The position numbers were made by a program, and so were the translations under genes. DNA of 64,000 nucleotides from Pirellulales bacterium (lineage in GTDB: Bacteria; Planctomycetota; Planctomycetia; Pirellulales; Lacipirellulaceae). Below the pieces are notes generated by a model. The model ran no database searches. It was not told the DNA's origin and saw only the letters and a list, made by a program, of their open reading frames with translations. Position 1 is the first letter of the stretch; every line of letters starts with the position of its first letter. The stretch lies in the NCBI GenBank assembly GCA_022448265.1, contig JAKVCC010000009.1, positions 21,137-85,136 on the forward strand, given 5' to 3'. This document shows, one piece after another, positions 1 through 64,000 of this stretch.

Positions 1-424
1 CCTGCCGCGTGGCGACGATTCCCGCCCGGATTCCATGCTGATAGTTTTGACCCCACTCAGAAAAGGGTAGGGGGCGGCCATGGACGCAAACGGTTGGGCT
101 AGTAGTGGTCCGTGCGCTGCCCGGCGTCACGAGACAAACAATGCCCCAATCGTCCCCGGCAGCGAACTGCGCGCTGTTGTGCTTCAAAAAATCCTGGATG
201 GCCTGGGCAACCTCGGCGCATAGCGGCTCAGCTTCCCAGCCGACGATTCCAAGCGAGCGGCGGAGCCGGTCCAAATGGTCGTCCACGCGAAAAACCTGGC
301 CGGCAAAGGTGCGCAATCGTTCGACAACAGAGGCTCCCAGCAAAAAACCGGCGTCGTCCAGCGGAATCGCCAGTTCGTTCTCCGGGAGCCAAGAGCCGCT
401 GAAGTAGGCGAAAGGGGTGGGCAT
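1..424 (-). CDS. Class IV aminotransferase (BCAT / D-amino acid aminotransferase / ADC lyase fold), 3' part cut by window edge
   Basis: The frame is open from an ATG at 422-424 (minus) to the left edge and gives 141 residues. The N-terminus begins MPTPFAYFSG and contains the family signature region DDAGFLLGASVVERLRTF around residues 24-41, followed by RVDDHLDRLRRSL. This is the small N-terminal domain of fold-type IV PLP enzymes, which covers branched-chain aminotransferases, D-amino acid aminotransferases and aminodeoxychorismate lyases. The PLP-binding lysine normally lies further downstream and is outside the window, so the exact activity cannot be chosen. The gene is transcribed in the same direction as the hydrolase at 570-1682, about 145 bp away. 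The family call is firm; the substrate is open. Confidence 0.8.
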   Translation of the reverse strand, partial: MPTPFAYFSGSWLPENELAIPLDDAGFLLGASVVERLRTFAGQVFRVDDHLDRLRRSLGIVGWEAEPLCAEVAQAIQDFLKHNSAQFAAGDDWGIVCLVTPGSARTTTSPTVCVHGRPLPFSEWGQNYQHGIRAGIVATRQ

Positions 425-569
425 GGTATGGAGGGTGGGGGTCTGTTGGGCTTCTCGGCCGATGGATTGACTATGGCCAAATGATCAATGGCCAAAGTCC
501 CTGCCGCCAGTAGCGGGGCATGTTGAACGCTGGAGGGGGGGCACGCGTCAGCCTATGGCACTAGTGCAC

Positions 570-1682
570 CTAGGGCAACCGTTCCCATATAGTTGCCACG
601 CGTTCCAGCGGGGGCTCGCTGGTTTCGGCCAATAGTTGGTGCCACAGGGTGCCCATCTTTTTAGAGGCCTTCAAGTACTCGGCAAGCCCATGGTTTCGGC
701 CCACTGGGTTTGTGAAATTGACCTCTCTTACGCGAACCTTCGCTGGTCGTAAGGTCCCGGCATGCTCGATGCCCGTGCGGCCTAACGCATGCACTCGCCC
801 GCGCCCGTTACTGAGATGGTAAAATCGCATGGCAGGGTCTTGTCTGTTGGTTGATAGTACCAAACGTTCCAAGTGGTTAGTGGACCGTCCGTATTCGTTG
901 CCGGGCTGAATCCAGTCAACGTCGTAAGCCGCTGCGATGAGTGCTGCGCGGATGGCAGGCCGCTCGCGCCCACGAGGCGACGGGAGTCGCCGGTGGTCGA
1001 GCGCGCCTCCGCCGGCTAGGTGCAAGGCTCCGCTCACGATACGCGCGCCGTAGCTATAGCCTATCAGCGCAATCTGGGAGTTGCGTGGCAGTTGGTCGAG
1101 GAACCAGCCCAGCTGCCACGCTGCCGGCGCTGTGTAGGTGGCTTTTACGCGGAAGTCCTTGACCGGGCCGGGGATTGGAGTGGAGGGCCAGGACCAAATG
1201 ATAAAGCGTATCGGGTCGGTTAGATTGCCATCTGTTCTTAGCGAACGATACACATTTAGCCCGCGGGCCTGGTCCTTGCCTGGAGGGACTCGATTTCCGT
1301 GCACGTAGATTATCGTCGAATGGCAAGGACCGGAATCTGCCAATAGGGCGCGCCAATCCATGGTTTGCCAGGTTGGTTGTCCGCGACCATCGATTTTCAG
1401 GCGTTGGCAGTGGAGCCCTTTGCGGAGTCGTGGTGGGTCGCAAACGGTGCCCACCGATCGGGTGCTGAGCAGGACAATCTCATCGCCGCGTGCGGCGGAG
1501 CTCAGCTCGCGAAATAACGGCTCGGCCGCGTTGCAGCTCGCCGGGACGTTTTGCAACGCCCCGAACAACACCCAGCTAACCACGAGGGCTTGGCGCCATC
1601 CAGTCAGGCGCCCTTCAATCGGACAATCTGGAACCGGGTTTTTTGCAAAGTTTGTATTCATCGCCTGCTGCGCGGGAATCAT
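570..1682 (-). CDS. Exported alpha/beta hydrolase-fold protein
   Basis: This is a 370-residue protein. A hydrophobic stretch near residues 30-50 suggests a signal peptide or anchor. The core carries STIIYVHGNR, which matches the oxyanion-loop region of alpha/beta hydrolases (HGN after a hydrophobic strand), and later IALIGYSYGARIVSG, a nucleophile elbow with Ser in G-Y-S-Y-G. A downstream VREVNFTNPVGRNHGLAEYL segment could supply the catalytic His. The family also includes planctomycete proteins of unknown substrate, and nothing here indicates one. ATG at 1680-1682 is used; an in-frame ATG at 1659-1661 is an equally plausible start because neither has a strong ribosome binding site. A perfect 16-bp palindrome lies about 80 bp upstream. 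Confidence 0.7.
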   Translation of the reverse strand: MIPAQQAMNTNFAKNPVPDCPIEGRLTGWRQALVVSWVLFGALQNVPASCNAAEPLFRELSSAARGDEIVLLSTRSVGTVCDPPRLRKGLHCQRLKIDGRGQPTWQTMDWRALLADSGPCHSTIIYVHGNRVPPGKDQARGLNVYRSLRTDGNLTDPIRFIIWSWPSTPIPGPVKDFRVKATYTAPAAWQLGWFLDQLPRNSQIALIGYSYGARIVSGALHLAGGGALDHRRLPSPRGRERPAIRAALIAAAYDVDWIQPGNEYGRSTNHLERLVLSTNRQDPAMRFYHLSNGRGRVHALGRTGIEHAGTLRPAKVRVREVNFTNPVGRNHGLAEYLKASKKMGTLWHQLLAETSEPPLERVATIWERLP

Positions 1683-2208
1683 CCAGAATGGTCAACCGTG
1701 ACAACCAAGTCCGCCAGATACCGGACACTGCTTAGGAGGCTAATGTCTTTGAGCGTTTCAAACGTCTAGACGTTTCTATAGCATCCGACCACGATGCACC
1801 TTCCAGGCGTAAATGGCCTAGCGTCAGGCGCACACTCCGTGTGGTCACAAGCAAGGGTAGCACATAATAAACACGCAGGTCAGAATTTTGTTGTAGAAAA
1901 AAAACGAAGTTGAATTTGCACATCATCTTTTCGTGTTGTAGAGTTGTACGACCTACCGTTTCGTCGTTGCTGCCTGCCTTCCTGGTACTTACAGTTGGTA
2001 TAGGAAGCGCAACCGTTACCAGCCCCCGCCCCAGCACGAAACAAAAAGACGATCCACAAGTTACCAGTGAATCCAATTCCCGCACGACTCGTCTCGCGCG
2101 GGGGTGTTATTGGGCTCACAGCTGACCGTGCGGTCGCCTGAAAACCCGCCCCCCCCCCCGGGCCCGGGCGGTGCCCACCCCCGGGTGTGCTCCGTGGAGT
2201 TTGCTGCG
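1683..2208. other. Intergenic region, divergent, with palindrome and C-tract
   Basis: No convincing gene is seen. Open frames here lack codon-usage support and overlap each other. The region separates the minus-strand hydrolase from the plus-strand lipoprotein. It contains the palindrome at 1760-1775 and an uninterrupted run of 11 C at 2149-2159. The run is followed by a GC-rich self-complementary stretch (GGGCCCGGG and CCCCCGGG) about 50 nt before the lipoprotein start. Confidence 0.5.
1760..1775. promoter_or_regulatory. Perfect 16-bp palindrome, candidate operator
   Basis: AAACGTCTAGACGTTT is its own reverse complement. It overlaps a second inverted repeat, CGTTT-C-AAACG, at 1754-1764. It lies about 80 bp upstream of the hydrolase start at 1682, which fits a dimeric repressor or activator site. 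No regulator is encoded next to it, so this is inferred from symmetry and position only. Confidence 0.35.
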
Positions 2209-2661
2209 ATGCGCAAAACAGGAATTCTTTTGGCGCTGGCGATTGTGACGATCGCCACGAGCGGTTGTTGCCGAAGTTGCCGTAACTTATTCCGCCGGGG
2301 CGCCCCATGTGGAACGACCACTCTTACCCCGGCCATGATGGGACCCCTGAGAGCGTTGCGCGGTCCGATGTTCGGGCAACCCCGCGTGGGTCCGGGCGTG
2401 GTGCCTCAGATGTTCATGCCTCAGCAACCATGCTGCCCGGAGTCCATTACCGAGTACCCTTGCTGCGATCCATGTTCCCCTATTGGTATGCCGTGCAATC
2501 TCGGATTGGGTGTTCCCGGAGCCTGTGATTGCGAAGTCGTTGGCCAGGGAGAATGGTTTGGCGGCTATGGCGAAAGCAGCGAGGGCGACGCTAAGAGCGG
2601 GCCGCAGGACACGGAAACGCAGGCCGACAGTAATAAGGATCCCTATCCCGAGGGTGGCTGA
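2209..2661 (+). CDS. Small Cys/Pro-rich lipoprotein
   Basis: ATG at 2209 gives 150 residues. The N-terminus MRKTGILLALAIVTIATSGC is a type II signal peptide with lipobox ATSGC, so the mature protein should begin at a lipidated Cys near residue 20. The body is rich in Cys, Pro, Gly and Met (PQQPCCPESITEYPCCDPCS) and ends in a hydrophilic Gly/Asp/Glu tail. An upstream extension is open but encodes an implausible Pro-rich stretch from the GC-rich leader, so the internal ATG is chosen. A purine-rich GTGGAG sits at a usable distance. Such short Cys-rich lipoproteins are common in planctomycetes and have no known function. A rho-independent terminator follows at 2802-2848. Confidence 0.65.
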   Translation: MRKTGILLALAIVTIATSGCCRSCRNLFRRGAPCGTTTLTPAMMGPLRALRGPMFGQPRVGPGVVPQMFMPQQPCCPESITEYPCCDPCSPIGMPCNLGLGVPGACDCEVVGQGEWFGGYGESSEGDAKSGPQDTETQADSNKDPYPEGG

Positions 2662-2801
2662 GGCGCTGCGAGAAAATTAAGCCCTACTAAGCGTGGCGGA
2701 TAATTATTCTGGCAGGGAGTACAAGCTCCCGCTTCCCAGCCACATGGGCCTGCCAGACTGGCCGCCGCGTGATGGAAAACTTTGGCGAACCTATTTTTTG
2801 T

Positions 2802-2848
2802 AACCGCTCGCGTCGTGCCATCCTGAACACGACCGGGCGGTTTTTTTT
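2802..2848 (+). terminator. Rho-independent terminator
   Basis: AACCGC pairs with GCGGTT, and an inner GTCGTG pairs with CACGAC. The structure runs directly into eight T residues (2841-2848). It lies 140 bp after the lipoprotein stop and reads in its direction. Confidence 0.65.
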
Positions 2849-2914
2849 GTTTCGAAAACGGTGCACAGGTCCAGTTTGTCAAACTTTCTGGCACACCGTT
2901 GCGCGGCATGCGTT

Positions 2915-2960
2915 CATCATGCGGAGCATGATGTCTACAATCGCGCATCACATTTAGTGT
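2915..2960 (+). repeat. Copy 1 of a two-copy intergenic double-hairpin motif
   Basis: The first element is a perfect 8-bp hairpin, CATCATGC-GGA-GCATGATG, at 2915-2933. It is followed by CTACAAT and a second, weaker inverted repeat around TCACATTTAGTGT. Positions 2917-2960 align without gaps to 27441-27484 with 34 of 44 identical bases. Function is unknown; it could be a small RNA piece, a mobile palindromic repeat or a protein-binding site. Confidence 0.45.
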
Positions 2961-3034
2961 ATTGATTGTCCTGTTGACGGCTTTCGAAAAATATTGCAGA
3001 CCGAGCGCCAAGAAGCGAATGCAGCTGTGGCTCA

Positions 3035-3064
3035 TTAACGGTGCAAAGCTCTATAGACTATAAT
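3035..3064 (+). promoter_or_regulatory. Candidate sigma70-type promoter for the transglutaminase-like gene
   Basis: A perfect TATAAT at 3059-3064 is preceded by TTAACG (3035-3040) with an 18-bp spacer. The predicted start of transcription would leave a leader of roughly 17 nt before the ATG at 3088, with GGAG at 3077-3080 as ribosome binding site. Confidence 0.4.
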
Positions 3065-3087
3065 GAAGATGTCCCTGGAGTCCTCTC

Positions 3088-4089
3088 ATGATCCGCCCCG
3101 CTGTGTTTACTGTGTGCGCTGCCTTGGGCGCCGGTGTGGGCATCTCCGCGGTGGCGCAAATCAAGTCCGATATAGACCCGTATCGCCGTCATGGATCGAC
3201 CCAGGTAAGTGAGTATCGGGTGGGCGCTTCGATCACTGCTACCCAGGGCGCCATCAGAAATGTTGTGGCCATGGTGGCGGTTCCACTAGAGTGCGATGAG
3301 CAGGCCGTGCAGGTCGCCGCCGAAGATGTCACGTCGCACTGCAAAGAGGTCCAGTACCGGCTACTTCGTGAGGGAGGGGCTCGCCAGTTGCTGATTTCGA
3401 TTCCCTATTTGCCGGCGGGTGAGGAAGCCCATGCCCTGATCACGTTTGAAGTTCGTACCAGTACCATCCTGCCACCCGCCGATACCTCGGATTTGCGGAT
3501 ACCGGTCAAACCAGACCGCGCGCTCAAGCGCTATTTGGGTCGTAGTCCGTACATCGAAACCAATCATGGGAAGATTAAAAAAGTCGCCCGTGCGATTTTT
3601 GCTGAGCTTGCCCCAGAACTCCCAGGGCAGGTGGCGGAGTCGCCTGCGGGGCCAATGAACGACTGGCAGCGCGTGGAAGCCATCTATGAGTACGTGCTTA
3701 GCCATGTCGAATACGTGGAAGGCGACGACAAAGGGGCCGTGCAGACATTGCAAGATGGTATGGGCGACTGCCAGAATATCAGCGCACTATTTATTGCCAT
3801 CTGTCGTACCAACAAGATTCCGGCTCGCATCGTTTGGGTTCACGAGCATAGCTACGCTGAATTTTGTTTGCAGGACGGCGAAGGCCGTCTGCACTGGTTT
3901 CCAGTCGAGTCGGCCGGCACCCGCGCCTTTGGAGCAATGCCCCTGGCGCGCACGATCTTGCAGAAGGGCGACAATTTTAAGGTTCCTGAGCGCCGCAAGG
4001 CGCTCCGCTACGCGTCCAACTTGATGGTCGCCGAAGGCCTGCCGGGGAGCGGCAAACCGAGCGTGCGGTATATTCAGGATCAGCTTTGA
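3088..4089 (+). CDS. Exported transglutaminase-like (papain-fold) protein
   Basis: This is a 333-residue protein with a signal peptide (about residues 1-23, ending SAVAQ). The C-terminal half holds the transglutaminase-like core: WQRVEAIYEYVLSHVEYVEG, then MGDCQNISALFIAICR with the candidate catalytic Cys, and HEHSYAEFCL with the candidate His, followed by HWFPVE. In this family (transglut_core) the Cys-His-Asp triad may act as a peptidase or amidase as well as a transglutaminase, so the reaction is not fixed. The N-terminal half resembles the beta-sandwich that often precedes this core in bacterial proteins. It stands alone on the plus strand with its own candidate promoter. GGAG lies 7 nt before the start. 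Confidence 0.8.
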   Translation: MIRPAVFTVCAALGAGVGISAVAQIKSDIDPYRRHGSTQVSEYRVGASITATQGAIRNVVAMVAVPLECDEQAVQVAAEDVTSHCKEVQYRLLREGGARQLLISIPYLPAGEEAHALITFEVRTSTILPPADTSDLRIPVKPDRALKRYLGRSPYIETNHGKIKKVARAIFAELAPELPGQVAESPAGPMNDWQRVEAIYEYVLSHVEYVEGDDKGAVQTLQDGMGDCQNISALFIAICRTNKIPARIVWVHEHSYAEFCLQDGEGRLHWFPVESAGTRAFGAMPLARTILQKGDNFKVPERRKALRYASNLMVAEGLPGSGKPSVRYIQDQL

Positions 4090-4184
4090 TTCTGATCTTT
4101 GGATTGGGCGGGTGGAGGATTTGAGACGTGTATTTTTTGGCGTTACCAGTAGGCTTTCATGTGAGGCCGCAGCCCCAGATGCTT

Positions 4185-4730
4185 TCAGCGAAGCGCGGCC
4201 AACTCCCGATCCAGTACGCTTTCTATGCCGCGGAGCCGGTGACTTGACCAGATGGCGCTGCCTCCCGATCCGAAGATGATTACCGTCGGATAGATTTGAA
4301 TGCCCAGCATATCAAGTGTGGGGTGGGCGCCGTAGCCCACCGGCCACGTGAATCCGTCGATCGAGTCAACAAACTCTTTGAGTGGGGCGAGCTCTTGTTC
4401 CGAGTCGGGCGTGAGTCCCACAAAGGCCACGCCTTGTGGCTGGTAGGTGGCGACCAACTCGGCCAGGTCCGGCATGGCGGTCCGGCATGGGGGGCAATCC
4501 ATGAACCAGCAGTCGACCACTACAATTCGATTGGCCAGAGCGCTGGGGGAGGGCAGGGTGGGCGCATTGAGCCAACCGGCGGCCAGCATCTCCGGGAGCG
4601 GCGTGCCCACTGGCACCGGCATCTGCCCCTTGGAGCCTCGCTGAATCACGATCAGCATGGCCATAACCGTAACGATAAATCCCCAGAACAGAAGCCCGCC
4701 CGCCGGGCGGGGCTGCGACTCTTCATGCAT
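4185..4730 (-). CDS. Membrane-anchored TlpA/ResA-like thioredoxin
   Basis: This is a 181-residue protein. Residues about 12-30 form one transmembrane anchor, so the thioredoxin domain should face the periplasmic side. The domain carries VVVDCWFMDCPPCRTAMPDL, with a C-P-P-C active site, and a cis-Pro loop IYPTVIIFG near the C-terminus, as in TlpA/ResA/DsbE-type thiol reductases. Length and layout are normal for the family. It is the last gene of a minus-strand group that also contains the UGA-interrupted thioredoxin-like protein at 5243-6427, so a shared role in exported thiol chemistry is possible but inferred. Confidence 0.8.
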   Translation of the reverse strand: MHEESQPRPAGGLLFWGFIVTVMAMLIVIQRGSKGQMPVPVGTPLPEMLAAGWLNAPTLPSPSALANRIVVVDCWFMDCPPCRTAMPDLAELVATYQPQGVAFVGLTPDSEQELAPLKEFVDSIDGFTWPVGYGAHPTLDMLGIQIYPTVIIFGSGGSAIWSSHRLRGIESVLDRELAALR

Positions 4731-4772
4731 GGCCTATTCCAATCGAGCCCAATCCAATCAACACAAGTCCAT

Positions 4773-5228
4773 TCAACGATTAACACGACCCAAGCCGCTG
4801 CAGCAGATTCCCACCAGGGCTAGCAGCAGAGCCGAAGGCTCGGGTACCGCTGCGGTGGATGCCACAGCCAAGCTGGGCGGGCCACCAAAATCTCCCAGTA
4901 TTTGCATGAGATCCGCACCGTCCACGTCGTCGTCGCCATCCGCGTCGCTGGGCACGGGCGGAGGAGGCGTGCCGGTCAATCCGGAATTAGTTTCCCAGAT
5001 CGCCAGGTCGATCCCGTTGACGATGTCATCGCCATCTAGCATCGCGCCCGGCAACAGATCGAACGCTGGAGGCTGGATCTCCGAATAAGGGTGAACGTCA
5101 CCATAGATGTCGAGAATAGAATTAACAACCGGCCCACACAGGGAACTAGACCTCATTGATAGGCTCCGAGCCTGACTTTGCATGCGATTGTAAGAACTGA
5201 ACTTGCCAATGTCTAACAAGAATTGCAT
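4773..5228 (-). CDS. PEP-CTERM protein with dockerin-like repeats, probably a 5'-truncated remnant
   Basis: The C-terminus shows the tripartite PEP-CTERM sorting signal: VPEPSALLLALVGICC with a hydrophobic segment and a short basic end (GRVNR). Before it are two Asp-rich calcium-loop segments, DGDDIVNGIDLAIWE and DADGDDDVDGADLMQIL, spaced like the duplicated loops seen before such tails in planctomycetes. The first 60 or so residues do not look like a signal peptide, although PEP-CTERM substrates are normally exported. The next gene upstream starts only 15 bp away. This suggests the tail end of a formerly larger protein. It lies 42 bp upstream of the TlpA-like gene on the same strand. Confidence 0.5.
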   Translation of the reverse strand: MQFLLDIGKFSSYNRMQSQARSLSMRSSSLCGPVVNSILDIYGDVHPYSEIQPPAFDLLPGAMLDGDDIVNGIDLAIWETNSGLTGTPPPPVPSDADGDDDVDGADLMQILGDFGGPPSLAVASTAAVPEPSALLLALVGICCSGLGRVNR

Positions 5229-5242
5229 TCGGTGGGGACGGA

Positions 5243-6427
5243 TTACGAATCGGTATCGATCGATTCGAGTGCCGCGCGCAGCGGAATGTTACGCTGGCGG
5301 TTGTGCATGCGGTCAAACCGGGGGTAGGTCCCCTCGAACGTGCCGCGGAGCGCCGAGAAATTATTGGTCCCCTGAGGGTAGGCGAGTAGTAGCGCAAGCT
5401 TGCCGGTGTAGCTAAAGTGGTCATCGCCTTCGTCAGTTAGGGTGATGGTGCCGGTGAGTACCATAAGCCGGTGCTTGCCACGGCGGCCGGCCGGGGTGAG
5501 CGTGAGCGTGCCTTCGACCGAGGCGATCCGGTACGCCTCCTTGGTCTGTGGGTTGGTTCGCTCCATCACGCCGGGAGGGTAGACCTGACTGAGCCAGCCA
5601 CTGAGATCTGCAGCGTCGAGGGTGCGCGCCTCGCTTGACCAGGCCAAGAGTTCACGCTGGCCGCCGGTGATCGGCACGGCCTCGACGGTTGGTGCGCTGT
5701 AGGCCAGCATGCGGTTGTCCTCGAGCGTACACAGGATACGGACCGCCGGCGCGCCCGCCAGGTCGGGGAGGACGACCTGGCGGACTCTGCGCCGGCGGTT
5801 GGTGAGGTTCAACTGTTTGGTGGCAAGCTGGATCTCGCGGGCAGTATAAGCCGCCAAAGTTTGCGGGCCACGGCCCGGGTGTTGAAAGCCATCGAACCAG
5901 TGCACCAGGTTTCCTTCGGAGTCAAGAATCGCAATATCCACATTGCTTTGCCGCTGGCGGTGTTCTTGTGGCGAGCGCGGCTCAAAAGTTTTTTGCTGTT
6001 GACCGGGGCGGGGTTTATAACCGGCGCGAAATTTTTGCTGCCATACGGTGCGTATGGCCTCGGGCAGATCGGGATCGTCTCGGTGGCCATGCCACGAGGT
6101 CACAATATAGGGCTGCAGTGCGCGCACCACGGCAGCATTGACAAGTGAGGTCCCCCGGACCTGGGTAGCAGTAGCTCAGCAATGTCCGGAGGTGATATCG
6201 CCGTAGCGGGCATGGATCACGATCAGGCATACCGGCCGGTTCTCAAGGAGCGCGCGGTCTTGGGCGGCCGTAAGCGACTTCGCCCAGTCGAGCCGGTACA
6301 TAGCGAGCTGGTCGTCATCGGGGCGGATGGCATTGTAGCGGGCCAGCAGTTGCCCCACGTCTGGCTGATCGGCCAGTGCCGTGCCGGTGGTGAGCATAGT
6401 GAGCAGCGTGCAGACTATAAATCGCAT
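5243..6427 (-). CDS. Exported thioredoxin-like protein with an in-frame UGA after Cys (candidate selenoprotein or interrupted gene)
   Basis: ATG at 6425-6427 is preceded by AAGGAGAACGTG, a strong ribosome binding site. Residues 1-20 form a signal peptide (MRFIVCTLLTMLTTGTALA). The frame runs to codon 83 (TGC, Cys), then TGA at 6176-6178 (codon 84), then stays open in the same frame to 5243, giving 394 codons including the TGA. The sequence around it is PVCLIVIHARYGDITSGHC-TGA-ATATQ, which resembles a thioredoxin-fold strand followed by a redox motif. Downstream are YIVTSWHGH and a beta-rich C-terminal half with no family I recognise. A perfect stem-loop 19 nt after the TGA fits a bacterial SECIS. 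It may therefore encode Cys-Sec. Alternatives are a nonsense mutation (CGA or TGG to TGA), a sequencing error, or a restart at GTG 6130. No selenocysteine machinery is in this window. Confidence 0.6.
6148..6162 (-). promoter_or_regulatory. SECIS-like stem-loop downstream of the in-frame UGA
   Basis: On the minus strand AGGTCC-GGG-GGACCT forms a perfect 6-bp stem with a GGG loop. The apical loop begins 20 nt after the TGA at 6176-6178 (19-nt spacer). From memory, bacterial SECIS elements need an upper stem of at least 4 bp, a loop of 3-14 nt with G in one of its first two positions, and a 16-37 nt spacer; all are met here. A GC-rich 6-bp hairpin can also occur by chance. Confidence 0.4.
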
Positions 6428-6737
6428 CACGTTCTCCTTGGGCATGATTTGCGCGGGGAACTTCCGGCGTAGCGGTAAAACCAGCGCGCAGTGAGGCGGC
6501 ATTAAATAAAACCCCGCCGAGCCCAAAAGGTTCCGTGGATTTTTGGGCGGGGACTCGAATGCCTCTGGCTACGATCGCGATCTCGTTCAACTCGTCGTGG
6601 TTCATGTCGCCCACCGCTGTCCAGGTCGACTCTGTCTTGTCCCGCTCAAAATTTGCCAGCAGCGTGCGGTGGATACGCGGGGTGGTCTCCGGGCCGCCGG
6701 GTCCGCAACCAGACGCAAAGATCAAAAAATCAGCCAA
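6315..6737 (-). CDS. Possible small lipoprotein
   Basis: The frame begins at a TTG and reads ADFLIFASGCGPGGP, in which FASGC looks like a lipobox. Counting from an in-frame ATT at 6755 the N-terminus would be IVSTFVLADFLIFASGC, a plausible lipoprotein signal. The middle part (TWTAVGDMNHDELNEIAIVARGI) has protein-like composition. The last 37 or so codons overlap the start of the next gene (ATG 6427), which is unusual, and no ATG start exists. It may be a real small lipoprotein with a rare start, a decayed gene, or chance. Confidence 0.3.
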   Translation of the reverse strand: MADFLIFASGCGPGGPETTPRIHRTLLANFERDKTESTWTAVGDMNHDELNEIAIVARGIRVPAQKSTEPFGLGGVLFNAASLRAGFTATPEVPRANHAQGERDAIYSLHAAHYAHHRHGTGRSARRGATAGPLQCHPPR

Positions 6738-7036
6738 GACGAAAGTGGAAACAATTTACCAGTTGAAATGCCCAATCTCGGCTAATGCAGAAGAGGAGAA
6801 AAAAAGAGATGAGCAGCCCAGGCTGCAAGGTAACTTTGCAAGGCCCTGTACTCAGGGATTTAATAGAGGCCATTGAAATCAACGTACCTAGCCCGCAGGC
6901 ACAGAAAATCCCTAGCAAGGTTGCCCAGCGGAGGCGCCTAAGCGTGAGTCAACAGAAAAAAAGCCAGTCGTTAGGCAGCCAATCAACACCATGATATTGG
7001 GCCACACGCGCGGTGTAAGCATGTATGGCGACTGGA

Positions 7037-10000
7037 TCACTCGATCCGCCGCCGCAGGCGAATGGTGCGCTGGGCGTTGTGATCGGAACCTGGCTCAAAT
7101 GCTGCAGGTATCGAGCGATCGATGATCGCAAACTCGCGTACGCGCTGGATATCGCCCGTGTCGCTGCCCGCCTCTTTGCCAAATTGGTAGCCATCTGGGT
7201 AGACACGGTGGTAAAGGTGCTCCAGCTCGTCTTCGCTGAGTGATGGGTGGGCCGCTCCAAAGGCTTGGCGATCCGGAGCCTCATCCACTTCAAAGAACCC
7301 GACGGTGACCCATGCGGCAAACACGTTGGACCGCGTGGTCGTTAAGTTGTCGAGTCTGGTAAGCGGCTGATAGCGGAAATGCGAATTGCGGTTGTAGTCG
7401 TTGTAGGGCTGTGGGTTGGAGCTGGCTGCAAACAAAGGTTCCCCGGCAAGCGCACCTTCCCTCAACATTGTGCAATTCACGCCTTCTTGCGTCATGTCGG
7501 TCGAGCCCAAGGAATCCAGCGGCACCAGATCGCCCGCATCTGCCGAGCGGAAGGGGTTAGCAAAAAACGTGGGGCTGGCGGGATCGAGTTGCAACAAGTC
7601 CCCCCCCGTGCCGTAGCTGCGGCGGCTGGCCACAAACGTTTCCCAGCCGGGCCCAGGATGGGCGACCGAACCAATACTGCGATGAAACAAGCCGTTGTAG
7701 ACCGATTGCGACGAAATCGTATTGGAATTCACCCGGCCCGGTTCGCGATAATTCGAGATACGATTAAACGGGGGTTGGCGACGGTAGCGCGGGTCGCTTC
7801 TGGAGTCAACGACATTGCCGAAGTTTTCCGGATTTAACCACGTTTCGGTGTCTACAAACGGGCTGGGGACGTGCAGGTATTCAAGCACACGGTGCAATCC
7901 CACGATACCGGCGTTGGTGGCCGTGCCGTTATCCGCGCGGAAGAAATTCAGCAAGTGTCCGTGCCGACCGTCGACTTCCAGGGTCGGCTGCACCGTTGCG
8001 CCGGCAATGTTTAACTGTTCAAGCAGATCGACCGTGTCGTCTGCAGTTGGCGTATTGTATTTCTCATTGCGTGCCACTGCGCCACTATACGAAAACGTAT
8101 GCAGTAGTTGCGACGAGCAATATGCAGGAACTTGGAGCAGTTCGTTGGCGCTGATGTAGGGCCGATTATTCCAGACGAGCCACGGAAAAGGAACCGGCTG
8201 CCCGTCCTCATTGGTGGGGACGAGTCGATCGGTTTGTGGATCGGTGACCGCGCGCCGAAACGGCTCATTCATATATCCTAATGTGCAATCAGGCACGGCT
8301 TCGAAGTAGTGATCGGGCGCCTGGTCCATCCCATCCCTCTGATTGGGCAAACACTTGTCGCCGTGGATCCGCTCAGTGGCCCACAGATTATTATCGTTTG
8401 CCGGCGGGGCTGGTTCTATATTCGGGGGCAAGCTCCGAGAAAAAGCCTCGTATGGTTGGGTTGCGTCGTTGTCGCGTCCCCGCTGCAAGCTGGCAAAGCT
8501 TGCAGCGGCGTAGATATTGCTGAATTCGACACTCCCGCGCTTTTCGACTTCGGACAGGCCATTGAATACCGTAACATTGGTGCCCATCGAGTCGACCGTC
8601 AAATAGGGGTTGGAGTCCTTGTCAAACGGCAGCAGGGGATTTGCCAAACGCTGGAGGTAGATCCAGCTAAAGGCGGGAATGGTCCGTACGTCCTGTTCGG
8701 CCAGCGGTAGTTTAAGGCTAAGGCGGATTTCGTCGTCGTCTCGGAGGTCGTCCAGCGGTATATCCAGGATGGGGTCATACTGTTTCATGTCCGGATCCCA
8801 CTTGCTGACCGGATAGCCATCTGCTGGCTCCGACAGCGTAAAGCGGCGCTGTCCAGTTACCGTTTGATCGATAATCGCCACCGAACACATCGATCCGTGC
8901 GAGTCGCCGGCGAGGCGCGGCACGACCGTGCCATCGTCAGCCGGCGAAGTCATGGGGAAGGCGTCAGTGTGGTTCATGACTGGATTGCCACCTGCTCCCA
9001 GTACGGCCACGGCGTCGCTCACTTCTGGGGCAGTTTTTAATTGGATGCAGCGCTGCGAGCTTTGACTAGAGTTTTCACCGAACTTGGCAACGTATACACC
9101 GTTCGATGTTTGTTCACCCGAGCCCACCACCATGTAGCGGCCGGGTCGCACCGAAGGAACCGGATTTCCCAAATCGTTGAAAAACGCTACTCCGTCGTCC
9201 TCGTACGCTGGATCACGCCCAACAAAATAAACACTCCGATGGGCAACTCCTCGACCGGCTAGCGGGACGATTCCCTGCAGGTCGTTGTCGGGCCGATGCT
9301 GCGTGTTAGGGCTGTCCGGATCTTTTTCAGGGCCACCGTCTTTGTAGACCATCAAACGCCACACAGGCGAACCGGTGTCGGTAGTGTTGTGCGTGCGCGC
9401 CAAATCGATACCCATGTCGTAGTGATCCTGGCCATCAACCACGATGTCGTGCGTGTCGGCATTGGCCGCGGGATTGGCTGGCCAAGGGTTGTAGATTTCG
9501 ATGAACGCGGCCCCCTGCGGGCGCGACTGTTGATCATAGCTAAGATCGTACGGAGGAGCGTCCTCATCTTCTGGATCGACCCCCACCGGCAGAACCTTGG
9601 CTTTCTCGTTGCTGTCGCTTTCCTCGAGCGAGGCCTCCTCTCCCTGCGTGTCGATCGTGCGCCGGTCGTGCCATGCGAGCGTTTCGGTGAGCACCAGCTC
9701 CGGGCGTTCAGCTCCCCAAACAACAGCGCGCTCGTTGACGTTATCTTCTACGCCATTGGGGCTAGTAGTGCCGGCTACGTCGCCGTCTACTTCCCAGCCG
9801 TTGAATGGATTTTCATCATATTCAAACGGGGTCATGCAATTGTCGGGATCCCGGAAGTCTACAACGTTGATAGCCCACTGGGCCAAGCGGCGGGTCCTGG
9901 CCTTGCCCTCGACGGTGGTCAAGTCGTAGGGATCCACCAGCGTCATTGCCAATACGTACAGATCCCGTGCCAATAGGTGCCGGCGATGATTTTGCAAGGT

Positions 10001-12775
10001 GGCCAGATTGGCAGGGGTATTGGTTGGGAAGAGTTCCCAGGGGTCGACGTGGTTGCCGTCACCATCGGAATCCAGTCCGTCGCGATCTAAGTCGTCGTGT
10101 ATGCTGCCCTTTTCAGTGTCGGTAAATCTTTCCTTGGGCGAAGCGGGGTCCACCGGTGCCACATTGCCGTCAGCGTCTGTAAATTCCCAGAACGACGACT
10201 CCTGTTCGCCCGGATCGTCGACCACTCCATTATTGTCGTCGTCACGGTTATTGCCGACCGGGCGGTTGATATCCAACCGGAGACCATCGGCCAGGTCATG
10301 CGGCAGCAGCTTCAACATCTCACTGTGCAAGCGCTCAGCGTGTGTGACTGGCACGTCCTTCGGTAAACCTTGCAAGGATCTGGCCAGTCCAATGCGGAGT
10401 CGGTACTCCAGCAGGTCGCTAAAGCTAACACTGGTCGTCGTACGGGGCACATGCGTCTGTCCGTCCGCGGCTCTGTGTCCCATCACGTCGTCAAAATCGT
10501 CGTTGTTGGGGTTCTCCGGCGCATTGTCCTGTCCGTCGGCTCCCCAGATCATCCACGGCGGCAACTGCACGTTGGGCACTGGGAGGTCGTAGCTATCGGT
10601 GGTTAGCTGACTCCGCGACGAGAGGAGCGAGAGGAAATCGCCCAACTCCCACAGGCGCGATGGCAACGTGCCAGCATCGGCGTCGTAGGCGCGGAGCAGG
10701 CGCTCTAATTCAGCTGCTGAATACGGCTCATCGGCCGAACCGGACTGTTCGCCACGCGGACTGCCCTCGGATAATCGCAGCTCATACGGCGAGTCGGAGC
10801 CCAGGGACATGAAATCACCGATTGCCTCGTAAACGGGCTGGCCCCAGTTGTTGACTCCCAGTCGATAGCGGCCATGAAGATCGGGCGGCGACACGTACGC
10901 GCTCAAGCGGCTACGGCTGTTTACCAATCTGGGAATGCCTTGTTGCTTGAGCTGCGCTAAAAAATCGTGATCTTTGCGCGCACCGGGGGTCCGTTCTACC
11001 AAATCCGAAGGTGCGCGATTGGCCATCCCGTTGCCATCAATTCCATCTCCATAACGGCCTGGATAATTGCTGTTGCCCCGCAGCACAGCATCGTAACGCG
11101 ATCCACTGTCACCAGTCAGGACCGGTGCCAGGCTGATGTCTGCCGGACCAAATCCTTGTCCCGTAGGCAATAGGCTTGAGTACTCATTCAGCAGTCCCGC
11201 AATTGGCTTGGATATGGGACGATTGTTGTCGGCCTGGACATGCTCAATCGTTCCATGGGCATTCACGTTCAAACGCCCGTCGAGATCCACCACCAGTAGC
11301 GCTGCCATGGGTTTTACGCGCCGCCCGTCGGGCAGTGTCATTGCCGGCGCGCCGAAATCTACCCATATGCTGTCGCGGACACCGTCGTTGTCGTTGTCGA
11401 CGTCCCACGGGCCGTAGATCATGTGATTGATTAAGGTCTGCTGCGAATCGTTATTGTTTGTTGCAAGGGCCGCCGCGAAGTCTGGGTTGCTGCCGGTAAA
11501 ATTGGGGTGGTCCATCCAGCTAGGGCGCAGCAATACTTTCCGCAGCATATTAGCATCGTCCAAGGCGTTTTGACTCGACCAGTAGTTGATTAGCGCCGGG
11601 CGATGGAGCGACGGAATCGGCACCATCGGCGGCGGGTTCGAACCTACAGCCGAGCCTTGCAAACTACTGGAGTTAAAAATACCGGTCGTCGGCTCGGTAG
11701 GATTCACCGGCATCAGTGCCAGTATCATATTTTGGAAGTCGACTGCGTCGTACGATTCGTCACTGGCGCCCAGGCCTGCTGGGCCTACCTCGGCCAGCCG
11801 TTCCTCCAACGCTTCAAGCTGCTCGTCCAGCGAAAGCCCGTAGTAGGTGATCAATTCTGCATCGGTGAACAAGAACTTAGGATCCACGCTTTCCGCATCC
11901 AGGAAAGCCGAGTTGGGCAAAAGGGCGATGGGCCGGCCGGTGCCATTGATCATCTCTTCTTCATTTAAGCGGGCAGTACCGGCCGCGGCCAAACGGTTGT
12001 AGCCGGCGCCGGTGCCGTTAAACGGCTGGCCATTAATTAGTGCGCGGGTGCTGGGCTGAAGGCCTAGCTCTGAGGATATTATCGGTCGGGTTGCGTTGAG
12101 CGGCAGCAGCGTAAATGTCGCGACGGCCGTGCTAACACCGGTTTGCTGGTAGTTGTAGTGTACGATGCGTGAGGTGAGTCCTGGGGCGGAGCCGCCCAGG
12201 AGTGTAAGCAGGCGGCCATTGTAATAATCAGTGGTTGACTTTAGCGTCGCCGACGTTGCCGCGAGGTCGACATCCACGCCTACCCAGAAAAACTGGTTCG
12301 CGACTTTATTTAGCATCTCCCCATCGAGTTCGACTGTGCGGTCGAATGCGGTGCGATCTACAAATTGGGCCGGCGCAGAGGGGCTGGGACCGATCTCCAC
12401 ACTGTCGTTGCCATACATGTCGCGCAGCAAGCTATGGTATCGCAGCACCGAGTGCTCGTTATTCGTATCGCGGATGAGCTGGTTGATCAATTGTTCCAGC
12501 AGGGCTTCTTGATCGATTTCCAGAAACGAGGTTTCCGTGGCCCGGGCCATGGCCCGGTTCATCTTGCGGAAGTGATTGGCCGAAACGATGTAGGCTGTGC
12601 CGATCATCAGAAACAGCGTCAGCATGCTGAGTACGACCAGCAACAGGATGCCGCGGCGAGGCGCGAGGCGCACACCGCGAGGCGAGAGTTTCGGGCTCTT
12701 GGGCCTAGAGAGCGCACAGTGCGGGCCTCGTGCATCGTACTTCGCTACTCTTGGCTTTTTATTTAGGATATTCAT
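7037..12775 (-). CDS. Giant GspK-like pseudopilin-type protein of the pilus/secretion locus
   Basis: This is a 1912-residue protein. A 42-residue basic leader ends in ...PRRG and is followed by ILLLVVLSMLTLFLMIGTAY, a prepilin-like hydrophobic helix that lacks Glu at +5. This matches the GspK type of minor pseudopilin, which is known to lack Glu5. The remainder is hydrophilic and should be outside the membrane. It contains several Asp-rich loops that look like calcium sites: DVDNDNDGVRDSIWVD, NRDDDNNGVVDD and DRDGLDSDGDGNHVD. Ordinary GspK proteins are only about 300-350 residues, so this is a large expansion. It is the last gene of the operon-like series 24370 to 7037 and lies about 110 bp after the preceding prepilin. 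A GAGAGAAGAAGG ribosome binding site supports the ATG at 12775. Confidence 0.7.
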   Translation of the reverse strand: MNILNKKPRVAKYDARGPHCALSRPKSPKLSPRGVRLAPRRGILLLVVLSMLTLFLMIGTAYIVSANHFRKMNRAMARATETSFLEIDQEALLEQLINQLIRDTNNEHSVLRYHSLLRDMYGNDSVEIGPSPSAPAQFVDRTAFDRTVELDGEMLNKVANQFFWVGVDVDLAATSATLKSTTDYYNGRLLTLLGGSAPGLTSRIVHYNYQQTGVSTAVATFTLLPLNATRPIISSELGLQPSTRALINGQPFNGTGAGYNRLAAAGTARLNEEEMINGTGRPIALLPNSAFLDAESVDPKFLFTDAELITYYGLSLDEQLEALEERLAEVGPAGLGASDESYDAVDFQNMILALMPVNPTEPTTGIFNSSSLQGSAVGSNPPPMVPIPSLHRPALINYWSSQNALDDANMLRKVLLRPSWMDHPNFTGSNPDFAAALATNNNDSQQTLINHMIYGPWDVDNDNDGVRDSIWVDFGAPAMTLPDGRRVKPMAALLVVDLDGRLNVNAHGTIEHVQADNNRPISKPIAGLLNEYSSLLPTGQGFGPADISLAPVLTGDSGSRYDAVLRGNSNYPGRYGDGIDGNGMANRAPSDLVERTPGARKDHDFLAQLKQQGIPRLVNSRSRLSAYVSPPDLHGRYRLGVNNWGQPVYEAIGDFMSLGSDSPYELRLSEGSPRGEQSGSADEPYSAAELERLLRAYDADAGTLPSRLWELGDFLSLLSSRSQLTTDSYDLPVPNVQLPPWMIWGADGQDNAPENPNNDDFDDVMGHRAADGQTHVPRTTTSVSFSDLLEYRLRIGLARSLQGLPKDVPVTHAERLHSEMLKLLPHDLADGLRLDINRPVGNNRDDDNNGVVDDPGEQESSFWEFTDADGNVAPVDPASPKERFTDTEKGSIHDDLDRDGLDSDGDGNHVDPWELFPTNTPANLATLQNHRRHLLARDLYVLAMTLVDPYDLTTVEGKARTRRLAQWAINVVDFRDPDNCMTPFEYDENPFNGWEVDGDVAGTTSPNGVEDNVNERAVVWGAERPELVLTETLAWHDRRTIDTQGEEASLEESDSNEKAKVLPVGVDPEDEDAPPYDLSYDQQSRPQGAAFIEIYNPWPANPAANADTHDIVVDGQDHYDMGIDLARTHNTTDTGSPVWRLMVYKDGGPEKDPDSPNTQHRPDNDLQGIVPLAGRGVAHRSVYFVGRDPAYEDDGVAFFNDLGNPVPSVRPGRYMVVGSGEQTSNGVYVAKFGENSSQSSQRCIQLKTAPEVSDAVAVLGAGGNPVMNHTDAFPMTSPADDGTVVPRLAGDSHGSMCSVAIIDQTVTGQRRFTLSEPADGYPVSKWDPDMKQYDPILDIPLDDLRDDDEIRLSLKLPLAEQDVRTIPAFSWIYLQRLANPLLPFDKDSNPYLTVDSMGTNVTVFNGLSEVEKRGSVEFSNIYAAASFASLQRGRDNDATQPYEAFSRSLPPNIEPAPPANDNNLWATERIHGDKCLPNQRDGMDQAPDHYFEAVPDCTLGYMNEPFRRAVTDPQTDRLVPTNEDGQPVPFPWLVWNNRPYISANELLQVPAYCSSQLLHTFSYSGAVARNEKYNTPTADDTVDLLEQLNIAGATVQPTLEVDGRHGHLLNFFRADNGTATNAGIVGLHRVLEYLHVPSPFVDTETWLNPENFGNVVDSRSDPRYRRQPPFNRISNYREPGRVNSNTISSQSVYNGLFHRSIGSVAHPGPGWETFVASRRSYGTGGDLLQLDPASPTFFANPFRSADAGDLVPLDSLGSTDMTQEGVNCTMLREGALAGEPLFAASSNPQPYNDYNRNSHFRYQPLTRLDNLTTTRSNVFAAWVTVGFFEVDEAPDRQAFGAAHPSLSEDELEHLYHRVYPDGYQFGKEAGSDTGDIQRVREFAIIDRSIPAAFEPGSDHNAQRTIRLRRRIE

Positions 12776-12888
12776 GGTTCTTACCTTCTTCTCTCAGCAT
12801 CGAAGCCCCCAGATGATGCCTCTTGTTGCAAATAGGCCGTTCGGCATTGGATTGTTAAGGTATTGATCGGTGCCGGAGACGCCCCCAC

Positions 12889-14187
12889 TTAGTTGCCCTC
12901 CATCTTCATCGTCCGCGTCACTACGCTGATGGCCCCTGGAAGAATGGCGGCACGTAGGTCCTTAATAACCCCGTTGACGGATCCGGCTGCGGGCCAGTCC
13001 GGCCCAATCAGGGTGGCCATACGGCCTGGTCGCTCGGCACCCAAACTGGGGATATCCGTCGTCGATGTTTTGTCGTCTAGCGACGACAGGCGATACCATT
13101 TCAGGGCAAATTGATTAGTCCCGCGATCGACACCCATCAGGCAAATCCAATGGCCCGGACGGAGTTGATCAACGGCAGCGTCTACGACCAGCGGCTCACC
13201 ATTGCGGTCAAACAACACCAGGTCGCCACCCACCATCAGCTCCGCCTCAATCAGCCGTTCGCTGTCTGCTAATGACGCCAAGCCTCGTTTGCGAAAAACG
13301 ACGACTGAAACGTCGTAACTATACGCATGGGATCCGCTATCCGCCGGTTGCAGGCCCATCAAAGAATGGGGTGTATTAGGCACGACGGTGGCCAGCCACG
13401 AGTAGTTACCCGTGTATTGGCGGGCCAGCAGGTTCTCGCCATCATCCTTGGCCCAAAGTTGCACGGCGGGCCGGTCTGCCTGCTCGGGGTACTCGACCGC
13501 CAGATCGTCGCGGAGCCGGAAAATAGACTCCGCTACACCAGTGCCCATGGCCGTTGTCGCGCTGGCGGTGGGTAACAAAGTCAGCCGCCTGACAGGAAAT
13601 CGCTCCTCCGGAAATGGGCCGTTTGGTGCCCTCCACGCAGTTGGCATACTGACGTTGGGGCCGGCCGGATTCAGCGTGAGGTCTCCGAAGGGAAATACGT
13701 CGCCGTCTGCGGCCAATCCGTGCACTGCGGTACCCAAGGGATCGATGACGAAGGCCCGGCCCGGCCGGACGGCTGGGTCGGTGACATTAAACCGGTCCAA
13801 TCCCGGGCCCTGGTGTTGGATGAAACGCGGGGGGGTGCCGGTGGTAATTTCGTCGCCCGGCGGATTAGCGCCATACAGCCACAACTCGGGACGCAGCACG
13901 CCGCGCACCTCCAGTTCTTCAAACGCATTTTGCGCCAGCAAGCTACTGGAATCGAATTTTTCGCCTTCGCTCATCATGTAGCTACCCACTGGAAAGATAG
14001 ACGCCACACCCATCAGCCCAAACAGCAGCACAAACATGGAGATGAGAATCTCGATCAGGCTAATCGCGCTTCGCGAGGCGCCGGATGCGCGTCTTGAGGC
14101 GAGTTTGGAGGCGCGCACAGAGGACGGGCAATATGCTCCATACAACTTGCAATTTGCACCTCGTAATTTGCACCGCATATTATTCAT
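12889..14187 (-). CDS. Prepilin-type protein (PilV/GspI/J-like)
   Basis: This is a 432-residue protein with a prepilin N-terminal methylation segment SAISLIEILISMFVLLFGLM at residues 40-59. Cleavage would fall after Ala41, leaving Ile, Ser, Leu, Ile, Glu with the conserved Glu at +5. The usual Gly at -1 is Ala here. The 41-residue basic leader is long, but its start is supported by a 4-nt ATGA overlap with the stop of the upstream gene at 14184. The leader-coding DNA contains a duplicated GTGCAAATT. The large soluble part has no domain I recognise. It is likely a minor component of the pseudopilus built by the neighbouring ATPases and PilC/GspF protein. Confidence 0.75.
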   Translation of the reverse strand: MNNMRCKLRGANCKLYGAYCPSSVRASKLASRRASGASRSAISLIEILISMFVLLFGLMGVASIFPVGSYMMSEGEKFDSSSLLAQNAFEELEVRGVLRPELWLYGANPPGDEITTGTPPRFIQHQGPGLDRFNVTDPAVRPGRAFVIDPLGTAVHGLAADGDVFPFGDLTLNPAGPNVSMPTAWRAPNGPFPEERFPVRRLTLLPTASATTAMGTGVAESIFRLRDDLAVEYPEQADRPAVQLWAKDDGENLLARQYTGNYSWLATVVPNTPHSLMGLQPADSGSHAYSYDVSVVVFRKRGLASLADSERLIEAELMVGGDLVLFDRNGEPLVVDAAVDQLRPGHWICLMGVDRGTNQFALKWYRLSSLDDKTSTTDIPSLGAERPGRMATLIGPDWPAAGSVNGVIKDLRAAILPGAISVVTRTMKMEGN

Positions 14188-15593
14188 CCCCCCCCTCCGC
14201 GTTTCATCTCACGGGCAAAGCGGCGGGCGTCGTGCATTTGCGCGGGAACCGAAGCCATGAGGAGATTGTCAAAACTAACCGGGTTGGGTGAGTATCTGGG
14301 GAGCGACAGGTCAAGGAAGGCGTTTTCGGCAGATACGATGCGTCCCGAACGAGAGCTAATGGCCACCCAGCGGCTGTCGGGGTTGAGCCAATTGACATTG
14401 TTGCGCAGCTCATCGCGATCTTCTTCTGATCTTGCAATCAGATTCCAATCGACAACCGTCGTGATAGGCGTTGGCACGTTCTCGCGTCGACCGACCAGCA
14501 AAAAAATCTGTCCGTTGATGGTTTCCACGTCGGCGGTGCCAAACTCGGGCGGGTTGTTAATATTGCCGTCGTTCCATATGTACTGGCTGACGGATCCATC
14601 GGATCCAAACATGACTGCGATGCCCACGTCGTTATTGGTTAAGTAGGGATTGTTCGGCTCGCCGCCCGACCCCCCGTCGATATTGACCAGAGGATTATGA
14701 CAGCACGATGGCGTTGGCACCGTAGTAGATAAGCCAGAGCATTGTAAATCGATGCAGGTGCCGCTGGGCAGTTGATAGGCCGAGTTGGAGGCAAGCTGCG
14801 GCAGTCGGTTAATGGCGTAAGCACTTGCCGCTTGCGGAGGCAACAAGTTGGCATGCCAACCAATCCATTCGGCATCAACAGCCGGAGTGGGCTGCAAATA
14901 AACCGTGCCATTGTAACGGACAATTTTGGTGCTATCTCCGGTGTTATCTGTGTCTTCTCCCACATCGATTGTCGCGTCTGTCGGCAATTGATACGGGTCT
15001 GGATCATCGATGCGGAATCGAAAGCCGCCCACCTCGACAATATCGCCCGGCTTGATCATGCGCGGCGGAAACGAGTTTTCCAGAACCGACCCGTCAAAAT
15101 TATTGGCCAGCCCAGTTCCAAACCTCAACACGACACGGTTGCCAACATTTGAGTCCTGCGTTACTTGCACCGTGGAATTCACTTCAAAGCCCGCAAAGGG
15201 AACGGGCTGGACGAGTTGGAACACTTCCAGGCATACGCCACGATCCAGATCGCTACCGGTATCGGTCGAAAGTTTTTTTAGCAGGACGCCCGCCGGGCGG
15301 CCATTGCGGGCGGCCTTGGCTTGGGCAACGGTAATGTACGACTGCAGCCCGCGGGCCGCCTCGTTGATCTTGGTGGTATCGTTATTTGGTGACAACAGGG
15401 GTACGACTCCCGCCACGAGTGTGGTGAGGATCACAATTACCACCATCAGCTCGACTAACGTCATCGCCTGGGGAGCGCAGCGTGGCAAATGCGTGGCAAG
15501 GGGCCAACGATCTGGTGGGTTTGCTGCCACGCATGGCACATCAGCGGGGCATCGACCCGCACGCAGTGCGCTATTGTGTCTAAGGTTCGACAT
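14184..15593 (-). CDS. Prepilin-type protein (GspH-like)
   Basis: This is a 469-residue protein with the prepilin segment PQAMTLVELMVVIVILTTLV at residues 41-60. Processing would occur after Ala43, with Met at +1 and Glu at +5. Gly at -1 is again replaced by Ala. The leader is long (43 residues) and contains two prolines and several basic residues. After the helix comes SPNNDTTKINEAARGLQSYI, reminiscent of GspH-type pseudopilins, then a long soluble domain. Its stop overlaps the start of the next prepilin gene (ATGA), and it begins 11 bp after the end of the preceding one, so the genes are co-transcribed. Confidence 0.75.
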   Translation of the reverse strand: MSNLRHNSALRAGRCPADVPCVAANPPDRWPLATHLPRCAPQAMTLVELMVVIVILTTLVAGVVPLLSPNNDTTKINEAARGLQSYITVAQAKAARNGRPAGVLLKKLSTDTGSDLDRGVCLEVFQLVQPVPFAGFEVNSTVQVTQDSNVGNRVVLRFGTGLANNFDGSVLENSFPPRMIKPGDIVEVGGFRFRIDDPDPYQLPTDATIDVGEDTDNTGDSTKIVRYNGTVYLQPTPAVDAEWIGWHANLLPPQAASAYAINRLPQLASNSAYQLPSGTCIDLQCSGLSTTVPTPSCCHNPLVNIDGGSGGEPNNPYLTNNDVGIAVMFGSDGSVSQYIWNDGNINNPPEFGTADVETINGQIFLLVGRRENVPTPITTVVDWNLIARSEEDRDELRNNVNWLNPDSRWVAISSRSGRIVSAENAFLDLSLPRYSPNPVSFDNLLMASVPAQMHDARRFAREMKRGGGG

Positions 15594-15604
15594 CGATGGA
15601 TCCC

Positions 15605-16648
15605 TTATTGGTTGTCCTGGAGATGATTGTGTATGTTGTCCAGGGCGTTAATCGTGCCGTCTTCATTCGTGTCTCCCACTGTGGCCAGCAGGTTGTTTTC
15701 GAGAGGCGGTCGGCCATAGGCCTCCGCGTAGGGGTCGATGCCCGTTACAGCTCCTGTATCGACAATCATGTCCGTACTGCCGTCCGGCCCCCGCGAATAA
15801 ATGAGCGGCAATAGACGGAAGGCTTGTAAGTCGCGTCTGAAAACATCGATCGGGTCGTGATCTCCCTCGGGGTCACCCGTCATCAGCGCCGAATCGGGCG
15901 CAAATCCGGCTGGCCAGCGAATGAACTCAATCGACCGGCCCCAGCCATCGACAAACTCTAGCGCGCCATCGCCGTCAGTGTCGCCAATGTCCTGCTCGCC
16001 AAAGAGGGTCCGCGCTTCGCCATCTCCGGTAGCCAGCATAACGATCAGGTACAAACATTCGGCGCCTTGGTTTGCCTGGAGAATTTCTGCATCGTTCGTC
16101 TTTAGATTTGCGTAACGACGCAGATAGGACCTGCTTAGCGCTGGATACCGGACGGGGAGCGCGTAAAAACCAATGGGGATATTAGGCACAGGCGGTGCCC
16201 ATCCTGCGCTGGGAGGTCGGCTACTAACCGACGTCAGCAGGATATCACTCCAGCGATCTGGCATCTCCAGCTTCATGGCCATCCGCGTCGCGTCTAGCCG
16301 AACCCTAGCTGCCTGCTGTCCTGGTAGGCCCGCTGGCAGATCCACACCCACCCGCCGCGTGGCATAGGTTTCCCATCGCTCCATCAGCAGGGTATGGATC
16401 TTGGCCACCAGCGCTTTGGTGCGTGACGCGCGGGCCTGTTCCATCGCGGCCGAACTGACGCCAAGAAAAACTGTACTCAAAGTGGCGATGATTGTAATCA
16501 CGACCAACAGTTCGACCAAAGTCACCGCGGCGCGGTGCACGAGTTGCGATCTACGAGGTGCGCGCAGCAGCCGCAGCCGGCCATGCTTCGCATCGCGGCA
16601 GCGGCTTTCAATTAGCGCTTCGCGCTTGGTAGCTCGCAGCTTCGTCAT
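15605..16648 (-). CDS. Prepilin-type protein (GspG/PilE-like)
   Basis: This is a 347-residue protein. The methylation motif is HRAAVTLVELLVVITIIATL (residues 39-58), cleaved after Ala41 with Glu at +5. A 41-residue Arg-rich leader precedes it. The ATG at 16648 overlaps the stop of the preceding prepilin gene by ATGA, which supports this start. After the helix, MEQARASRTKALVAKIHTLL is typical of the amphipathic extension of type II pseudopilins. A C-terminal DTNEDGTINALDNI stretch looks like a calcium loop. The predicted role is structural subunit or minor pseudopilin. Confidence 0.75.
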   Translation of the reverse strand: MTKLRATKREALIESRCRDAKHGRLRLLRAPRRSQLVHRAAVTLVELLVVITIIATLSTVFLGVSSAAMEQARASRTKALVAKIHTLLMERWETYATRRVGVDLPAGLPGQQAARVRLDATRMAMKLEMPDRWSDILLTSVSSRPPSAGWAPPVPNIPIGFYALPVRYPALSRSYLRRYANLKTNDAEILQANQGAECLYLIVMLATGDGEARTLFGEQDIGDTDGDGALEFVDGWGRSIEFIRWPAGFAPDSALMTGDPEGDHDPIDVFRRDLQAFRLLPLIYSRGPDGSTDMIVDTGAVTGIDPYAEAYGRPPLENNLLATVGDTNEDGTINALDNIHNHLQDNQ

Positions 16649-17835
16649 TCTTGCTCATCCTCCAGCGCGCCCGTGACAAAGCTTGCCAGCGTGTCGGCGG
16701 TATCACCGATGAAAGGGCCTTCTGGGTAAAGCAGTTGTGGGATAAAGTTCCTGTTGGTGACGTCCAGTTCGCCTCCCGCACCTGTGCTATTTGAAAAGTC
16801 GCCCCAAGCATCATCCAGGCCACAGTGCAAAACCTGGCATTTTTTTGCGTTGACGTATTCCACATACTGGAGTGTCGGGCTGTCCATGTTCGTCAATTCC
16901 GGCGCGGCGGCCCGCAGTTGTTTGAGCGGGAAGACCTTACCTCCGGAATGGGGACTGGAGTAAAAGAACTCCGTCGTATCCCACTTGTCGACGATTTGCA
17001 GCGGACTATGGCGGGAGGTATCAAAATACACAAACGGTTCCTGGCTTCCGGACGGAAAATACTCGTAGAGTTGCCACTGGAACGGCACCGTGACGTTCGG
17101 CTTGCGGATAGAAATGAATCGCCGCGATCCGTCGGGATTTCGCGAAAAACGCAGCCGTCCCCGGTCGAAGTCGTAACGGGAATCGAAGGAGTCGATCGTG
17201 ATGACATTTCGGGGGGACGTGCCATTATCATCGATCTGTGTTGGAGATAGATCAGGCCCGCTCAGCGGGCGGGTTGGGTCGTTGCTAAAGCCTTGCAGCC
17301 AGAACACGAGGGCCTCTGCCGGGGAAAGCCCTACATTAGCAAACGTATTATTAGAGCCCGAGGTGTGAGGCTTGTTTTGAAATTCGACCGCGCGGGGAAA
17401 AGCCTTCTTCAGCATCCGAGTCAGTTCCTGCGTGTTCGCCTCTTGGTCATTGGAGGTCAAACTAAGTTCCGCACTACCATTGGCAAACACGTTAGGCGGA
17501 TAAGCGCCCATTTCTTGTTTGAATTGGTCCATGGCGCTGGCGAGCTGTTGCAGCTCCAGCGTAATCGCAGCCTGTTTGGCTTTGTTGAGCGCGCCCAACG
17601 CCGCGCCGGTAATCAGCCCAGCGAGGATGGCAATAATCGTGATCACGACCAGCAGTTCGGTGAGCGTGAAAGCAGTAAGAGCTGCCTGTCGTGAGGGACG
17701 GTTTGCGAGTGTAGGGTCCACAAATAACGGGTGTCGACTCGGCACCGGCGGCCGACGGCTCACCTGCTTGAAATCGTCCCGCAAAACTGAACATGGGCGG
17801 CCCATCTCAGGTGTCTCATTTTGATTCGGAAGCAT
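16645..17835 (-). CDS. Prepilin-type protein (GspG-like)
   Basis: ATG at 17833-17835 is chosen because AGGAGAGAAGG precedes it closely; an in-frame ATG exists 42 bp upstream. It gives 396 residues. The prepilin motif LTAFTLTELLVVITIIAILA follows a leader of about 55 residues, much longer than the usual 5-25, and the residue before Phe is Ala. After the helix, LNKAKQAAITLELQQLASAM and DQFKQEMGAYPPN resemble major pseudopilin GspG. It is the first prepilin gene of the series and is separated from the upstream PilC/GspF gene by 280 bp that contain a strong hairpin, so its expression may be set separately. Confidence 0.75.
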   Translation of the reverse strand: MLPNQNETPEMGRPCSVLRDDFKQVSRRPPVPSRHPLFVDPTLANRPSRQAALTAFTLTELLVVITIIAILAGLITGAALGALNKAKQAAITLELQQLASAMDQFKQEMGAYPPNVFANGSAELSLTSNDQEANTQELTRMLKKAFPRAVEFQNKPHTSGSNNTFANVGLSPAEALVFWLQGFSNDPTRPLSGPDLSPTQIDDNGTSPRNVITIDSFDSRYDFDRGRLRFSRNPDGSRRFISIRKPNVTVPFQWQLYEYFPSGSQEPFVYFDTSRHSPLQIVDKWDTTEFFYSSPHSGGKVFPLKQLRAAAPELTNMDSPTLQYVEYVNAKKCQVLHCGLDDAWGDFSNSTGAGGELDVTNRNFIPQLLYPEGPFIGDTADTLASFVTGALEDEQE

Positions 17836-17979
17836 AACCTTCTCTCCTAACGGTATTCTGGCATCTACATACTGCAAATTGCGTGCGCAAAATGGTTGGC
17901 AACGCTGGTCGTGGCGACAGCCGAGGCTCAGCGGGCCAAGAAGACTGCAAAAGCGTGCAGTAAATAAGGCTCAACTCAC

Positions 17980-18001
17980 ACCCCCTTCTGTGGAAGGGGG
18001 T
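17980..18001 (-). other. Perfect 9-bp hairpin between pilC/gspF and the prepilin genes
   Basis: ACCCCCTTC-TGTG-GAAGGGGGT is a perfect inverted repeat with a 4-nt loop. It lies in the 280-bp spacer between the PilC/GspF gene and the first prepilin gene. No T-tract follows on the minus strand, so it is more likely an mRNA processing or stabilising hairpin than a classic terminator. Confidence 0.4.
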
Positions 18002-18114
18002 CTCCAAGAAGCGGTTTTCCTCAGTCTAGTGGCCTTGCCGCCAGCTCGGCGAAGTGTATCGGTATTGAACAGTTGGGTGGCGAAAAAAGGGGATCGTAAG
18101 TGTTTTTTCTGCCC

Positions 18115-19443
18115 CTATCCCGACAGATTATTTATCAAGTCCACCAGCGGTACAAACAGGGCGATCACAATAAAGCCCACGGCACCGCCCAGGAAGATAA
18201 TCAGCAGTGGTTCCATAAGCTTGGTAAGTCCGTCGGTGAGTACGGCAACTTCTTCGTCGTAGGTGTCGGCGACTTTGTAGAGCATCGTGTCGAGCTCGCC
18301 TGTTTCTTCGCCCACGTCGACCATGTTGACCACAATGTCGTCGACCACGCGCTGACGGTATTTCATTATGTAAATCAGGATGCCAATCGGGCCGCCGATA
18401 AAACAGAACCAGAAGAATAGGGCAACCGGGTGAAAACTTAGTTTGGAGTATTCCTTGAGCGGAAGAGCGATAGCATCGCCTTCCTTGATGCGGTCGGTGA
18501 CCCGCGCATAGAGCTTTTCAAAAACGGCGTTGCCGCACGTTTCGCGGGTGATGTTGAGCGCTTCAAGAATTGGCACGCCGCTGGAAATCAGCGTGCCGAG
18601 TGTCCGCGATGTGCGGGCCATAATGTTTTTTTCAACGAGCTGGCCGAAGATGGGCACCTTGATGGTGAACTGATCCCAACCCATGCGGCCCGCCTTGAAC
18701 TTGCGGATGAGCTTAACCGTCAGCCAGATGGTCAGTGGAATTCCTGGTATCAGGTACCAGTAGTCGACGCACCACTGCGATACGGCGACCAGCGCTAGCG
18801 TCATGTCCGGAAGCTCGAGGCCGAAATCGTCAAATATCTTTTGAAAGGATGGCACAATCTTGATCATGATAAACGTCAAGATGCCGACGGCCACGGTGAC
18901 AACGACAATCGGGTAGATCATCGCCCCCTTCACTTTACGTTTGAGCGATTCGGCCCTTTCCTTGAAGTCGGCCAGACGTTGCAGGATGACTTCCAAAGCA
19001 CCGCCCGCTTCGCCGGCCTTGATCATGTTGATATAGAGACGGTCAAAACACTTGGGCGCTCTGGCCATCCCTTCGGAAAGCGTGTCACCCCCTTCGATGG
19101 CATCGCACGTGTCTTCCAGCGAGTATTTCAGGCGTCCCGGCTTGGCCTGCTCGCCAAGGATCCGCAAGCTCCGCAAAATAGGCAGGCCGGCGTCTTGCAG
19201 GATCGAGAGCTGCCGCGTAAACGCGGTGAGATCCTTGGAACGCACGCCCCCAAATACTAGGCCGCGTTTCTTACCAGTGCTACTCGCCTCGGCCTTCTTC
19301 CGCGCTTTTTTGACGGAGATCTTTGTGACGAAGTAGCCCATCTGGCGGATGGTCGCCTGCGCATCTTCTTCGGTGGCAGCATCGATCACATCTTTGATCT
19401 CTGCGCCGGTTGAATCCATCGCTTCAAATTGGAAGGTAGGCAT
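18115..19443 (-). CDS. Type II secretion / type IV pilus inner-membrane platform protein (PilC/GspF)
   Basis: This is a 442-residue protein. It starts MPTFQFEAMDSTGAEIKDVI, the usual PilC/GspF N-terminus, and has two GspF domains, each followed by hydrophobic helices (YPIVVVTVAVGILTFIMIKI; the end LIIFLGGAVGFIVIALFVPL). Motifs such as FTRQLSILQDAGLPILRSLR and the second repeat SRTLGTLISSGVPILEALNI are diagnostic. It is the membrane platform that couples the cytoplasmic ATPases to pilin assembly. It lies downstream of the three ATPase genes and upstream of the prepilins on the same strand. Length is normal. Confidence 0.92.
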   Translation of the reverse strand: MPTFQFEAMDSTGAEIKDVIDAATEEDAQATIRQMGYFVTKISVKKARKKAEASSTGKKRGLVFGGVRSKDLTAFTRQLSILQDAGLPILRSLRILGEQAKPGRLKYSLEDTCDAIEGGDTLSEGMARAPKCFDRLYINMIKAGEAGGALEVILQRLADFKERAESLKRKVKGAMIYPIVVVTVAVGILTFIMIKIVPSFQKIFDDFGLELPDMTLALVAVSQWCVDYWYLIPGIPLTIWLTVKLIRKFKAGRMGWDQFTIKVPIFGQLVEKNIMARTSRTLGTLISSGVPILEALNITRETCGNAVFEKLYARVTDRIKEGDAIALPLKEYSKLSFHPVALFFWFCFIGGPIGILIYIMKYRQRVVDDIVVNMVDVGEETGELDTMLYKVADTYDEEVAVLTDGLTKLMEPLLIIFLGGAVGFIVIALFVPLVDLINNLSG

Positions 19444-19449
19444 GACACA

Positions 19450-19560
19450 TCGGGAGTTGCGAGTTGCAAAGCGCGGGTTGCCAACCCGAGTTAATAGTTT
19501 GGGAGTTAAGAATTGCGACTTATAACGAGCACGACCAACTCGCGTCTCGAAACTGGCCCA
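19450..19560 (-). repeat. Degenerate GAGTTGC-type short repeat in spacer
   Basis: The spacer between two pilus genes holds repeated variants of a 7-8 nt word: GGAGTTGC, GAGTTGC, GGGTTGCC, GGGAGTT, GAATTGC. Similar words recur in other spacers of this window near 14140-14175, 50262-50280 and 51745. It may be a low-complexity element; no function is evident. Confidence 0.25.
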
Positions 19561-19562
19561 TC

Positions 19563-21278
19563 CTAGGACTCAATGATAGTTTCTCGTATCACTTCCTCTG
19601 GGGTGGTTGTTCCGTCGTAGGCGGCGGCCATGCCGGCATCTCGGAGGGTGACCATTCCGTGTTTTTGGGCGGAGACCCTCAGTTCGTCGGCCGAGGCGTT
19701 TTGCATGATTAGTTCCCTCAGCTCGTCGTTCATGATCATCAACTCAAAAAGACCTACCCGCCCTTTGTACCCAGTATTGTTGCATGTTTCGCAACCGGCG
19801 CCGCGGGAAAACTCCCTGCCCTTCAAATCCTTGGCACTAAGCTCCAAATCGTCAAGCACTTCGGGTGCCGGCGCGTACTGCTCGCTGCACTGTTCGCAGA
19901 CACGCCGTACTAGGCGTTGAGCCAGTATGGCCTCGACCGTAGCGGTAATCAAAAAAGTAGGGACGCCCATGTCTTTCATGCGGGTGATCGTGCTGGGAGC
20001 ATCGTTAGTATGCAGCGTGCTGAATACCATGTGGCCGGTGAGCGACGCCTGCACTGCGATCTCGGCGGTCTCTAGATCGCGGATTTCGCCAACTAGGATC
20101 TTATCGGGATCTTGTCGTAAGATGGCGCGCAGACACTGCGCAAAGGTGTTGCCGATGGAGGAGTCGATCGGCACCTGCACGATACCTTCCATGTCGTATT
20201 CGACGGGATCTTCGGTGGTGATGAGCTTGTCTTCAATTTTGTTAAGCTCGTTCAAGGCCGAGTAAAGCGTGGTAGTTTTTCCTGAACCGGTGGGTCCGGT
20301 GACCAGCACGATCCCATTGGGCTTGGAGATGATCTCGCGGAAGCTCGCCATGATCTTATCGTCCATGCCGACTTTGGCCAGGTCGAGCGAAACGACTGAG
20401 CGATCGAGAACCCGCATTACGACACTTTCGCCAAACATTGTTGGCAATACACTTACGCGCAGATCGACCGGATGGCCGCCGACATTCAGTTCGATGCGGC
20501 CGTCCTGTGGAAGACGGCGTTCGGCGATGTCCAGATCGGCCATGACCTTGATGCGGGTGGTGATCGCAAAGGCCAGATGGCGCGGAGGCGGCACCATCTC
20601 GTAGAGCACACCGTCGGCCTTGATGCGGATGCGAAACTCGTCCTCAAAGGGTTCGAAGTGCAAGTCACTGGCATGGTCCTTGATGGCTAGCAGCAGCACC
20701 ATGTTCAGCAGTTTGCGGACAGGCGCGCTGTCGGCCAGAGCCTCGACACTCGTGAGATCGACCGCTCCCCCCTCCGCGGCCGCGACGGCTGCGGCCAGCT
20801 CGGCGTCAGATTCCAGGTCGGAAACAATGCTTTCCACGCTTTCGGTGCTCTCGCCGTAATAGCGCTCCAACGCCGCAAGCACGGCCGGTTCGGTGGCCAC
20901 TACGACACTGATGGTGTATCCCAGAAACGTGCGCAATTCGTCCTGCACCGCTAGATTTTGCGGATCGCACATGGCGACGGTGAGCGTATCGCCATCGAAC
21001 TCGGTCGGCACGATACGATACATTTGTGCCATTGGTTCGGTGACCATCGCAAGGACTTCCGGCTCGATCGTAAGATCGCCCAGCGCCACCGTGCGGAGCG
21101 ACATCTGCTCGCCGAGAGCCTGCACCAGTTGTTCGTCGTTGATGAGGCCCATGTCCATGGCCACCTGGCCAAGCAATTGGCCCGGGCGCTGCCCCTGCTC
21201 ATCTAAGAGCAATTCAAGCTGCTCGTCGGAGACGTATCCGAGGTCGACGAGAATCTGACCAATGCGACGAAGAGCCAT
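19563..21278 (-). CDS. Type IV pilus assembly / type II secretion ATPase (PilB/GspE), copy 2
   Basis: This is a 571-residue protein. An N-terminal MshEN/GspE-N domain occupies about residues 1-150. The ATPase domain carries Walker A GPTGSGKTTTLYSALNEL, the Asp box ITTEDPVEY, Walker B ILVGEIRDLETAEIA and the His box TGHMVFSTLHTNDA. A zinc-binding tetracysteine follows (CEQC ... GCETC). This is the PilB/GspE layout for an extension-type secretion ATPase. It is the third ATPase gene in the series 24370-19563. It shares overall architecture with the protein at 22667-24370 but is clearly diverged from it, so the two probably differ in role or timing. Confidence 0.93.
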   Translation of the reverse strand: MALRRIGQILVDLGYVSDEQLELLLDEQGQRPGQLLGQVAMDMGLINDEQLVQALGEQMSLRTVALGDLTIEPEVLAMVTEPMAQMYRIVPTEFDGDTLTVAMCDPQNLAVQDELRTFLGYTISVVVATEPAVLAALERYYGESTESVESIVSDLESDAELAAAVAAAEGGAVDLTSVEALADSAPVRKLLNMVLLLAIKDHASDLHFEPFEDEFRIRIKADGVLYEMVPPPRHLAFAITTRIKVMADLDIAERRLPQDGRIELNVGGHPVDLRVSVLPTMFGESVVMRVLDRSVVSLDLAKVGMDDKIMASFREIISKPNGIVLVTGPTGSGKTTTLYSALNELNKIEDKLITTEDPVEYDMEGIVQVPIDSSIGNTFAQCLRAILRQDPDKILVGEIRDLETAEIAVQASLTGHMVFSTLHTNDAPSTITRMKDMGVPTFLITATVEAILAQRLVRRVCEQCSEQYAPAPEVLDDLELSAKDLKGREFSRGAGCETCNNTGYKGRVGLFELMIMNDELRELIMQNASADELRVSAQKHGMVTLRDAGMAAAYDGTTTPEEVIRETIIES

Positions 21279-21382
21279 ATGGAAGATAGGGGCTTGGGAC
21301 TAGGGGTTGGATTCAGCGGCCGAGGATCATGACGAGTCTACATTTTTAGATGGCAGCGAAAAACTCACAATTGGCCATTCTT

Positions 21383-22486
21383 TTACTCTTCGGTTTCCAA
21401 CTCCTCATCGAAGACTCCCCGTTCTGCCGCTGCGATTCGTTTGGCGAGGTCGTCCGGAGAGTTGGCCTTAGAGAGGACATCTTCTTTGGTTGCCAGCTCG
21501 TTTTTCCAGTGTTCGTAAAGGTGGTCGTCCAACAGTTTCATGCCATACTTCGAGCCAGTTTGGATAGATGAAGTAATACGGAAAATCTTGTTCTCGCGAA
21601 TCAGGTTTGCAATACCCGGAGTGACGATAAGTGTTTCAAACGCCGCTACACGGCCACCGCCAATACGGGGCAGCAACTGCTGGGCGAGGATGCCGATAAT
21701 GGATGCTGCAAGCTGCGTGCGAATCTGATCTTGTTGATTGGTGGGAAACACGTCGATGATGCGATTGATGGTGCCCGCGGCACTGGATGTGTGCAAAGTG
21801 CCAAACACAACGTGGCCGGTCTCGGCGGCCGTGATTGCCGCTTCGATGGTTTCCAGATCACGGAGCTCACCTACCAGGATCACGTCGGGATCTTGACGGA
21901 GAGCGCGACGAATCGCTTCGGCAAACGAGGTTACGTCCGTGCCGACTTCACGCTGATTGACCGTAGACTTTTTGTGGTTGTGGAAAAATTCGATTGGGTC
22001 TTCAATCGTAATAATGTGGTGATCAACCGTGTCGTTGAGATGGTCGACCATAGCCGCGAGCGACGTCGTTTTACCGGAACCCGTGGGGCCGGTCACTAAG
22101 ATGAGCCCCCGGGGGCGCAAGATGAGGTCTTTGAAAATTGGAGGAACAGACAAGTCGTCCATGGACATCATCTTGATCGGAATCTGCCGCAGGACGATTG
22201 CCACATTGCCGCGCTGGCGGAATACGGAAACGCGAAATCGGGCTTCCGTGCCAAAGGCGAAACCAAAGTCGGTGCTGCCGGTCTCCTGGAATTCTTGCTG
22301 GCAACGGTCGGGGGTGATGCTTTTCATCAGACCCATCGTGTCGGATGCGTCCATCACCTTGGTCTTGAGCTTCTGCATCCGTCCGTTCAGGCGCAGCACC
22401 GGTGGCTGCCCCACGGTGAGGTGCAAATCGCTGGCCCCCTGCTTGACCTGGGCAGAGAGCAACTTGTCGATGAGAATGGTTCCCAT
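21383..22486 (-). CDS. pilT: Twitching motility / pilus retraction ATPase PilT
   Basis: ATG at 22484-22486 gives 367 residues, the usual PilT length, with AGAAGGCG upstream; a longer frame to 22549 adds an unlikely Arg-rich stretch. It starts MGTILIDKLLSAQVKQGASD, and continues with DLHLTVGQPPVLRLNG, a typical PilT N-terminus. Walker A is GPTGSGKTTSLAAMVDHL, Walker B is VILVGELRDLETIEAAI, and the His box is TGHVVFGTLHTSSAAGTINR. It lacks the zinc module of PilB. Its presence points to retractable pili or a pilus-like system rather than a pure secretion system. Confidence 0.92.
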   Translation of the reverse strand: MGTILIDKLLSAQVKQGASDLHLTVGQPPVLRLNGRMQKLKTKVMDASDTMGLMKSITPDRCQQEFQETGSTDFGFAFGTEARFRVSVFRQRGNVAIVLRQIPIKMMSMDDLSVPPIFKDLILRPRGLILVTGPTGSGKTTSLAAMVDHLNDTVDHHIITIEDPIEFFHNHKKSTVNQREVGTDVTSFAEAIRRALRQDPDVILVGELRDLETIEAAITAAETGHVVFGTLHTSSAAGTINRIIDVFPTNQQDQIRTQLAASIIGILAQQLLPRIGGGRVAAFETLIVTPGIANLIRENKIFRITSSIQTGSKYGMKLLDDHLYEHWKNELATKEDVLSKANSPDDLAKRIAAAERGVFDEELETEE

Positions 22487-22666
22487 GAAGATATCGCCTT
22501 CTCTATTCCTACCTCTAATTCTAACCTCTCGGGCCGCCGGTGTCCCCATTTCGAGGCTGCTCAGCCGACGTTCCGGGAAAAAAAACCATTCCAGCGTCAG
22601 GATGGTCCGGCTGGGTGGATGTTTGACCGGAAGGAGCCCGCTGCCCGGCCGCTGGCCGGCAGCCCC

Positions 22667-24370
22667 CTAGACATCCCTTTTCGCTACCCGAAACACTTCT
22701 TCCAGCGTGGTGATTCCTTGCGTTGCTTTGAGAATACCGTCCTCGTATAGCGTAGTCATGCCATTTTTTATGGCTGCCTTCCTGATCTCCACGGTCGAGG
22801 CCCCCGCAAACGAAAGCTCACGGACCTTGGAGTTCATCGTCATCAATTCAAAGATGCCGAGTCGGCCCCGATAGCCGGACTTGCCGCAATGGGAGCACCC
22901 CGCGCCTGTCATGAAGGTTGCCGAGGCCGCTTGTTCGGGTGTAATGCCGGCTGCTTCCAGTTGGCCCTGGCTGGGGGAGTGGGGCTGTTTGCATTTACTG
23001 CAAATGACGCGTACCAAGCGCTGCGCCAAAATACCAATCACGCTACCACCCACCAGGTAAGAGGGCACGCCCATGTCGACCATTCGAGTGACTGCTCCAG
23101 GAGCGTCGTTGGTGTGCAACGTGCTGAAGACCAGGTGACCGGTCAGCGAAGCTTGGATACCCATCGAGGCTGTTTCGTGGTCGCGCATTTCGCCCACGAG
23201 GATCACGTTTGGCGCTTGCCGCAGCATGGCTCGAATGATCAGCGCAAAATCAAGCCCGATCGTGTGGCGTACTTCCACCTGATTAATGCCCGCCAGATAG
23301 TACTCTACCGGGTCTTCGGCGGTGATGATTTTCCGATCTGGTCGATTCAGTTCGTTGAGCGCTGCATAGAGGGTGGTTGTCTTTCCCGAACCCGTGGGGC
23401 CGGTGACCAGTAGAATGCCGTTGGGACGCCGAATCAATCTTCGAAACTTGCGGAAATCGCCATCGGAGAGCCCCAGTTGCCGGACGCCCACTTTAATATT
23501 GTCTTTGTCCAATATCCGCATCACGCAGGATTGGCCATGACTGGTGGGCAGCATACTCACGCGCAGGTCGAGTTCTTTGCCGGCGGCCGTTATTTTGATG
23601 CGACCGTCCTGCGTGCGCCGGCGCTCGGCAATGTCCATACTGGCCAGAATCTTGATGCGTGAAAGTAAGGCCCCGAGCAATCGGCGCGGAGGGCTGTCGC
23701 GCTCCACCAGGACTCCGTCGATACGGTATCGAATGCGCACTCGCGATTCGAAAGGCTCCACATGAATATCAGAAGCGCGCAGTTGGACTGCTTCGGTGAT
23801 CATCAACTGCACAAGCCGCACAATCGGAGCACTTGTTTCGTCGACAACGCCGTCGTCCTGACCGCCACCATCGTCGTCTTCGGTCTCTGTGAAGTCGATG
23901 GCAGTGTCCGTAAACTCTTGCAACATGGAGTCAGCGCTTTCGCCTTCGACCTGACCGTAATTGCGATTGATTGCCTCGAGAATACTTTCTTTCGCGGAGA
24001 GCGCTATGACGATTTCGCGGTTGAGTATGAATTGTAACTTGTCAAACGTTTCGAAGTCGTCCGGGTCGCTGACGATGATTTTGAGCTTGCCATCTTCTTC
24101 CGAAAAAGGAATCACAGCATTTTCACGTGCGACCGACTCCGGCACGAGTTCTACGATGGTGGGCGGAATCGGTACATTGTTCAAATCAACGAACTCGTAG
24201 TCGTGCATTTCGGCCAGCACGCGCATCACCTGTTCTTCGGTGGCGTAGCCGAGTTGGACGATGGCCGCCTGTAATTGGATATTGCGCGAGGAGGAAATAG
24301 TCTCGGCTTCCTGAAGCTGGCCGGGACCTACAGTTCCCTTCTTGATGAGGTAATCACCGAGCTTTGACAT
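22667..24370 (-). CDS. Type IV pilus assembly / type II secretion ATPase (PilB/GspE), copy 1
   Basis: This is a 567-residue protein. It starts MSKLGDYLIKKGTVGPGQLQ, the start of a GspE-N/MshEN domain. An acidic linker (ETEDDDGGGQDDGVVDE) precedes the ATPase core with Walker A GPTGSGKTTTLYAALNEL, Asp box ITAEDPVEYYL, Walker B VILVGEMRDHETASMGI, and His box TGHLVFSTLHTNDA. The zinc cysteines are CSKCKQ and GCSHCGKSGYRG. It is the first gene of the pilus/secretion series on the minus strand, and its promoter should be in 24371-24885. The predicted role is powering assembly of the pseudopilus formed by the downstream prepilins. Confidence 0.93.
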   Translation of the reverse strand: MSKLGDYLIKKGTVGPGQLQEAETISSSRNIQLQAAIVQLGYATEEQVMRVLAEMHDYEFVDLNNVPIPPTIVELVPESVARENAVIPFSEEDGKLKIIVSDPDDFETFDKLQFILNREIVIALSAKESILEAINRNYGQVEGESADSMLQEFTDTAIDFTETEDDDGGGQDDGVVDETSAPIVRLVQLMITEAVQLRASDIHVEPFESRVRIRYRIDGVLVERDSPPRRLLGALLSRIKILASMDIAERRRTQDGRIKITAAGKELDLRVSMLPTSHGQSCVMRILDKDNIKVGVRQLGLSDGDFRKFRRLIRRPNGILLVTGPTGSGKTTTLYAALNELNRPDRKIITAEDPVEYYLAGINQVEVRHTIGLDFALIIRAMLRQAPNVILVGEMRDHETASMGIQASLTGHLVFSTLHTNDAPGAVTRMVDMGVPSYLVGGSVIGILAQRLVRVICSKCKQPHSPSQGQLEAAGITPEQAASATFMTGAGCSHCGKSGYRGRLGIFELMTMNSKVRELSFAGASTVEIRKAAIKNGMTTLYEDGILKATQGITTLEEVFRVAKRDV

Positions 24371-24885
24371 ACTGTCGTTTTCTGCTGCTAAGATTGATTG
24401 ACGCGACGTCGATTTTCACCCCGGGGGCGCTGGATTCAAGCCGACTGGTTCCCAAGGAATTGCATCCAGGAAGGGAAGTCAGGAACTTGGCGGCAGTACA
24501 GAAGTCCTCGTCCCAGAAGAGGTTACGAGGCGATGTTTTCGTCCGGCCGTCCAGTTCTTAGGCTAATGAGCCTGACGGCGAATGTCAAATTGCTAGAGGC
24601 CGGAGGCAGTGGGTCCGCCTGCCATCACCGCAGAAGCCTTGAAGAAAGAAAATGGAACAAGTCACTAGCCTCCCATTTCAACACCAACGGTTGGCGGCAA
24701 CATACCCTAGAATTGTGGCCCCAAAATCAGGTTTTGAAAAATGGTTCTCACGACCAAGGCTCCACACTACCAATGAAACAATAAGATGTCCGGAAAATTA
24801 GCCGTAGTGGTCGTCGGTCATCTGGTCCCCCGTGCTTGAGCATCGCTTCGCTAGCGCTGACTTGGGGTAGTCGAGGTGTAAGTGA
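24371..24885. other. Intergenic region upstream of the pilus/secretion series
   Basis: No gene is seen. It should contain the promoter of the minus-strand pilus series, but I found no clear -35/-10 or -24/-12 pair. Confidence 0.4.
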
Positions 24886-25395
24886 CTAGTTTGCGGTAAT
24901 GGTGACCGCAGCGGCCACGCGATCCCGCGCATCCTGACGCAGCCGTGCTGCGAGTTGGCGCAGCGCGTCGGCCTGGTCGTACAAGTCGAATTGCTCCAGG
25001 CGGTGCGCTGATGTGTCCAGTTGCCAGGACGCTTGGCGGAGGCTATCAACTGCAGTCGTTGCACGGCCGGGAGCAGTCGCAGGAGCGACCGGCGTGGCAG
25101 ACGCCGCTACTTGGTCGGGACGGCGGGCAGGCAACGCGGCCAGTCCCGGTGAATTGCTGACAATCGATCCCCCAAACTGTTGTTGAAGCTGCATAATCTC
25201 GCGGGCCACGTGGTCCGCTGTGGGCGCCAATGGTTTTGGCTCAGCCGGATTGAGTGCGGCGCCGGTGGCGGCACCTTTGTCGGCTGCACGCATAGTCAGT
25301 GTGGATGTGCTCAACGCTGCGATTACAACTCCTACGAGCACCGAGGCACCGCGCGCAGACGGTCGCCCAAATCGTAGTAATTGGCGAGATAGCAT
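24886..25395 (-). CDS. Small exported protein of unknown function
   Basis: ATG at 25393-25395 gives 169 residues; an upstream extension of 50 residues is compositionally poor. The N-terminus MLSRQLLRFGRPSARGASVL, continuing into VGVVIAALSTSTLTMRA, is a long signal peptide or anchor. The mature part is rich in Ala, Pro and Thr. It ends in a helical segment (SLRQASWQLDTSAHRLEQFD, then LYDQADALRQLAARLRQDAR), which looks like a coiled coil. I recognise no family. It is on the same strand as the pilus series but 515 bp ahead of it, so co-transcription is uncertain. Confidence 0.55.
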   Translation of the reverse strand: MLSRQLLRFGRPSARGASVLVGVVIAALSTSTLTMRAADKGAATGAALNPAEPKPLAPTADHVAREIMQLQQQFGGSIVSNSPGLAALPARRPDQVAASATPVAPATAPGRATTAVDSLRQASWQLDTSAHRLEQFDLYDQADALRQLAARLRQDARDRVAAAVTITAN

Positions 25396-25977
25396 GATGG
25401 CCACTTTTGGGTGGTTGCAGATTGGGGTAAAGGAAGCAGTGGTTGCTGGCAGGTGGGCGCTGTTGGTGAAACAGGTTGAGCGCCGAGTTCTAGAACGATT
25501 TTTTCGCCCTGTTCCCTCGCTGGGCGCCTCCTGCAGTCCGCTCAACCTCTCCGTTTTAATCGGCCCTCAGCGATGGAGGCAAGATCATCTGGGCCGTCGG
25601 GCCGCACCGTCGGCTCATTGGGGGCTCGGTCGCCTCTCCATTCGGAGGCTTCCGGTGGATGGCGATCTTAGGGGCGGTGTGCAAGGTGGCAATTGCTGGT
25701 ATTGAGATGTTGTGTTCTGCTAGAATTGCCAGCAGCGCCGGTGCACTGCCTGTTTCGCATTCTAGCCTGTAGGTGGCAAGGAACGGAAAACTATGCACCG
25801 CCCGGTAGTCTCAATATGGGGGCCGTCTTCCTGGGAGCTATCCACCGACTCTGCGGAAAGGGTGCCGGTACCGACTGAGATCCTATCCAAAACTGTCTGC
25901 GGGATGTCCCTGTCACTGTTGCTGTAGTAGCCACGTGGTGTTTGAAGGTAGATTCTAAATGGAGAGGTTACTGTGTC
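25396..25977. other. Intergenic region between divergent genes
   Basis: I see no supported gene in this 580-bp spacer. Short open frames on both strands lack starts and codon bias. It must hold promoters for the divergent small exported protein and PhoX. Confidence 0.4.
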
Positions 25978-27372
25978 ATGCGTTATGAGTCATCTCTTAA
26001 TCGCCGCGGTTTTCTGCGGTGGTCCGCTGCTTCGGTGGCCATTGGTCCGACGTTCCAATCATTTGCCGCCCGGATCGCGCGGGCCGATCTCAACGCGCTG
26101 CGGTCGCCCGGCTATGGTCCCTTGAAGCCGGCAATCGACGCATCCACGGGCCTCAAGTTAATCCAGCTTCCAGAAGGATTTCGCTACATGTCATTTGGCT
26201 GGACCGGTGATTCCCAATTCGACGGGACGCCAACGCCGAGCGATCATGACGGCATGGCGGTCACGCACGACCAGGACGGACTGGTCACGATGAGTCGCAA
26301 TCACGAGATCGCTGTGCTGGGCTCGCCGCCGACCAAGCCGGCGATTACCTATGATCGGCGTGCCCTGGGTGGCTGCACCAACCTGATGTTCGATACCAAC
26401 GCGGGGAAATGGGTCAAAAGTTGGACAGCTATCGCCGGCACTGTGCGGAACTGCGCGGGTGGTGCAACGCCTTGGGGTACTTGGCTTACCTGTGAGGAGA
26501 CTACGCTTGGTCCGGGTGACCGAGATAACGGTCAGCTATTTGACTACGGCGAAACCCATGGCTGGATTTTTGAAGTTCCTGCCCGAGGAGACGCTGATCC
26601 CAAACCTCTAAAATCGATGGGCCGCATGTGGCACGAGGCGGTGGTGATCGATCCCATATCGGGCATTGCCTACGAAACAGAAGACCGCGAGGATGCCGGG
26701 TTCTACCGGTTTTTGCCTCATACACCGTCCAAGTTGGCCGAGGGTGGGCGTCTGCAAATGCTCCGGGCCAAAGGCAAATCGGTGCTGAAGAAAGGGCTGC
26801 GGGTGGGCGCCGTGTTCGATGTCGACTGGGTCGATATTGAAGACCCCCTGCGTGCAGATTCCCCTTCGACAAAGGACCGGCAAGGTGTTTATGACCAGGG
26901 TCGCGCGGCCGGAGGTTCAACTTTTGCGAGGCTGGAAGGGACCTGCTACGGACACGGTAAAATTTACGTTACGGCGACCGCAGGTGGAGATGCCGAGCGG
27001 GGCCAGGTTTGGGAGTTTGATCCCTATAGGCAAACACTCACGCTAATCTTTGAGTCGCCGGGGGAGAGCGTCCTCGACATGCCCGACAATATGTGTAGTA
27101 GTCCTCGCGGCGGCATCTTGTTGTGCGAAGATGGCAATTCGACTCCGCAGCGACTCCAGGGCCTCACCGAGGACGGCCGGCTATTTACATTCGCGGCCAA
27201 CAATATCGACTTTTCGAACGTGTCCTACAAGAAATTCGAGAAAAAGGATTTCCGGTCAGCAGAATGGTGCGGGGCAACCTTTAGCAACAGTGGAAAGTGG
27301 TTGTTCGTCAATATTCAGCGCCCCGGGGTTACATTTGCGATCACGGGCCCATGGCAGGATGGGCTGGTATGA
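25978..27372 (+). CDS. PhoX-family (DUF839) phosphatase-like protein with Tat signal
   Basis: ATG at 25978 (GGAGAGG 10 nt upstream) gives 464 residues. The N-terminus MRYESSLNRRGFLRWSAASV has a twin-arginine motif (NRRGFLR), so it should be exported folded. The body shows the DUF839/PhoX pattern: ALGGCTNLMFD, CAGGATPWGTWLTCEET, MWHEAVVIDPISGIAYETED with a following GFYRFLP, then DNMCSSPRGGILLCEDGN near the C-terminus. PhoX enzymes are calcium/iron-dependent alkaline phosphatases, and the acidic and Cys positions in these motifs agree with this. It is shorter than the well-studied PhoX proteins. It is monocistronic, and copy 2 of the double-hairpin motif follows 70 bp after the stop. Confidence 0.82.
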   Translation: MRYESSLNRRGFLRWSAASVAIGPTFQSFAARIARADLNALRSPGYGPLKPAIDASTGLKLIQLPEGFRYMSFGWTGDSQFDGTPTPSDHDGMAVTHDQDGLVTMSRNHEIAVLGSPPTKPAITYDRRALGGCTNLMFDTNAGKWVKSWTAIAGTVRNCAGGATPWGTWLTCEETTLGPGDRDNGQLFDYGETHGWIFEVPARGDADPKPLKSMGRMWHEAVVIDPISGIAYETEDREDAGFYRFLPHTPSKLAEGGRLQMLRAKGKSVLKKGLRVGAVFDVDWVDIEDPLRADSPSTKDRQGVYDQGRAAGGSTFARLEGTCYGHGKIYVTATAGGDAERGQVWEFDPYRQTLTLIFESPGESVLDMPDNMCSSPRGGILLCEDGNSTPQRLQGLTEDGRLFTFAANNIDFSNVSYKKFEKKDFRSAEWCGATFSNSGKWLFVNIQRPGVTFAITGPWQDGLV

Positions 27373-27440
27373 CTTTGGCAGCCAAGTTCGCAGGAAAGGG
27401 GAATTACTTCCGATTACCGATCATTGCACATCTGGGCGCG

Positions 27441-27487
27441 TGATGCGCAGCATGATAGCTACAATGGGCCGTCACATTCGGTGTGAT
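27441..27487 (+). repeat. Copy 2 of the intergenic double-hairpin motif
   Basis: This copy aligns gaplessly with 2917-2960 (34 of 44 bases). The first palindrome is TGATGC-GCA-GCATGA with one mismatch. The second is a perfect TCACA-TTCGG-TGTGA hairpin (27472-27486). The linker CTACAAT is identical in both copies. It lies between convergent PhoX and DUF1559 genes, so it could serve as a terminator here, although no T-tract follows. Confidence 0.45.
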
Positions 27488-28018
27488 GGTCGGCTTATTA
27501 ATCATTGCTTGGAAAAAATCCGACGACGACGATTCTCGGATTCGTAACGGATTTGGCGCGGCGCATATTGGTGTTGTGCGCAGAGCAAGACTTTCGAGTT
27601 TGCCAGGGATGCGCGTATTACCGACGTTTTAGAGTCGCCGAGATACTTGTTCTTGGTCGGCATGTTGTCATGCAGTTGGCGCAAATTTGCCAACATGGTT
27701 TCGTGACTACTGTGACGGGCCGAGAGGATTGCGGGATCGGTTGGCGGCCCGTTTGGCAATGACGCAGAAGCAGTATTTGCGGGAACGTTGTTGTTTGAGG
27801 TAGCGGAATCTTTGCACGATTTCGATCAACCTGAAAGAAGCAGGCAAAAAATCGCCAGTAGTGCGGCCGCGTTGAACTGTCGATCCACCTCGCGTCCTCA
27901 AAACAACATTCACAGCTACCGATGTGCTGCCATCCGCACTCAGTCTATCTAAGCGGTGTAGCTAAATTGTGTAGCGCATTCACAAGGGACCGGCGCCTTG
28001 GGATTTTTTCGAGCACCC
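27488..28018. other. Intergenic region between convergent genes
   Basis: Open frames of 60-85 codons occur on the minus strand (for example 27502-27759) but have no ribosome binding site or recognisable domain. They could be remnants of a decayed gene. I cannot support a gene here. Confidence 0.35.
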
Positions 28019-29188
28019 TTAGCCTTCCGATTCTCCATCGCCGCGCGCGCCAAGCCGCTGATAAGTTGTGTAGTCGATGTTGTCTTGCAGGAAATGGATC
28101 GACCCGTCGCAGTAGACGAAGTTGACTCCCCCTGGGTGGAGAGACTTGAACCCCATCGAGGTCTGAAAAGAATATTGCCAGTTGTGGCAGTTGTATTTTA
28201 CCCCTCTGGGCAAATCCATTGCTTCAACTTCTTCCGGATCGGTCAGGAAATTAAGCGGCGCCGTCGTGGCAAACCACAGGCCTTCTGACCTGGTCCATCC
28301 GTGGACCCAGTTGAAGAGAGACGCCGAGGGGCGAATTTCTCCCATCATGATTGTGTTGGAAGTGCCATCCTCGATTTCACGAAGGCTTGCCGACCAGGCA
28401 GAGCGGGAGAATACCCCCGAGATGGTGGCTGGGTCTGCACAGTCGCTGCGCACATTGCCTTGGCCTGATTGGTTATGACAAAGCGACGGTTTGTGGGTGA
28501 CATTGAACCAGTCTTCGCCCGGGAAATATCTGTTTTCACCGTAGTAGCCGCCCGTGTAACCCACGATGGTTCGTATGTCGCACCTTGTCATGCCCATGAG
28601 TTGGGCGCCGATCGAGCCCGCATAACTGGTAGTGGCCACCGGGCCGTCCCATCGGATGTCAGACTTCCACACACCAATATGGCCGTTGTCCGACTCGACC
28701 ACCCCCGTTTTGGGGTCGCTAGGGCAGGTGAGGGCGGGCACCGACAGTTGTTGCAGGGGCACGTCCTGTACGATCTGATCGGCGGGAACCAGCGGGGCCT
28801 TGGGATCCAGATCAAGCTGACCATACAGATTGGCCGCCTCCAGGTAGGGTGTCACCATGACAAGATGGGAGGCGAGTTCGCGCCGTGCAAGTCGATCGCC
28901 CTGGGTATAAATAAACTGCTCGTTTTTGGAAAATTGTCCCTTCGCACTTTCGTGATTGAGCTGTGCCAGACCCAGTTGCCGAAGGTTATTGGTGCACTGG
29001 GTCCGCCGGGCCGCCTCGCGGGCAGCTTGTACTGCCGGCAGCAGCAACGCGACGAGGACGCCGATGATGGCAATTACCACTAGCAATTCCACTAAGGTGA
29101 AACCGCCACGAATAACACGATGGTATCCCCGTACATTCCGGCTTGTTGTCATATGGGATTTCACCAATGTCGCAAAAGGCATGAGCAT
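28019..29188 (-). CDS. DUF1559 prepilin-like protein
   Basis: ATG at 29186-29188 follows GGGAGGC and gives 389 residues. A canonical prepilin motif RGGFTLVELLVVIAIIGVLV, with Gly at -1 and Glu at +5, is followed by VQAAREAARRTQCTNNLRQL, the hallmark of the DUF1559 family that is greatly expanded in planctomycetes. The C-terminus carries HPGGVNFVYCDGSIHFL, the H-X9-DG motif of the family. These proteins are thought to form surface pseudopilin-like structures; their function is not established. Unlike the four prepilins of the 12.9-17.8 kb locus, it keeps the normal Gly at the cleavage site. It is a single gene, divergent from the URO-D gene. Confidence 0.92.
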   Translation of the reverse strand: MLMPFATLVKSHMTTSRNVRGYHRVIRGGFTLVELLVVIAIIGVLVALLLPAVQAAREAARRTQCTNNLRQLGLAQLNHESAKGQFSKNEQFIYTQGDRLARRELASHLVMVTPYLEAANLYGQLDLDPKAPLVPADQIVQDVPLQQLSVPALTCPSDPKTGVVESDNGHIGVWKSDIRWDGPVATTSYAGSIGAQLMGMTRCDIRTIVGYTGGYYGENRYFPGEDWFNVTHKPSLCHNQSGQGNVRSDCADPATISGVFSRSAWSASLREIEDGTSNTIMMGEIRPSASLFNWVHGWTRSEGLWFATTAPLNFLTDPEEVEAMDLPRGVKYNCHNWQYSFQTSMGFKSLHPGGVNFVYCDGSIHFLQDNIDYTTYQRLGARGDGESEG

Positions 29189-29330
29189 AAACAGCCTCCC
29201 TCGCTGATTCTGAAAAAATCTAGAGTTTGCCAAAAAATCTGACAATCCAGAAATAATTACTAGGCTATCGGTTAGTAGATAGATCTCAAAGAAGCCGGAA
29301 AAAGCAGGCTAGTATTTGGTTGTGCTTCTC

Positions 29331-29346
29331 GTTTATTGTAAACAAT
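29331..29346. promoter_or_regulatory. Candidate operator between DUF1559 and URO-D genes
   Basis: GTTTA-TTG-TAAAC overlaps ATTGT-AA-ACAAT to give GTTTATTGTAAACAAT. Symmetric TGTAAACA-type words are typical of LacI/ROK operators. It lies 165 bp before the URO-D start and 143 bp before the DUF1559 start. This is inferred from symmetry only. Confidence 0.3.
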
Positions 29347-29510
29347 CGCCCGGGTGTCGCAAGAATAAAAGGGCCCTTGGTGTAGCCAAAATCTTTCAAG
29401 CCGAGAAGTGTTTTAAGTTCATGGGCGTTCGCCGATCGGCACCTTGCGATATCAGGTGTTGGCGGTAGCGGATTAGTTGTGTTTAGATTGTTTTAAGGAA
29501 AGGAAATTAC

Positions 29511-30857
29511 ATGCCTACGTCGCGCGAGCGTGTTTTGGCAGCTCTTAGGCATGAGGAAACCGACCGCATTCCCATCGACTTGGGCTCCCACGCGTCGAGT
29601 ACGATTGCAGTGCTGGCGTACATGAAACTTCGCGCTGAGCTCGACCTGGCCCAGGATGAATTGCCGAAGATGTACAACACTTGGGGGCAATATTGCGACG
29701 TTCAAGACGAAATATTGGATCATCTTGGCTGTGACGTGATACCTCTTCATCGAGCTGTCTCCTCGTTTTCGATCTATAACGACGGAGAGTGGAAGGAGCG
29801 GACGCTTGTCGACGGGAGTCAGTGCCTGGTGCCGGCTGATTTCACTCCGGTCCAAGATGGTGAGGGAGATTGGCAATGGTTTGAAGACGATAAGATGATC
29901 GCAAAAATGCCAGGCGAGGGCCTTCACGGTTTTACACTCTTTTGGTCGCCTATGCAGGGAGAACCCACGAGAGAAAAAATCGACAGCTTGTTAGCAAGCG
30001 AAGGCAACAATTTTATCAGCCGCATCAAGACGTCCGACCGTGAGGTGAAATACCTAAAAGCGGAAGCTGCGCGACTGCGCAAAACGAATAACACGCGAGC
30101 CGTTCTGTTTCAGCATGGCGGGACCATCCTGGAAAATGCCCAAGGGATCTTCGGTTGGGATGAAATCTTTGTCCGCTGTATTACCGACCCCGATCTAGTC
30201 CATTATTTTTTGACGGCGCTGACAGAGATTCATTTGGATACGTTGAAACGCACCCTCGACGCCACTGGCGATGTGGTCGATGTTATCCAGTTTGGCGACG
30301 ATCTCGGTATGCAATCGGCCCTGCTAATGGATCCCGAAATGTATCGGGAAATGTTTCTGCCCTACCATAGGAAGATGTTTACTTTTGTCCGCGAAAACTA
30401 TCCGCATGTTCATGTCATGCTGCACTGCGACGGGGCTGTTTTCGAGTTGCTGCCGGACATGATTGAAGCGGGCATGCAGATCTTTAACCCGCTGCAGTCA
30501 GACTGTGCGGGTATGGATCCTGCTCGTATTAAGCAGGTATTCGGTGACAGGATAACCGTGTGGGGTGCCGGCAGTGACACGCACGGCACACTCGTGCGCG
30601 GCACACCCGGCCAGATTCGAGAGGACGTGCGGCGGCGAGTCCAGGTGCTTGCACCTGGCGGAGGGTTTGTGTTCAATCAAATACACAACGTTCTGGGCGA
30701 CATCCCTCCGGAAAACGTGATGGCCATGATCCATGCGGCTCACGAGTTCGGTCAGTATCCAATCCAAATGGAAGCGCCGCTGGAAGAACTTGAAAAGAAA
30801 TATGCCCGTTACTGGGAGGAGCCATGGAAGACGCTGCAAGAAGAAGGGATTGAGTAG
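29511..30857 (+). CDS. Uroporphyrinogen decarboxylase (URO-D) family protein, probably a methyltransferase-type member
   Basis: This is a 448-residue protein; the start is supported by AAGGAAAGG just upstream. It opens MPTSRERVLAALRHEETDRI (PIDLG), the common opening of URO-D-like proteins. The C-terminal half shows a TIM-barrel pattern: DVVDVIQFGDDLGMQSALLM, HVHVMLHCDGAVFELLPDMI, IFNPLQSDCAGMDPARIKQV, with GAGSDTHG and GGFVFNQIHNVLGDIPPENV near the end. True HemE is about 350 residues with other active-site motifs. Members like this, near sugar or small-molecule catabolic genes, are thought to be corrinoid/MtaA-like methyltransferases or of unknown function. His and Cys in MLHCDG could bind zinc, as in MtaA-type enzymes. 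It is followed by the DUF4037-PHP pair after 190 bp. Confidence 0.82.
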   Translation: MPTSRERVLAALRHEETDRIPIDLGSHASSTIAVLAYMKLRAELDLAQDELPKMYNTWGQYCDVQDEILDHLGCDVIPLHRAVSSFSIYNDGEWKERTLVDGSQCLVPADFTPVQDGEGDWQWFEDDKMIAKMPGEGLHGFTLFWSPMQGEPTREKIDSLLASEGNNFISRIKTSDREVKYLKAEAARLRKTNNTRAVLFQHGGTILENAQGIFGWDEIFVRCITDPDLVHYFLTALTEIHLDTLKRTLDATGDVVDVIQFGDDLGMQSALLMDPEMYREMFLPYHRKMFTFVRENYPHVHVMLHCDGAVFELLPDMIEAGMQIFNPLQSDCAGMDPARIKQVFGDRITVWGAGSDTHGTLVRGTPGQIREDVRRRVQVLAPGGGFVFNQIHNVLGDIPPENVMAMIHAAHEFGQYPIQMEAPLEELEKKYARYWEEPWKTLQEEGIE

Positions 30858-30886
30858 GGCGGCCAACCGGGCGGCCAACCGGGCGG
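30857..30886 (+). repeat. 12-bp tandem repeat, 2.5 copies
   Basis: GGGCGGCCAACC is repeated twice perfectly (30857-30868 and 30869-30880) and followed by GGGCGG. It starts at the last base of the URO-D stop codon. The unit can fold with the following GGCGGTT region but no T-tract makes it a standard terminator. Confidence 0.5.
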
Positions 30887-31048
30887 TTTGAGCGATCGTT
30901 TTGAGCCTATGTCAACACGCTCAGGAATAAGTACCTAGGGCTTGCAATCTCAGGCTGTGCTCCTCGCGGCGGCGCCCTAGCCTTGGAGGCGAAACCCCTT
31001 TGGCGTAATGGAACACGGAACCAATACCCCTTTCCTTTCGAAAAAAAA

Positions 31049-32074
31049 ATGACATCGGGGCTAACCATCAGCCAGGACTTCATTCGGCAAATCCTGCTTC
31101 CGCTATTAAGACAGGAAATGCCAGATGTTTTCGATCGATTGGCCGTGGCCGTGGTGGGCACGGGCTCCGATGTGCTTGGGCTCGATGACGCGATTAGCCG
31201 AGACCACCATTGGGGCCCACGTGCCACTGTGATGTATGTGCGGGCGGATTCCCAGCAGGTCAGGCCCGCGCTGCAGGCGACGCTCAAAAAAGTTCCAGCG
31301 AAGTACGAGGGCTTTGACGTTCGGTTTGATGTCGGCAATCTCACGGGCGTATGCTGCTCGGAAGTGGAGAGTTTTTTCGGCCGTTTTCTGGGCACTGAAG
31401 ACTTACCGGTGCGGGATCTTGATTGGCTGAATCTCTGCGAAGTGGAACTGTTTCACGTTACCGCCGGCACAATTGTTTACGATGGCGCGGGAGAACTGAC
31501 GCGGCGATGCGACCAATTAGCGTATTACCCGGAGAACGTGTGGAAAAAGCGGATCGCAGACTGGTGTATGTATGTGACCGGACGGGACGCGCCGTACAAT
31601 CTGCATCGTGTTTCTCGAAGGCAAGACGATTTGACCTGCGCCATCTATTTCGGATTGTGCCTCAAACGGCTGATGGAACTTTGTTTCGCCCTCAACGGGC
31701 AATACGCACCGTATACTAAATGGCTAAACAGATTGTTTCGCAAATTACCCAAATATGCCGACAAGCTGGCGCCTCTAATTGACCAAGCGGTTGCGGATTC
31801 GGCTTGGGACAAGAGAGTCGAGATTCTTATCGAAGCGAATTATGTGATTGCTGAGGCCATCAGCGACTTGCAGCTTGCGGACCAGCCCCGTCGTCGAGAG
31901 TTTGATGACGGCCTTACCGATCTTACGCTTTATGACTCTGCTAGGCAGATCTACGAAGGGCTTCCAGCCGAGTTGTTGGGGCCTAGCTTCAATTCCCTCG
32001 AGCTGTGGGAACGGGTGGCACGTGAAGTGCTTTTTGATGCGAACGATTATCTGAAAAATACCGATGACAACTAA
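31049..32074 (+). CDS. DUF4037 nucleotidyltransferase-like protein
   Basis: ATG at 31049 gives 341 residues; a frame extending upstream to 30983 has no better start. Near the N-terminus (residues 37-58) is GTGSDVLGLDDAISRDHH followed by WGPR, the signature of DUF4037. It resembles the GS-x(n)-D-x-D motif of nucleotidyltransferases, with Asp residues as possible metal ligands. The rest is mostly helical (VWKKRIADWCMYV, LTCAIYFGLCLKRLMELCFA). The biochemical activity of the family is not established to my knowledge. Its end overlaps the PHP gene by 11 nt, so the two are translationally coupled and probably act on the same substrate. Confidence 0.75.
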   Translation: MTSGLTISQDFIRQILLPLLRQEMPDVFDRLAVAVVGTGSDVLGLDDAISRDHHWGPRATVMYVRADSQQVRPALQATLKKVPAKYEGFDVRFDVGNLTGVCCSEVESFFGRFLGTEDLPVRDLDWLNLCEVELFHVTAGTIVYDGAGELTRRCDQLAYYPENVWKKRIADWCMYVTGRDAPYNLHRVSRRQDDLTCAIYFGLCLKRLMELCFALNGQYAPYTKWLNRLFRKLPKYADKLAPLIDQAVADSAWDKRVEILIEANYVIAEAISDLQLADQPRRREFDDGLTDLTLYDSARQIYEGLPAELLGPSFNSLELWERVAREVLFDANDYLKNTDDN

Positions 32075-33347
32075 GATCGAACAAGCCACCCGTGCGCTTC
32101 ATCAAGGCAGTCCAGCAAGTGCCGATCGCCTGCTGACACGGCAGGAGCGGGCGGCCTTTGAGTCGCGGGATGGCAAGGCACTCAAGGTGATCTGGCCTGT
32201 TCTTGCCAGAGCGCGAGCCGAACGCCGAGAGCGCGCGGCGACGGGTCGCATCGACCTCCATACGCATACGACCGCATCCGATGGGGAAATGAACGTCGAG
32301 GAACTGTTGTGCGACCACTTTGTACGCGGGCAGATACTCATCGATGATCACAACATTATCGATTCGCTGTCCGCAGCCCGTCGTCTTGTTTGCGACAGGG
32401 ATTTGGAACTCGACGTGTTTCTCGGAGTTGAAGTTATCTCAACGCACCAGCGCCGCGCGTTTGAGTTTCATGCGATTGCGCCGACGCTCAGCGAGGATTT
32501 TGTTGCGGTTTGCCTTCAGCACCGTAAGAAGTGGGATCGCGCTTGCGAACTGTTCCTGAACGAGCTGGCGAAGCGGAATGACTTGTTTCAGGACCCGGCC
32601 TGGCTGCAGATCATTGACGATTTTTCCATCGGCGGTCCCCTGACGCCAGTCCTCGATCGCTATCAGCAGGTGCGGGAGAAAATCACCCGCGATTCGTCGG
32701 CGTTTGACACGTTTCTCACGAATAACCAAACCTTCGACATGGGCAACCTTTGGCAGGCTTGGGGCCTGGGACGCGAAGGGGATCCCCCCATGCTGAGCCA
32801 CCGGTTCTTTGCTTCCATGCGCTGTTACGCGATGAACGCGTACAGAGAGGAGTTGGGAAACTGGTTTGACTACGAGATGCTCGCCGGGCACTTTCGCCAG
32901 GTGGGCTGTTTTATCAGCCACAATCATCCCAATTATTGGGACGACGATTTTGTCGGGGAACTACCCTACGATCTGCAAACTGAATGGATTCGAGATTGGG
33001 CCCGACGCGGCGTAATCGACGCGCTGGAAGTATGGAGTCCTCCTTTTGCATCGAAGCGCGTGCCGCACTACTGGCATCGGATCTGCCAGGAGTTGCAACT
33101 TATTCCTATGGCGGGCACTGATTGCCATAGTGGCCGCGAACAGGAGTTCGGCGGTCCGGTCGAAAACCATCCCGAAATACCGCCGATGATCTATGCGAGG
33201 CTGGCCGCGCCGGCAATAGCAAATGCAATGGGCGAGGTGGAGATTTGGTCCGCGCTCGGCGCCTGGAGGAATGTGCTGGAGATCGATTACGCTAACGCGC
33301 ATGCCCTTTCCGAGTGCTGTCGCCTCGTTGGTTCTCTGGAGTTGTAA
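32064..33347 (+). CDS. PHP-domain metal-dependent hydrolase
   Basis: This is a 427-residue protein. PHP motifs are in order: RIDLHTHTTASDGEMNVEEL (HxH near residues 66-68), DDHNIIDS at 94-101, then FLGVEVIST, FISHNHPNYW, and GTDCHSG near the C-terminus. These His/Asp/Glu residues bind the metal cluster in PHP phosphoesterases. A long helical insertion (about residues 150-290) separates the early and late motifs and is larger than in simple PHP proteins. It starts inside the end of the DUF4037 gene without its own good ribosome binding site, which supports coupled translation. The substrate is unknown; removal of a phosphate or nucleotide group is possible but inferred from the neighbour. Confidence 0.8.
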   Translation: MTTKIEQATRALHQGSPASADRLLTRQERAAFESRDGKALKVIWPVLARARAERRERAATGRIDLHTHTTASDGEMNVEELLCDHFVRGQILIDDHNIIDSLSAARRLVCDRDLELDVFLGVEVISTHQRRAFEFHAIAPTLSEDFVAVCLQHRKKWDRACELFLNELAKRNDLFQDPAWLQIIDDFSIGGPLTPVLDRYQQVREKITRDSSAFDTFLTNNQTFDMGNLWQAWGLGREGDPPMLSHRFFASMRCYAMNAYREELGNWFDYEMLAGHFRQVGCFISHNHPNYWDDDFVGELPYDLQTEWIRDWARRGVIDALEVWSPPFASKRVPHYWHRICQELQLIPMAGTDCHSGREQEFGGPVENHPEIPPMIYARLAAPAIANAMGEVEIWSALGAWRNVLEIDYANAHALSECCRLVGSLEL

Positions 33348-33377
33348 TTCTGATCATCTCAGGCCGGCCGTGCTACT

Positions 33378-34700
33378 TCATTCCCTTAAGACCAAGTGTT
33401 CGATTTCTTCCAGGGTTTTGCCTTTGGTTTCCACAAGACACTTCCAGAAAAAGAAAAAACTGCAGAGTGTCGCCATTGCATAAAACAGAAATATGCGGCC
33501 AACACCGTACTGCTCTTTTAGTATCGGAAAAAGGAAGGACGTCAACGCATTGGCGACCCAAAGTGAGAAACAGCTGACCGCCGTGGCGCGCGCGCGTATC
33601 TGATTGGGAAACATCTCAGAAAGGATGACCCAGATTACGACGCCCTGGGTCGTGCAGAAAAACGTCACAAATGCCAGCATGCAACCAAGAAGGTAGTATC
33701 CTTTTATTTCGTTCATGGTTCCGTAGGCGAACAGACTCAGGCATACGGGCATTGCTATGCCACCCACCATCAGCAGCGTCTTCCTGCCAAGCTTGTCAAT
33801 GAGAGCCATTCCTAGCAGAGTAAATACAAGGTTTGTCGCGCCTACGGCAAACTGCTGTAGAAGAGCCGATTCTTCCGCGAAACCTGCAGATTTGAAGATC
33901 ATGGGTCCGTAGTACATGATCACATTAATACCGGTAAGCTGGTTGAAAATACCCACTAACATTCCTATGACTACGAGCCCCCAATAAGGTCGGCGGAAAA
34001 GTCCCACTCCTTTTGATTGCTCCTGGTGTTGAAGCGACTCTTGGATGTCGGCCAGAACTGTATCAACGCCCTTCCCGGAATTAACCAACCTGATGACTTT
34101 GCGCGCCTCTTCGACTCGTCCGACTTCAACAAGCCATCGCGGACTTGGAGTCGTCATGAACAGCAAAACAAAATAACAAGCTGCAGGAATAGCTTCTGCC
34201 CAATACATGTATCTCCATGCATTGTCACCCAGACTTGCCAGCAGATAGTTGGAAAAGAAAGCAACAAGTATGCCAGTGACGATGGCAAGCTGTGCGGTTG
34301 ATACCAGGCGGCCGCGCAGTTTTGCCGGCGATATCTCAGCGATATACATCGGCGCCATTACCGAAGCAGCGCCTACCGCTACGCCCCCAATGATCCTGGC
34401 GATAATAAAACCGTTATAGGTTTGGGCCGCACCGGTCCATATCGCGGATATAAAGAACAGCGCGGCGCTAGCAAAAAGCATCTTCCGCCTGCCGTATATG
34501 CCGCCAGGCTTACCTACGCCTAGTGCGCCGATAATGCAACCGACCAGTGCGGAGCTTACTGCCCAACCGAGCATCGCGTCGGTCATTCTGAAATAGGTTG
34601 TGATGCTTTCAGTCGTGCCTGAAACAACAGCCGTATCGAACCCGAACAGTAATCCGCCTATAGCCGCTATAAAAGCAAAGAGAAACAGTTTTGCGTTCAT
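33378..34700 (-). CDS. Sugar-porter family MFS transporter
   Basis: This is a 440-residue protein with 12 predicted membrane helices. Diagnostic sugar-porter motifs are GGLLFGFDTAVVSG in helix 1, GGIYGRRK between helices 2 and 3, PMYIAEISPAKLRGRLVS in the first half, FNQLTGINVIMYYGPMIF in helix 7, DKLGRKTLL between helices 8 and 9, and VETKGKTLEEIEH at the C-terminus. It probably imports a sugar or polyol by proton symport; which one cannot be read from sequence. It is convergent with the PHP gene (30-bp gap). It may serve the same catabolic unit as the URO-D/DUF4037/PHP genes, but this is inference. Confidence 0.9.
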   Translation of the reverse strand: MNAKLFLFAFIAAIGGLLFGFDTAVVSGTTESITTYFRMTDAMLGWAVSSALVGCIIGALGVGKPGGIYGRRKMLFASAALFFISAIWTGAAQTYNGFIIARIIGGVAVGAASVMAPMYIAEISPAKLRGRLVSTAQLAIVTGILVAFFSNYLLASLGDNAWRYMYWAEAIPAACYFVLLFMTTPSPRWLVEVGRVEEARKVIRLVNSGKGVDTVLADIQESLQHQEQSKGVGLFRRPYWGLVVIGMLVGIFNQLTGINVIMYYGPMIFKSAGFAEESALLQQFAVGATNLVFTLLGMALIDKLGRKTLLMVGGIAMPVCLSLFAYGTMNEIKGYYLLGCMLAFVTFFCTTQGVVIWVILSEMFPNQIRARATAVSCFSLWVANALTSFLFPILKEQYGVGRIFLFYAMATLCSFFFFWKCLVETKGKTLEEIEHLVLRE

Positions 34701-34716
34701 TGGTTGTCGGCTATTG

Positions 34717-34905
34717 CTAACCGTTCTCAGCGCAGATTGGCGACGCTTTCAGGGCGGTCGCAAACGCCTCGCCCTTGCCTAGCCATTTTCGAGCTATGGA
34801 GCGAATGTCTTCTAGGTCAGCGGGGTCGTCGTCAACACCGATGAGCGAGTAGTACACTCCACGTTCTGCTTCACAGTTGGTCAATGCCCAAATGTCTATG
34901 GCAGC
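34717..34905 (-). pseudogene. C-terminal fragment of an unidentified gene
   Basis: The minus strand is open from 34905 and ends in a TAG at 34717-34719. It reads ALTNCEAERGVYYSLIGVDD and then PADLEDIRSIARKWLGKGEAF, which is protein-like with good codon choice. There is an in-frame TAG just before it (34906-34908) and no ATG; the only start is a TTG at 34884. It sits 16 bp ahead of the MFS gene on the same strand. It looks like the 3' end of a decayed gene. I do not recognise the family. Confidence 0.35.
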
Positions 34906-35088
34906 CTATCGACTTCAAGGGCTTGCGAATCTGTGTGCTGCCTTGAGCAACCGGTAGAATTTTGAGTTTAAGCGGTCAGGATTTCAGGATGTTGTTGGTT
35001 CTTGGCCTGCTGGCTTATGGGTAACGGCTCCGCTCGCTTTCAGCGGCACAGACCTGCTCAGGTAGTGGGGTCGCTAGACGACGCCCCG

Positions 35089-36045
35089 TTATTTGCCACG
35101 TGAATTCCCGGAAGATTCGACCGTGTCGTGCTCGACTCGCCTGCCGTCAATCGTCCATTTTTCTGGGTAGAAGCGTGCGGCAAAGATCCCCACAATTTCG
35201 AATAGGTTTTGGTAGTGGAAGTCGTCCAGTTTGATGCGTGTACCGTCCCGGTGGACGAGATACGCTATAGACTGCGAGAGCCACTGGCTCATGTCAATGT
35301 CGATGATATCCTGCGAAGGCCAGTGGCTGCCGTGAAACGCCAGCGAACCGTCCTCCTCAAGTTGGAAGGCTTGGTGCCGCGAAGTGATGGTAAGCCACAC
35401 GAGGTACGGTGTCAGCGGAATGCCAAGGAGAAACAGCCACTGCGCCAACTGATCGAATGTGTTGGGCGCGTTGGGCACGCCCATGCTGGCAAGGAGTTGG
35501 CTGGCCGTGCTGTGGGCGACCAAGCAGATATCTTGAAGCGGCTCGCCAGGTTGGCGGGGTCGCTGGAGTGCGCAGGCGTTGACCACTACGTTGCAGAACC
35601 AGCCGAATCTTGGGTCACCCCGCATAGAGTCGGTCATCCGTCTGGCGTCGGCCCGCACGTCACCCGGCTCCATTGATTTGGGGGGCGGGATGTTCTTGTT
35701 TGTATTGGCCAGCAGCAACAGAAGCCAGGAAGCGTAGTCCGGGTCCGCTGGTTCGCGGATCGCGGTGCCTAGCTCTGCCGACCTTTTCACCAGGATTGTC
35801 TGCAATTCCTGTTGTGTGGCCGACTGGGCTGCCAGCAGCAGAGGCTTGTAGGTAAGTGCGCTGGGGTCGGTATCCAGCACCGCCTTGATGTTCTTGAGTA
35901 AGGTGTATTGGTCCGATTGGCGCCGCTTCGCAGGCGCAGACACGGTGTAGTCGTAGATGCCCCACAGTCCGAGCAGAAGGCACGCCAGAGCGGCCAGGAG
36001 CAATCGTCTGATGCGGTAGGGTGCAATCTTGCAGGTAATGGGCAT
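35089..36045 (-). CDS. Inner-membrane protein of unknown function
   Basis: ATG at 36043-36045 gives 318 residues; a 16-residue longer form from 36093 is possible. One membrane helix near the N-terminus (RRLLLAALACLLLGLWGIYD) is followed by a roughly 180-residue exported or loop domain, then a second helix (LAQWLFLLGIPLTPYLVWLT). The C-terminal part has LEEDGSLAFHGSHWPSQDII and DGTRIKLDDFHYQNLFEI, which resembles a PH-like membrane domain. I recognise no named family. It is isolated, with large spacers on both sides. Confidence 0.6.
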   Translation of the reverse strand: MPITCKIAPYRIRRLLLAALACLLLGLWGIYDYTVSAPAKRRQSDQYTLLKNIKAVLDTDPSALTYKPLLLAAQSATQQELQTILVKRSAELGTAIREPADPDYASWLLLLLANTNKNIPPPKSMEPGDVRADARRMTDSMRGDPRFGWFCNVVVNACALQRPRQPGEPLQDICLVAHSTASQLLASMGVPNAPNTFDQLAQWLFLLGIPLTPYLVWLTITSRHQAFQLEEDGSLAFHGSHWPSQDIIDIDMSQWLSQSIAYLVHRDGTRIKLDDFHYQNLFEIVGIFAARFYPEKWTIDGRRVEHDTVESSGNSRGK

Positions 36046-36533
36046 CTGGAGTTGGGAAGAAGGAAGTCGTGACGTGGAGCGCGACAAAGACAACGGCCAT
36101 TAATATTTGTTGCAGGATACGTTTTCAGCGAAGAGCCATTCCCTTACGCCAGGATTCAGTCTTGTTGTTCTAATAACGAATTGAGTAGGAAATCCCATCA
36201 GAAAATTTCTCAGTGAGCAGGTCCGCAGAGGGGGCACGAGCGGTGCGCGGGGATTCGCTTTTCAAACTTTAGGAACCTCAACCGCCACATCATTTTCCAA
36301 CTGTACAAGTGGTGTCGTGGCTTCGCTTGGCAACTCATCACTCTCGATCTGCTACGTATCGAAGACCCTCATCCATTGTAAATGTTTTGACTCACCGGGA
36401 CAAACGCAAATTTGGCCTTCCGCATTGCTGAATGTTACCGCCGGCTGCATGGCGAGGGTCGTTGACTCTCTGTTGCCTGTTTCATAGGGTAAACCGATTG
36501 TCGGGCAACGAGCGAGATTCAGTTTTCTTAACA
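36046..36533. other. Intergenic region between divergent genes
   Basis: I see no gene here. It should carry the promoters for the membrane protein and the sulfatase, but no clear box pair was found. Confidence 0.4.
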
Positions 36534-37916
36534 ATGAATCGAAGCAGCGAGAATATGCGTTTTTTCAAATGTACGTTCGTGGTGATCTTGGCCGTCGGTG
36601 GAAGTGAGGTCCGTCCTGCCAGTTGTGCCCAGACTGCGCGTAGGCCGAATATTCTTCTCATTATGGCCGATGATCTGGGAGTGGGAGATTTGTCGTCGTT
36701 TGGCGCAGTCGACTTGAAATCCCCAAACGTCGACAAGCTGATTCAGGGAGGCATGCGGTTCACAAATTTTTACGCAAACTGTCCCGTTTGTTCGCCGACG
36801 CGGGCATCCACGCTAACCGGTCGTTATCCGGATCTTGTGGGTGTGCCAGGAGTCATTCGCACGATGGCGCGAGAGAACTGGGGCTATCTTAGCCCTCAAG
36901 CCATCACGCTTCCACAACTGCTTCGCGGGGCCGGGTATCAAACAACTCTGATTGGCAAGTGGCACTTAGGCCTAAGGCCAGAGAATCATCCGTGCAATCG
37001 AGGATTTGACTTTTTTCACGGATTTTTGGGTGACATGATGGATGATTACTACCGTCACCGTCGCCATGGAATCAATTACATGCGACGAAATTTCGATGAG
37101 ATCTCTCCTGCAGGACATGCGACTGATTTATTTACGGACTGGACCATAGAAACCATCAAGACGCGATCGGGGAGTCGCGCGCCCTGGTTTGTTTTCCTAA
37201 GTTACAATGCGCCACATACACCGATTCAACCGCCCGACGATTGGCTGAAGAAAGTCAAGGCGCGTCGACCAGAAATGGATGACCGGCGGGCCCGGCTTGT
37301 CGCCTTGATTGAGCACATGGATGCCGGCATCGGAAGAATCATGCAAACGCTTGATGCGACCGGGGAAGCCAAGCGAACCCTGATAGTTTTTGTTAGCGAC
37401 AACGGAGGGCAACTGGCTGTGGGTGGAAGGTGCGGTCCGTATCGAGGTGGCAAACAGGATATGTATGAAGGTGGAATACGCATCCCGGCTGGTATGCGAT
37501 GGCCAGGTCGTATTGAGCCGGGAACGGAATCGGAGCGGATAACGCTGACTATGGACCTGTTGCCCACGCTGTGCGAGGCTGCTGGCGCAGATGTCCATCG
37601 GCAGATCGATGGTATTTCGTTCTTGCCGACATTGGAAGGCGCCCTGCAAGAGGAACCATTGCGAACTCTTTTCTTTGTGCGCCGCGAAGGCAATAGCCGT
37701 TACCAGGGCCAGGATTACTACGCAGTGCGCCAAGGCGACTGGAAACTAGTCCACAACAATCCGCATGCGCCGCTGGAACTGTACAATCTAAAATCAGATC
37801 CGAAAGAAACTCTCGATCTGGCGGATAAGGAAGTGGCCGTATTTAAGCGGTTAACGAGCGCCCTGCGAGTACAAATACAGCGAGCTGGCGCGGTGCCGTG
37901 GCAGTCACCCCAATAG
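36534..37916 (+). CDS. Exported sulfatase (formylglycine-dependent)
   Basis: ATG at 36534 gives 460 residues; an in-frame ATG at 36555 is an alternative. The signal peptide ends around ASCAQ. The sulfatase domain starts RRPNILLIMADDLGVGDLSS, with the metal-binding DD pair, and has CSPTRASTLTGRYP, in which Cys86 of C-x-P-x-R is converted to formylglycine. Further motifs are TLIGKWHLG, FLSYNAPHTPIQPP, VFVSDNGG and GGKQDMYEGGIRIP. It is a type I sulfatase of the arylsulfatase A/GALNS-like group. Its substrate is probably a sulfated polysaccharide, as for the many planctomycete sulfatases. No formylglycine-generating enzyme is nearby. A GGGCC-CACA-GGCCC hairpin follows the stop. Confidence 0.93.
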   Translation: MNRSSENMRFFKCTFVVILAVGGSEVRPASCAQTARRPNILLIMADDLGVGDLSSFGAVDLKSPNVDKLIQGGMRFTNFYANCPVCSPTRASTLTGRYPDLVGVPGVIRTMARENWGYLSPQAITLPQLLRGAGYQTTLIGKWHLGLRPENHPCNRGFDFFHGFLGDMMDDYYRHRRHGINYMRRNFDEISPAGHATDLFTDWTIETIKTRSGSRAPWFVFLSYNAPHTPIQPPDDWLKKVKARRPEMDDRRARLVALIEHMDAGIGRIMQTLDATGEAKRTLIVFVSDNGGQLAVGGRCGPYRGGKQDMYEGGIRIPAGMRWPGRIEPGTESERITLTMDLLPTLCEAAGADVHRQIDGISFLPTLEGALQEEPLRTLFFVRREGNSRYQGQDYYAVRQGDWKLVHNNPHAPLELYNLKSDPKETLDLADKEVAVFKRLTSALRVQIQRAGAVPWQSPQ

Positions 37917-38079
37917 CGGCATGGGCCCACAGGCCCGTGCGCACAAGAACTACAAAGGTGCTTTACCCGTTCGTCCTTGTGCACCCACAAGCGAATCCGT
38001 AGTGAGCGGGAAATAATCACCGCAGAAAATAGCCGGCGTTACATAGCGCCGCTAACCATCGCAGGAAAATAACGCGCAG

Positions 38080-39129
38080 TTATGTGCCGTTGGGACTTTG
38101 CAGTAGGGCGGCCGTCTCCTTGGCCTCTGCCAGAGATACATCCATGTGGGTCACTGCCCGCACCAGTTGTGGGCCCACAGGCAACACCCGTACTCCGTGC
38201 TCGCTGAGGCGGCTGCAGAATTCTACAGCCGTGCCATGTTTCGTATCAACCGTGAAGCAAACAATATTGGTGTCGACCTGATCGCCTTGGAGACAGAGCC
38301 CGTCTGTCTGGCGGATTGCATCGGCGAGCACTTGGGCTTTCGCGTGGTCTTCCGCTAGTCGCTCGATATGGTGGTCCAATGCATAGAGGGCGCCGGCAGC
38401 AATGACGCCCGCTTGTCGCATTCCGCCCCCAAACGCTTTGCGATGCCAACGTGCACGCCCCATCGCCTCACGTGTTCCGCAAAGGGCTGAACCCACGGGA
38501 GCTCCCAAGCCTTTGCTAAAGCAAACGCTCACCGTGTCAAAATGTTGCGCCCACTTATGCGCAGGAATTCCCGTGGCAACGACGGCATTGAATAGGCGCG
38601 CCCCGTCGAGATGGCGTTTGAGCCCTTCCGCGGCAGCCCAGTTGCATATCGTCTCGACTGTCTTGTAGGGTTGAATGCGGCCGCCGCCAAAATTGTGGGT
38701 ATTTTCCAAACAGAGCAATCGTGTCTGAGGACTGTGCATTTCTTGGGGACGAATACGGCCGACAAGCTGCTCGGCATGCAAAATGCCGTTTTCTCCGGCC
38801 ACAACTTGCGATGCAATTCCCAGTAGTTGCGCGTAGGACGCTTGTTCGTAGCGAATAATGTGGCAATCCGCTTCAGCCAGCAGCTCGTCGCCGGGCCCGC
38901 AATGCAGCCGAATGCCAATGAGATTGCCCTGCGAACCCGATGGGACGTAAAGAGCGTCTTCTTTTCCGAGCAACTCGGCAACACGATCCTCGAGTGCTCG
39001 CACGGTGGGATCTTCGAGGTACACGTCGTCGCCTACCTCGGCCGCAGCAATGGCCTCGCGCATGCCGTGGGTCGGTTTGGTAAGCGTATCGCTGGCCAGA
39101 TCAATCCGAACGGACTGGGCACGTTTCAT
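38080..39129 (-). CDS. ltaE: Low-specificity L-threonine aldolase
   Basis: This is a 349-residue protein, normal length. It has the start IDLASDTLTKPTHGMREAIA, then EVGDDVYLEDPTVRALEDRV, VPSGSQGNLIGI, and SVCFSKGLGAPVGS, where Lys206 should bind PLP. LENTHNFGGGR and HLDGARLFNA are also characteristic. The enzyme cleaves L-threonine or L-allo-threonine to glycine and acetaldehyde. AGGAGCG lies ahead of the start. It is a single gene. Confidence 0.92.
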   Translation of the reverse strand: MKRAQSVRIDLASDTLTKPTHGMREAIAAAEVGDDVYLEDPTVRALEDRVAELLGKEDALYVPSGSQGNLIGIRLHCGPGDELLAEADCHIIRYEQASYAQLLGIASQVVAGENGILHAEQLVGRIRPQEMHSPQTRLLCLENTHNFGGGRIQPYKTVETICNWAAAEGLKRHLDGARLFNAVVATGIPAHKWAQHFDTVSVCFSKGLGAPVGSALCGTREAMGRARWHRKAFGGGMRQAGVIAAGALYALDHHIERLAEDHAKAQVLADAIRQTDGLCLQGDQVDTNIVCFTVDTKHGTAVEFCSRLSEHGVRVLPVGPQLVRAVTHMDVSLAEAKETAALLQSPNGT

Positions 39130-39771
39130 CTCTGGACGCTCCTGAGATATTATATGTTTGGTAAAGTTAAGTTATCTACTACTTCAGTCCAAAAACGTCA
39201 ATGGTCCCCGGTCTTCAAAAGGTTACGTGACGAAGCGTACCAATTCGTTCCGGGGTAAAACTGCGCACAACGGATTCCCTCTTTGGCCAAAAACTCCCTG
39301 ATGAGTATTTTGCTTGGTCGTGGTCCCTAGCAGACAATTTCGCCGTTGATCAATTTTCGATGCGCAGCCAAACATGGACGAATTGGTTGTGTTGACAAAC
39401 GCCACAAGCCAAGCTTATGCCGTAGCAGTCAGCTCGCCACACTGTCACACTACTTCACTATCAGCAGTTATTTCCCAGTTTCCTGCGCAGGAATGACTTT
39501 ATAGACGATGCGTCCTAGCCGACAGACAAATGAAGCACATTGACTGACAACTGAGAAGTTGAGACCACCGCCATCATGATTGCCGGATGCCTACATTGTT
39601 TTTGGGGTCCAGGCGGCGAATCGGCGAGAATTCCCCAGGGGCGCAGAATCCGGCGCAGTACGCACATTCGGAAAATCGCAGCAACTCGCACGAAGGCGGC
39701 ACAAGCCCCGATAAGTGTGCCGCTTTTGCAGCTTCGTTCCAGACGCAACTTATCGCTGCAAAAGAACTTAG
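39130..39771. other. Intergenic region upstream of threonine aldolase
   Basis: Apart from the tRNA at its right end I see no gene. Open frames here are not supported. Confidence 0.4.
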
Positions 39772-39860
39772 CGGAGAGGACAGGATTCGAACCTGCGGTA
39801 CAGTATGACCCGTACGCCGATTTAGCAAACCGGTGCTTTCGACCACTCAGCCACCTCTCC
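39772..39860 (-). tRNA. tRNA-Ser (anticodon GCT)
   Basis: The minus strand folds as a class II tRNA. The acceptor stem GGAGAGG pairs with CCTCTCC and is followed by discriminator G. The D-arm is TGGCTGAGTGGTCGAAAGCA, the anticodon loop is TTTGCTAAA with GCT as anticodon (reads AGC/AGU), the long variable arm is TACGGGTCATACTGTA, and the T-arm contains GGTTCGAATCC. The 3' CCA is not encoded. Confidence 0.95.
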
Positions 39861-39930
39861 GGAGGCGCGTCCTTGCGGACAATCCACAAGTCTAGGCGAT
39901 TGGGCGGCTTCTGCAAGACCGAAGGCCTAT

Positions 39931-42150
39931 TCAAGGGCCAGAGTGTAGTGCGTAGAGCAGCGGTGCGATGATCATGGCCACGACGCTGATCAATTTTATC
40001 AAAATATTGATCGATGGACCCGAAGTGTCTTTGAACGGATCGCCGACCGTGTCGCCTGTGACGGTGGCCTTGTGCATCTCCTCAAATCCGTTGCCCCATT
40101 TGGCGAGACCCTCGTCCTTGGCCTGTTTCTTGGCATTGTCCCAGGCGCCACCCGAGTTGGCTTGGAAGATCGCCAGGCAAACACCCGAAATCGTCACACC
40201 AATCAGCAGCCCGCCCAGCATGTTTACGGAAATTAATCCCACGACCACCGGCGTAGCCACGGCCATTACGCCGGGGGCCACCATTTTTTGAATCGCAGCG
40301 CCGGTGGCGATAGCGATGCAGTGCGAATAGTCCGCCTTGCCGTCGGCTGCGGCGATAGTCTTAGCCTCCTCCTCCGTTGGATCGCGTTCTTCGCTTTCCG
40401 CTTTTTGGGCGGCGACCAGGGCCGGGCGGAGTTCCGGTATCTCGTTGAATTGCCGCCGGACTTCCTGAATCATATCTTGCGCGGCTTTACCCACAGCCAC
40501 CATGGCCATCGCCGAGAAGCGAAATGGCAACATGCAACCAATAAGCATTCCTACCAGAACATAGGGATCGGCCGCGTTGATGCTCACTGTTCCCTGCATC
40601 TTCGTGAGGAATGCGGCGGTGAGACTCAGCGCTGTCAGCGCTGCTGAGCCAATGGCAAAACCTTTACCAATGGCAGCAGTCGTATTGCCCACCGCATCAA
40701 GCTTGTCGGTACGGGCGCGAATGTCGCGGCCCATTTGCGCCATCTCGGCCACGCCGCCGGCATTGTCGGCAATGGGCCCGTAGGCGTCGGTGGCCAATTG
40801 AATCGCAATCGTCGATAGCATCCCCAACGCCGCCATTGCAATGCCGTAAAGTCCGGCACATTCGAATGCCACCAAAATGGCGGCACTGATTACGAGGATT
40901 GGAAACGTCGTCGAGTTCATCCCCACTGCAATGCCCTGGATGATGGTGGTCGCATGTCCGGTGCGCGAAGCATCAACAATGGAGTTTACCGGTTGCCGTT
41001 CGGTGGCGGTGTACCATTCGGTAAGCAACCCGACGGCTACGCCGGCGGCCAGCCCGGCTGCTACGGCCAATGCGATTTGCCACCACTGGTAGGTGGATTG
41101 GCCAGCGATGAGGTCGTCCACCGTCACACCACTGGCCGGCATCATGAATTTGATGGCGCCGACGGTGCCGAGCACCATCAAGGCACCGGCTACGAACGTG
41201 CCCCGATTTAGGCCTTGCTGCGGATCGCCGCCTTCTGGGGTGCTGACAAAAAAGAATCCGACGATCGACGCAATCACGCCGACCATGGCAACGGCCAGCG
41301 GCAGATAGACACCATTCATGCCCGAGCCGGGCTCGGCGTGGTTCAAGCTGACATACCAGGTTGCGCCCAAGATCATCGATGAAATAATGGCCCCCACGTA
41401 GGACTCGAACAGATCGGCACCCATGCCAGCCACATCTCCCACATTGTCGCCAACGTTATCAGCGATGGTGGCCGGGTTGAGCGGATGGTCTTCCGGAATA
41501 CCCGCCTCAACTTTGCCGACGAGATCCGCACCGACATCGGCGGCCTTTGTGTAAATGCCGCCGCCGACCCGGGCAAACAGTGCGATCGATGAGGCCCCCA
41601 GCGAAAACCCAGACAGGATATTGAGCACAAGGCTCAGGGCGCTTTGGTCCTCCGTCGCGTTGGGGTACATTTCCAAATAGGCGACAAATAACCCACCCAA
41701 TCCAAGTAGTGCCAGTCCCGCGACTGCGAGTCCCATGACCGACCCACCGGTGAACGCAACTTGCAGCGCCTGATTGAGTCCGTGCCGCGCAGCGGACGCC
41801 GTGCGTATGTTGGCAGCAGTGGCTGTCTTCATTCCGATGAATCCCGCCAGCGCCGAGCATAACGCGCCCAAGACAAACGATACAGCGATCAAGCCGTTGG
41901 TTTGTTGCGTGCCGCTGACAAAGGAATTCGACACTGCGAGCAGTGCGGCGACGACAATGACAAAAATCGCGAGCGCGCGATATTCGCATTTCAAAAAAGC
42001 CATCGCCCCGTCGGTGATCCATTGGCCGATATCTTGCATACGCTGGTCGCCGGGATCCTGACGCCGCACCCACTTGGCCCGAATCATGGCGTAAACGAGT
42101 GCCAATACGGCGATAGCTGGAGCAAAATAGGCCACTTGGCTGGTATTCAC
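39931..42150 (-). CDS. hppA: Membrane-bound ion-pumping pyrophosphatase
   Basis: This is a 739-residue protein with about 16 membrane helices. The catalytic loop [20 protein letters not shown] (residues 197-216) is followed by [20 protein letters not shown] and [11 protein letters not shown], as in all H+/Na+-pumping pyrophosphatases. The sequence [17 protein letters not shown] has Ala where K+-independent enzymes have Lys, which points to the K+-dependent subfamily. Whether it pumps Na+ or H+ cannot be decided here. The start is GTG at 42148-42150, preceded by GAGGAAAT. It hydrolyses cytoplasmic pyrophosphate to energise the membrane. Confidence 0.95.
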
Positions 42151-42449
42151 AGTGTCATTTCCTCTGAAACCCGACGAATTCTTTAAACTGCCCTACCGTG
42201 TAGCAAATCTAGCATACGTTGTGTGGTGAAGACGGCCATTCATCACCCAGCCATGGGAAAATCCGTTTTAGACCTCAATGCAGACCTAGCGACCGTCATG
42301 GAACCGCCTGACGGCCGTTACCGAAAACGGGATTCCTGGAACGGGCCCGGATTCTTTCCACTGCCGAAAGCACATGCGGATGGCCTAGGGCGCACCCCAG
42401 TGTGGGAGTCTACGCAAGAGGTGCGATTCTGTGAACAGGGAATTTGCAA

Positions 42450-43535
42450 TTAACGACGTTTAAGCGCGCGATCGGAGGGGGAGCCTGCCACGAGAATGTC
42501 TGCCAGATCGTCCAGCCAGCATTCCAGCAGTGTCGCCTGGTTCGCGTAGCGATCCAGTGCGATTTCCGCTTCGAGACAGCAATCAATGGCCGCCAACGCA
42601 GTCTCTGCAGTCGATGGTTCCGCTGGGGGCAATCCAGCCAGGGAACGCGGTGGCCGTGCTCCGCAACCGGCAAAGAGCGCTTGCCGAAAATGGCCCCCTG
42701 CCAACTGGAAGACAAGCCGCAACCGTCGTCGCCGGTCGTTGGCTTCCTCACCAGCCTTGGCTTCCTCGCCAGCCTGGTTAACGAATTCAGTCAAGTCGGT
42801 GGTCAGTCGGCGGCTGTCAAACCGAGAGGTCGTCAGTTGTGGAAGCAGTCGCTCCCACCATTGTCCCAGCTGGGCATCCGCTAGTTCCGAAGCTCGCTCC
42901 ATGCTACCGCCGCTTATTGAGGCCAGTCGTTCGGCGTCGGCTGGTTCGGCCACAATCTCCTTTTGCAAGAGCAGATTGCGAACGATTTCGGGCGCGAGCG
43001 GTTCAAATCGGATCACCTGAGTCCGTGAGACGATCGTCGGCAGTTGCCGGGCCCGGCTCGTGCCAATCAGGATCAGCACGGCCCCCGGGGGTGGCTCTTC
43101 AAGCGTCTTGAGCAGGGAATTGGAACTTTCGGTGGTGAGATGATCTGCGTCGTCAATAATTGCCACTCGGCGCTTGCCAAGCATGGGCCGCAATGACACG
43201 TTGTGACAGAGTCCCTCCTGATGGCGATGGGCCTGGTCGCCCACAAATAGCTTGATCGGCAGCTTACGCTTGCCGGCGGGCAAGCTTACTACGTCCACAT
43301 CTGGGTGGTTGCCGACGGCGTGTAGCCGGCACGACTCGCAGGAGTCGCAGGGGGCGGCAAGCTGCTGCGGAGCTTGACTGCCACACAGGAGCGACTGGGC
43401 GAGCTGACCAGCAAAAAGTCGCTTTCCTACACCTGCCGGGCCCAAGAACAGGTAGCTCGACGCTAACCGATTGTGGGACACGCTCTGGCGAAAATGCTCA
43501 ACGACAGAATCGTGTCCATCAATGCCTTGCCACAT
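42450..43535 (-). CDS. holB: DNA polymerase III subunit delta' (clamp-loader)
   Basis: ATG at 43533-43535 gives 361 residues; an ATG at 43577 is also in frame. It starts MWQGIDGHDSVVEHFRQSVS. It has Walker A GPAGVGKRLFAG (residues 32-43), a zinc module CDSCESCRLH, Walker B-like VAIIDDADHL, and SSNSLLKTLEEPPPGAVLIL followed by the sensor 1 region IGTSRARQLPTIVSR. It is shorter and more divergent in the C-terminal collar domain. It belongs to the DnaX/HolA/HolB clamp-loader that opens the beta clamp. It lies 205 bp after purQ on the same strand. Confidence 0.9.
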   Translation of the reverse strand: MWQGIDGHDSVVEHFRQSVSHNRLASSYLFLGPAGVGKRLFAGQLAQSLLCGSQAPQQLAAPCDSCESCRLHAVGNHPDVDVVSLPAGKRKLPIKLFVGDQAHRHQEGLCHNVSLRPMLGKRRVAIIDDADHLTTESSNSLLKTLEEPPPGAVLILIGTSRARQLPTIVSRTQVIRFEPLAPEIVRNLLLQKEIVAEPADAERLASISGGSMERASELADAQLGQWWERLLPQLTTSRFDSRRLTTDLTEFVNQAGEEAKAGEEANDRRRRLRLVFQLAGGHFRQALFAGCGARPPRSLAGLPPAEPSTAETALAAIDCCLEAEIALDRYANQATLLECWLDDLADILVAGSPSDRALKRR

Positions 43536-43739
43536 GAAACGCAACGTCGAGGGGGAAGGAGCCAATGGGAAAGGCATATCGTAGCAGCGATAACTCCGTG
43601 GCGACAAGCCATGGGGAATCGGCGCAGGTGATTCGGATTGCCCGCACGGACAAAATAAGGTCCTTCAGCACCACGTCAGGCGGATTCGAAAACCACCATG
43701 TCAAGAGCTTCTTGTGGACTGTTCTGGGATAGCTCGAGC

Positions 43740-44516
43740 CTAGGAAAAATAGCGGACACCATTGCGGAAGACGTGCAAGCCGCCTCCTGCGGGCCGCTCG
43801 GGCATTCGCGTCCACTGAGGATGCTGTGTGGGGTCGATAAATCGCTCAGGATGCGGCATGAGCCCCAGTACGCGGCCCGTCTTGTCGCACATGCCGGCCA
43901 CGTCACCCACTGCTCCATTTGGATTATAGGGTTCGGCGATTCGGCAACCATTTTCCGGCTGGGGGCAGTATCGTAACACCAATTGCTCTGCAGACTCAAG
44001 TTGTGCGAACGATTCCGCATCGCGTGTAACGAACTTCCCTTCGGCATGCGCGATCGGCAGAAAGGCATCTTCGATTCCGGCCAGGAAAACACACTTGTCG
44101 TTCGTTTTCCGCAAGTGCACCCAGCGGGCTACATAACACCCCGAATCGTTCCAAGTCAGCGAAGCGGTCGGCCCCTGGCCATCGTCTGTGTCTAGAATCC
44201 CGGACTTGATGAGGACTTGAAAGCCGTTGCAGATGCCCAGCACCAGTTTTCCGGCATCGCAGAACTCTCGCATGACGTCACTCAGGTGATGGCGAATCTT
44301 GTTAGCGAAAATGCGCCCCGCCGCCACGTCATCGCCGTAGCTGAAGCCGCCTGGAATACACAGGATTTGAAAGTTTGCAGCGAGTTGCGGAGATTCCAAC
44401 CAGCGATTTAGGTGGACGACTTCCGGCAGACCTCCAGCGCACTGAAAGGCATATGCGGTTTCCGCATCGCAGTTGGTGCCTGGGGCGCGAAGAATCAGGA
44501 TGCGAGGCTTGGACAT
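43740..44516 (-). CDS. purQ: Phosphoribosylformylglycinamidine synthase, glutaminase subunit
   Basis: This is a 258-residue protein. A class I glutamine amidotransferase with the nucleophile elbow LVLGICNGFQVL (Cys96), the early motif APGTNCDAETAYAF, GGFSYGDDVAAGRIFA, and GLMPHPER with the catalytic His. It supplies ammonia to PurL for conversion of FGAR to FGAM in purine synthesis. It follows purL by 37 bp on the same strand. It has the standard PurQ length. Confidence 0.95.
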   Translation of the reverse strand: MSKPRILILRAPGTNCDAETAYAFQCAGGLPEVVHLNRWLESPQLAANFQILCIPGGFSYGDDVAAGRIFANKIRHHLSDVMREFCDAGKLVLGICNGFQVLIKSGILDTDDGQGPTASLTWNDSGCYVARWVHLRKTNDKCVFLAGIEDAFLPIAHAEGKFVTRDAESFAQLESAEQLVLRYCPQPENGCRIAEPYNPNGAVGDVAGMCDKTGRVLGLMPHPERFIDPTQHPQWTRMPERPAGGGLHVFRNGVRYFS

Positions 44517-44553
44517 GTGTTCCGAGGTTCGAGTTTCAAGTTGTCTGTTGGCA

Positions 44554-47487
44554 TTACCACTGCAAGGGCTGCTGCCAACATTTTTTCAATTTATCGAGTT
44601 GTTCGTCGATTACAGGTGCTTGTTCTTTTTTGGGGACAATTCGCAGGTGCGGTTGCCCAACTGTTTCGCCTACACGGTTGCAAGGGATGCTCGACATCGT
44701 TTGTTCAAATTGGGTCGCGTGGCTTGCACTCACCTCACACAGGAAGCGGGTATTCGATTCACTGAACAGGCGTGCGGCCACTCCGAGTGCCTCGCCATCC
44801 ACGGGTATCATCGATAAGTCGATGTGGGCGCCAACATTTCCGCTGAAAGCCATTTCGGCCGCTGCGACTGCCAGCCCGCCTTCGCTCAGGTCATGGCAGG
44901 ATGTGATTAGGCCGTTTCTGACTGCCTGATGCACGGCAGCAAAAGTTTGCCTGGCAAGCGCCGCATCGACGGTGGGTACCGAGCCGCCCTCCAGTCCGCT
45001 TACCAGAGAAAAATGCGAACCGCCCAGCTCGTCCTGGGTTTGGCCTACGAGATAAAGGTGATTATTTGCCGACTTAAGATCCATCGTCACCGCAGTGCGA
45101 ACATCTTCGATCTGTCCCATCGCGCTGATCAATAGCGATGGGGGAATGGCAATGGTCTGCTTGAGGCCAGAGGAATCGAAGTAACTGAATTCGTTGTTGA
45201 GGCTGTCTTTTCCACTGATGAACGGCGTTTCCAAAACTAACGACATGTCGTGGCAGGCAAGGGCAGCCCGCACCAAGCTGCCCAGAGTTTCACTTTGTTC
45301 GCAATCACCCCAGCAAAAGTTGTCTAAAATGGCAATACGGCTAGGATCGGCTCCCACGGCCACACAATTGCGCACCGCTTCGTCAATCGCACTGGCGGCC
45401 ATGGCGTAGGTGTCATAGTCGCCGTAGCGAGGATTCATGCCGCACGCGATCACGACCCCGCGCCGCGAGCTGAGCACAGGCCTGAGAATGGCTGCGTCGC
45501 CAGGGCCATCCATGGCGGCCCCGACCAAGGGTTTCAGCACGCTGCCGCCCTGCACCTCGTGGTCGTATTGGCGAATGATCCATTGCTTGCTCGCCACGTT
45601 ATAACAGCTGAGCACACTGCAAAGGTCAGCGGTGTAATCGGGCCGGACGGGGGCATCTAAGGCTTGTTTTGGAGCGGCTTGGTAGACCGCCTCACGAATC
45701 ACTGGCGGCCGGCCTTCGTGGAGCAATTGCATGCTCAGATCACAAACCACCTGATCGGTGTACTTGAGTATCAGACGTCCGGTCGGCTTGAACTTGCCGA
45801 TCACCGTCGCCTCCACGTCCTGGTTGGCACAGAGCTGGCGGACCTCTTCCCAGGCGTCTTCCGGCACGCTCAGCACCATCCGCTCTTGGGCTTCGGAGAT
45901 CCAGATTTCGGTATAGGACAAGCCCGCGTACTTGACAGGCGCCCGCTCGAGCCAAACCTCCGCGCCAATATCTTCACCCATTTCACCGACTGCGCTACTG
46001 AAACCGCCTGCCCCGCAATCAGTGATACCGTTGAATAATCCTTGATCGCGTATTTCCATCAGCACATCTAGCACTTTTTTCTCTTCGATGGCATTGCCAA
46101 TTTGTACCGCCCCGCCAGAGACTGACTCGCTTTCGCTGGTGAGCTCAGCACTGGAGAAGGTTGCCCCATGAATCCCGTCGCGTCCCGTCCGACCGCCGAC
46201 ACTGACAATGAGATCGCCAGGCTCCGCTGCTTTGAAAGATTTGTCGCGAGGGATCAATCCGGCATTTCCGCAGTAAACCAGCGGATTGCCCAGGTAGCGC
46301 GGATCAAAATAGACGGCCCCGTTCACCGTTGGGATGCCCATTCGGTTGCCATAGTCGCGCACGCCGCTCACGACCCCGCGCATGACCTGCTTTGGATCCA
46401 GGACACCGCCTTGTAGCGATGCACTTGGAGTATCCGGTGGAGCAAAGCAAAAGACGTCGGTATTGCAAATCGGCTTTGCTCCCATACCCGTGCCGATCGT
46501 ATCACGCACGACGCCACCAATACCCGTATTGGCACCACCGTAGGGCTCCAGCGCCGAAGGATGATTGTGGGTCTCAACTTTGAACGCCAGATTGTGCTGG
46601 TCATCAAAACGTACAATTCCCGCGTTGTCGCGAAAAACGCTCACACACCAATCGTCGTCGCCCCAGCGCTCGCGGAGTGTTTCGGTTGCCGCGAAGATTG
46701 TTTCTTTGAGCATGTTGTCGAAGTGGCGGGCCCCGTGCTCATCCTGGTAGGCGATGCGGCCGGCCAGCGTCTTATGGCTGCAATGTTCGCTCCAGGTTTG
46801 GGCGATCGTTTCCAGTTCGATGTCGGTGGGTGGGCGAGAAAGCTTCGCAAAGTGTGCTTGAATAGTCTGCATTTCAGCGAGCTGCAAATAAAGCTGACCC
46901 GTGCGGCTGAGATGCATCAGCCCTTCGTCATCCAGACTGTCGAGCGCTACCGTGTTGAGATCCAAAGTGTACGCGCTGCCCAATTGCAGTCGATCGAATG
47001 GCAATGGTCCTGTGACGACCTGCTCGATGGCGTCGTTGGCCAGCAGACGCGATCCGATAGCCTGCAGCTGGTTGTCGTCGGCCCCCTTTATCCAGTACTT
47101 GCGCACTGTGCGGACCACATCCACCGCCACACCAAAGTCGTCAACTGCCGTTTCGGCGCTCTGGGCGACAGGATCCATGACGCCCGGCTTCAGGAGTACT
47201 TGCATCAGAGTTGCGCCTGAGCCGTTGGGCGGACCGGGGGATTGCAGCAGTTGCTTGCTGCCAACAGCACCACAGACAAATTGCTCGACCACGACATCGG
47301 CAAACAGGTTTGTCGCTAGTTTTTGCACGCAGGCCGCATCCAGGCTCCCGCTTTCGATGAGAAAACCGCGTGCTGAACGCACCTCAAGTGATTGGGCTAT
47401 GCCCATTTCATGGGCTTGGCTGGCTACCCGCTGGCCCTCGCGATCGGGGTGACTATTTTGGGGGTGGATGTCAATTTCCCAAAGCAT
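44554..47487 (-). CDS. purL: Phosphoribosylformylglycinamidine synthase, synthetase subunit with fused PurS-like domains
   Basis: ATG at 47485-47487 gives 977 residues, longer than the about 740 of stand-alone PurL. The first 170 or so residues look like two tandem PurS-like units: EIDIHPQNSHPDREGQRVAS and VLLKPGVMDPVAQSAETAVD, each followed by an NxxxEQxV-type end. The core starts ETIAQTWSEHCSHKTLAG and continues FKVETHNHPSALEPYGGANT and GGVVRDTIGTGMGA, the PurL ATP/FGAR-binding signatures. DCGAGGFSSAVGEMG is the later conserved loop. Its start overlaps the tyrA stop by 17 nt. It catalyses the ATP-dependent amidation of FGAR with ammonia from PurQ. Confidence 0.94.
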   Translation of the reverse strand: MLWEIDIHPQNSHPDREGQRVASQAHEMGIAQSLEVRSARGFLIESGSLDAACVQKLATNLFADVVVEQFVCGAVGSKQLLQSPGPPNGSGATLMQVLLKPGVMDPVAQSAETAVDDFGVAVDVVRTVRKYWIKGADDNQLQAIGSRLLANDAIEQVVTGPLPFDRLQLGSAYTLDLNTVALDSLDDEGLMHLSRTGQLYLQLAEMQTIQAHFAKLSRPPTDIELETIAQTWSEHCSHKTLAGRIAYQDEHGARHFDNMLKETIFAATETLRERWGDDDWCVSVFRDNAGIVRFDDQHNLAFKVETHNHPSALEPYGGANTGIGGVVRDTIGTGMGAKPICNTDVFCFAPPDTPSASLQGGVLDPKQVMRGVVSGVRDYGNRMGIPTVNGAVYFDPRYLGNPLVYCGNAGLIPRDKSFKAAEPGDLIVSVGGRTGRDGIHGATFSSAELTSESESVSGGAVQIGNAIEEKKVLDVLMEIRDQGLFNGITDCGAGGFSSAVGEMGEDIGAEVWLERAPVKYAGLSYTEIWISEAQERMVLSVPEDAWEEVRQLCANQDVEATVIGKFKPTGRLILKYTDQVVCDLSMQLLHEGRPPVIREAVYQAAPKQALDAPVRPDYTADLCSVLSCYNVASKQWIIRQYDHEVQGGSVLKPLVGAAMDGPGDAAILRPVLSSRRGVVIACGMNPRYGDYDTYAMAASAIDEAVRNCVAVGADPSRIAILDNFCWGDCEQSETLGSLVRAALACHDMSLVLETPFISGKDSLNNEFSYFDSSGLKQTIAIPPSLLISAMGQIEDVRTAVTMDLKSANNHLYLVGQTQDELGGSHFSLVSGLEGGSVPTVDAALARQTFAAVHQAVRNGLITSCHDLSEGGLAVAAAEMAFSGNVGAHIDLSMIPVDGEALGVAARLFSESNTRFLCEVSASHATQFEQTMSSIPCNRVGETVGQPHLRIVPKKEQAPVIDEQLDKLKKCWQQPLQW

Positions 47488-48316
47488 CTCGAATCCGTTT
47501 CGCTTGGGCCAGGTGTTGTTCCGTTTGCGCCCAATCTGCGGCAACCAGCGACGTGCGCACCTGCTCCAAGCAGGAAATCATGCGGTCGAGAGCGGCCAGG
47601 AGAGGTGGTGTATTCTGGGAAAAAATCTGCGTCCAAAGGCCTGGGTCGCCGGCTGCCACACGCGTGGTGTCAGCCCAACCCGTGGCGGCAAGCGATAACC
47701 ATTGTTCGGGCGTGGATTCCGCCAGGGCCGCCGCCACCAGGTGGGGTAGATGGCTTGTCGATGCTACCCCTTGATCGTGTTCGCCCGGTGAAACCTTTAC
47801 AACACGGGCACCCAGCGAGCACCAAAGTGCTTCCACTTGGGTCGTCGTGTGTATGGTTGTCGACGCGTCAGGCGTCATGACGACGGTCTTTTCGTCGAAC
47901 AGATCAACGCGGGCATTTTCGGGTCCCGTGCGATGGTCCCCGGCCAGTGGATGGCTGCCCACAAAACGGCCAGGGTCTGCAGCCTGTGATGCGATGCCAC
48001 CGCAAATGGCCCCTTTGGTGCTGCCGGCGTCTGTCACGATAGCGTGTGCCGGAGCGGCCGCCAGGACCTGGCAAACATGTTCCACGATCTGCGCAACCGG
48101 CGTGCACACAATGACGAGGTCAGCCTTAGCAACGCCGTCGGCAAGATCCGTCGTGGCCCGCGTGATGGCTCCACGTGCCAGGGCCTTGTCGAGCGTCGCC
48201 TTTCGGCGTCCGATGCCGACGATCTCGATGGCCAGACGATGTTGTTGAACGGCCAAGCCGATCGAGCCGCCAATCAGGCCAACTCCGATAATCGCGATAT
48301 TTTTTTGCGTAGGCAT
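47471..48316 (-). CDS. tyrA: Prephenate/arogenate dehydrogenase
   Basis: This is a 281-residue protein, usual for a monofunctional TyrA. The N-terminal Rossmann fold is NIAIIGVGLIGGSIGLAVQQ (GxGxxG at 11-16). It has DLVIVCTPV, TDAGSTKGAI, and FVGSHPLAGDHRTGPENAR, where the His is the catalytic residue. HDQGVASTSHLPHLVAAAL is the helical-domain signature. It oxidatively decarboxylates prephenate (or arogenate) in tyrosine synthesis. No ACT domain is present. It is first of the tyrA-purL-purQ series, with a 17-nt overlap into purL. Confidence 0.93.
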   Translation of the reverse strand: MPTQKNIAIIGVGLIGGSIGLAVQQHRLAIEIVGIGRRKATLDKALARGAITRATTDLADGVAKADLVIVCTPVAQIVEHVCQVLAAAPAHAIVTDAGSTKGAICGGIASQAADPGRFVGSHPLAGDHRTGPENARVDLFDEKTVVMTPDASTTIHTTTQVEALWCSLGARVVKVSPGEHDQGVASTSHLPHLVAAALAESTPEQWLSLAATGWADTTRVAAGDPGLWTQIFSQNTPPLLAALDRMISCLEQVRTSLVAADWAQTEQHLAQAKRIRDALGN

Positions 48317-48796
48317 GGCAAATAGCCGGTTGAGGAAGGGCGTCTAAGGAAGGCCGTCCGCCAGGTGTGGGGCCGACCGTCCTTGATGGTGCTCGCCCGG
48401 CAAGTCTGTGTGCGGCGCGGCGGGCTAGCCGCAGTTTAGCACAGACGCCCTGCCTATTGCAGCGGGGCGGTGGCAACATACCTGTGTCCGGCAGTCGCCC
48501 CTGCCACCCGGGTGCCTGACGACACACTGACCCGCCGCGGGTGTAGATGCACCCTTTCCCTGGAAGCCGATTCTTACCGGTGGGGGGCGTTGCAAACCGC
48601 TTAATTGCCAAAGCAAGCCTGTTAGTCCAGGTTGTGCCGATCCGAACTGCTCTTCCCATTCCAGCACGAAATGCTGGAAAATGGTCAGATTGCCATTTGA
48701 TTTCGAACAATCGCGGCACGCCTGCGGTAAAATACCGTACGTCGCTATTGTTGATACTGAACTTTCTGAACCTTGCGCTTTGATGAAAAGCTAGCC
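48317..48796. other. Intergenic region between divergent tyrA and DUF1573 genes
   Basis: I see no gene. It should hold two divergent promoters; no clear boxes were identified. Confidence 0.4.
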
Positions 48797-49879
48797 ATGA
48801 TTCGCTCTATGATTGCAGGCCTTCTGCTCTTGATCGGTGCTGGGGTCGATTCGCTCTCCGCCCAAGATTGGGCGGAAAAGATGTTCGAGGAGCGAGAGCA
48901 TAATTTTGGGACAGTGGCCCGCGGAGCGGACACCGAGTATCGATTTGAGATTACCAATCTTTACAAGCAGACCATGCACATCACGCACGTGCGCTCGAGT
49001 TGCGGCTGCACGACGGCAAGGATCGAAAATCCGACCATAAAGACGCGCGAGAAGGGGTATATTGTTGCTAAGTTGAACACGCGGACCTTTACGGGACTGC
49101 ATGGGGCGACGCTCACGGTATCGTTTGGCGCGCCCTACACGGCGGAAGTTCAGGTGCGCGTGCATGGCAATATTCGGGGGGATGTTGTCTTTGCCCCGGG
49201 AGCCGTCCAGTTTGGCAATGTGGATGAAGGCGCGACGAGCGACCGGCACGTATCGGTTGATTTTTCCGGACGTGAAAGTTGGCGGATTGTCGACGTGACC
49301 AACGACAACGACTATTTCGAAGTGGAGTTGGAGGAATTGAACCGGCATACGGGCAGGGTATCGTACAACCTTCTCGTGCGGCTCAAGGGGAATGTCCCGG
49401 CCGGTTACATCAAGGATCAACTCACGGTGGTGACCAACGATCCGCGCGCAGAAAACCAGCGCATACCTCTATTTGTCGAAGGCCGGGTGATGCCGGAGAT
49501 TTCGGTCATGCCGGGAAAAGTCGTACTCGGTGATGTCGCGTTGGGAGCCTTGGTCTCGCACAAGGTGGTGGTGCGCGGCAAGAATCCATTTCGGATTACC
49601 GATGTTCGATGTGAAGACGATTGCTTTACGTTTGATGCAGACGATGCCGCCAAGACTCTGCATTTGGTGGAGATCCATTTTTGTCCGGAAAATACGTCGG
49701 GTCCGGTGAAGGTGCCGGTGCAGATTCTAACCGATTGCGGAAACAGTCATGGCGCAACACTGGTTATTTCAGCCAATGTGTTGGAGCCGGCCAGTTCCTC
49801 CATAATCCGAGCCGATCCAATGCTCGAGGTCGATGTGCAAGTGGACGAGACCCGTATTGCTGACGCCGCTAGCAAGTAG
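48797..49879 (+). CDS. DUF1573-domain exported protein
   Basis: ATG at 48797 gives 360 residues; an 8-residue longer form is possible. A signal peptide ends near SLSAQ. The first Ig-like domain contains FGTVARGADTEYRFEITNLY and HVRSSCGCTTARI, the CGCT signature of DUF1573 (Cys69 and Cys71). At least two further beta-sandwich repeats follow (VQFGNVDEGATSDRHVSVDF; VVLGDVALGALVSHKVVVRG). The architecture resembles ASH/MSP-like repeats used in protein contacts. Such proteins are abundant in planctomycetes and Bacteroidetes and function is not established. It is a single gene. Confidence 0.85.
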   Translation: MIRSMIAGLLLLIGAGVDSLSAQDWAEKMFEEREHNFGTVARGADTEYRFEITNLYKQTMHITHVRSSCGCTTARIENPTIKTREKGYIVAKLNTRTFTGLHGATLTVSFGAPYTAEVQVRVHGNIRGDVVFAPGAVQFGNVDEGATSDRHVSVDFSGRESWRIVDVTNDNDYFEVELEELNRHTGRVSYNLLVRLKGNVPAGYIKDQLTVVTNDPRAENQRIPLFVEGRVMPEISVMPGKVVLGDVALGALVSHKVVVRGKNPFRITDVRCEDDCFTFDADDAAKTLHLVEIHFCPENTSGPVKVPVQILTDCGNSHGATLVISANVLEPASSSIIRADPMLEVDVQVDETRIADAASK

Positions 49880-50302
49880 GTTGTGTATCTTTTGCCCAAT
49901 TGCGTTTTTGCCCAACTGGGCTGGCGTGCTTTCAGTTTGTGGTCATGTCGAGCAGCGCGGTGGGCGGTGGTGTCCAATTTTATTACTTGCGGTAGCTTGT
50001 CCTGCGGTTCGAATCGCTCGACAATATTGCCCTGGCCGCTGACGGCCTGTCGACCTCGCATTCCGCTTCGCTTACCGCAGGAATCGAGTTGCGGCTCGGT
50101 CCCCCGTCCCCATTCGTACTGGCCCTGGCGATCCAGTCGTTGCATCTGGTAAGGTCGTCCAGAAGCGAGGCGCGGGTTGGTGGATTTTCGACGTGCGAGG
50201 AGCCCGTTGACAGGTCAACGGGCTCCTCAAAACCCGCGTTTCGTGGTTCGCCCCTGGCAACTCAACTAACTCGCAACTCCCCCCCGCCCCCCTCATTTTC
50301 CC
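49880..50302. other. Intergenic region with strong hairpin
   Basis: I see no gene. The notable element is the 15-bp perfect inverted repeat at 50197-50228. The last part before the oxidase start is very C-rich. Confidence 0.4.
50197..50228 (+). terminator. 15-bp perfect hairpin, possible terminator of the DUF1573 transcript
   Basis: GAGGAGCCCGTTGAC and GTCAACGGGCTCCTC are exact inverted repeats with only AG between them. The repeat is followed by AAAA and not by a T-tract. It lies 320 bp after the DUF1573 stop and 75 bp before the protoporphyrinogen oxidase start, so it could be a factor-dependent terminator or a leader structure. Confidence 0.4.
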
Positions 50303-51739
50303 TTGCCCGCCGAACCGTCAACATCCAGCCAGGCCCGCTACGCCGTGATTGGCGGCGGCATCTCCGGTTTGTCAGCCGCGTACCGGCTGACGCAGTTGTC
50401 GCCCGGAGCTGCGGTTGAGTTGTTTGAGGCCGGAGACCGGTTGGGGGGCGTGCTTCATACGCACCGTGATGGTGGGCTGCTGATTGAGCGAGGCGCCGAC
50501 AGTTTCTTGAATAAGAACCCTTGCGCATTTGATTTGTGCCAGGAGATCGGGCTTGCCGACCAATTGATTCCGACCAACGAGGGCCAGCGCCGCGCATTTC
50601 TGCTCTGTCGAGGGGCCCTCTATCCGGTTCCCGACGGGTTTGTCGTCTACCGGCCTCAGCGTCTGGGACCGATCCTGCAGTCGCCGATTCTGAGTTGGTG
50701 GGGCAAGCTGCGCCTGCTGAGCGAACGATGGGTGCCCCGTTTGCCAGGCATCCATCGGGCTGACTTTGACGAAAGCGCCGCGTCCTTCGCGATACGGCGT
50801 CTCGGACGCGAGACGTTTGAGCGTCTCGTGCAACCCCTCTTGGCCGGCATTTACACGGCCGACCCATATCAGTTGAGCGTGGCGGCCACCATTCCGGAGG
50901 CGATCGAAGCGGTGCGGGAGTTTGGCAGTCTGCGCAGAGCCGCGCTGCGCGCAGGCGACCCAGAGAACGCGGAATCCAGTGGTGCTCGATATGCGAGCTT
51001 TCTTTCGCTCCGCGGCGGGTTAGTCCAGTTAATACAAGCTCTGGCAGGCCAACTGGATGCGAGCTGTTGCCACTTGAATGCGCCCGTACGTGCACTTCGG
51101 CAAGTGGAAAACCATAGCTGGTTGATCGAGCAAGACGATGGCACGCGCCGGGGGCCGTTTCAGGGGATTGTGATTGCCCTTCCCGCCCCGCGGGTGGTTC
51201 CGCTTGTTTCGCAGTTGGATGCCCGCCTTGGGGAGCTGCTCGCGCGGATCCCGTATGCAAGCAGCGCCGTGGTCAGCCTAGTTTTTCGCCGCGACCAGAT
51301 CGGGGCCGACATATCCGGATTCGGCGTGGTGATTCCGTCAGTGGAGGGCCGCCAGATTGTCGCCGCCAGTTTCTCTAGCAATAAATTTTCCGGCAGAGCG
51401 CCGGAGGGCCAGGTGTTGGTACGTGTCTTCCTGGGGGGGGCGCTGCACCCCAAGTTGTTGCAGTTGCCCGATGACCAGCTGTGCGAAGTGGCCCGCGCCG
51501 AGCTAAGCGAGGTGCTTCATATTCGGGGGCATCCCCTGTCCACGGACATGATCCGCTGGCACGAAAAAATGCCCCAATACCACGTAGGACACGTCAAGCT
51601 GGTCGGCGAAATCGAAGCCCAAATCGAGCGCTGGCAGGGCCTCGAATTGGCGGGCAATGCCTATCATGGGGTTGGCATTTCCCAGTGCATCCAAAGTGGC
51701 GAAAACGCCGCTAGGCGAATAGTCCAAGTGGGGTTGTGA
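50303..51739 (+). CDS. hemY: Protoporphyrinogen oxidase (HemY type)
   Basis: This is a 478-residue flavoprotein. The FAD-binding motif is AVIGGGISGLSAAYRLTQ (GGGISG at 17-22), followed by VELFEAGDRLGGVLHTHRDG and LIERGADSFLNKNP, all typical of HemY-type protoporphyrinogen oxidases. FERLVQPLLAGIYTADPYQL and ELAGNAYHGVGISQCIQSGE near the C-terminus complete the family pattern. The start is a TTG at 50303 with no good ribosome binding site; a nearby GTG is possible but would cut the FAD motif. It makes protoporphyrin IX for heme. It is not next to other heme genes. Confidence 0.9.
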   Translation: MPAEPSTSSQARYAVIGGGISGLSAAYRLTQLSPGAAVELFEAGDRLGGVLHTHRDGGLLIERGADSFLNKNPCAFDLCQEIGLADQLIPTNEGQRRAFLLCRGALYPVPDGFVVYRPQRLGPILQSPILSWWGKLRLLSERWVPRLPGIHRADFDESAASFAIRRLGRETFERLVQPLLAGIYTADPYQLSVAATIPEAIEAVREFGSLRRAALRAGDPENAESSGARYASFLSLRGGLVQLIQALAGQLDASCCHLNAPVRALRQVENHSWLIEQDDGTRRGPFQGIVIALPAPRVVPLVSQLDARLGELLARIPYASSAVVSLVFRRDQIGADISGFGVVIPSVEGRQIVAASFSSNKFSGRAPEGQVLVRVFLGGALHPKLLQLPDDQLCEVARAELSEVLHIRGHPLSTDMIRWHEKMPQYHVGHVKLVGEIEAQIERWQGLELAGNAYHGVGISQCIQSGENAARRIVQVGL

Positions 51740-51971
51740 GGCCCGAGTTGCAAGGGGTCCGTTGTCTTGTTCGAGGTTGACTCGCGGCCCGTGCCATACG
51801 GTGCGCAACTCAAATAGCTGGCGAATCGCACCGTGGGGCCACCCCGGATTTCTCACCAGGTTTCTGCTACGAGTCCGAAATCCTGTTGGCTCGCGCAGCG
51901 CCGGCCGACGCATTCAATCCTCGACGTCTTGCACCCCGCCATGGCAGCCCGAAGTTGGCCGGAGTCAACCG

Positions 51972-53318
51972 CTAGTTGGTGGCAACTTTCCCTAGAGAGG
52001 CCTGCTTGGCTAGCAATGCCCGTTGGGCGATGATCTGCTGGCGGACAAAATGAAGATCGGTGCTGCTTAAGCGTCCCATCGGCACAGTTGCTCGACGTCC
52101 GTTTATCTTGAGCAGAACGATCGCCTCTGCCTTCGTTTGCAGCAGGCGAGCTTCACATCGATATTTCCCTGTGTTGTCGATCCAGAGCTTCGTCGCCGTG
52201 CTTTCCAGGCCACCGTTGCGACGAAGTTCTTGAGGCACCATTTGGTCGCCAAACAGGTCGTCAAAATCATTCGATTCTTCCTCCGACTCGGGCTGGTTGC
52301 CTTCGTCGGCGTCGCCGGAGGGCAACTCCTCTTCCGCGTCGCCTTCGGAGGCGTTGTCGTCGGATTCGTCGTTGTCGGCTGACCCTTCATCGGTGGGGCC
52401 AAACAGGTTGTCAAAATCATTCGATTCTTCCTCCGACTCGGGCTGGTTACCTTCGTCGGCGTCGCCGGAGGGCAACTCCTCTTCCGCGTCGCCTTCGGAG
52501 GCGTTGTCGTCGGATTTGTCGTTGTCGGCTGACCCTTCATCGGTGGGGCCAAACAGGTTGTCAAAATTATTCGATTCTTCCTCTGACTCGGGCTGGTTGC
52601 CTTCGTCGGCGTCGCCGGAGGGCAACTCCTCTTCCGCGTCGCCTTCGGAGGCGTTGTCGTCGGATTCGTCGTTGTCGGCTGACCCTTCATCGGTGGGGCC
52701 AAATTGGTCGCCTATGTCTTCAGTATCTGCGCCATCAACTAGACCAGGGGCGACATCCTCGGCAGGAGCGGGCGACGGATCCGCAACGGGAGCGGGAGAA
52801 ATATCGCGCGCCTTAGCAGGTGGCGGATCAGTAAGCGGAGTTGACTCGGCATCGAAGATGCCTGAGTCATCGCCAGCCGCGCTTGGGACTGTGGGTGTCG
52901 TAGGGTGTTCGGGCGTATCGGCTCTATGGGTTGTGCTGTTGGGCGACTCCATTTCTTCTGACTCCGCCTCTAGCGGCGCGCCATAAATTACATCTTCTTC
53001 CCCCACGTCCGCAGGCACGTTGCCACAGCTTGTATCAACAATTTTTCCGCATGGCGCGCTCCTGCAGGGATTCCCACCACATGCCACTTGGCCACATCCG
53101 GCAATCGGTGCGGGTGAACAACCATTGTGCGACATTTCGCCACATGGCCCAGGGCAATCCGACCAGACCGCGTTTGAGTAAATTACCCGGGCACAATTAC
53201 ACGGGCGAAAGATATGGTAGTTGCAGCAACCGGCTGCAAGCGAAATTCCCGATAGGCATGGTGATACAGTTAAACAAGTGGCCAATAACACATTCAACAA
53301 GCAACGAGAAAACCACAT
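51972..53318 (-). CDS. Exported SHD1-domain protein with three near-identical 50-residue acidic repeats
   Basis: ATG at 53316-53318 (AAAGGG upstream) gives 448 residues; an in-frame ATG lies 24 bp upstream. The signal peptide is followed by a Cys-rich head (CCNYHIFRPCNCARVIYSNA) with about 15 cysteines. A Ser/Pro/Glu linker leads into three tandem copies of a 50-residue unit starting NLFGPTDEGSADNDESDD and ending in QPESEEES. The C-terminus is an SLA1-homology domain 1 (SHD1): KLWIDNTGKYRCEARLLQTK and INGRRATVPMGRLSSTDLHF. SHD1 is common in planctomycete exported proteins. The repeats are extremely acidic and could bind calcium or extend the head from the surface; no function is proven. Confidence 0.8.
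   Translation of the reverse strand: MWFSRCLLNVLLATCLTVSPCLSGISLAAGCCNYHIFRPCNCARVIYSNAVWSDCPGPCGEMSHNGCSPAPIAGCGQVACGGNPCRSAPCGKIVDTSCGNVPADVGEEDVIYGAPLEAESEEMESPNSTTHRADTPEHPTTPTVPSAAGDDSGIFDAESTPLTDPPPAKARDISPAPVADPSPAPAEDVAPGLVDGADTEDIGDQFGPTDEGSADNDESDDNASEGDAEEELPSGDADEGNQPESEEESNNFDNLFGPTDEGSADNDKSDDNASEGDAEEELPSGDADEGNQPESEEESNDFDNLFGPTDEGSADNDESDDNASEGDAEEELPSGDADEGNQPESEEESNDFDDLFGDQMVPQELRRNGGLESTATKLWIDNTGKYRCEARLLQTKAEAIVLLKINGRRATVPMGRLSSTDLHFVRQQIIAQRALLAKQASLGKVATN
52261..52703 (-). repeat. Three near-identical 150-bp tandem coding repeats
   Basis: Units begin at TCAAAAT (52261, 52411 and 52561), a spacing of exactly 150 bp. They differ at only a few positions, so the expansion is recent or maintained by gene conversion. 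It keeps the reading frame (50 codons). The region is prone to copy-number change and to assembly error. Confidence 0.9.
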
Positions 53319-53871
53319 CGCAACACCCTTTCTAAACTGCATATGCTTAAAAGACGCTATTTCGCGAGATCTTTACCAGGGAGGAATATCAAGGAAAAGA
53401 CTATCAACAAAAAACGGCATAGAAAAAATAACATAGAAAAAACGATAGCGGGGTCACGATTGTTTTGCGATCTCCGCAGGCGTCCATTGTGCCGAAAATA
53501 GGTCTACCATGTTGTCCTAACTTTTCGGTGTGCCAAAAACATTTGTCACCAGAACCAGTAATTCAGTCTGAAAATGCCCGCAAAAACGTGGCGAGCGCTT
53601 CGTAGGTGTGTTTGAGATACATCAGGGCCACATTGCGTTTGTTGCGGACCAGATTTTCTTCCATGCGATGTTAGGTTGCCGCACTCGGCCACTCTTGCCA
53701 AAGCAAGTTAGATCTTCACTGAACTGTAGCTTACGGCAGGCAGGGTGCGGAGAAACCACTTCGCGTGCTCAGGCAATCTCGATGCAAAGTGAGGCTCGGA
53801 CGGTCCGCGAGGATTGTGACGGCTGTATCGCCGGGTGGGCAGACGTTGTGGCGAGGGGGGCCGCGGGGATG
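53319..53871. other. Intergenic region between SHD1 gene and typA
   Basis: Upstream of the SHD1 gene is an AT-rich leader with two direct copies of CATAGAAAAAA (53418-53428 and 53432-53442). A 33-codon frame on the minus strand (53563-53664) starts with ATG and ends with TGA, MEENLVRNKRNVALMYLKHT then YEALATFLRAFSD. It has protein-like composition but no recognisable family and no clear ribosome binding site. Confidence 0.4.
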
Positions 53872-55758
53872 CTAGCCCTTCGCTTGCCGCCGGTTTTCGC
53901 GACGGCGGTCGGATTCGGCTAGCAGAATTTTTCGCAGGCGAATTGAGCGGGGAGTTACTTCCACTAGCTCGTCACCCTCGATGTATTCCAAGCATCCTTC
54001 CAGCGACATTTCGCGGGCTGGTCGGACCTGGCTATTGTCGTCTTTGCCCGCGGCGCGAATATTGGTCAGCTTTTTGCCACGGACGACGTTAACAACCAAG
54101 TCGCCGGATCGGCAATGTTCGCCAACAACCTGACCTTCATAAATCTGGTCGCCTGGGCGTATAAAGAATTCCCCCCGATCGTAGAGGGCATCTATGGCAT
54201 AGGCGGTTGCCATCCCCGATTCGCTTGCTACTAAGACCCCTGTAGCGCGGCGCGGTACCGCGCCGCCAATGGGTTGGTATTCGAGCAGGGTGTGGTGGAT
54301 GATCGCCTGCCCTTGAGTCGCGTTGAGCATGCGGTTACGCAGGCCCATCAGCGAGCGCGACGGGATCCTGAATTCCATATGAACAAAGCCGCCGCCAGCG
54401 CCGCGATGGCTGATTTTTGTGGCGGTCGCGCGCCGGTTGCCCAGCAGTGCCATCACTGAGCTTTGACAGGACTCAGGACAGTCCACGACCAATTGCTCGA
54501 TCGGTTCGCACCGCTTTCCCGCCACGTCGCGATAGATAACATCCGGCTTGCCCACGCACAGCTCAAAATCTTCGCGGCGCATGTTCTCGATCAGAATACC
54601 AAGATGCATTAACCCTCGGCCCGAGACGCGAAATTGCTCTTGGGTGGGGCCAGCGCTGACGCGCAAGGCAACGTTGGATCGCAATTCTTTTTGCAATCGA
54701 TCGCCGAGTTGTCGGCTAGTCAGATGCTTGCCTTCTCGGCCGGCGGTGGGCCCGTCGTTGACGCGGAAGGTCATGTGAAGTGTTGGCTCATCAATGGCCA
54801 CCGGAGGCAGAGGTTGGGGGCGACTCGGATCGGTGATGGTGTCGCCAATCTCGATCGGTTCGAGACCAACGAGCGCACAAAGGTTGCCCCCTGTGATTTT
54901 TTCTACTTCGACACGAGCCAGCCCGTCAAATGCCAGCACTTGACCAATCTGACGCGCAGACGCGTTACCGGACCGATCGATGACCAGGACTTGATCGCAA
55001 CGGCTCACAGTTCCTGCGAGCACACGGCCAATCGCAATCCTGCCGACGTAATCCGAGTAATCCAGCGTGGTCACCTGCATCTGCAGTGGTTCATCGGGTA
55101 AACCTGTTTCCGGTGCCGGCACGTTTTGAGCGATGACCTCGAACAGCGGCTGTAGCGACTTGCCGGACGTGTCCAAGTCGAGTGTCGCCCATCCTTCTTT
55201 GGCTGAGGCATACACCACGGGGAAGTCCAAAAATGCGTCAGGCGCATCAAGCTCAACGAGCAGGTCAAACACCTCATCAACTACTTCAGAGGGCCGTGCG
55301 TCTTCCCGGTCGACTTTGTTTACCACGACAATCGGACGCAATCCATATTGCAACGACTTCTGGAGTACGAAACGCGTTTGGGGCATGGGCCCTTCAAATG
55401 CGTCGACCAGCAAGAGCGTGCCGCTGGCCATCCCCAGTACCCGCTCCACTTCGCCGCCAAAATCGGCGTGGCCTGGTGTGTCGATCAAATTGATGTGGAA
55501 ATCCACACCTTCGTCCGACCGATATCGTACGGCGCAGTTCTTGCTAAAGATGGTGATCCCGCGCTCACGCTCCAAGTCATTGGAGTCCAAAATCAGTCCG
55601 TGCTGCCCACCTGCCAGTTTGTCCAACTCACCGGCACGAAACTGGCCTGACTGGTAGAGCAATTGATCAACCAGGGTCGTTTTTCCATGATCGACATGAG
55701 CGACGATGGCGACGTTACGGAGCTGGTTATTTGGGGTCGAGGCGTCGGCAAGATTCAT
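53872..55758 (-). CDS. typA: Translational GTPase TypA/BipA
   Basis: This is a 628-residue protein, normal length. The GTPase domain has G1 AHVDHGKTT (20-28), G3 DTPGHADF, G4 NKVD, and DLERERGITIFSKNCAVRY in switch I. The C-terminal domains III and V follow, with GRGLMHLGILIENMRREDFE and a C-terminal end including VVRGKKLTNIRAAGKDDN, the BipA signature. It is a ribosome-associated GTPase acting in stress adaptation and 50S biogenesis. It is encoded singly. Confidence 0.95.
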   Translation of the reverse strand: MNLADASTPNNQLRNVAIVAHVDHGKTTLVDQLLYQSGQFRAGELDKLAGGQHGLILDSNDLERERGITIFSKNCAVRYRSDEGVDFHINLIDTPGHADFGGEVERVLGMASGTLLLVDAFEGPMPQTRFVLQKSLQYGLRPIVVVNKVDREDARPSEVVDEVFDLLVELDAPDAFLDFPVVYASAKEGWATLDLDTSGKSLQPLFEVIAQNVPAPETGLPDEPLQMQVTTLDYSDYVGRIAIGRVLAGTVSRCDQVLVIDRSGNASARQIGQVLAFDGLARVEVEKITGGNLCALVGLEPIEIGDTITDPSRPQPLPPVAIDEPTLHMTFRVNDGPTAGREGKHLTSRQLGDRLQKELRSNVALRVSAGPTQEQFRVSGRGLMHLGILIENMRREDFELCVGKPDVIYRDVAGKRCEPIEQLVVDCPESCQSSVMALLGNRRATATKISHRGAGGGFVHMEFRIPSRSLMGLRNRMLNATQGQAIIHHTLLEYQPIGGAVPRRATGVLVASESGMATAYAIDALYDRGEFFIRPGDQIYEGQVVGEHCRSGDLVVNVVRGKKLTNIRAAGKDDNSQVRPAREMSLEGCLEYIEGDELVEVTPRSIRLRKILLAESDRRRENRRQAKG

Positions 55759-56128
55759 GGGCTGCGGCTTTAGACGGCGGATCGACCTAGCGGGCGCTGC
55801 GGTGGCGGAATCCTATGTTGTACCGAAGATTGGCACCCGGCGGAGAAAGTTTATACGATTTCTGCGATTTTTCTGGAAGCGGACTCCATTGCTAGTGCCG
55901 GCAAAGCCGAAGTCACATTTGCACGCGCCCCGTGTCGGATCCTGTTCTGGCTGCGCTCTCGGATTTCAAGCAGGGGTGCCCATGCAAGCAAGCAATTTGG
56001 AGATGGCCCGCTTTGGATGGCATGTGAAAGGGCAGACTTCATGCAGAGAGCAATGGCCTGAAAACTTGTTTGCTAGCAGATTGCCGTTTATACTGTGGAT
56101 GCGTCCAGGAGGCCAAGCCTAAACTTCC
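55759..56128. other. Intergenic region between divergent typA and the signalling gene
   Basis: I see no gene in this 370-bp spacer and no clear promoter boxes. Confidence 0.35.
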
Positions 56129-57964
56129 TTGGCTTCCACGAGGATCGCACCCTTTAGACAATTTGACACTTGGAATAAAACGGTGTCAGAGCCCATTGTG
56201 TCGCCACCATCTGCATCTTCTCAGCGAGACTCGTCATCAGCACGACCGAGGATCCTCTACCTGGGGGGGACGCATGACCAGGTAGTAGACATCCGTCAGC
56301 GATTCGGTAAAGACGTCGAAATTGTGGAGGTTCTTTCGCCGGTCAAAGCGCTTGTGCATTTCGCACGCGAAGACTTCGCGGCGGTCTATTGCGATGCCGA
56401 CCATTTCGCGCGGGCGGCCGAGGTCGGACAATTGATCCGCAACGACCGTATCTTGCAGGGTATGCCCGATGGGCTGGTGTTGATTGACAGCCAGAACCAG
56501 ATTCTTTGGGGCAACGGCCGGCTGTCTGAGTGGAGTGGCTGTCAGGAAGTCGTCGGCGAAAATTTCTACCACGTGCTCGGAAGCCCCGAGATCCTGGGGC
56601 CCGATTTTTGTCCCTTCCATACGGCATTGTCTACGAACCAACCGAGTGCCTCGACTTTACGGTGTGAGGAAAACCGCTATTTCCGCGTTCATGCTGCTCC
56701 GATACTTGAGGTCGGCCAGGATGCTCCGCAAAACCTCGTGGTCTCGATTCACAATATTAGCGCCGAAATCATGCACCAGCAAAAACTGGCGGCCATCCAC
56801 CAGGCGGGCGTGGAGTTGGCCGATCTGACAACGGATGAAATTGCGAATCTCACCGTTGAAGAACGGATCGAGCTTTTAAAGTCGAACATCCTGCAGTGTA
56901 CCCAGGATGTGCTGCAGCTCGACGTCATCGAGATTCGCATGCTGGACCTGAAAACCACGGAACTTGTGAGCATCATGTCTCTGGGAATGCACCCGGAGGC
57001 GTCCGAACGTAAGCTCTATAGCGGGGTCGAAGGGCATGGCGTGACTGGTTTTGTTGCCGCCATGGGCAAGAGTTACGTTTGCGAGCATACTTCCGACGAT
57101 CCGCTGTATCTGGAAGGTGCGGAAGGGGCGCGCAGCTCACTGACGGTGCCGCTTATTCTCCATGACCAGGTTATTGGCACCCTCAACGTGGAAAGCCCGG
57201 AGGTCAGTGCATTTTCTGAGAGTGATCTGCAGTTCTTAGAGATCTTTGCGCGGAATGTCGCTGTCGGACTCAATACGCTTGAACTGTTGGCTGCGGAAAA
57301 AGCCAGCACGGCAGCGGCGAGCGTGGAGGCGATTCACAGCGCGGTGGCTCTGCCGGTGGATGACATACTTAACGACGCGGTCAATGTGATGGAGCGTTAC
57401 ATCGGCCATGAACCGGAGGTGCTCAAGCGGCTGCAGAATATTTTGCGGAACACACGTGACATTAAACAGGTCATTCAGAAAGTGGGGCAAAGTATGGCCC
57501 CGGTTACGGCCTCTCCCACGGCTGACGTGACCGCAGCCCGACCCCTGCTGGCGGGCAGGCGGATCTTGGTGGTGGACGCGGACGAAGGGGTTCGCACGGC
57601 AGCTCACGCATTGCTGGAAAGGTACCATTCGATTGTGGAGACGGCCCAAGACGGCAATGCCGCGCGTTCGATGGTCCGCAATCTGGGTCCCACAGAGGCC
57701 TACGATGTGATCATTGCCGATATTCGATTGCCGGACATGAACGGCTACGAGCTGCAACTCAAACTGAAAGAGTTGATGGAGCAGGTGCCGATGGTCCTGA
57801 TGACCAGTTTTGGCTATGACCCAGGCCATTCGATCGTAAAGGCGCGCAAAGAAGGCCTGCGTTGTGTGCTTTACAAGCCGTTTCACCTTGACCAACTCGT
57901 CAGTGTTGTCGAGGAGATTGTCTCTGCTGACGTGGTAGCCCCTGCCGACGATATTGTTTCCTGA
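56129..57964 (+). CDS. PAS-GAF-receiver signalling protein without a kinase domain
   Basis: This is a 611-residue protein. The start is TTG at 56129 or GTG at 56183; neither has a strong ribosome binding site. An N-terminal segment RPRILYLGGTHDQVVDIRQR looks like a degenerate receiver. A PAS domain follows (residues about 110-210: GMPDGLVLIDSQNQILWGNG), then a GAF domain (about 240-390: LYSGVEGHGVTGFVAAMGKS). A C-terminal receiver has RRILVVDADEGVRTAAHALL, the phospho-acceptor Asp in VIIADIRLPDMNGYE, MTSFG and YKPF. No histidine kinase dimerisation or ATPase motif is seen, so it must be phosphorylated by a partner or act as a scaffold or sensor. Confidence 0.75.
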   Translation: MASTRIAPFRQFDTWNKTVSEPIVSPPSASSQRDSSSARPRILYLGGTHDQVVDIRQRFGKDVEIVEVLSPVKALVHFAREDFAAVYCDADHFARAAEVGQLIRNDRILQGMPDGLVLIDSQNQILWGNGRLSEWSGCQEVVGENFYHVLGSPEILGPDFCPFHTALSTNQPSASTLRCEENRYFRVHAAPILEVGQDAPQNLVVSIHNISAEIMHQQKLAAIHQAGVELADLTTDEIANLTVEERIELLKSNILQCTQDVLQLDVIEIRMLDLKTTELVSIMSLGMHPEASERKLYSGVEGHGVTGFVAAMGKSYVCEHTSDDPLYLEGAEGARSSLTVPLILHDQVIGTLNVESPEVSAFSESDLQFLEIFARNVAVGLNTLELLAAEKASTAAASVEAIHSAVALPVDDILNDAVNVMERYIGHEPEVLKRLQNILRNTRDIKQVIQKVGQSMAPVTASPTADVTAARPLLAGRRILVVDADEGVRTAAHALLERYHSIVETAQDGNAARSMVRNLGPTEAYDVIIADIRLPDMNGYELQLKLKELMEQVPMVLMTSFGYDPGHSIVKARKEGLRCVLYKPFHLDQLVSVVEEIVSADVVAPADDIVS

Positions 57965-57994
57965 AACAAAGCAGCCCAGAGAAAAGCGCGTTTG

Positions 57995-59218
57995 ATGTTG
58001 ATCGTCGTCGCCTTGTTCGCCCTGCTTGGGCATGGGTACCTGTGGGTTGGCATCGTCAATTGCCTGCACGGGGGACGCTTGCATGGGGTGCTTAGCGGTA
58101 GGTTTGAGGGTGAGCCAAATCATTGGCTGGATCGCCTAGCCCGTTCCCGGGCATTTGTCTCGATTACGACCCGGTTTTGTTGGCTTGGCTTCGTGCTGCT
58201 TCCTGGGCTGATCATGTGGCGCTGGCCGCCTGAGGGTGTGGGAGCGTTGACGAAGCTGGTCTGGCCATCCGCGGGTTTATCGATCTATTTCTACGCTTCC
58301 GCCGTTTGGGGCGTGGCCAAATTGCTCATGTTGTGGTTGGGCAAAAAGATTGCGGATCTTCCCGACGTCTTGTTGGTGTGGCGACAGGAGCCCGTTGCGA
58401 CCGACTTTTTGCCGGGTCGTGAAGTGTTTCTGGGCCGATACCCGCGCCTTTTGGCTCGTGTGCCAGGCAACCAGGCGCTGCGGCTGACTATCGATTTCAA
58501 GCAATTGAAAATTCCGCGACTTCAGGCCATGCACCAAGGAATCCGTATAGCGCACATCAGCGATTTGCACATGACCGGCCGACTCGGTCTCCCGTGGTAT
58601 GAGGCGGTGGTCCAGCAAGTCAACCAATTGCAGGCGGATATAGTGGCGATTACTGGGGACATCGTGGAGCAGCAGGCCTGCTGGCCTTGGCTGTCTGGCT
58701 GTTTGGCCGGGTTGCGTGCTCCCTGTGGTGTGTATTTCATTCTCGGCAACCACGACACGTATATCGACAGCCAGCAGACGCGGCGTCTGCTGGCTGGCGC
58801 AGGCCTTCAATGTCTGAGTGCGAGCATGGTCAAGACAGCTTGGCGCGGCGCCGCCGTACTTTTGGCCGGCGACGAGCGTCCCTGGTTTCCGCAGGTCGCC
58901 GCCATCGAGCCCATATCGCAGCCTCCTGTGGCACATGATGGTCTGAGAATTGCATTGCTCCACACGCCCGACCAGTTCAGCTGGGCCTGTACGCAACACT
59001 TTGACCTGGCTCTGGCAGGCCATACCCATGGTGGGCAATTGCGGCTGCCGATCCTTGGGCCCGTAGCCTGTCCTAGTCGTTACGGCACCCGATATGCTTG
59101 CGGCGTTTTCCGTGATGGAAATACCGTCATGCACGTCAGTCGCGGTGTTTCCAGCAAGATGCCATTGCGCTGGAATTGTCCGCCGGAAATTGCCTTATTG
59201 GAATTGGTGTCAGGCTAA
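57995..59218 (+). CDS. Membrane-anchored metallophosphoesterase
   Basis: ATG at 57995 gives 407 residues. Several N-terminal membrane segments (MLIVVALFALLGHGYLWVGI; FCWLGFVLLPGLIMW) are followed by the calcineurin-like domain: IRIAHISDLHMTGRLGLPWY, VAITGDIVE, FILGNHDTYID and ALAGHTHGGQLRLP. These are the standard D-x-H, GDxxE, GNHD and GHTHxG metal motifs of the YkuE/LpxH-like group. It may act on a membrane lipid or phosphate ester. It lies 30 bp after the PAS-GAF-receiver gene on the same strand, so the two may be co-transcribed. Confidence 0.88.
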   Translation: MLIVVALFALLGHGYLWVGIVNCLHGGRLHGVLSGRFEGEPNHWLDRLARSRAFVSITTRFCWLGFVLLPGLIMWRWPPEGVGALTKLVWPSAGLSIYFYASAVWGVAKLLMLWLGKKIADLPDVLLVWRQEPVATDFLPGREVFLGRYPRLLARVPGNQALRLTIDFKQLKIPRLQAMHQGIRIAHISDLHMTGRLGLPWYEAVVQQVNQLQADIVAITGDIVEQQACWPWLSGCLAGLRAPCGVYFILGNHDTYIDSQQTRRLLAGAGLQCLSASMVKTAWRGAAVLLAGDERPWFPQVAAIEPISQPPVAHDGLRIALLHTPDQFSWACTQHFDLALAGHTHGGQLRLPILGPVACPSRYGTRYACGVFRDGNTVMHVSRGVSSKMPLRWNCPPEIALLELVSG

Positions 59219-59295
59219 TCTTCTCCGCAGTTCTTAGTCCTGCTTTCTGCAATGATTCGGCAACTTGCTTGCTCGCAGGAAGGGCGCGCGGACGC

Positions 59296-59313
59296 ACTTC
59301 GCTTCCTCGAAGT
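59296..59313 (+). terminator. Hairpin after the metallophosphoesterase gene
   Basis: ACTTCG-CTTCCT-CGAAGT is a perfect 6-bp stem 78 bp after the stop, without a T-tract. It may stabilise the mRNA end or help termination. Confidence 0.25.
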
Positions 59314-59336
59314 AGTTTGCTAGCAGTTGCAATTGG

Positions 59337-59364
59337 TTCAAGTTTGAATCATTCGATTCCGAAC
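59337..59364. promoter_or_regulatory. Candidate MarR-type operator
   Basis: TTCAA-GT-TTGAA overlaps GAATC-ATTC-GATTC, forming a nested symmetric stretch 65-92 bp upstream of the MarR gene. MarR proteins usually bind palindromes of about this size in their own promoter. Inferred from position and symmetry. Confidence 0.3.
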
Positions 59365-59428
59365 TAAATAGCGGCGATGTGATGCGCGCCGATTTTTCTC
59401 TTCTTGCTCCTGATCCTTGGCTTAGGCC

Positions 59429-59842
59429 ATGCACGCACCGGATACGACCGAGTTGATCGATGTCGCTTGCCGGCTCATTGTGACCGGTCGATCGATGGCC
59501 CGGCAATTGGCCGCCGCAGTGCGCGCCTACGGCTTGAGCGAGTCCGAGTTCCGTTTGCTCTGGATTGCTCAACGGTGCCCGGCATGCGATCAAAAACAGT
59601 TGGCCAATCAACTGGGGCTCTCGCCCGCACAAGTAAGCGGCTTGGTCGAGCGATTGCGCGCGGGAGGCAGCATTTTTCCATCGGTCGCTGTTGATGATCG
59701 ACGTCGCCAGCTTTGGCAGCTAACTCCTAGCGGCGGCGCCATGGTCTCCCGGATTGTCGCTGAGCTTGCGTCGACCAGCGTCGCAGTGGAAGGGCGAGAT
59801 TGGGGACTTTTGCCTCCTGATTTGCCTGGGGAGGCGGCGTGA
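59429..59842 (+). CDS. MarR-family transcriptional regulator
   Basis: This is a 137-residue protein with a winged helix: FRLLWIAQRCPACDQKQLAN, LGLSPAQVSGLVERLRAGGS and IFPSVAVDDRRRQLWQLTPS, where the last holds the wing with the conserved DxR. Two Cys residues (CPAC) are near the DNA-binding helix and could sense oxidants or metals, which is speculative. Its stop overlaps the start of the TolC-like gene, so it probably controls the efflux genes that follow. A candidate operator lies upstream. Confidence 0.85.
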   Translation: MHAPDTTELIDVACRLIVTGRSMARQLAAAVRAYGLSESEFRLLWIAQRCPACDQKQLANQLGLSPAQVSGLVERLRAGGSIFPSVAVDDRRRQLWQLTPSGGAMVSRIVAELASTSVAVEGRDWGLLPPDLPGEAA

Positions 59843-62616
59843 TCACAACACCTTTGCGAAAATCGAATGTGGTGCTGCTGTTGCTGGCAGGTTGGGCCAC
59901 TGCTTGTCTCGCTGCTGGCTGCAATATGGCTTACTATCGGCGGCAGGCCGACCAGGAAACGAACTTCCTGATTGACCAAAAATCTGCTTCCATCGGCGTC
60001 GCGCCAGGCCAGTATCGTATCGATGTGGATCCCCGCTCGCGCATGTTCGACCCGCACAACCCGGACTGCGAGCCGATGCCTCCGGACGACCCGGCATCGA
60101 ACAAAATCTTGCACTGTGTTGATTGCAAAAAAGGGGCTAAGTGCTGGCGCTGCCTGCCAAAAACGCTCTTTGTGGAGAACCCTGGGTGGCAAGAGCATTT
60201 GCCCTACAACGAAGAGGGTGAGGTGGCGCTCGATCTGCGTGGCGCTGTCGAGCTAGCGCTGATTGAATCGCCCCGTTATCAATCCCAGCTGGAGGATCTT
60301 TACCTGTCGGCCTTGGATGTAACTTTTGAACGCTTTCGGTTCGACACTCAGTTCTTTGGCGGCTCGAGCATTTTCGTGACGGCAGATGGTCGAGAGCGTT
60401 CGGGTACCGGCCAATCTTCCACGGGCTTCGAGGTGGCGCCGCTCAGTTCGGGCAACCGGCTGCGGGCCAGTCGGCTGACCGCTACGGGCGGTGAACTAGT
60501 GGTGGGTCTGGCCAATTCGTTGGTTTGGCAGTTCGCCGGACCCGACGACTATTCGGGCAGCACGCTGCTTGATTTTTCTCTAGTGCAGCCTCTCTTACGA
60601 GCGGGCGGGCGCAGTCGCGTGTTGGAACGCCTGACAATTAGCGAACGGGCCCTGCTGGCTAACGTTCGGCAGATGGAGCGATTTCAGCGAGGCTTTTATT
60701 TAAATATCGTCACCGGTAGCGATCCTGGCCGCGGTCCTTCACGGCGTGGCGGATTCTTTGGCGGAAGCGGACTGGAAGGGTTTAGCGGTGTTGGCGGTGG
60801 CGGGTTTGGACGCGTGGGCGTGAGAGCAAGCGGGAGCGGGGGGGCCGGTGCCCAAGGAGCGGGCGGTTATCTTGGTCTCTTGCAGACGGCCCAAGTCCTG
60901 AAGAATCAGCGCGGGAATGTGGTCGCCTTGCGCGACAGTGTCGATCAATTACGCGCTTCTAATGAAGCGGGCCGTATCGACCGTTTTCAAGTTGATTTGG
61001 CACGCCAGGCGCTCTACAACGCGCAGAGCCGTCTTCTGTTGTCGGAGGCCCAATATGGAAGCACGTTGGACGAGTTTAAGGTTGTTATCGGTCTTCCTCC
61101 CGAGCTCGAAATGAAAATCAGCGGTCCGCTACTCGACCGTTTCAACTTGCTCGATCCGGAACTCCAACAATTGCAACAGCAGATTGCGGATTCCTTGGTT
61201 GCACTGCGTGAATTGCAGGTTCACCCATTGGACCGGCCTGTTGTGGGCGAATTGGCCCCCGCCCATCAGGACTTGTCCGCCGACGGGCAAGCCGATCTCA
61301 AGCGATTTCTGACCGACGCCAGTCGTTTTCGATCCGCTACCCTAGAGTGCATGGCCGCAGTCAAATCCGATTTCGGTCAACTGGAAGTTGCCGTACCCCG
61401 GCGGTGCGATACTCTTCGGCAGCTTTCCGACCGCCCCGAAGTGCAGGGTGCGAACATAGACCCGCAATTGTTCAGTTCCGAGCAATTTGAAACTCGTGTC
61501 GCTGCGCGCCGCCGGGAGATGGTGGCACTGGAGAGCCGACTCGCACAGGCCTTGCTGGAGCTCAATCGGGTAGCTGTGGGGGCGGCGGCAACCGAGGCCA
61601 AAACCCTGGATGAGCTTATCCGTGGGATGACCCAATTGTCGGGACACCTTTTGGAACTGTCGCTTTTGCAGGCGAGTGTGCGATTGGAAGCAGTCAATTT
61701 CTCGCCCGTTGAGCTCAGTGCCGCGCAAGCGCTGGTGATCGCCAGCGCTTACCGGCGCGACTGGAAAAACGCGCGGGCCAGTCTGGTGGACGCATGGCGT
61801 TTGATCTATTTCAACGGCAACGATTTGCTTAGTAATCTGGACGTTGTTTTCAGTGGAGACTTGGGTAGTGTTGGAGACAACCCTTTCAGGCTCAATGGCC
61901 GCAACGGCCGCTTGCGTTTGGGTCTGGAATTCGACGCGCCCCTTACCCGCCTTGCAGAGCGAAACGTGTATCGTCAATCGTTGATCGAATACCAACAAGC
62001 CCGTCGAAACTATTACCAGTTTCGCGACCGTGTCTACCAGGACTTGCGGAGTACCTTGCGTCAGATGCGTTTGAACGAGGTCAACTTTGAATTGCGGCGG
62101 GCAGCTGTCCAAGTGGCCATCTCCCAAGTCGATTTGACTCAACTACGTCTCTCGGAACCTCCCAAGCCGGGTGAGACGTCGCAATTCGGCAGCACGACCG
62201 CCCGCGACCTGGTGCAATCACTGTCTGATTTGCTCAATGTGCAAAACGATTTTCTCAGTGTTTGGGTCAACTACGAGGTGCAGCGGTTGAATCTAGAATT
62301 CGACTTGGGCATCATGGAGCTGACTCCTCAAGGCCAGCGGATCGAGAATAGCATGCCATTGGAAACGTACTTGATCGACCTGCCGATCAATTCGGCCGAT
62401 CTAGGATTGTCTGCGGAAGTGTGCGAGCGGGTTACCCTCGGAGAGGTGCATTCCGATTTTCACGAATCGGAACTCCTGCCGCCCCCGGCGGACCCAGACG
62501 GTGATGGAACGGGCAGCAAGCTGACATTTCCCAGTGCAGAATCTATAATGAAAGCGGTCGGCGACGCAGATCTCAAGTTAAAGGATTCGTTGCGAGAAAA
62601 CGCCCATGTTCAATAA
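59839..62616 (+). CDS. Large TolC-family outer-membrane efflux lipoprotein
   Basis: This is a 925-residue protein, about twice the normal TolC/OMF length. The start is GTG at 59839, overlapping the MarR stop. The N-terminus VVLLLLAGWATACLAAGC is a lipoprotein signal, with lipidated Cys near residue 28. It is followed by a Cys cluster CVDCKKGAKCWRC (about residues 94-106). The OEP core starts VALDLRGAVELALIESPRYQ. A Gly-rich insert (GRGPSRRGGFFGGSGLEGFS, GVGGGGFGRVG) and long helical stretches (RIDRFQVDLARQALYNAQSR) follow, then the second OEP repeat (ASLVDAWRLIYF). It should form the outer-membrane channel of a tripartite export system with the HlyD-type protein that overlaps its end. Confidence 0.8.
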   Translation: MITTPLRKSNVVLLLLAGWATACLAAGCNMAYYRRQADQETNFLIDQKSASIGVAPGQYRIDVDPRSRMFDPHNPDCEPMPPDDPASNKILHCVDCKKGAKCWRCLPKTLFVENPGWQEHLPYNEEGEVALDLRGAVELALIESPRYQSQLEDLYLSALDVTFERFRFDTQFFGGSSIFVTADGRERSGTGQSSTGFEVAPLSSGNRLRASRLTATGGELVVGLANSLVWQFAGPDDYSGSTLLDFSLVQPLLRAGGRSRVLERLTISERALLANVRQMERFQRGFYLNIVTGSDPGRGPSRRGGFFGGSGLEGFSGVGGGGFGRVGVRASGSGGAGAQGAGGYLGLLQTAQVLKNQRGNVVALRDSVDQLRASNEAGRIDRFQVDLARQALYNAQSRLLLSEAQYGSTLDEFKVVIGLPPELEMKISGPLLDRFNLLDPELQQLQQQIADSLVALRELQVHPLDRPVVGELAPAHQDLSADGQADLKRFLTDASRFRSATLECMAAVKSDFGQLEVAVPRRCDTLRQLSDRPEVQGANIDPQLFSSEQFETRVAARRREMVALESRLAQALLELNRVAVGAAATEAKTLDELIRGMTQLSGHLLELSLLQASVRLEAVNFSPVELSAAQALVIASAYRRDWKNARASLVDAWRLIYFNGNDLLSNLDVVFSGDLGSVGDNPFRLNGRNGRLRLGLEFDAPLTRLAERNVYRQSLIEYQQARRNYYQFRDRVYQDLRSTLRQMRLNEVNFELRRAAVQVAISQVDLTQLRLSEPPKPGETSQFGSTTARDLVQSLSDLLNVQNDFLSVWVNYEVQRLNLEFDLGIMELTPQGQRIENSMPLETYLIDLPINSADLGLSAEVCERVTLGEVHSDFHESELLPPPADPDGDGTGSKLTFPSAESIMKAVGDADLKLKDSLRENAHVQ

Positions 62617-64000
62617 CATTCATTTGTCGGTAGTGCGCCGAGGGGCGTTGCAGACGACTGTGCTTTTGCTGTTGCTGTTCGTTGGCCTCTTGATGGCCGG
62701 GGGCTTTGCCTGGCGATGGAATGCACAAAGGAGCGACGATGGTAGTGGCGGCGCGATCTTGCATTCGGTAGGCCGCGACGTTTTTGTGCTGGCTGTTACC
62801 GAACGGGGTGAAGTTCAATCAGCGGGTGTGACCGCCATTCGTTCCAGCGTTAAAAACAAGGGCACTTCGGGCTTAGCCATCATGCGGATCGCACCCGAGG
62901 GAACGGAGGTAGGGGAAGGCGACTTTTTGGTTGAGCTGGACTCCTCGGCGCTCGAAGAAGAGCGGACTAGTCAGCGCATCAATCGCAATACAGTGGAATC
63001 GCGTGTGATTGAAGCGAAGAATGTCTACGAAACAGCCCTTATTACAGAACGCGAGTACTTGGAAGGCACCTACGTTCAGGAACGACAAACGATCGAGAGC
63101 GAAGTCTTTGTAGCGGAAGAAAACCTCAACCGGGCAAAGGAGTATTACGCGTACAGTAAGAAACTGGCGGTCAAAGGTTATGTCAACGAGTTGCAGTTGG
63201 AGGCCGATAAGTTTGCCGTCGACAAGTCAGTCAAAGAACTCGAGGCAGCGAAGACCAAGCTAAGAGTTCTCGACGAGTTCACAAAATTGAAGACGACCAA
63301 AGAGCTGGAAAGTAATATTCTCATCGCCCAGGCCAAGTGGGAAGCAGACAAGAATAGCTTTGAATTGGAAGAGGAAAAGCTGCGCGAGATTGAAGAGCAA
63401 ATTGCCCTGTGTACGATTCTGGCGCCTCGCGCCGGTATTGTTAAGTACGCCCACCAGCGCGATCGGCGTGGAAACAATGACTTTATTGTCGAAGAAGGGG
63501 CTGTCGTGCGAGAACGGCAGGAGATTATCCACCTTCCCGATCTGGGATCGATGCAGGTCGAAATCTTGATTAACGAGTCGCAAATCCAGTTTGTGACCGA
63601 GGGCATGCCGGCTAAAGTGGCTCCCATTGGCATGGGCGAATTAGAGCTGATGGGAGTGGTGGAGAGTCTCAGTGAGTATGCCGAGCCGAGTGGGTGGCGT
63701 AAGGCCAATGTCAAGGAATACAAGGCCTTCATAGAAATCGAGCACGCTCCGGCTGGAATGCGAGCTGGCATGACCGCTTCGGTCACGATCCAGTGCATGC
63801 GCATACCCAATGCCATGCTGGTACCCGTTCAGGCTGTATATGCGCACGGCCCGCAGTACTTCTGCCTGACGCACGACGAGGGAAAATGGCTGGCCAAAGA
63901 AGTCGTGTGTGGCGCGACCAATGACATGTTTTTTGTTGTCGAGAAAGGGCTGCAAGAGCGCGATCGGGTCGCGTTGAATCCTCGTCGCTATCTGAGCGAG
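62606..64000 (+). CDS. HlyD/RND-type membrane-fusion adaptor, 3' part cut by window edge
   Basis: ATG at 62606 overlaps the TolC-like stop by 11 nt; 465 codons are inside the window with no stop. One N-terminal membrane helix (LQTTVLLLLLFVGLLMAGGF) is followed by a lipoyl-like half motif (IAPEGTEVGEGDFLVELDSS), a long coiled coil (residues about 110-260), a second lipoyl half (CTILAPRAGIVKYAHQRDRR), and a beta-barrel segment (EILINESQIQFVTEGMPAKV). This is the adaptor layout of tripartite efflux and type I secretion. An inner-membrane pump gene probably follows beyond the edge. Confidence 0.88.
   Translation, partial: MFNNIHLSVVRRGALQTTVLLLLLFVGLLMAGGFAWRWNAQRSDDGSGGAILHSVGRDVFVLAVTERGEVQSAGVTAIRSSVKNKGTSGLAIMRIAPEGTEVGEGDFLVELDSSALEEERTSQRINRNTVESRVIEAKNVYETALITEREYLEGTYVQERQTIESEVFVAEENLNRAKEYYAYSKKLAVKGYVNELQLEADKFAVDKSVKELEAAKTKLRVLDEFTKLKTTKELESNILIAQAKWEADKNSFELEEEKLREIEEQIALCTILAPRAGIVKYAHQRDRRGNNDFIVEEGAVVRERQEIIHLPDLGSMQVEILINESQIQFVTEGMPAKVAPIGMGELELMGVVESLSEYAEPSGWRKANVKEYKAFIEIEHAPAGMRAGMTASVTIQCMRIPNAMLVPVQAVYAHGPQYFCLTHDEGKWLAKEVVCGATNDMFFVVEKGLQERDRVALNPRRYLSE

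Follow-up and report, generated by a model that had tools for sequence, protein, structure and literature searches.

Can an in-frame TGA interrupting an otherwise open gene of a Pirellulales bacterium (assembly GCA_022448265.1, contig JAKVCC010000009.1) be read as selenocysteine (Sec), or is it a mutation? The gene lies on the minus strand of a 64,000-nucleotide stretch of this contig (the window), and the initial annotation had proposed it, from the sequence alone, as an exported thioredoxin-like selenoprotein with an adjacent Cys-Sec pair, a fresh nonsense mutation being the alternative. The analyses below indicated that the TGA almost certainly encodes Sec, and that the gene belongs to an apparently undescribed family of planctomycete proteins, inferred to be exported and of redox type, in which every copy found that covers this codon keeps TGA there.

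The in-frame TGA and its hairpin

Translation of the frame with TGA read as Sec (U) gave 394 residues, with a single TGA at codon 84 in the context SGHC-U-ATAT and a TAA stop (Table 1). A perfect inverted repeat, AGGTCC-GGG-GGACCT, followed the TGA. Its stem started 13 nt after the TGA, while the 19 nt given in the initial annotation was the distance to the loop. A stem-loop just 3′ of the UGA with G in a small apical loop is a described feature of bacterial selenoprotein genes (PMC1088965). To see if this hairpin was unusually stable, its folding energy was compared with that of shuffled sequences. It folded no better than these (z = +1.0 on 50 nt, 173 of 200 shuffles folding at least as well; z = +0.7 on 33 nt, 155 of 200), indicating that the hairpin taken alone was no evidence and that the case rested on homologues. 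Residues 1–19, a hydrophobic stretch ending ALA before DQ, resembled a signal peptide by eye.

Table 1. Features of the selenoprotein gene and neighbouring frames (positions in the window).
Feature	Coordinates	Strand	Residues
Selenoprotein gene, TAA stop	5243–6427	−	1–394
Probable signal peptide (by eye)	6371–6427	−	1–19
Predicted thioredoxin-fold domain	5801–6301	−	43–209
Codon TGC preceding Sec	6179–6181	−	Cys83
Codon TGA	6176–6178	−	Sec84
Place of the second Cys of a CxxC site	6167–6169	−	Ala87
SECIS-type hairpin, 6-bp stem, GGG loop	6148–6162	−	
Predicted C-terminal beta-rich domain, fold unassigned	5246–5752	−	226–394
Transglutaminase-core protein	3088–4089	+	
CPPC thioredoxin-like protein	4185–4730		
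Frame with a PEP-CTERM motif below its cut-off	4773–5228	−	151 in total
Open frame just upstream of the gene	7037–12775	−	1912 in total

Conservation of the TGA codon

To see if the TGA was kept in relatives, genome collections were searched. A scan by short peptide patterns, which reaches close relatives only, gave 27 stretches including two relatives, L009 (Pirellulales MAG ALOHA_ZT_43, 76% identical) and L010 (Planctomycetes UBA1662, 52–54%). Both carried TGA at the same codon in the same context, and both ended the gene with TGA as a normal stop. A 36% identical second copy in genome G214, whose contig C202 matched L009, also read SGHC-U. Of 8 stretches of viral contigs matching a pattern, none encoded a relative. 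A profile search of 392 genomes of the phylum gave 48 rows in 35 genomes (the window's own genome included), of which 43 had exactly one TGA, 5 had no stop and none had TAA or TAG. A search of 397 genomes of the class gave nine more full-length copies, each with one TGA. Within the own family of genomes, only 2 of 43 had the gene.

Twenty-three full-length copies, 29–76% identical to that of the window, were aligned without centring on the UGA. All Sec codons fell in one column, and 21 positions were invariant, among them Gly81, His82, Sec84, Arg91 and Gly92. The residue before Sec was Cys in 18 and Thr in 5, indicating that a Cys-Sec pair, as emphasized in the initial annotation, was not obligatory. 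With two partial copies (L035, with its N-terminal part in another frame, and L037, at a contig edge and with a second TGA), TGA was found in 25 of 25 copies covering the codon, in 24 genomes, and none had Cys, TAA or TAG; two fragments (L036 and L149) did not cover the codon and were not counted. These genome samples were draws (296 genomes of the order, 392 of the phylum twice, 43 of the family, 397 of the class, and 29 and 23 of two other classes), and in the three large searches only about 4–5 candidates per genome were scored, so lower-ranked relatives, including those with Cys, can have been missed. Between the window gene and L009, dN/dS was 0.167/2.45 before and 0.160/1.09 after the TGA, indicating that both parts were kept as protein.

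Selenocysteine machinery

The own genome carried, side by side on one contig (C19; L023:8518–14564), a tRNA-Sec with anticodon TCA, an oxidoreductase/SelD fusion, selB and selA. The fusion passed the cut-off of the SelD model TIGR00476, but its best-scoring model was TIGR04369 “fusion_not_SelD”, below that model's cut-off. A second tRNA-Sec candidate lay at C6:270–354 (47.7 bits against 47).

SelA passed its cut-off in 33 of the 36 genomes with a hit in the first searches, against 10 of 40 listed non-hit genomes (Fisher p 2e-9), the latter being near relatives and not a random draw. The three exceptions were G435, which had no SelA match and whose distant relative L052 had Cys at the column; G571, with a SelA fragment at a contig edge; and G506, which was 67% complete and had a TGA-bearing relative. 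In a second set of 76 genomes from the later searches, 49 of 53 with at least one TGA row and 17 of 23 with only stop-free rows passed. The four TGA-bearing genomes that did not pass were G026 and G759 (no match), G838 (a 3e-9 match) and G469 (a contig-edge fragment of 263.5 bits, cut-off 267.9); in G026, G759 and G838 the TGA-bearing genes were distant relatives. Of the 24 genomes whose full-length-family copy covered the codon, 23 passed. Seven of 13 listed genus relatives passed the SelA cut-off but had no hit to this gene, so Sec use does not imply the gene.

Conservation and covariation of the stem

To see if the stem 3′ of the UGA was kept in relatives, base pairing was compared with permuted and slid controls. 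In the superfamily the stem occupied nucleotides 20–25 and 32–37, counted from the T of UGA as 0. Over 48 distinct non-core sequences 235 of 288 cells paired, while permuting the 3′ partners gave 213.4 (sd 3.2; 0 of 5000 permutations reached the observed value) and sliding the partners by 1–3 gave 111–173. In the core 119 of 150 paired in that register (permuted 110.7, sd 2.3, 2 of 5000; slid 74–105). The subgroup of the window used the register of the AGGTCC-GGG-GGACCT hairpin, which was intact in 7 of 7 sequences. Permutation ignores relatedness, but sliding keeps it.

The most telling changes were coupled, and some were synonymous. With Val GTG at codon +8 (RVSS genes) the Ser at +10 was TCA (7 of 7, two of them identical stretches), and with Ala GCG in the same context (RASS genes) it was TCG (4 of 4). 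Among 85 Ser codons of the seven RVSS matches, TCA occurred 7 times, that is, only there. Where codon +8 was Thr, codon +11 was Phe (6 of 6), swapping a G-C for an A-U pair. Arg at +7 was AGA or AGG in 24 of 42 cases against 127 of 1316 other Arg codons of the same genes, and was never CGC, the commonest elsewhere.

Predicted fold and superfamily

An AlphaFold model from three sequences was of moderate quality (mean pLDDT 66), and the stretch 73–96 containing Sec84 was below 50. The predicted thioredoxin-fold domain matched thioredoxins of DsbD-gamma, DsbH, AGR2 and ERp19 type (best Z 10.2, rmsd 3.9, 121 aligned residues; Foldseek DsbH E 2.7e-3, prob 0.99). By spacing to the conserved motif further on, judged by eye, Sec84 fell on the first Cys of CxxC in DsbD-like relatives, while the second Cys was absent; position +3 was Ala, Gly or Ser in 46 of 49 superfamily rows and Cys in 1. 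The C-terminal domain (mean pLDDT 81) had no confident match: the best Z was 7.4 (OmpA- and porin-type barrels, tied rows) and the best Foldseek E was 0.078. A comparison with PDB sequences gave one match, at E 0.56.

Profile comparison tied the family, column on column, to three other Sec-bearing groups at 99% probability; it belonged to a larger planctomycete superfamily rich in Sec. Among 49 aligned domains 47 had U and 2 had Cys at the column, although these rows were cut around the U, which leans the alignment towards one column, and position −1 was Cys in 32 of 49. The class search gave 93 rows, 61 with exactly one TGA and 32 without a stop. Nineteen of these 32 plus one row from another of the large searches were retrieved, and of the 19 of these 20 that covered the column, read by eye, 15 had Cys, 2 Gly, 1 Asp and 1 Pro; 20 further TGA rows all had U there, also by eye. 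UGA or Cys was the rule in the superfamily. One Cys group had SCANSRFFR-like motifs (L070, L091, L140, L141, L146 and L148). The four paralogues with Gly, Gly, Asp or Pro (L131, L133, L134 and L136, in G859 and G838) kept the preceding Cys, so not every relative needs a chalcogen there; G838 had no SelA over the cut-off, but G859 had one.

Comparison with known families

The window protein matched no NCBIfam model (release of June 2026) and no Pfam model at E≤1. Of three further full-length copies compared with NCBIfam at E≤0.01, L122 and L125 had no match and L126 had one (ExoR, 2e-4, 20.7 bits against a cut-off of 450, residues 212–295). The VPGUxxT thioredoxin-like (seleno)proteins (NF041382 and NF041383) are Sec proteins of the same genomes (4 of 36 over the NF041383 cut-off), and two distant superfamily members matched these models weakly (L050, 4e-8; L038, 1.3e-4), but profile comparison with the window's family gave only 13.8%. 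The four members over the cut-off (L072–L075) had U-x-x-C and a second domain resembling MsrA. In three of them (L073, L074 and L075, in G337, G308 and G492) this domain had a second in-frame TGA (GMTUYWVGE, GMSUYWVGE), where L072 had Cys, suggesting possible double-Sec thioredoxin-MsrA fusions. Distant superfamily members reached Thioredoxin_7 weakly, below its gathering score; the window protein has U84-A-T-A87 in place of CxxC and an extra C-terminal beta domain. The Trx7/PDZ domain-containing (seleno)protein NF041199, a Thioredoxin_7-type selenoprotein listed with a CxxU motif (PMC13188914), matched one distant superfamily member weakly (L050, 1.2e-3).

A 2026 review lists 119 prokaryotic selenoprotein families (PMC13188914); we recognized this one in no row of the parts of its table that were read, and its text held no word beginning with “planctomyc”. 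Selenoproteins of two planctomycetes have been reported (PMC4807772), and the supplementary table of that study could hold relatives. No description of the family was found in the literature searched (also PMC2398784 and PMC9312934), which did not include bioRxiv or most subscription journals. Standard gene calling would cut this protein in two, so it and its relatives are probably truncated in annotated proteomes.

Interpretation of the locus

The conserved UGA, the Sec machinery, the conserved and covarying stem and the predicted fold supported, with high confidence although without peptide, 75Se or activity data, that the gene encodes a selenoprotein, inferred to be exported, in which UGA at codon 84 is read as Sec with the help of SelB, tRNA-Sec and the hairpin just 3′ of the codon. 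We propose that Sec84 acts outside the cytoplasm as a one-chalcogen redox nucleophile, the selenolate attacking an oxidised substrate (peroxide, sulfenate or disulfide) and the selenenyl intermediate being resolved by Cys83 where it exists, otherwise by an outside thiol, with His82 and Arg91 as possible helpers because they are invariant. Export, redox catalysis, the substrate and the resolving partner are inferred.

A fresh nonsense mutation, pseudogene or sequencing or assembly error might be suspected from a single stop in a draft genome, but was highly unlikely because the same UGA occurred in all copies covering the codon, down to 29% identity, and dN/dS after it was low. Reading of a conserved UGA as another amino acid, by a changed genetic code or near-cognate read-through, was very unlikely given tRNA-Sec, selA and selB, the use of TGA as the normal stop of the same gene in L009 and L010, Cys as the usual replacement in distant relatives and the codon-spaced stem. 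A true stop, with a short upstream protein and a separate downstream one, or a regulatory stop, might be suspected from a downstream GTG at 6130 that opens a 295-codon frame, but was equally improbable: the predicted thioredoxin fold spans the UGA, only UGA and never UAA or UAG was found in the rows of the three large searches, and three distant Cys rows (L052, L070 and L091) read straight through.

The main functional rival was that Sec serves as a soft-metal or metalloid ligand, with Cys83 and perhaps His82, rather than as a redox catalyst. The lack of a second Cys at +3, the invariant Gly81 and His82, the Cys kept at −1 in the four paralogues without Sec, and the mercury-related names of several CU-motif selenoproteins (PMC13188914) would fit this. 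However, the position at the first-Cys place of CxxC and the CxxC or Cys relatives pointed to redox chemistry, and Cys83 was Thr in 5 of 23 copies, making a metal role unlikely though not excluded.

It is possible, though still doubtful, that this is an obligate-Sec family spread over several planctomycete classes with no Cys counterpart (in the genomes searched Cys was found only in distant superfamily members), and one branch of a large, apparently uncounted planctomycete superfamily of Sec proteins (motif roughly U-x-x-[AGS]-x3-R) in which the SECIS stem lies over conserved codons and forces paired amino-acid and synonymous changes. The authors of deep-Sep note that candidates without Cys homologues may be filtered out and that all known selenoproteins now seem to have them (PMC12013277); this family is a concrete case against which to test that. 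The superfamily offers dozens of natural SECIS elements under both RNA and protein constraint, useful for Sec prediction, and points to selenium-based redox chemistry in the planctomycete cell envelope.

Neighbouring genes

The CPPC thioredoxin-like neighbour noted in the initial annotation was confirmed. To see if it was a fixed partner, 10 neighbours at five other loci (L116–L120, both flanks at three of them, frames chosen by a crude script) were compared with Pfam. No thioredoxin-like gene was among them, suggesting that the CPPC protein is probably not a fixed partner. The 1912-residue open frame just upstream of the gene had no Pfam match at E≤0.01.
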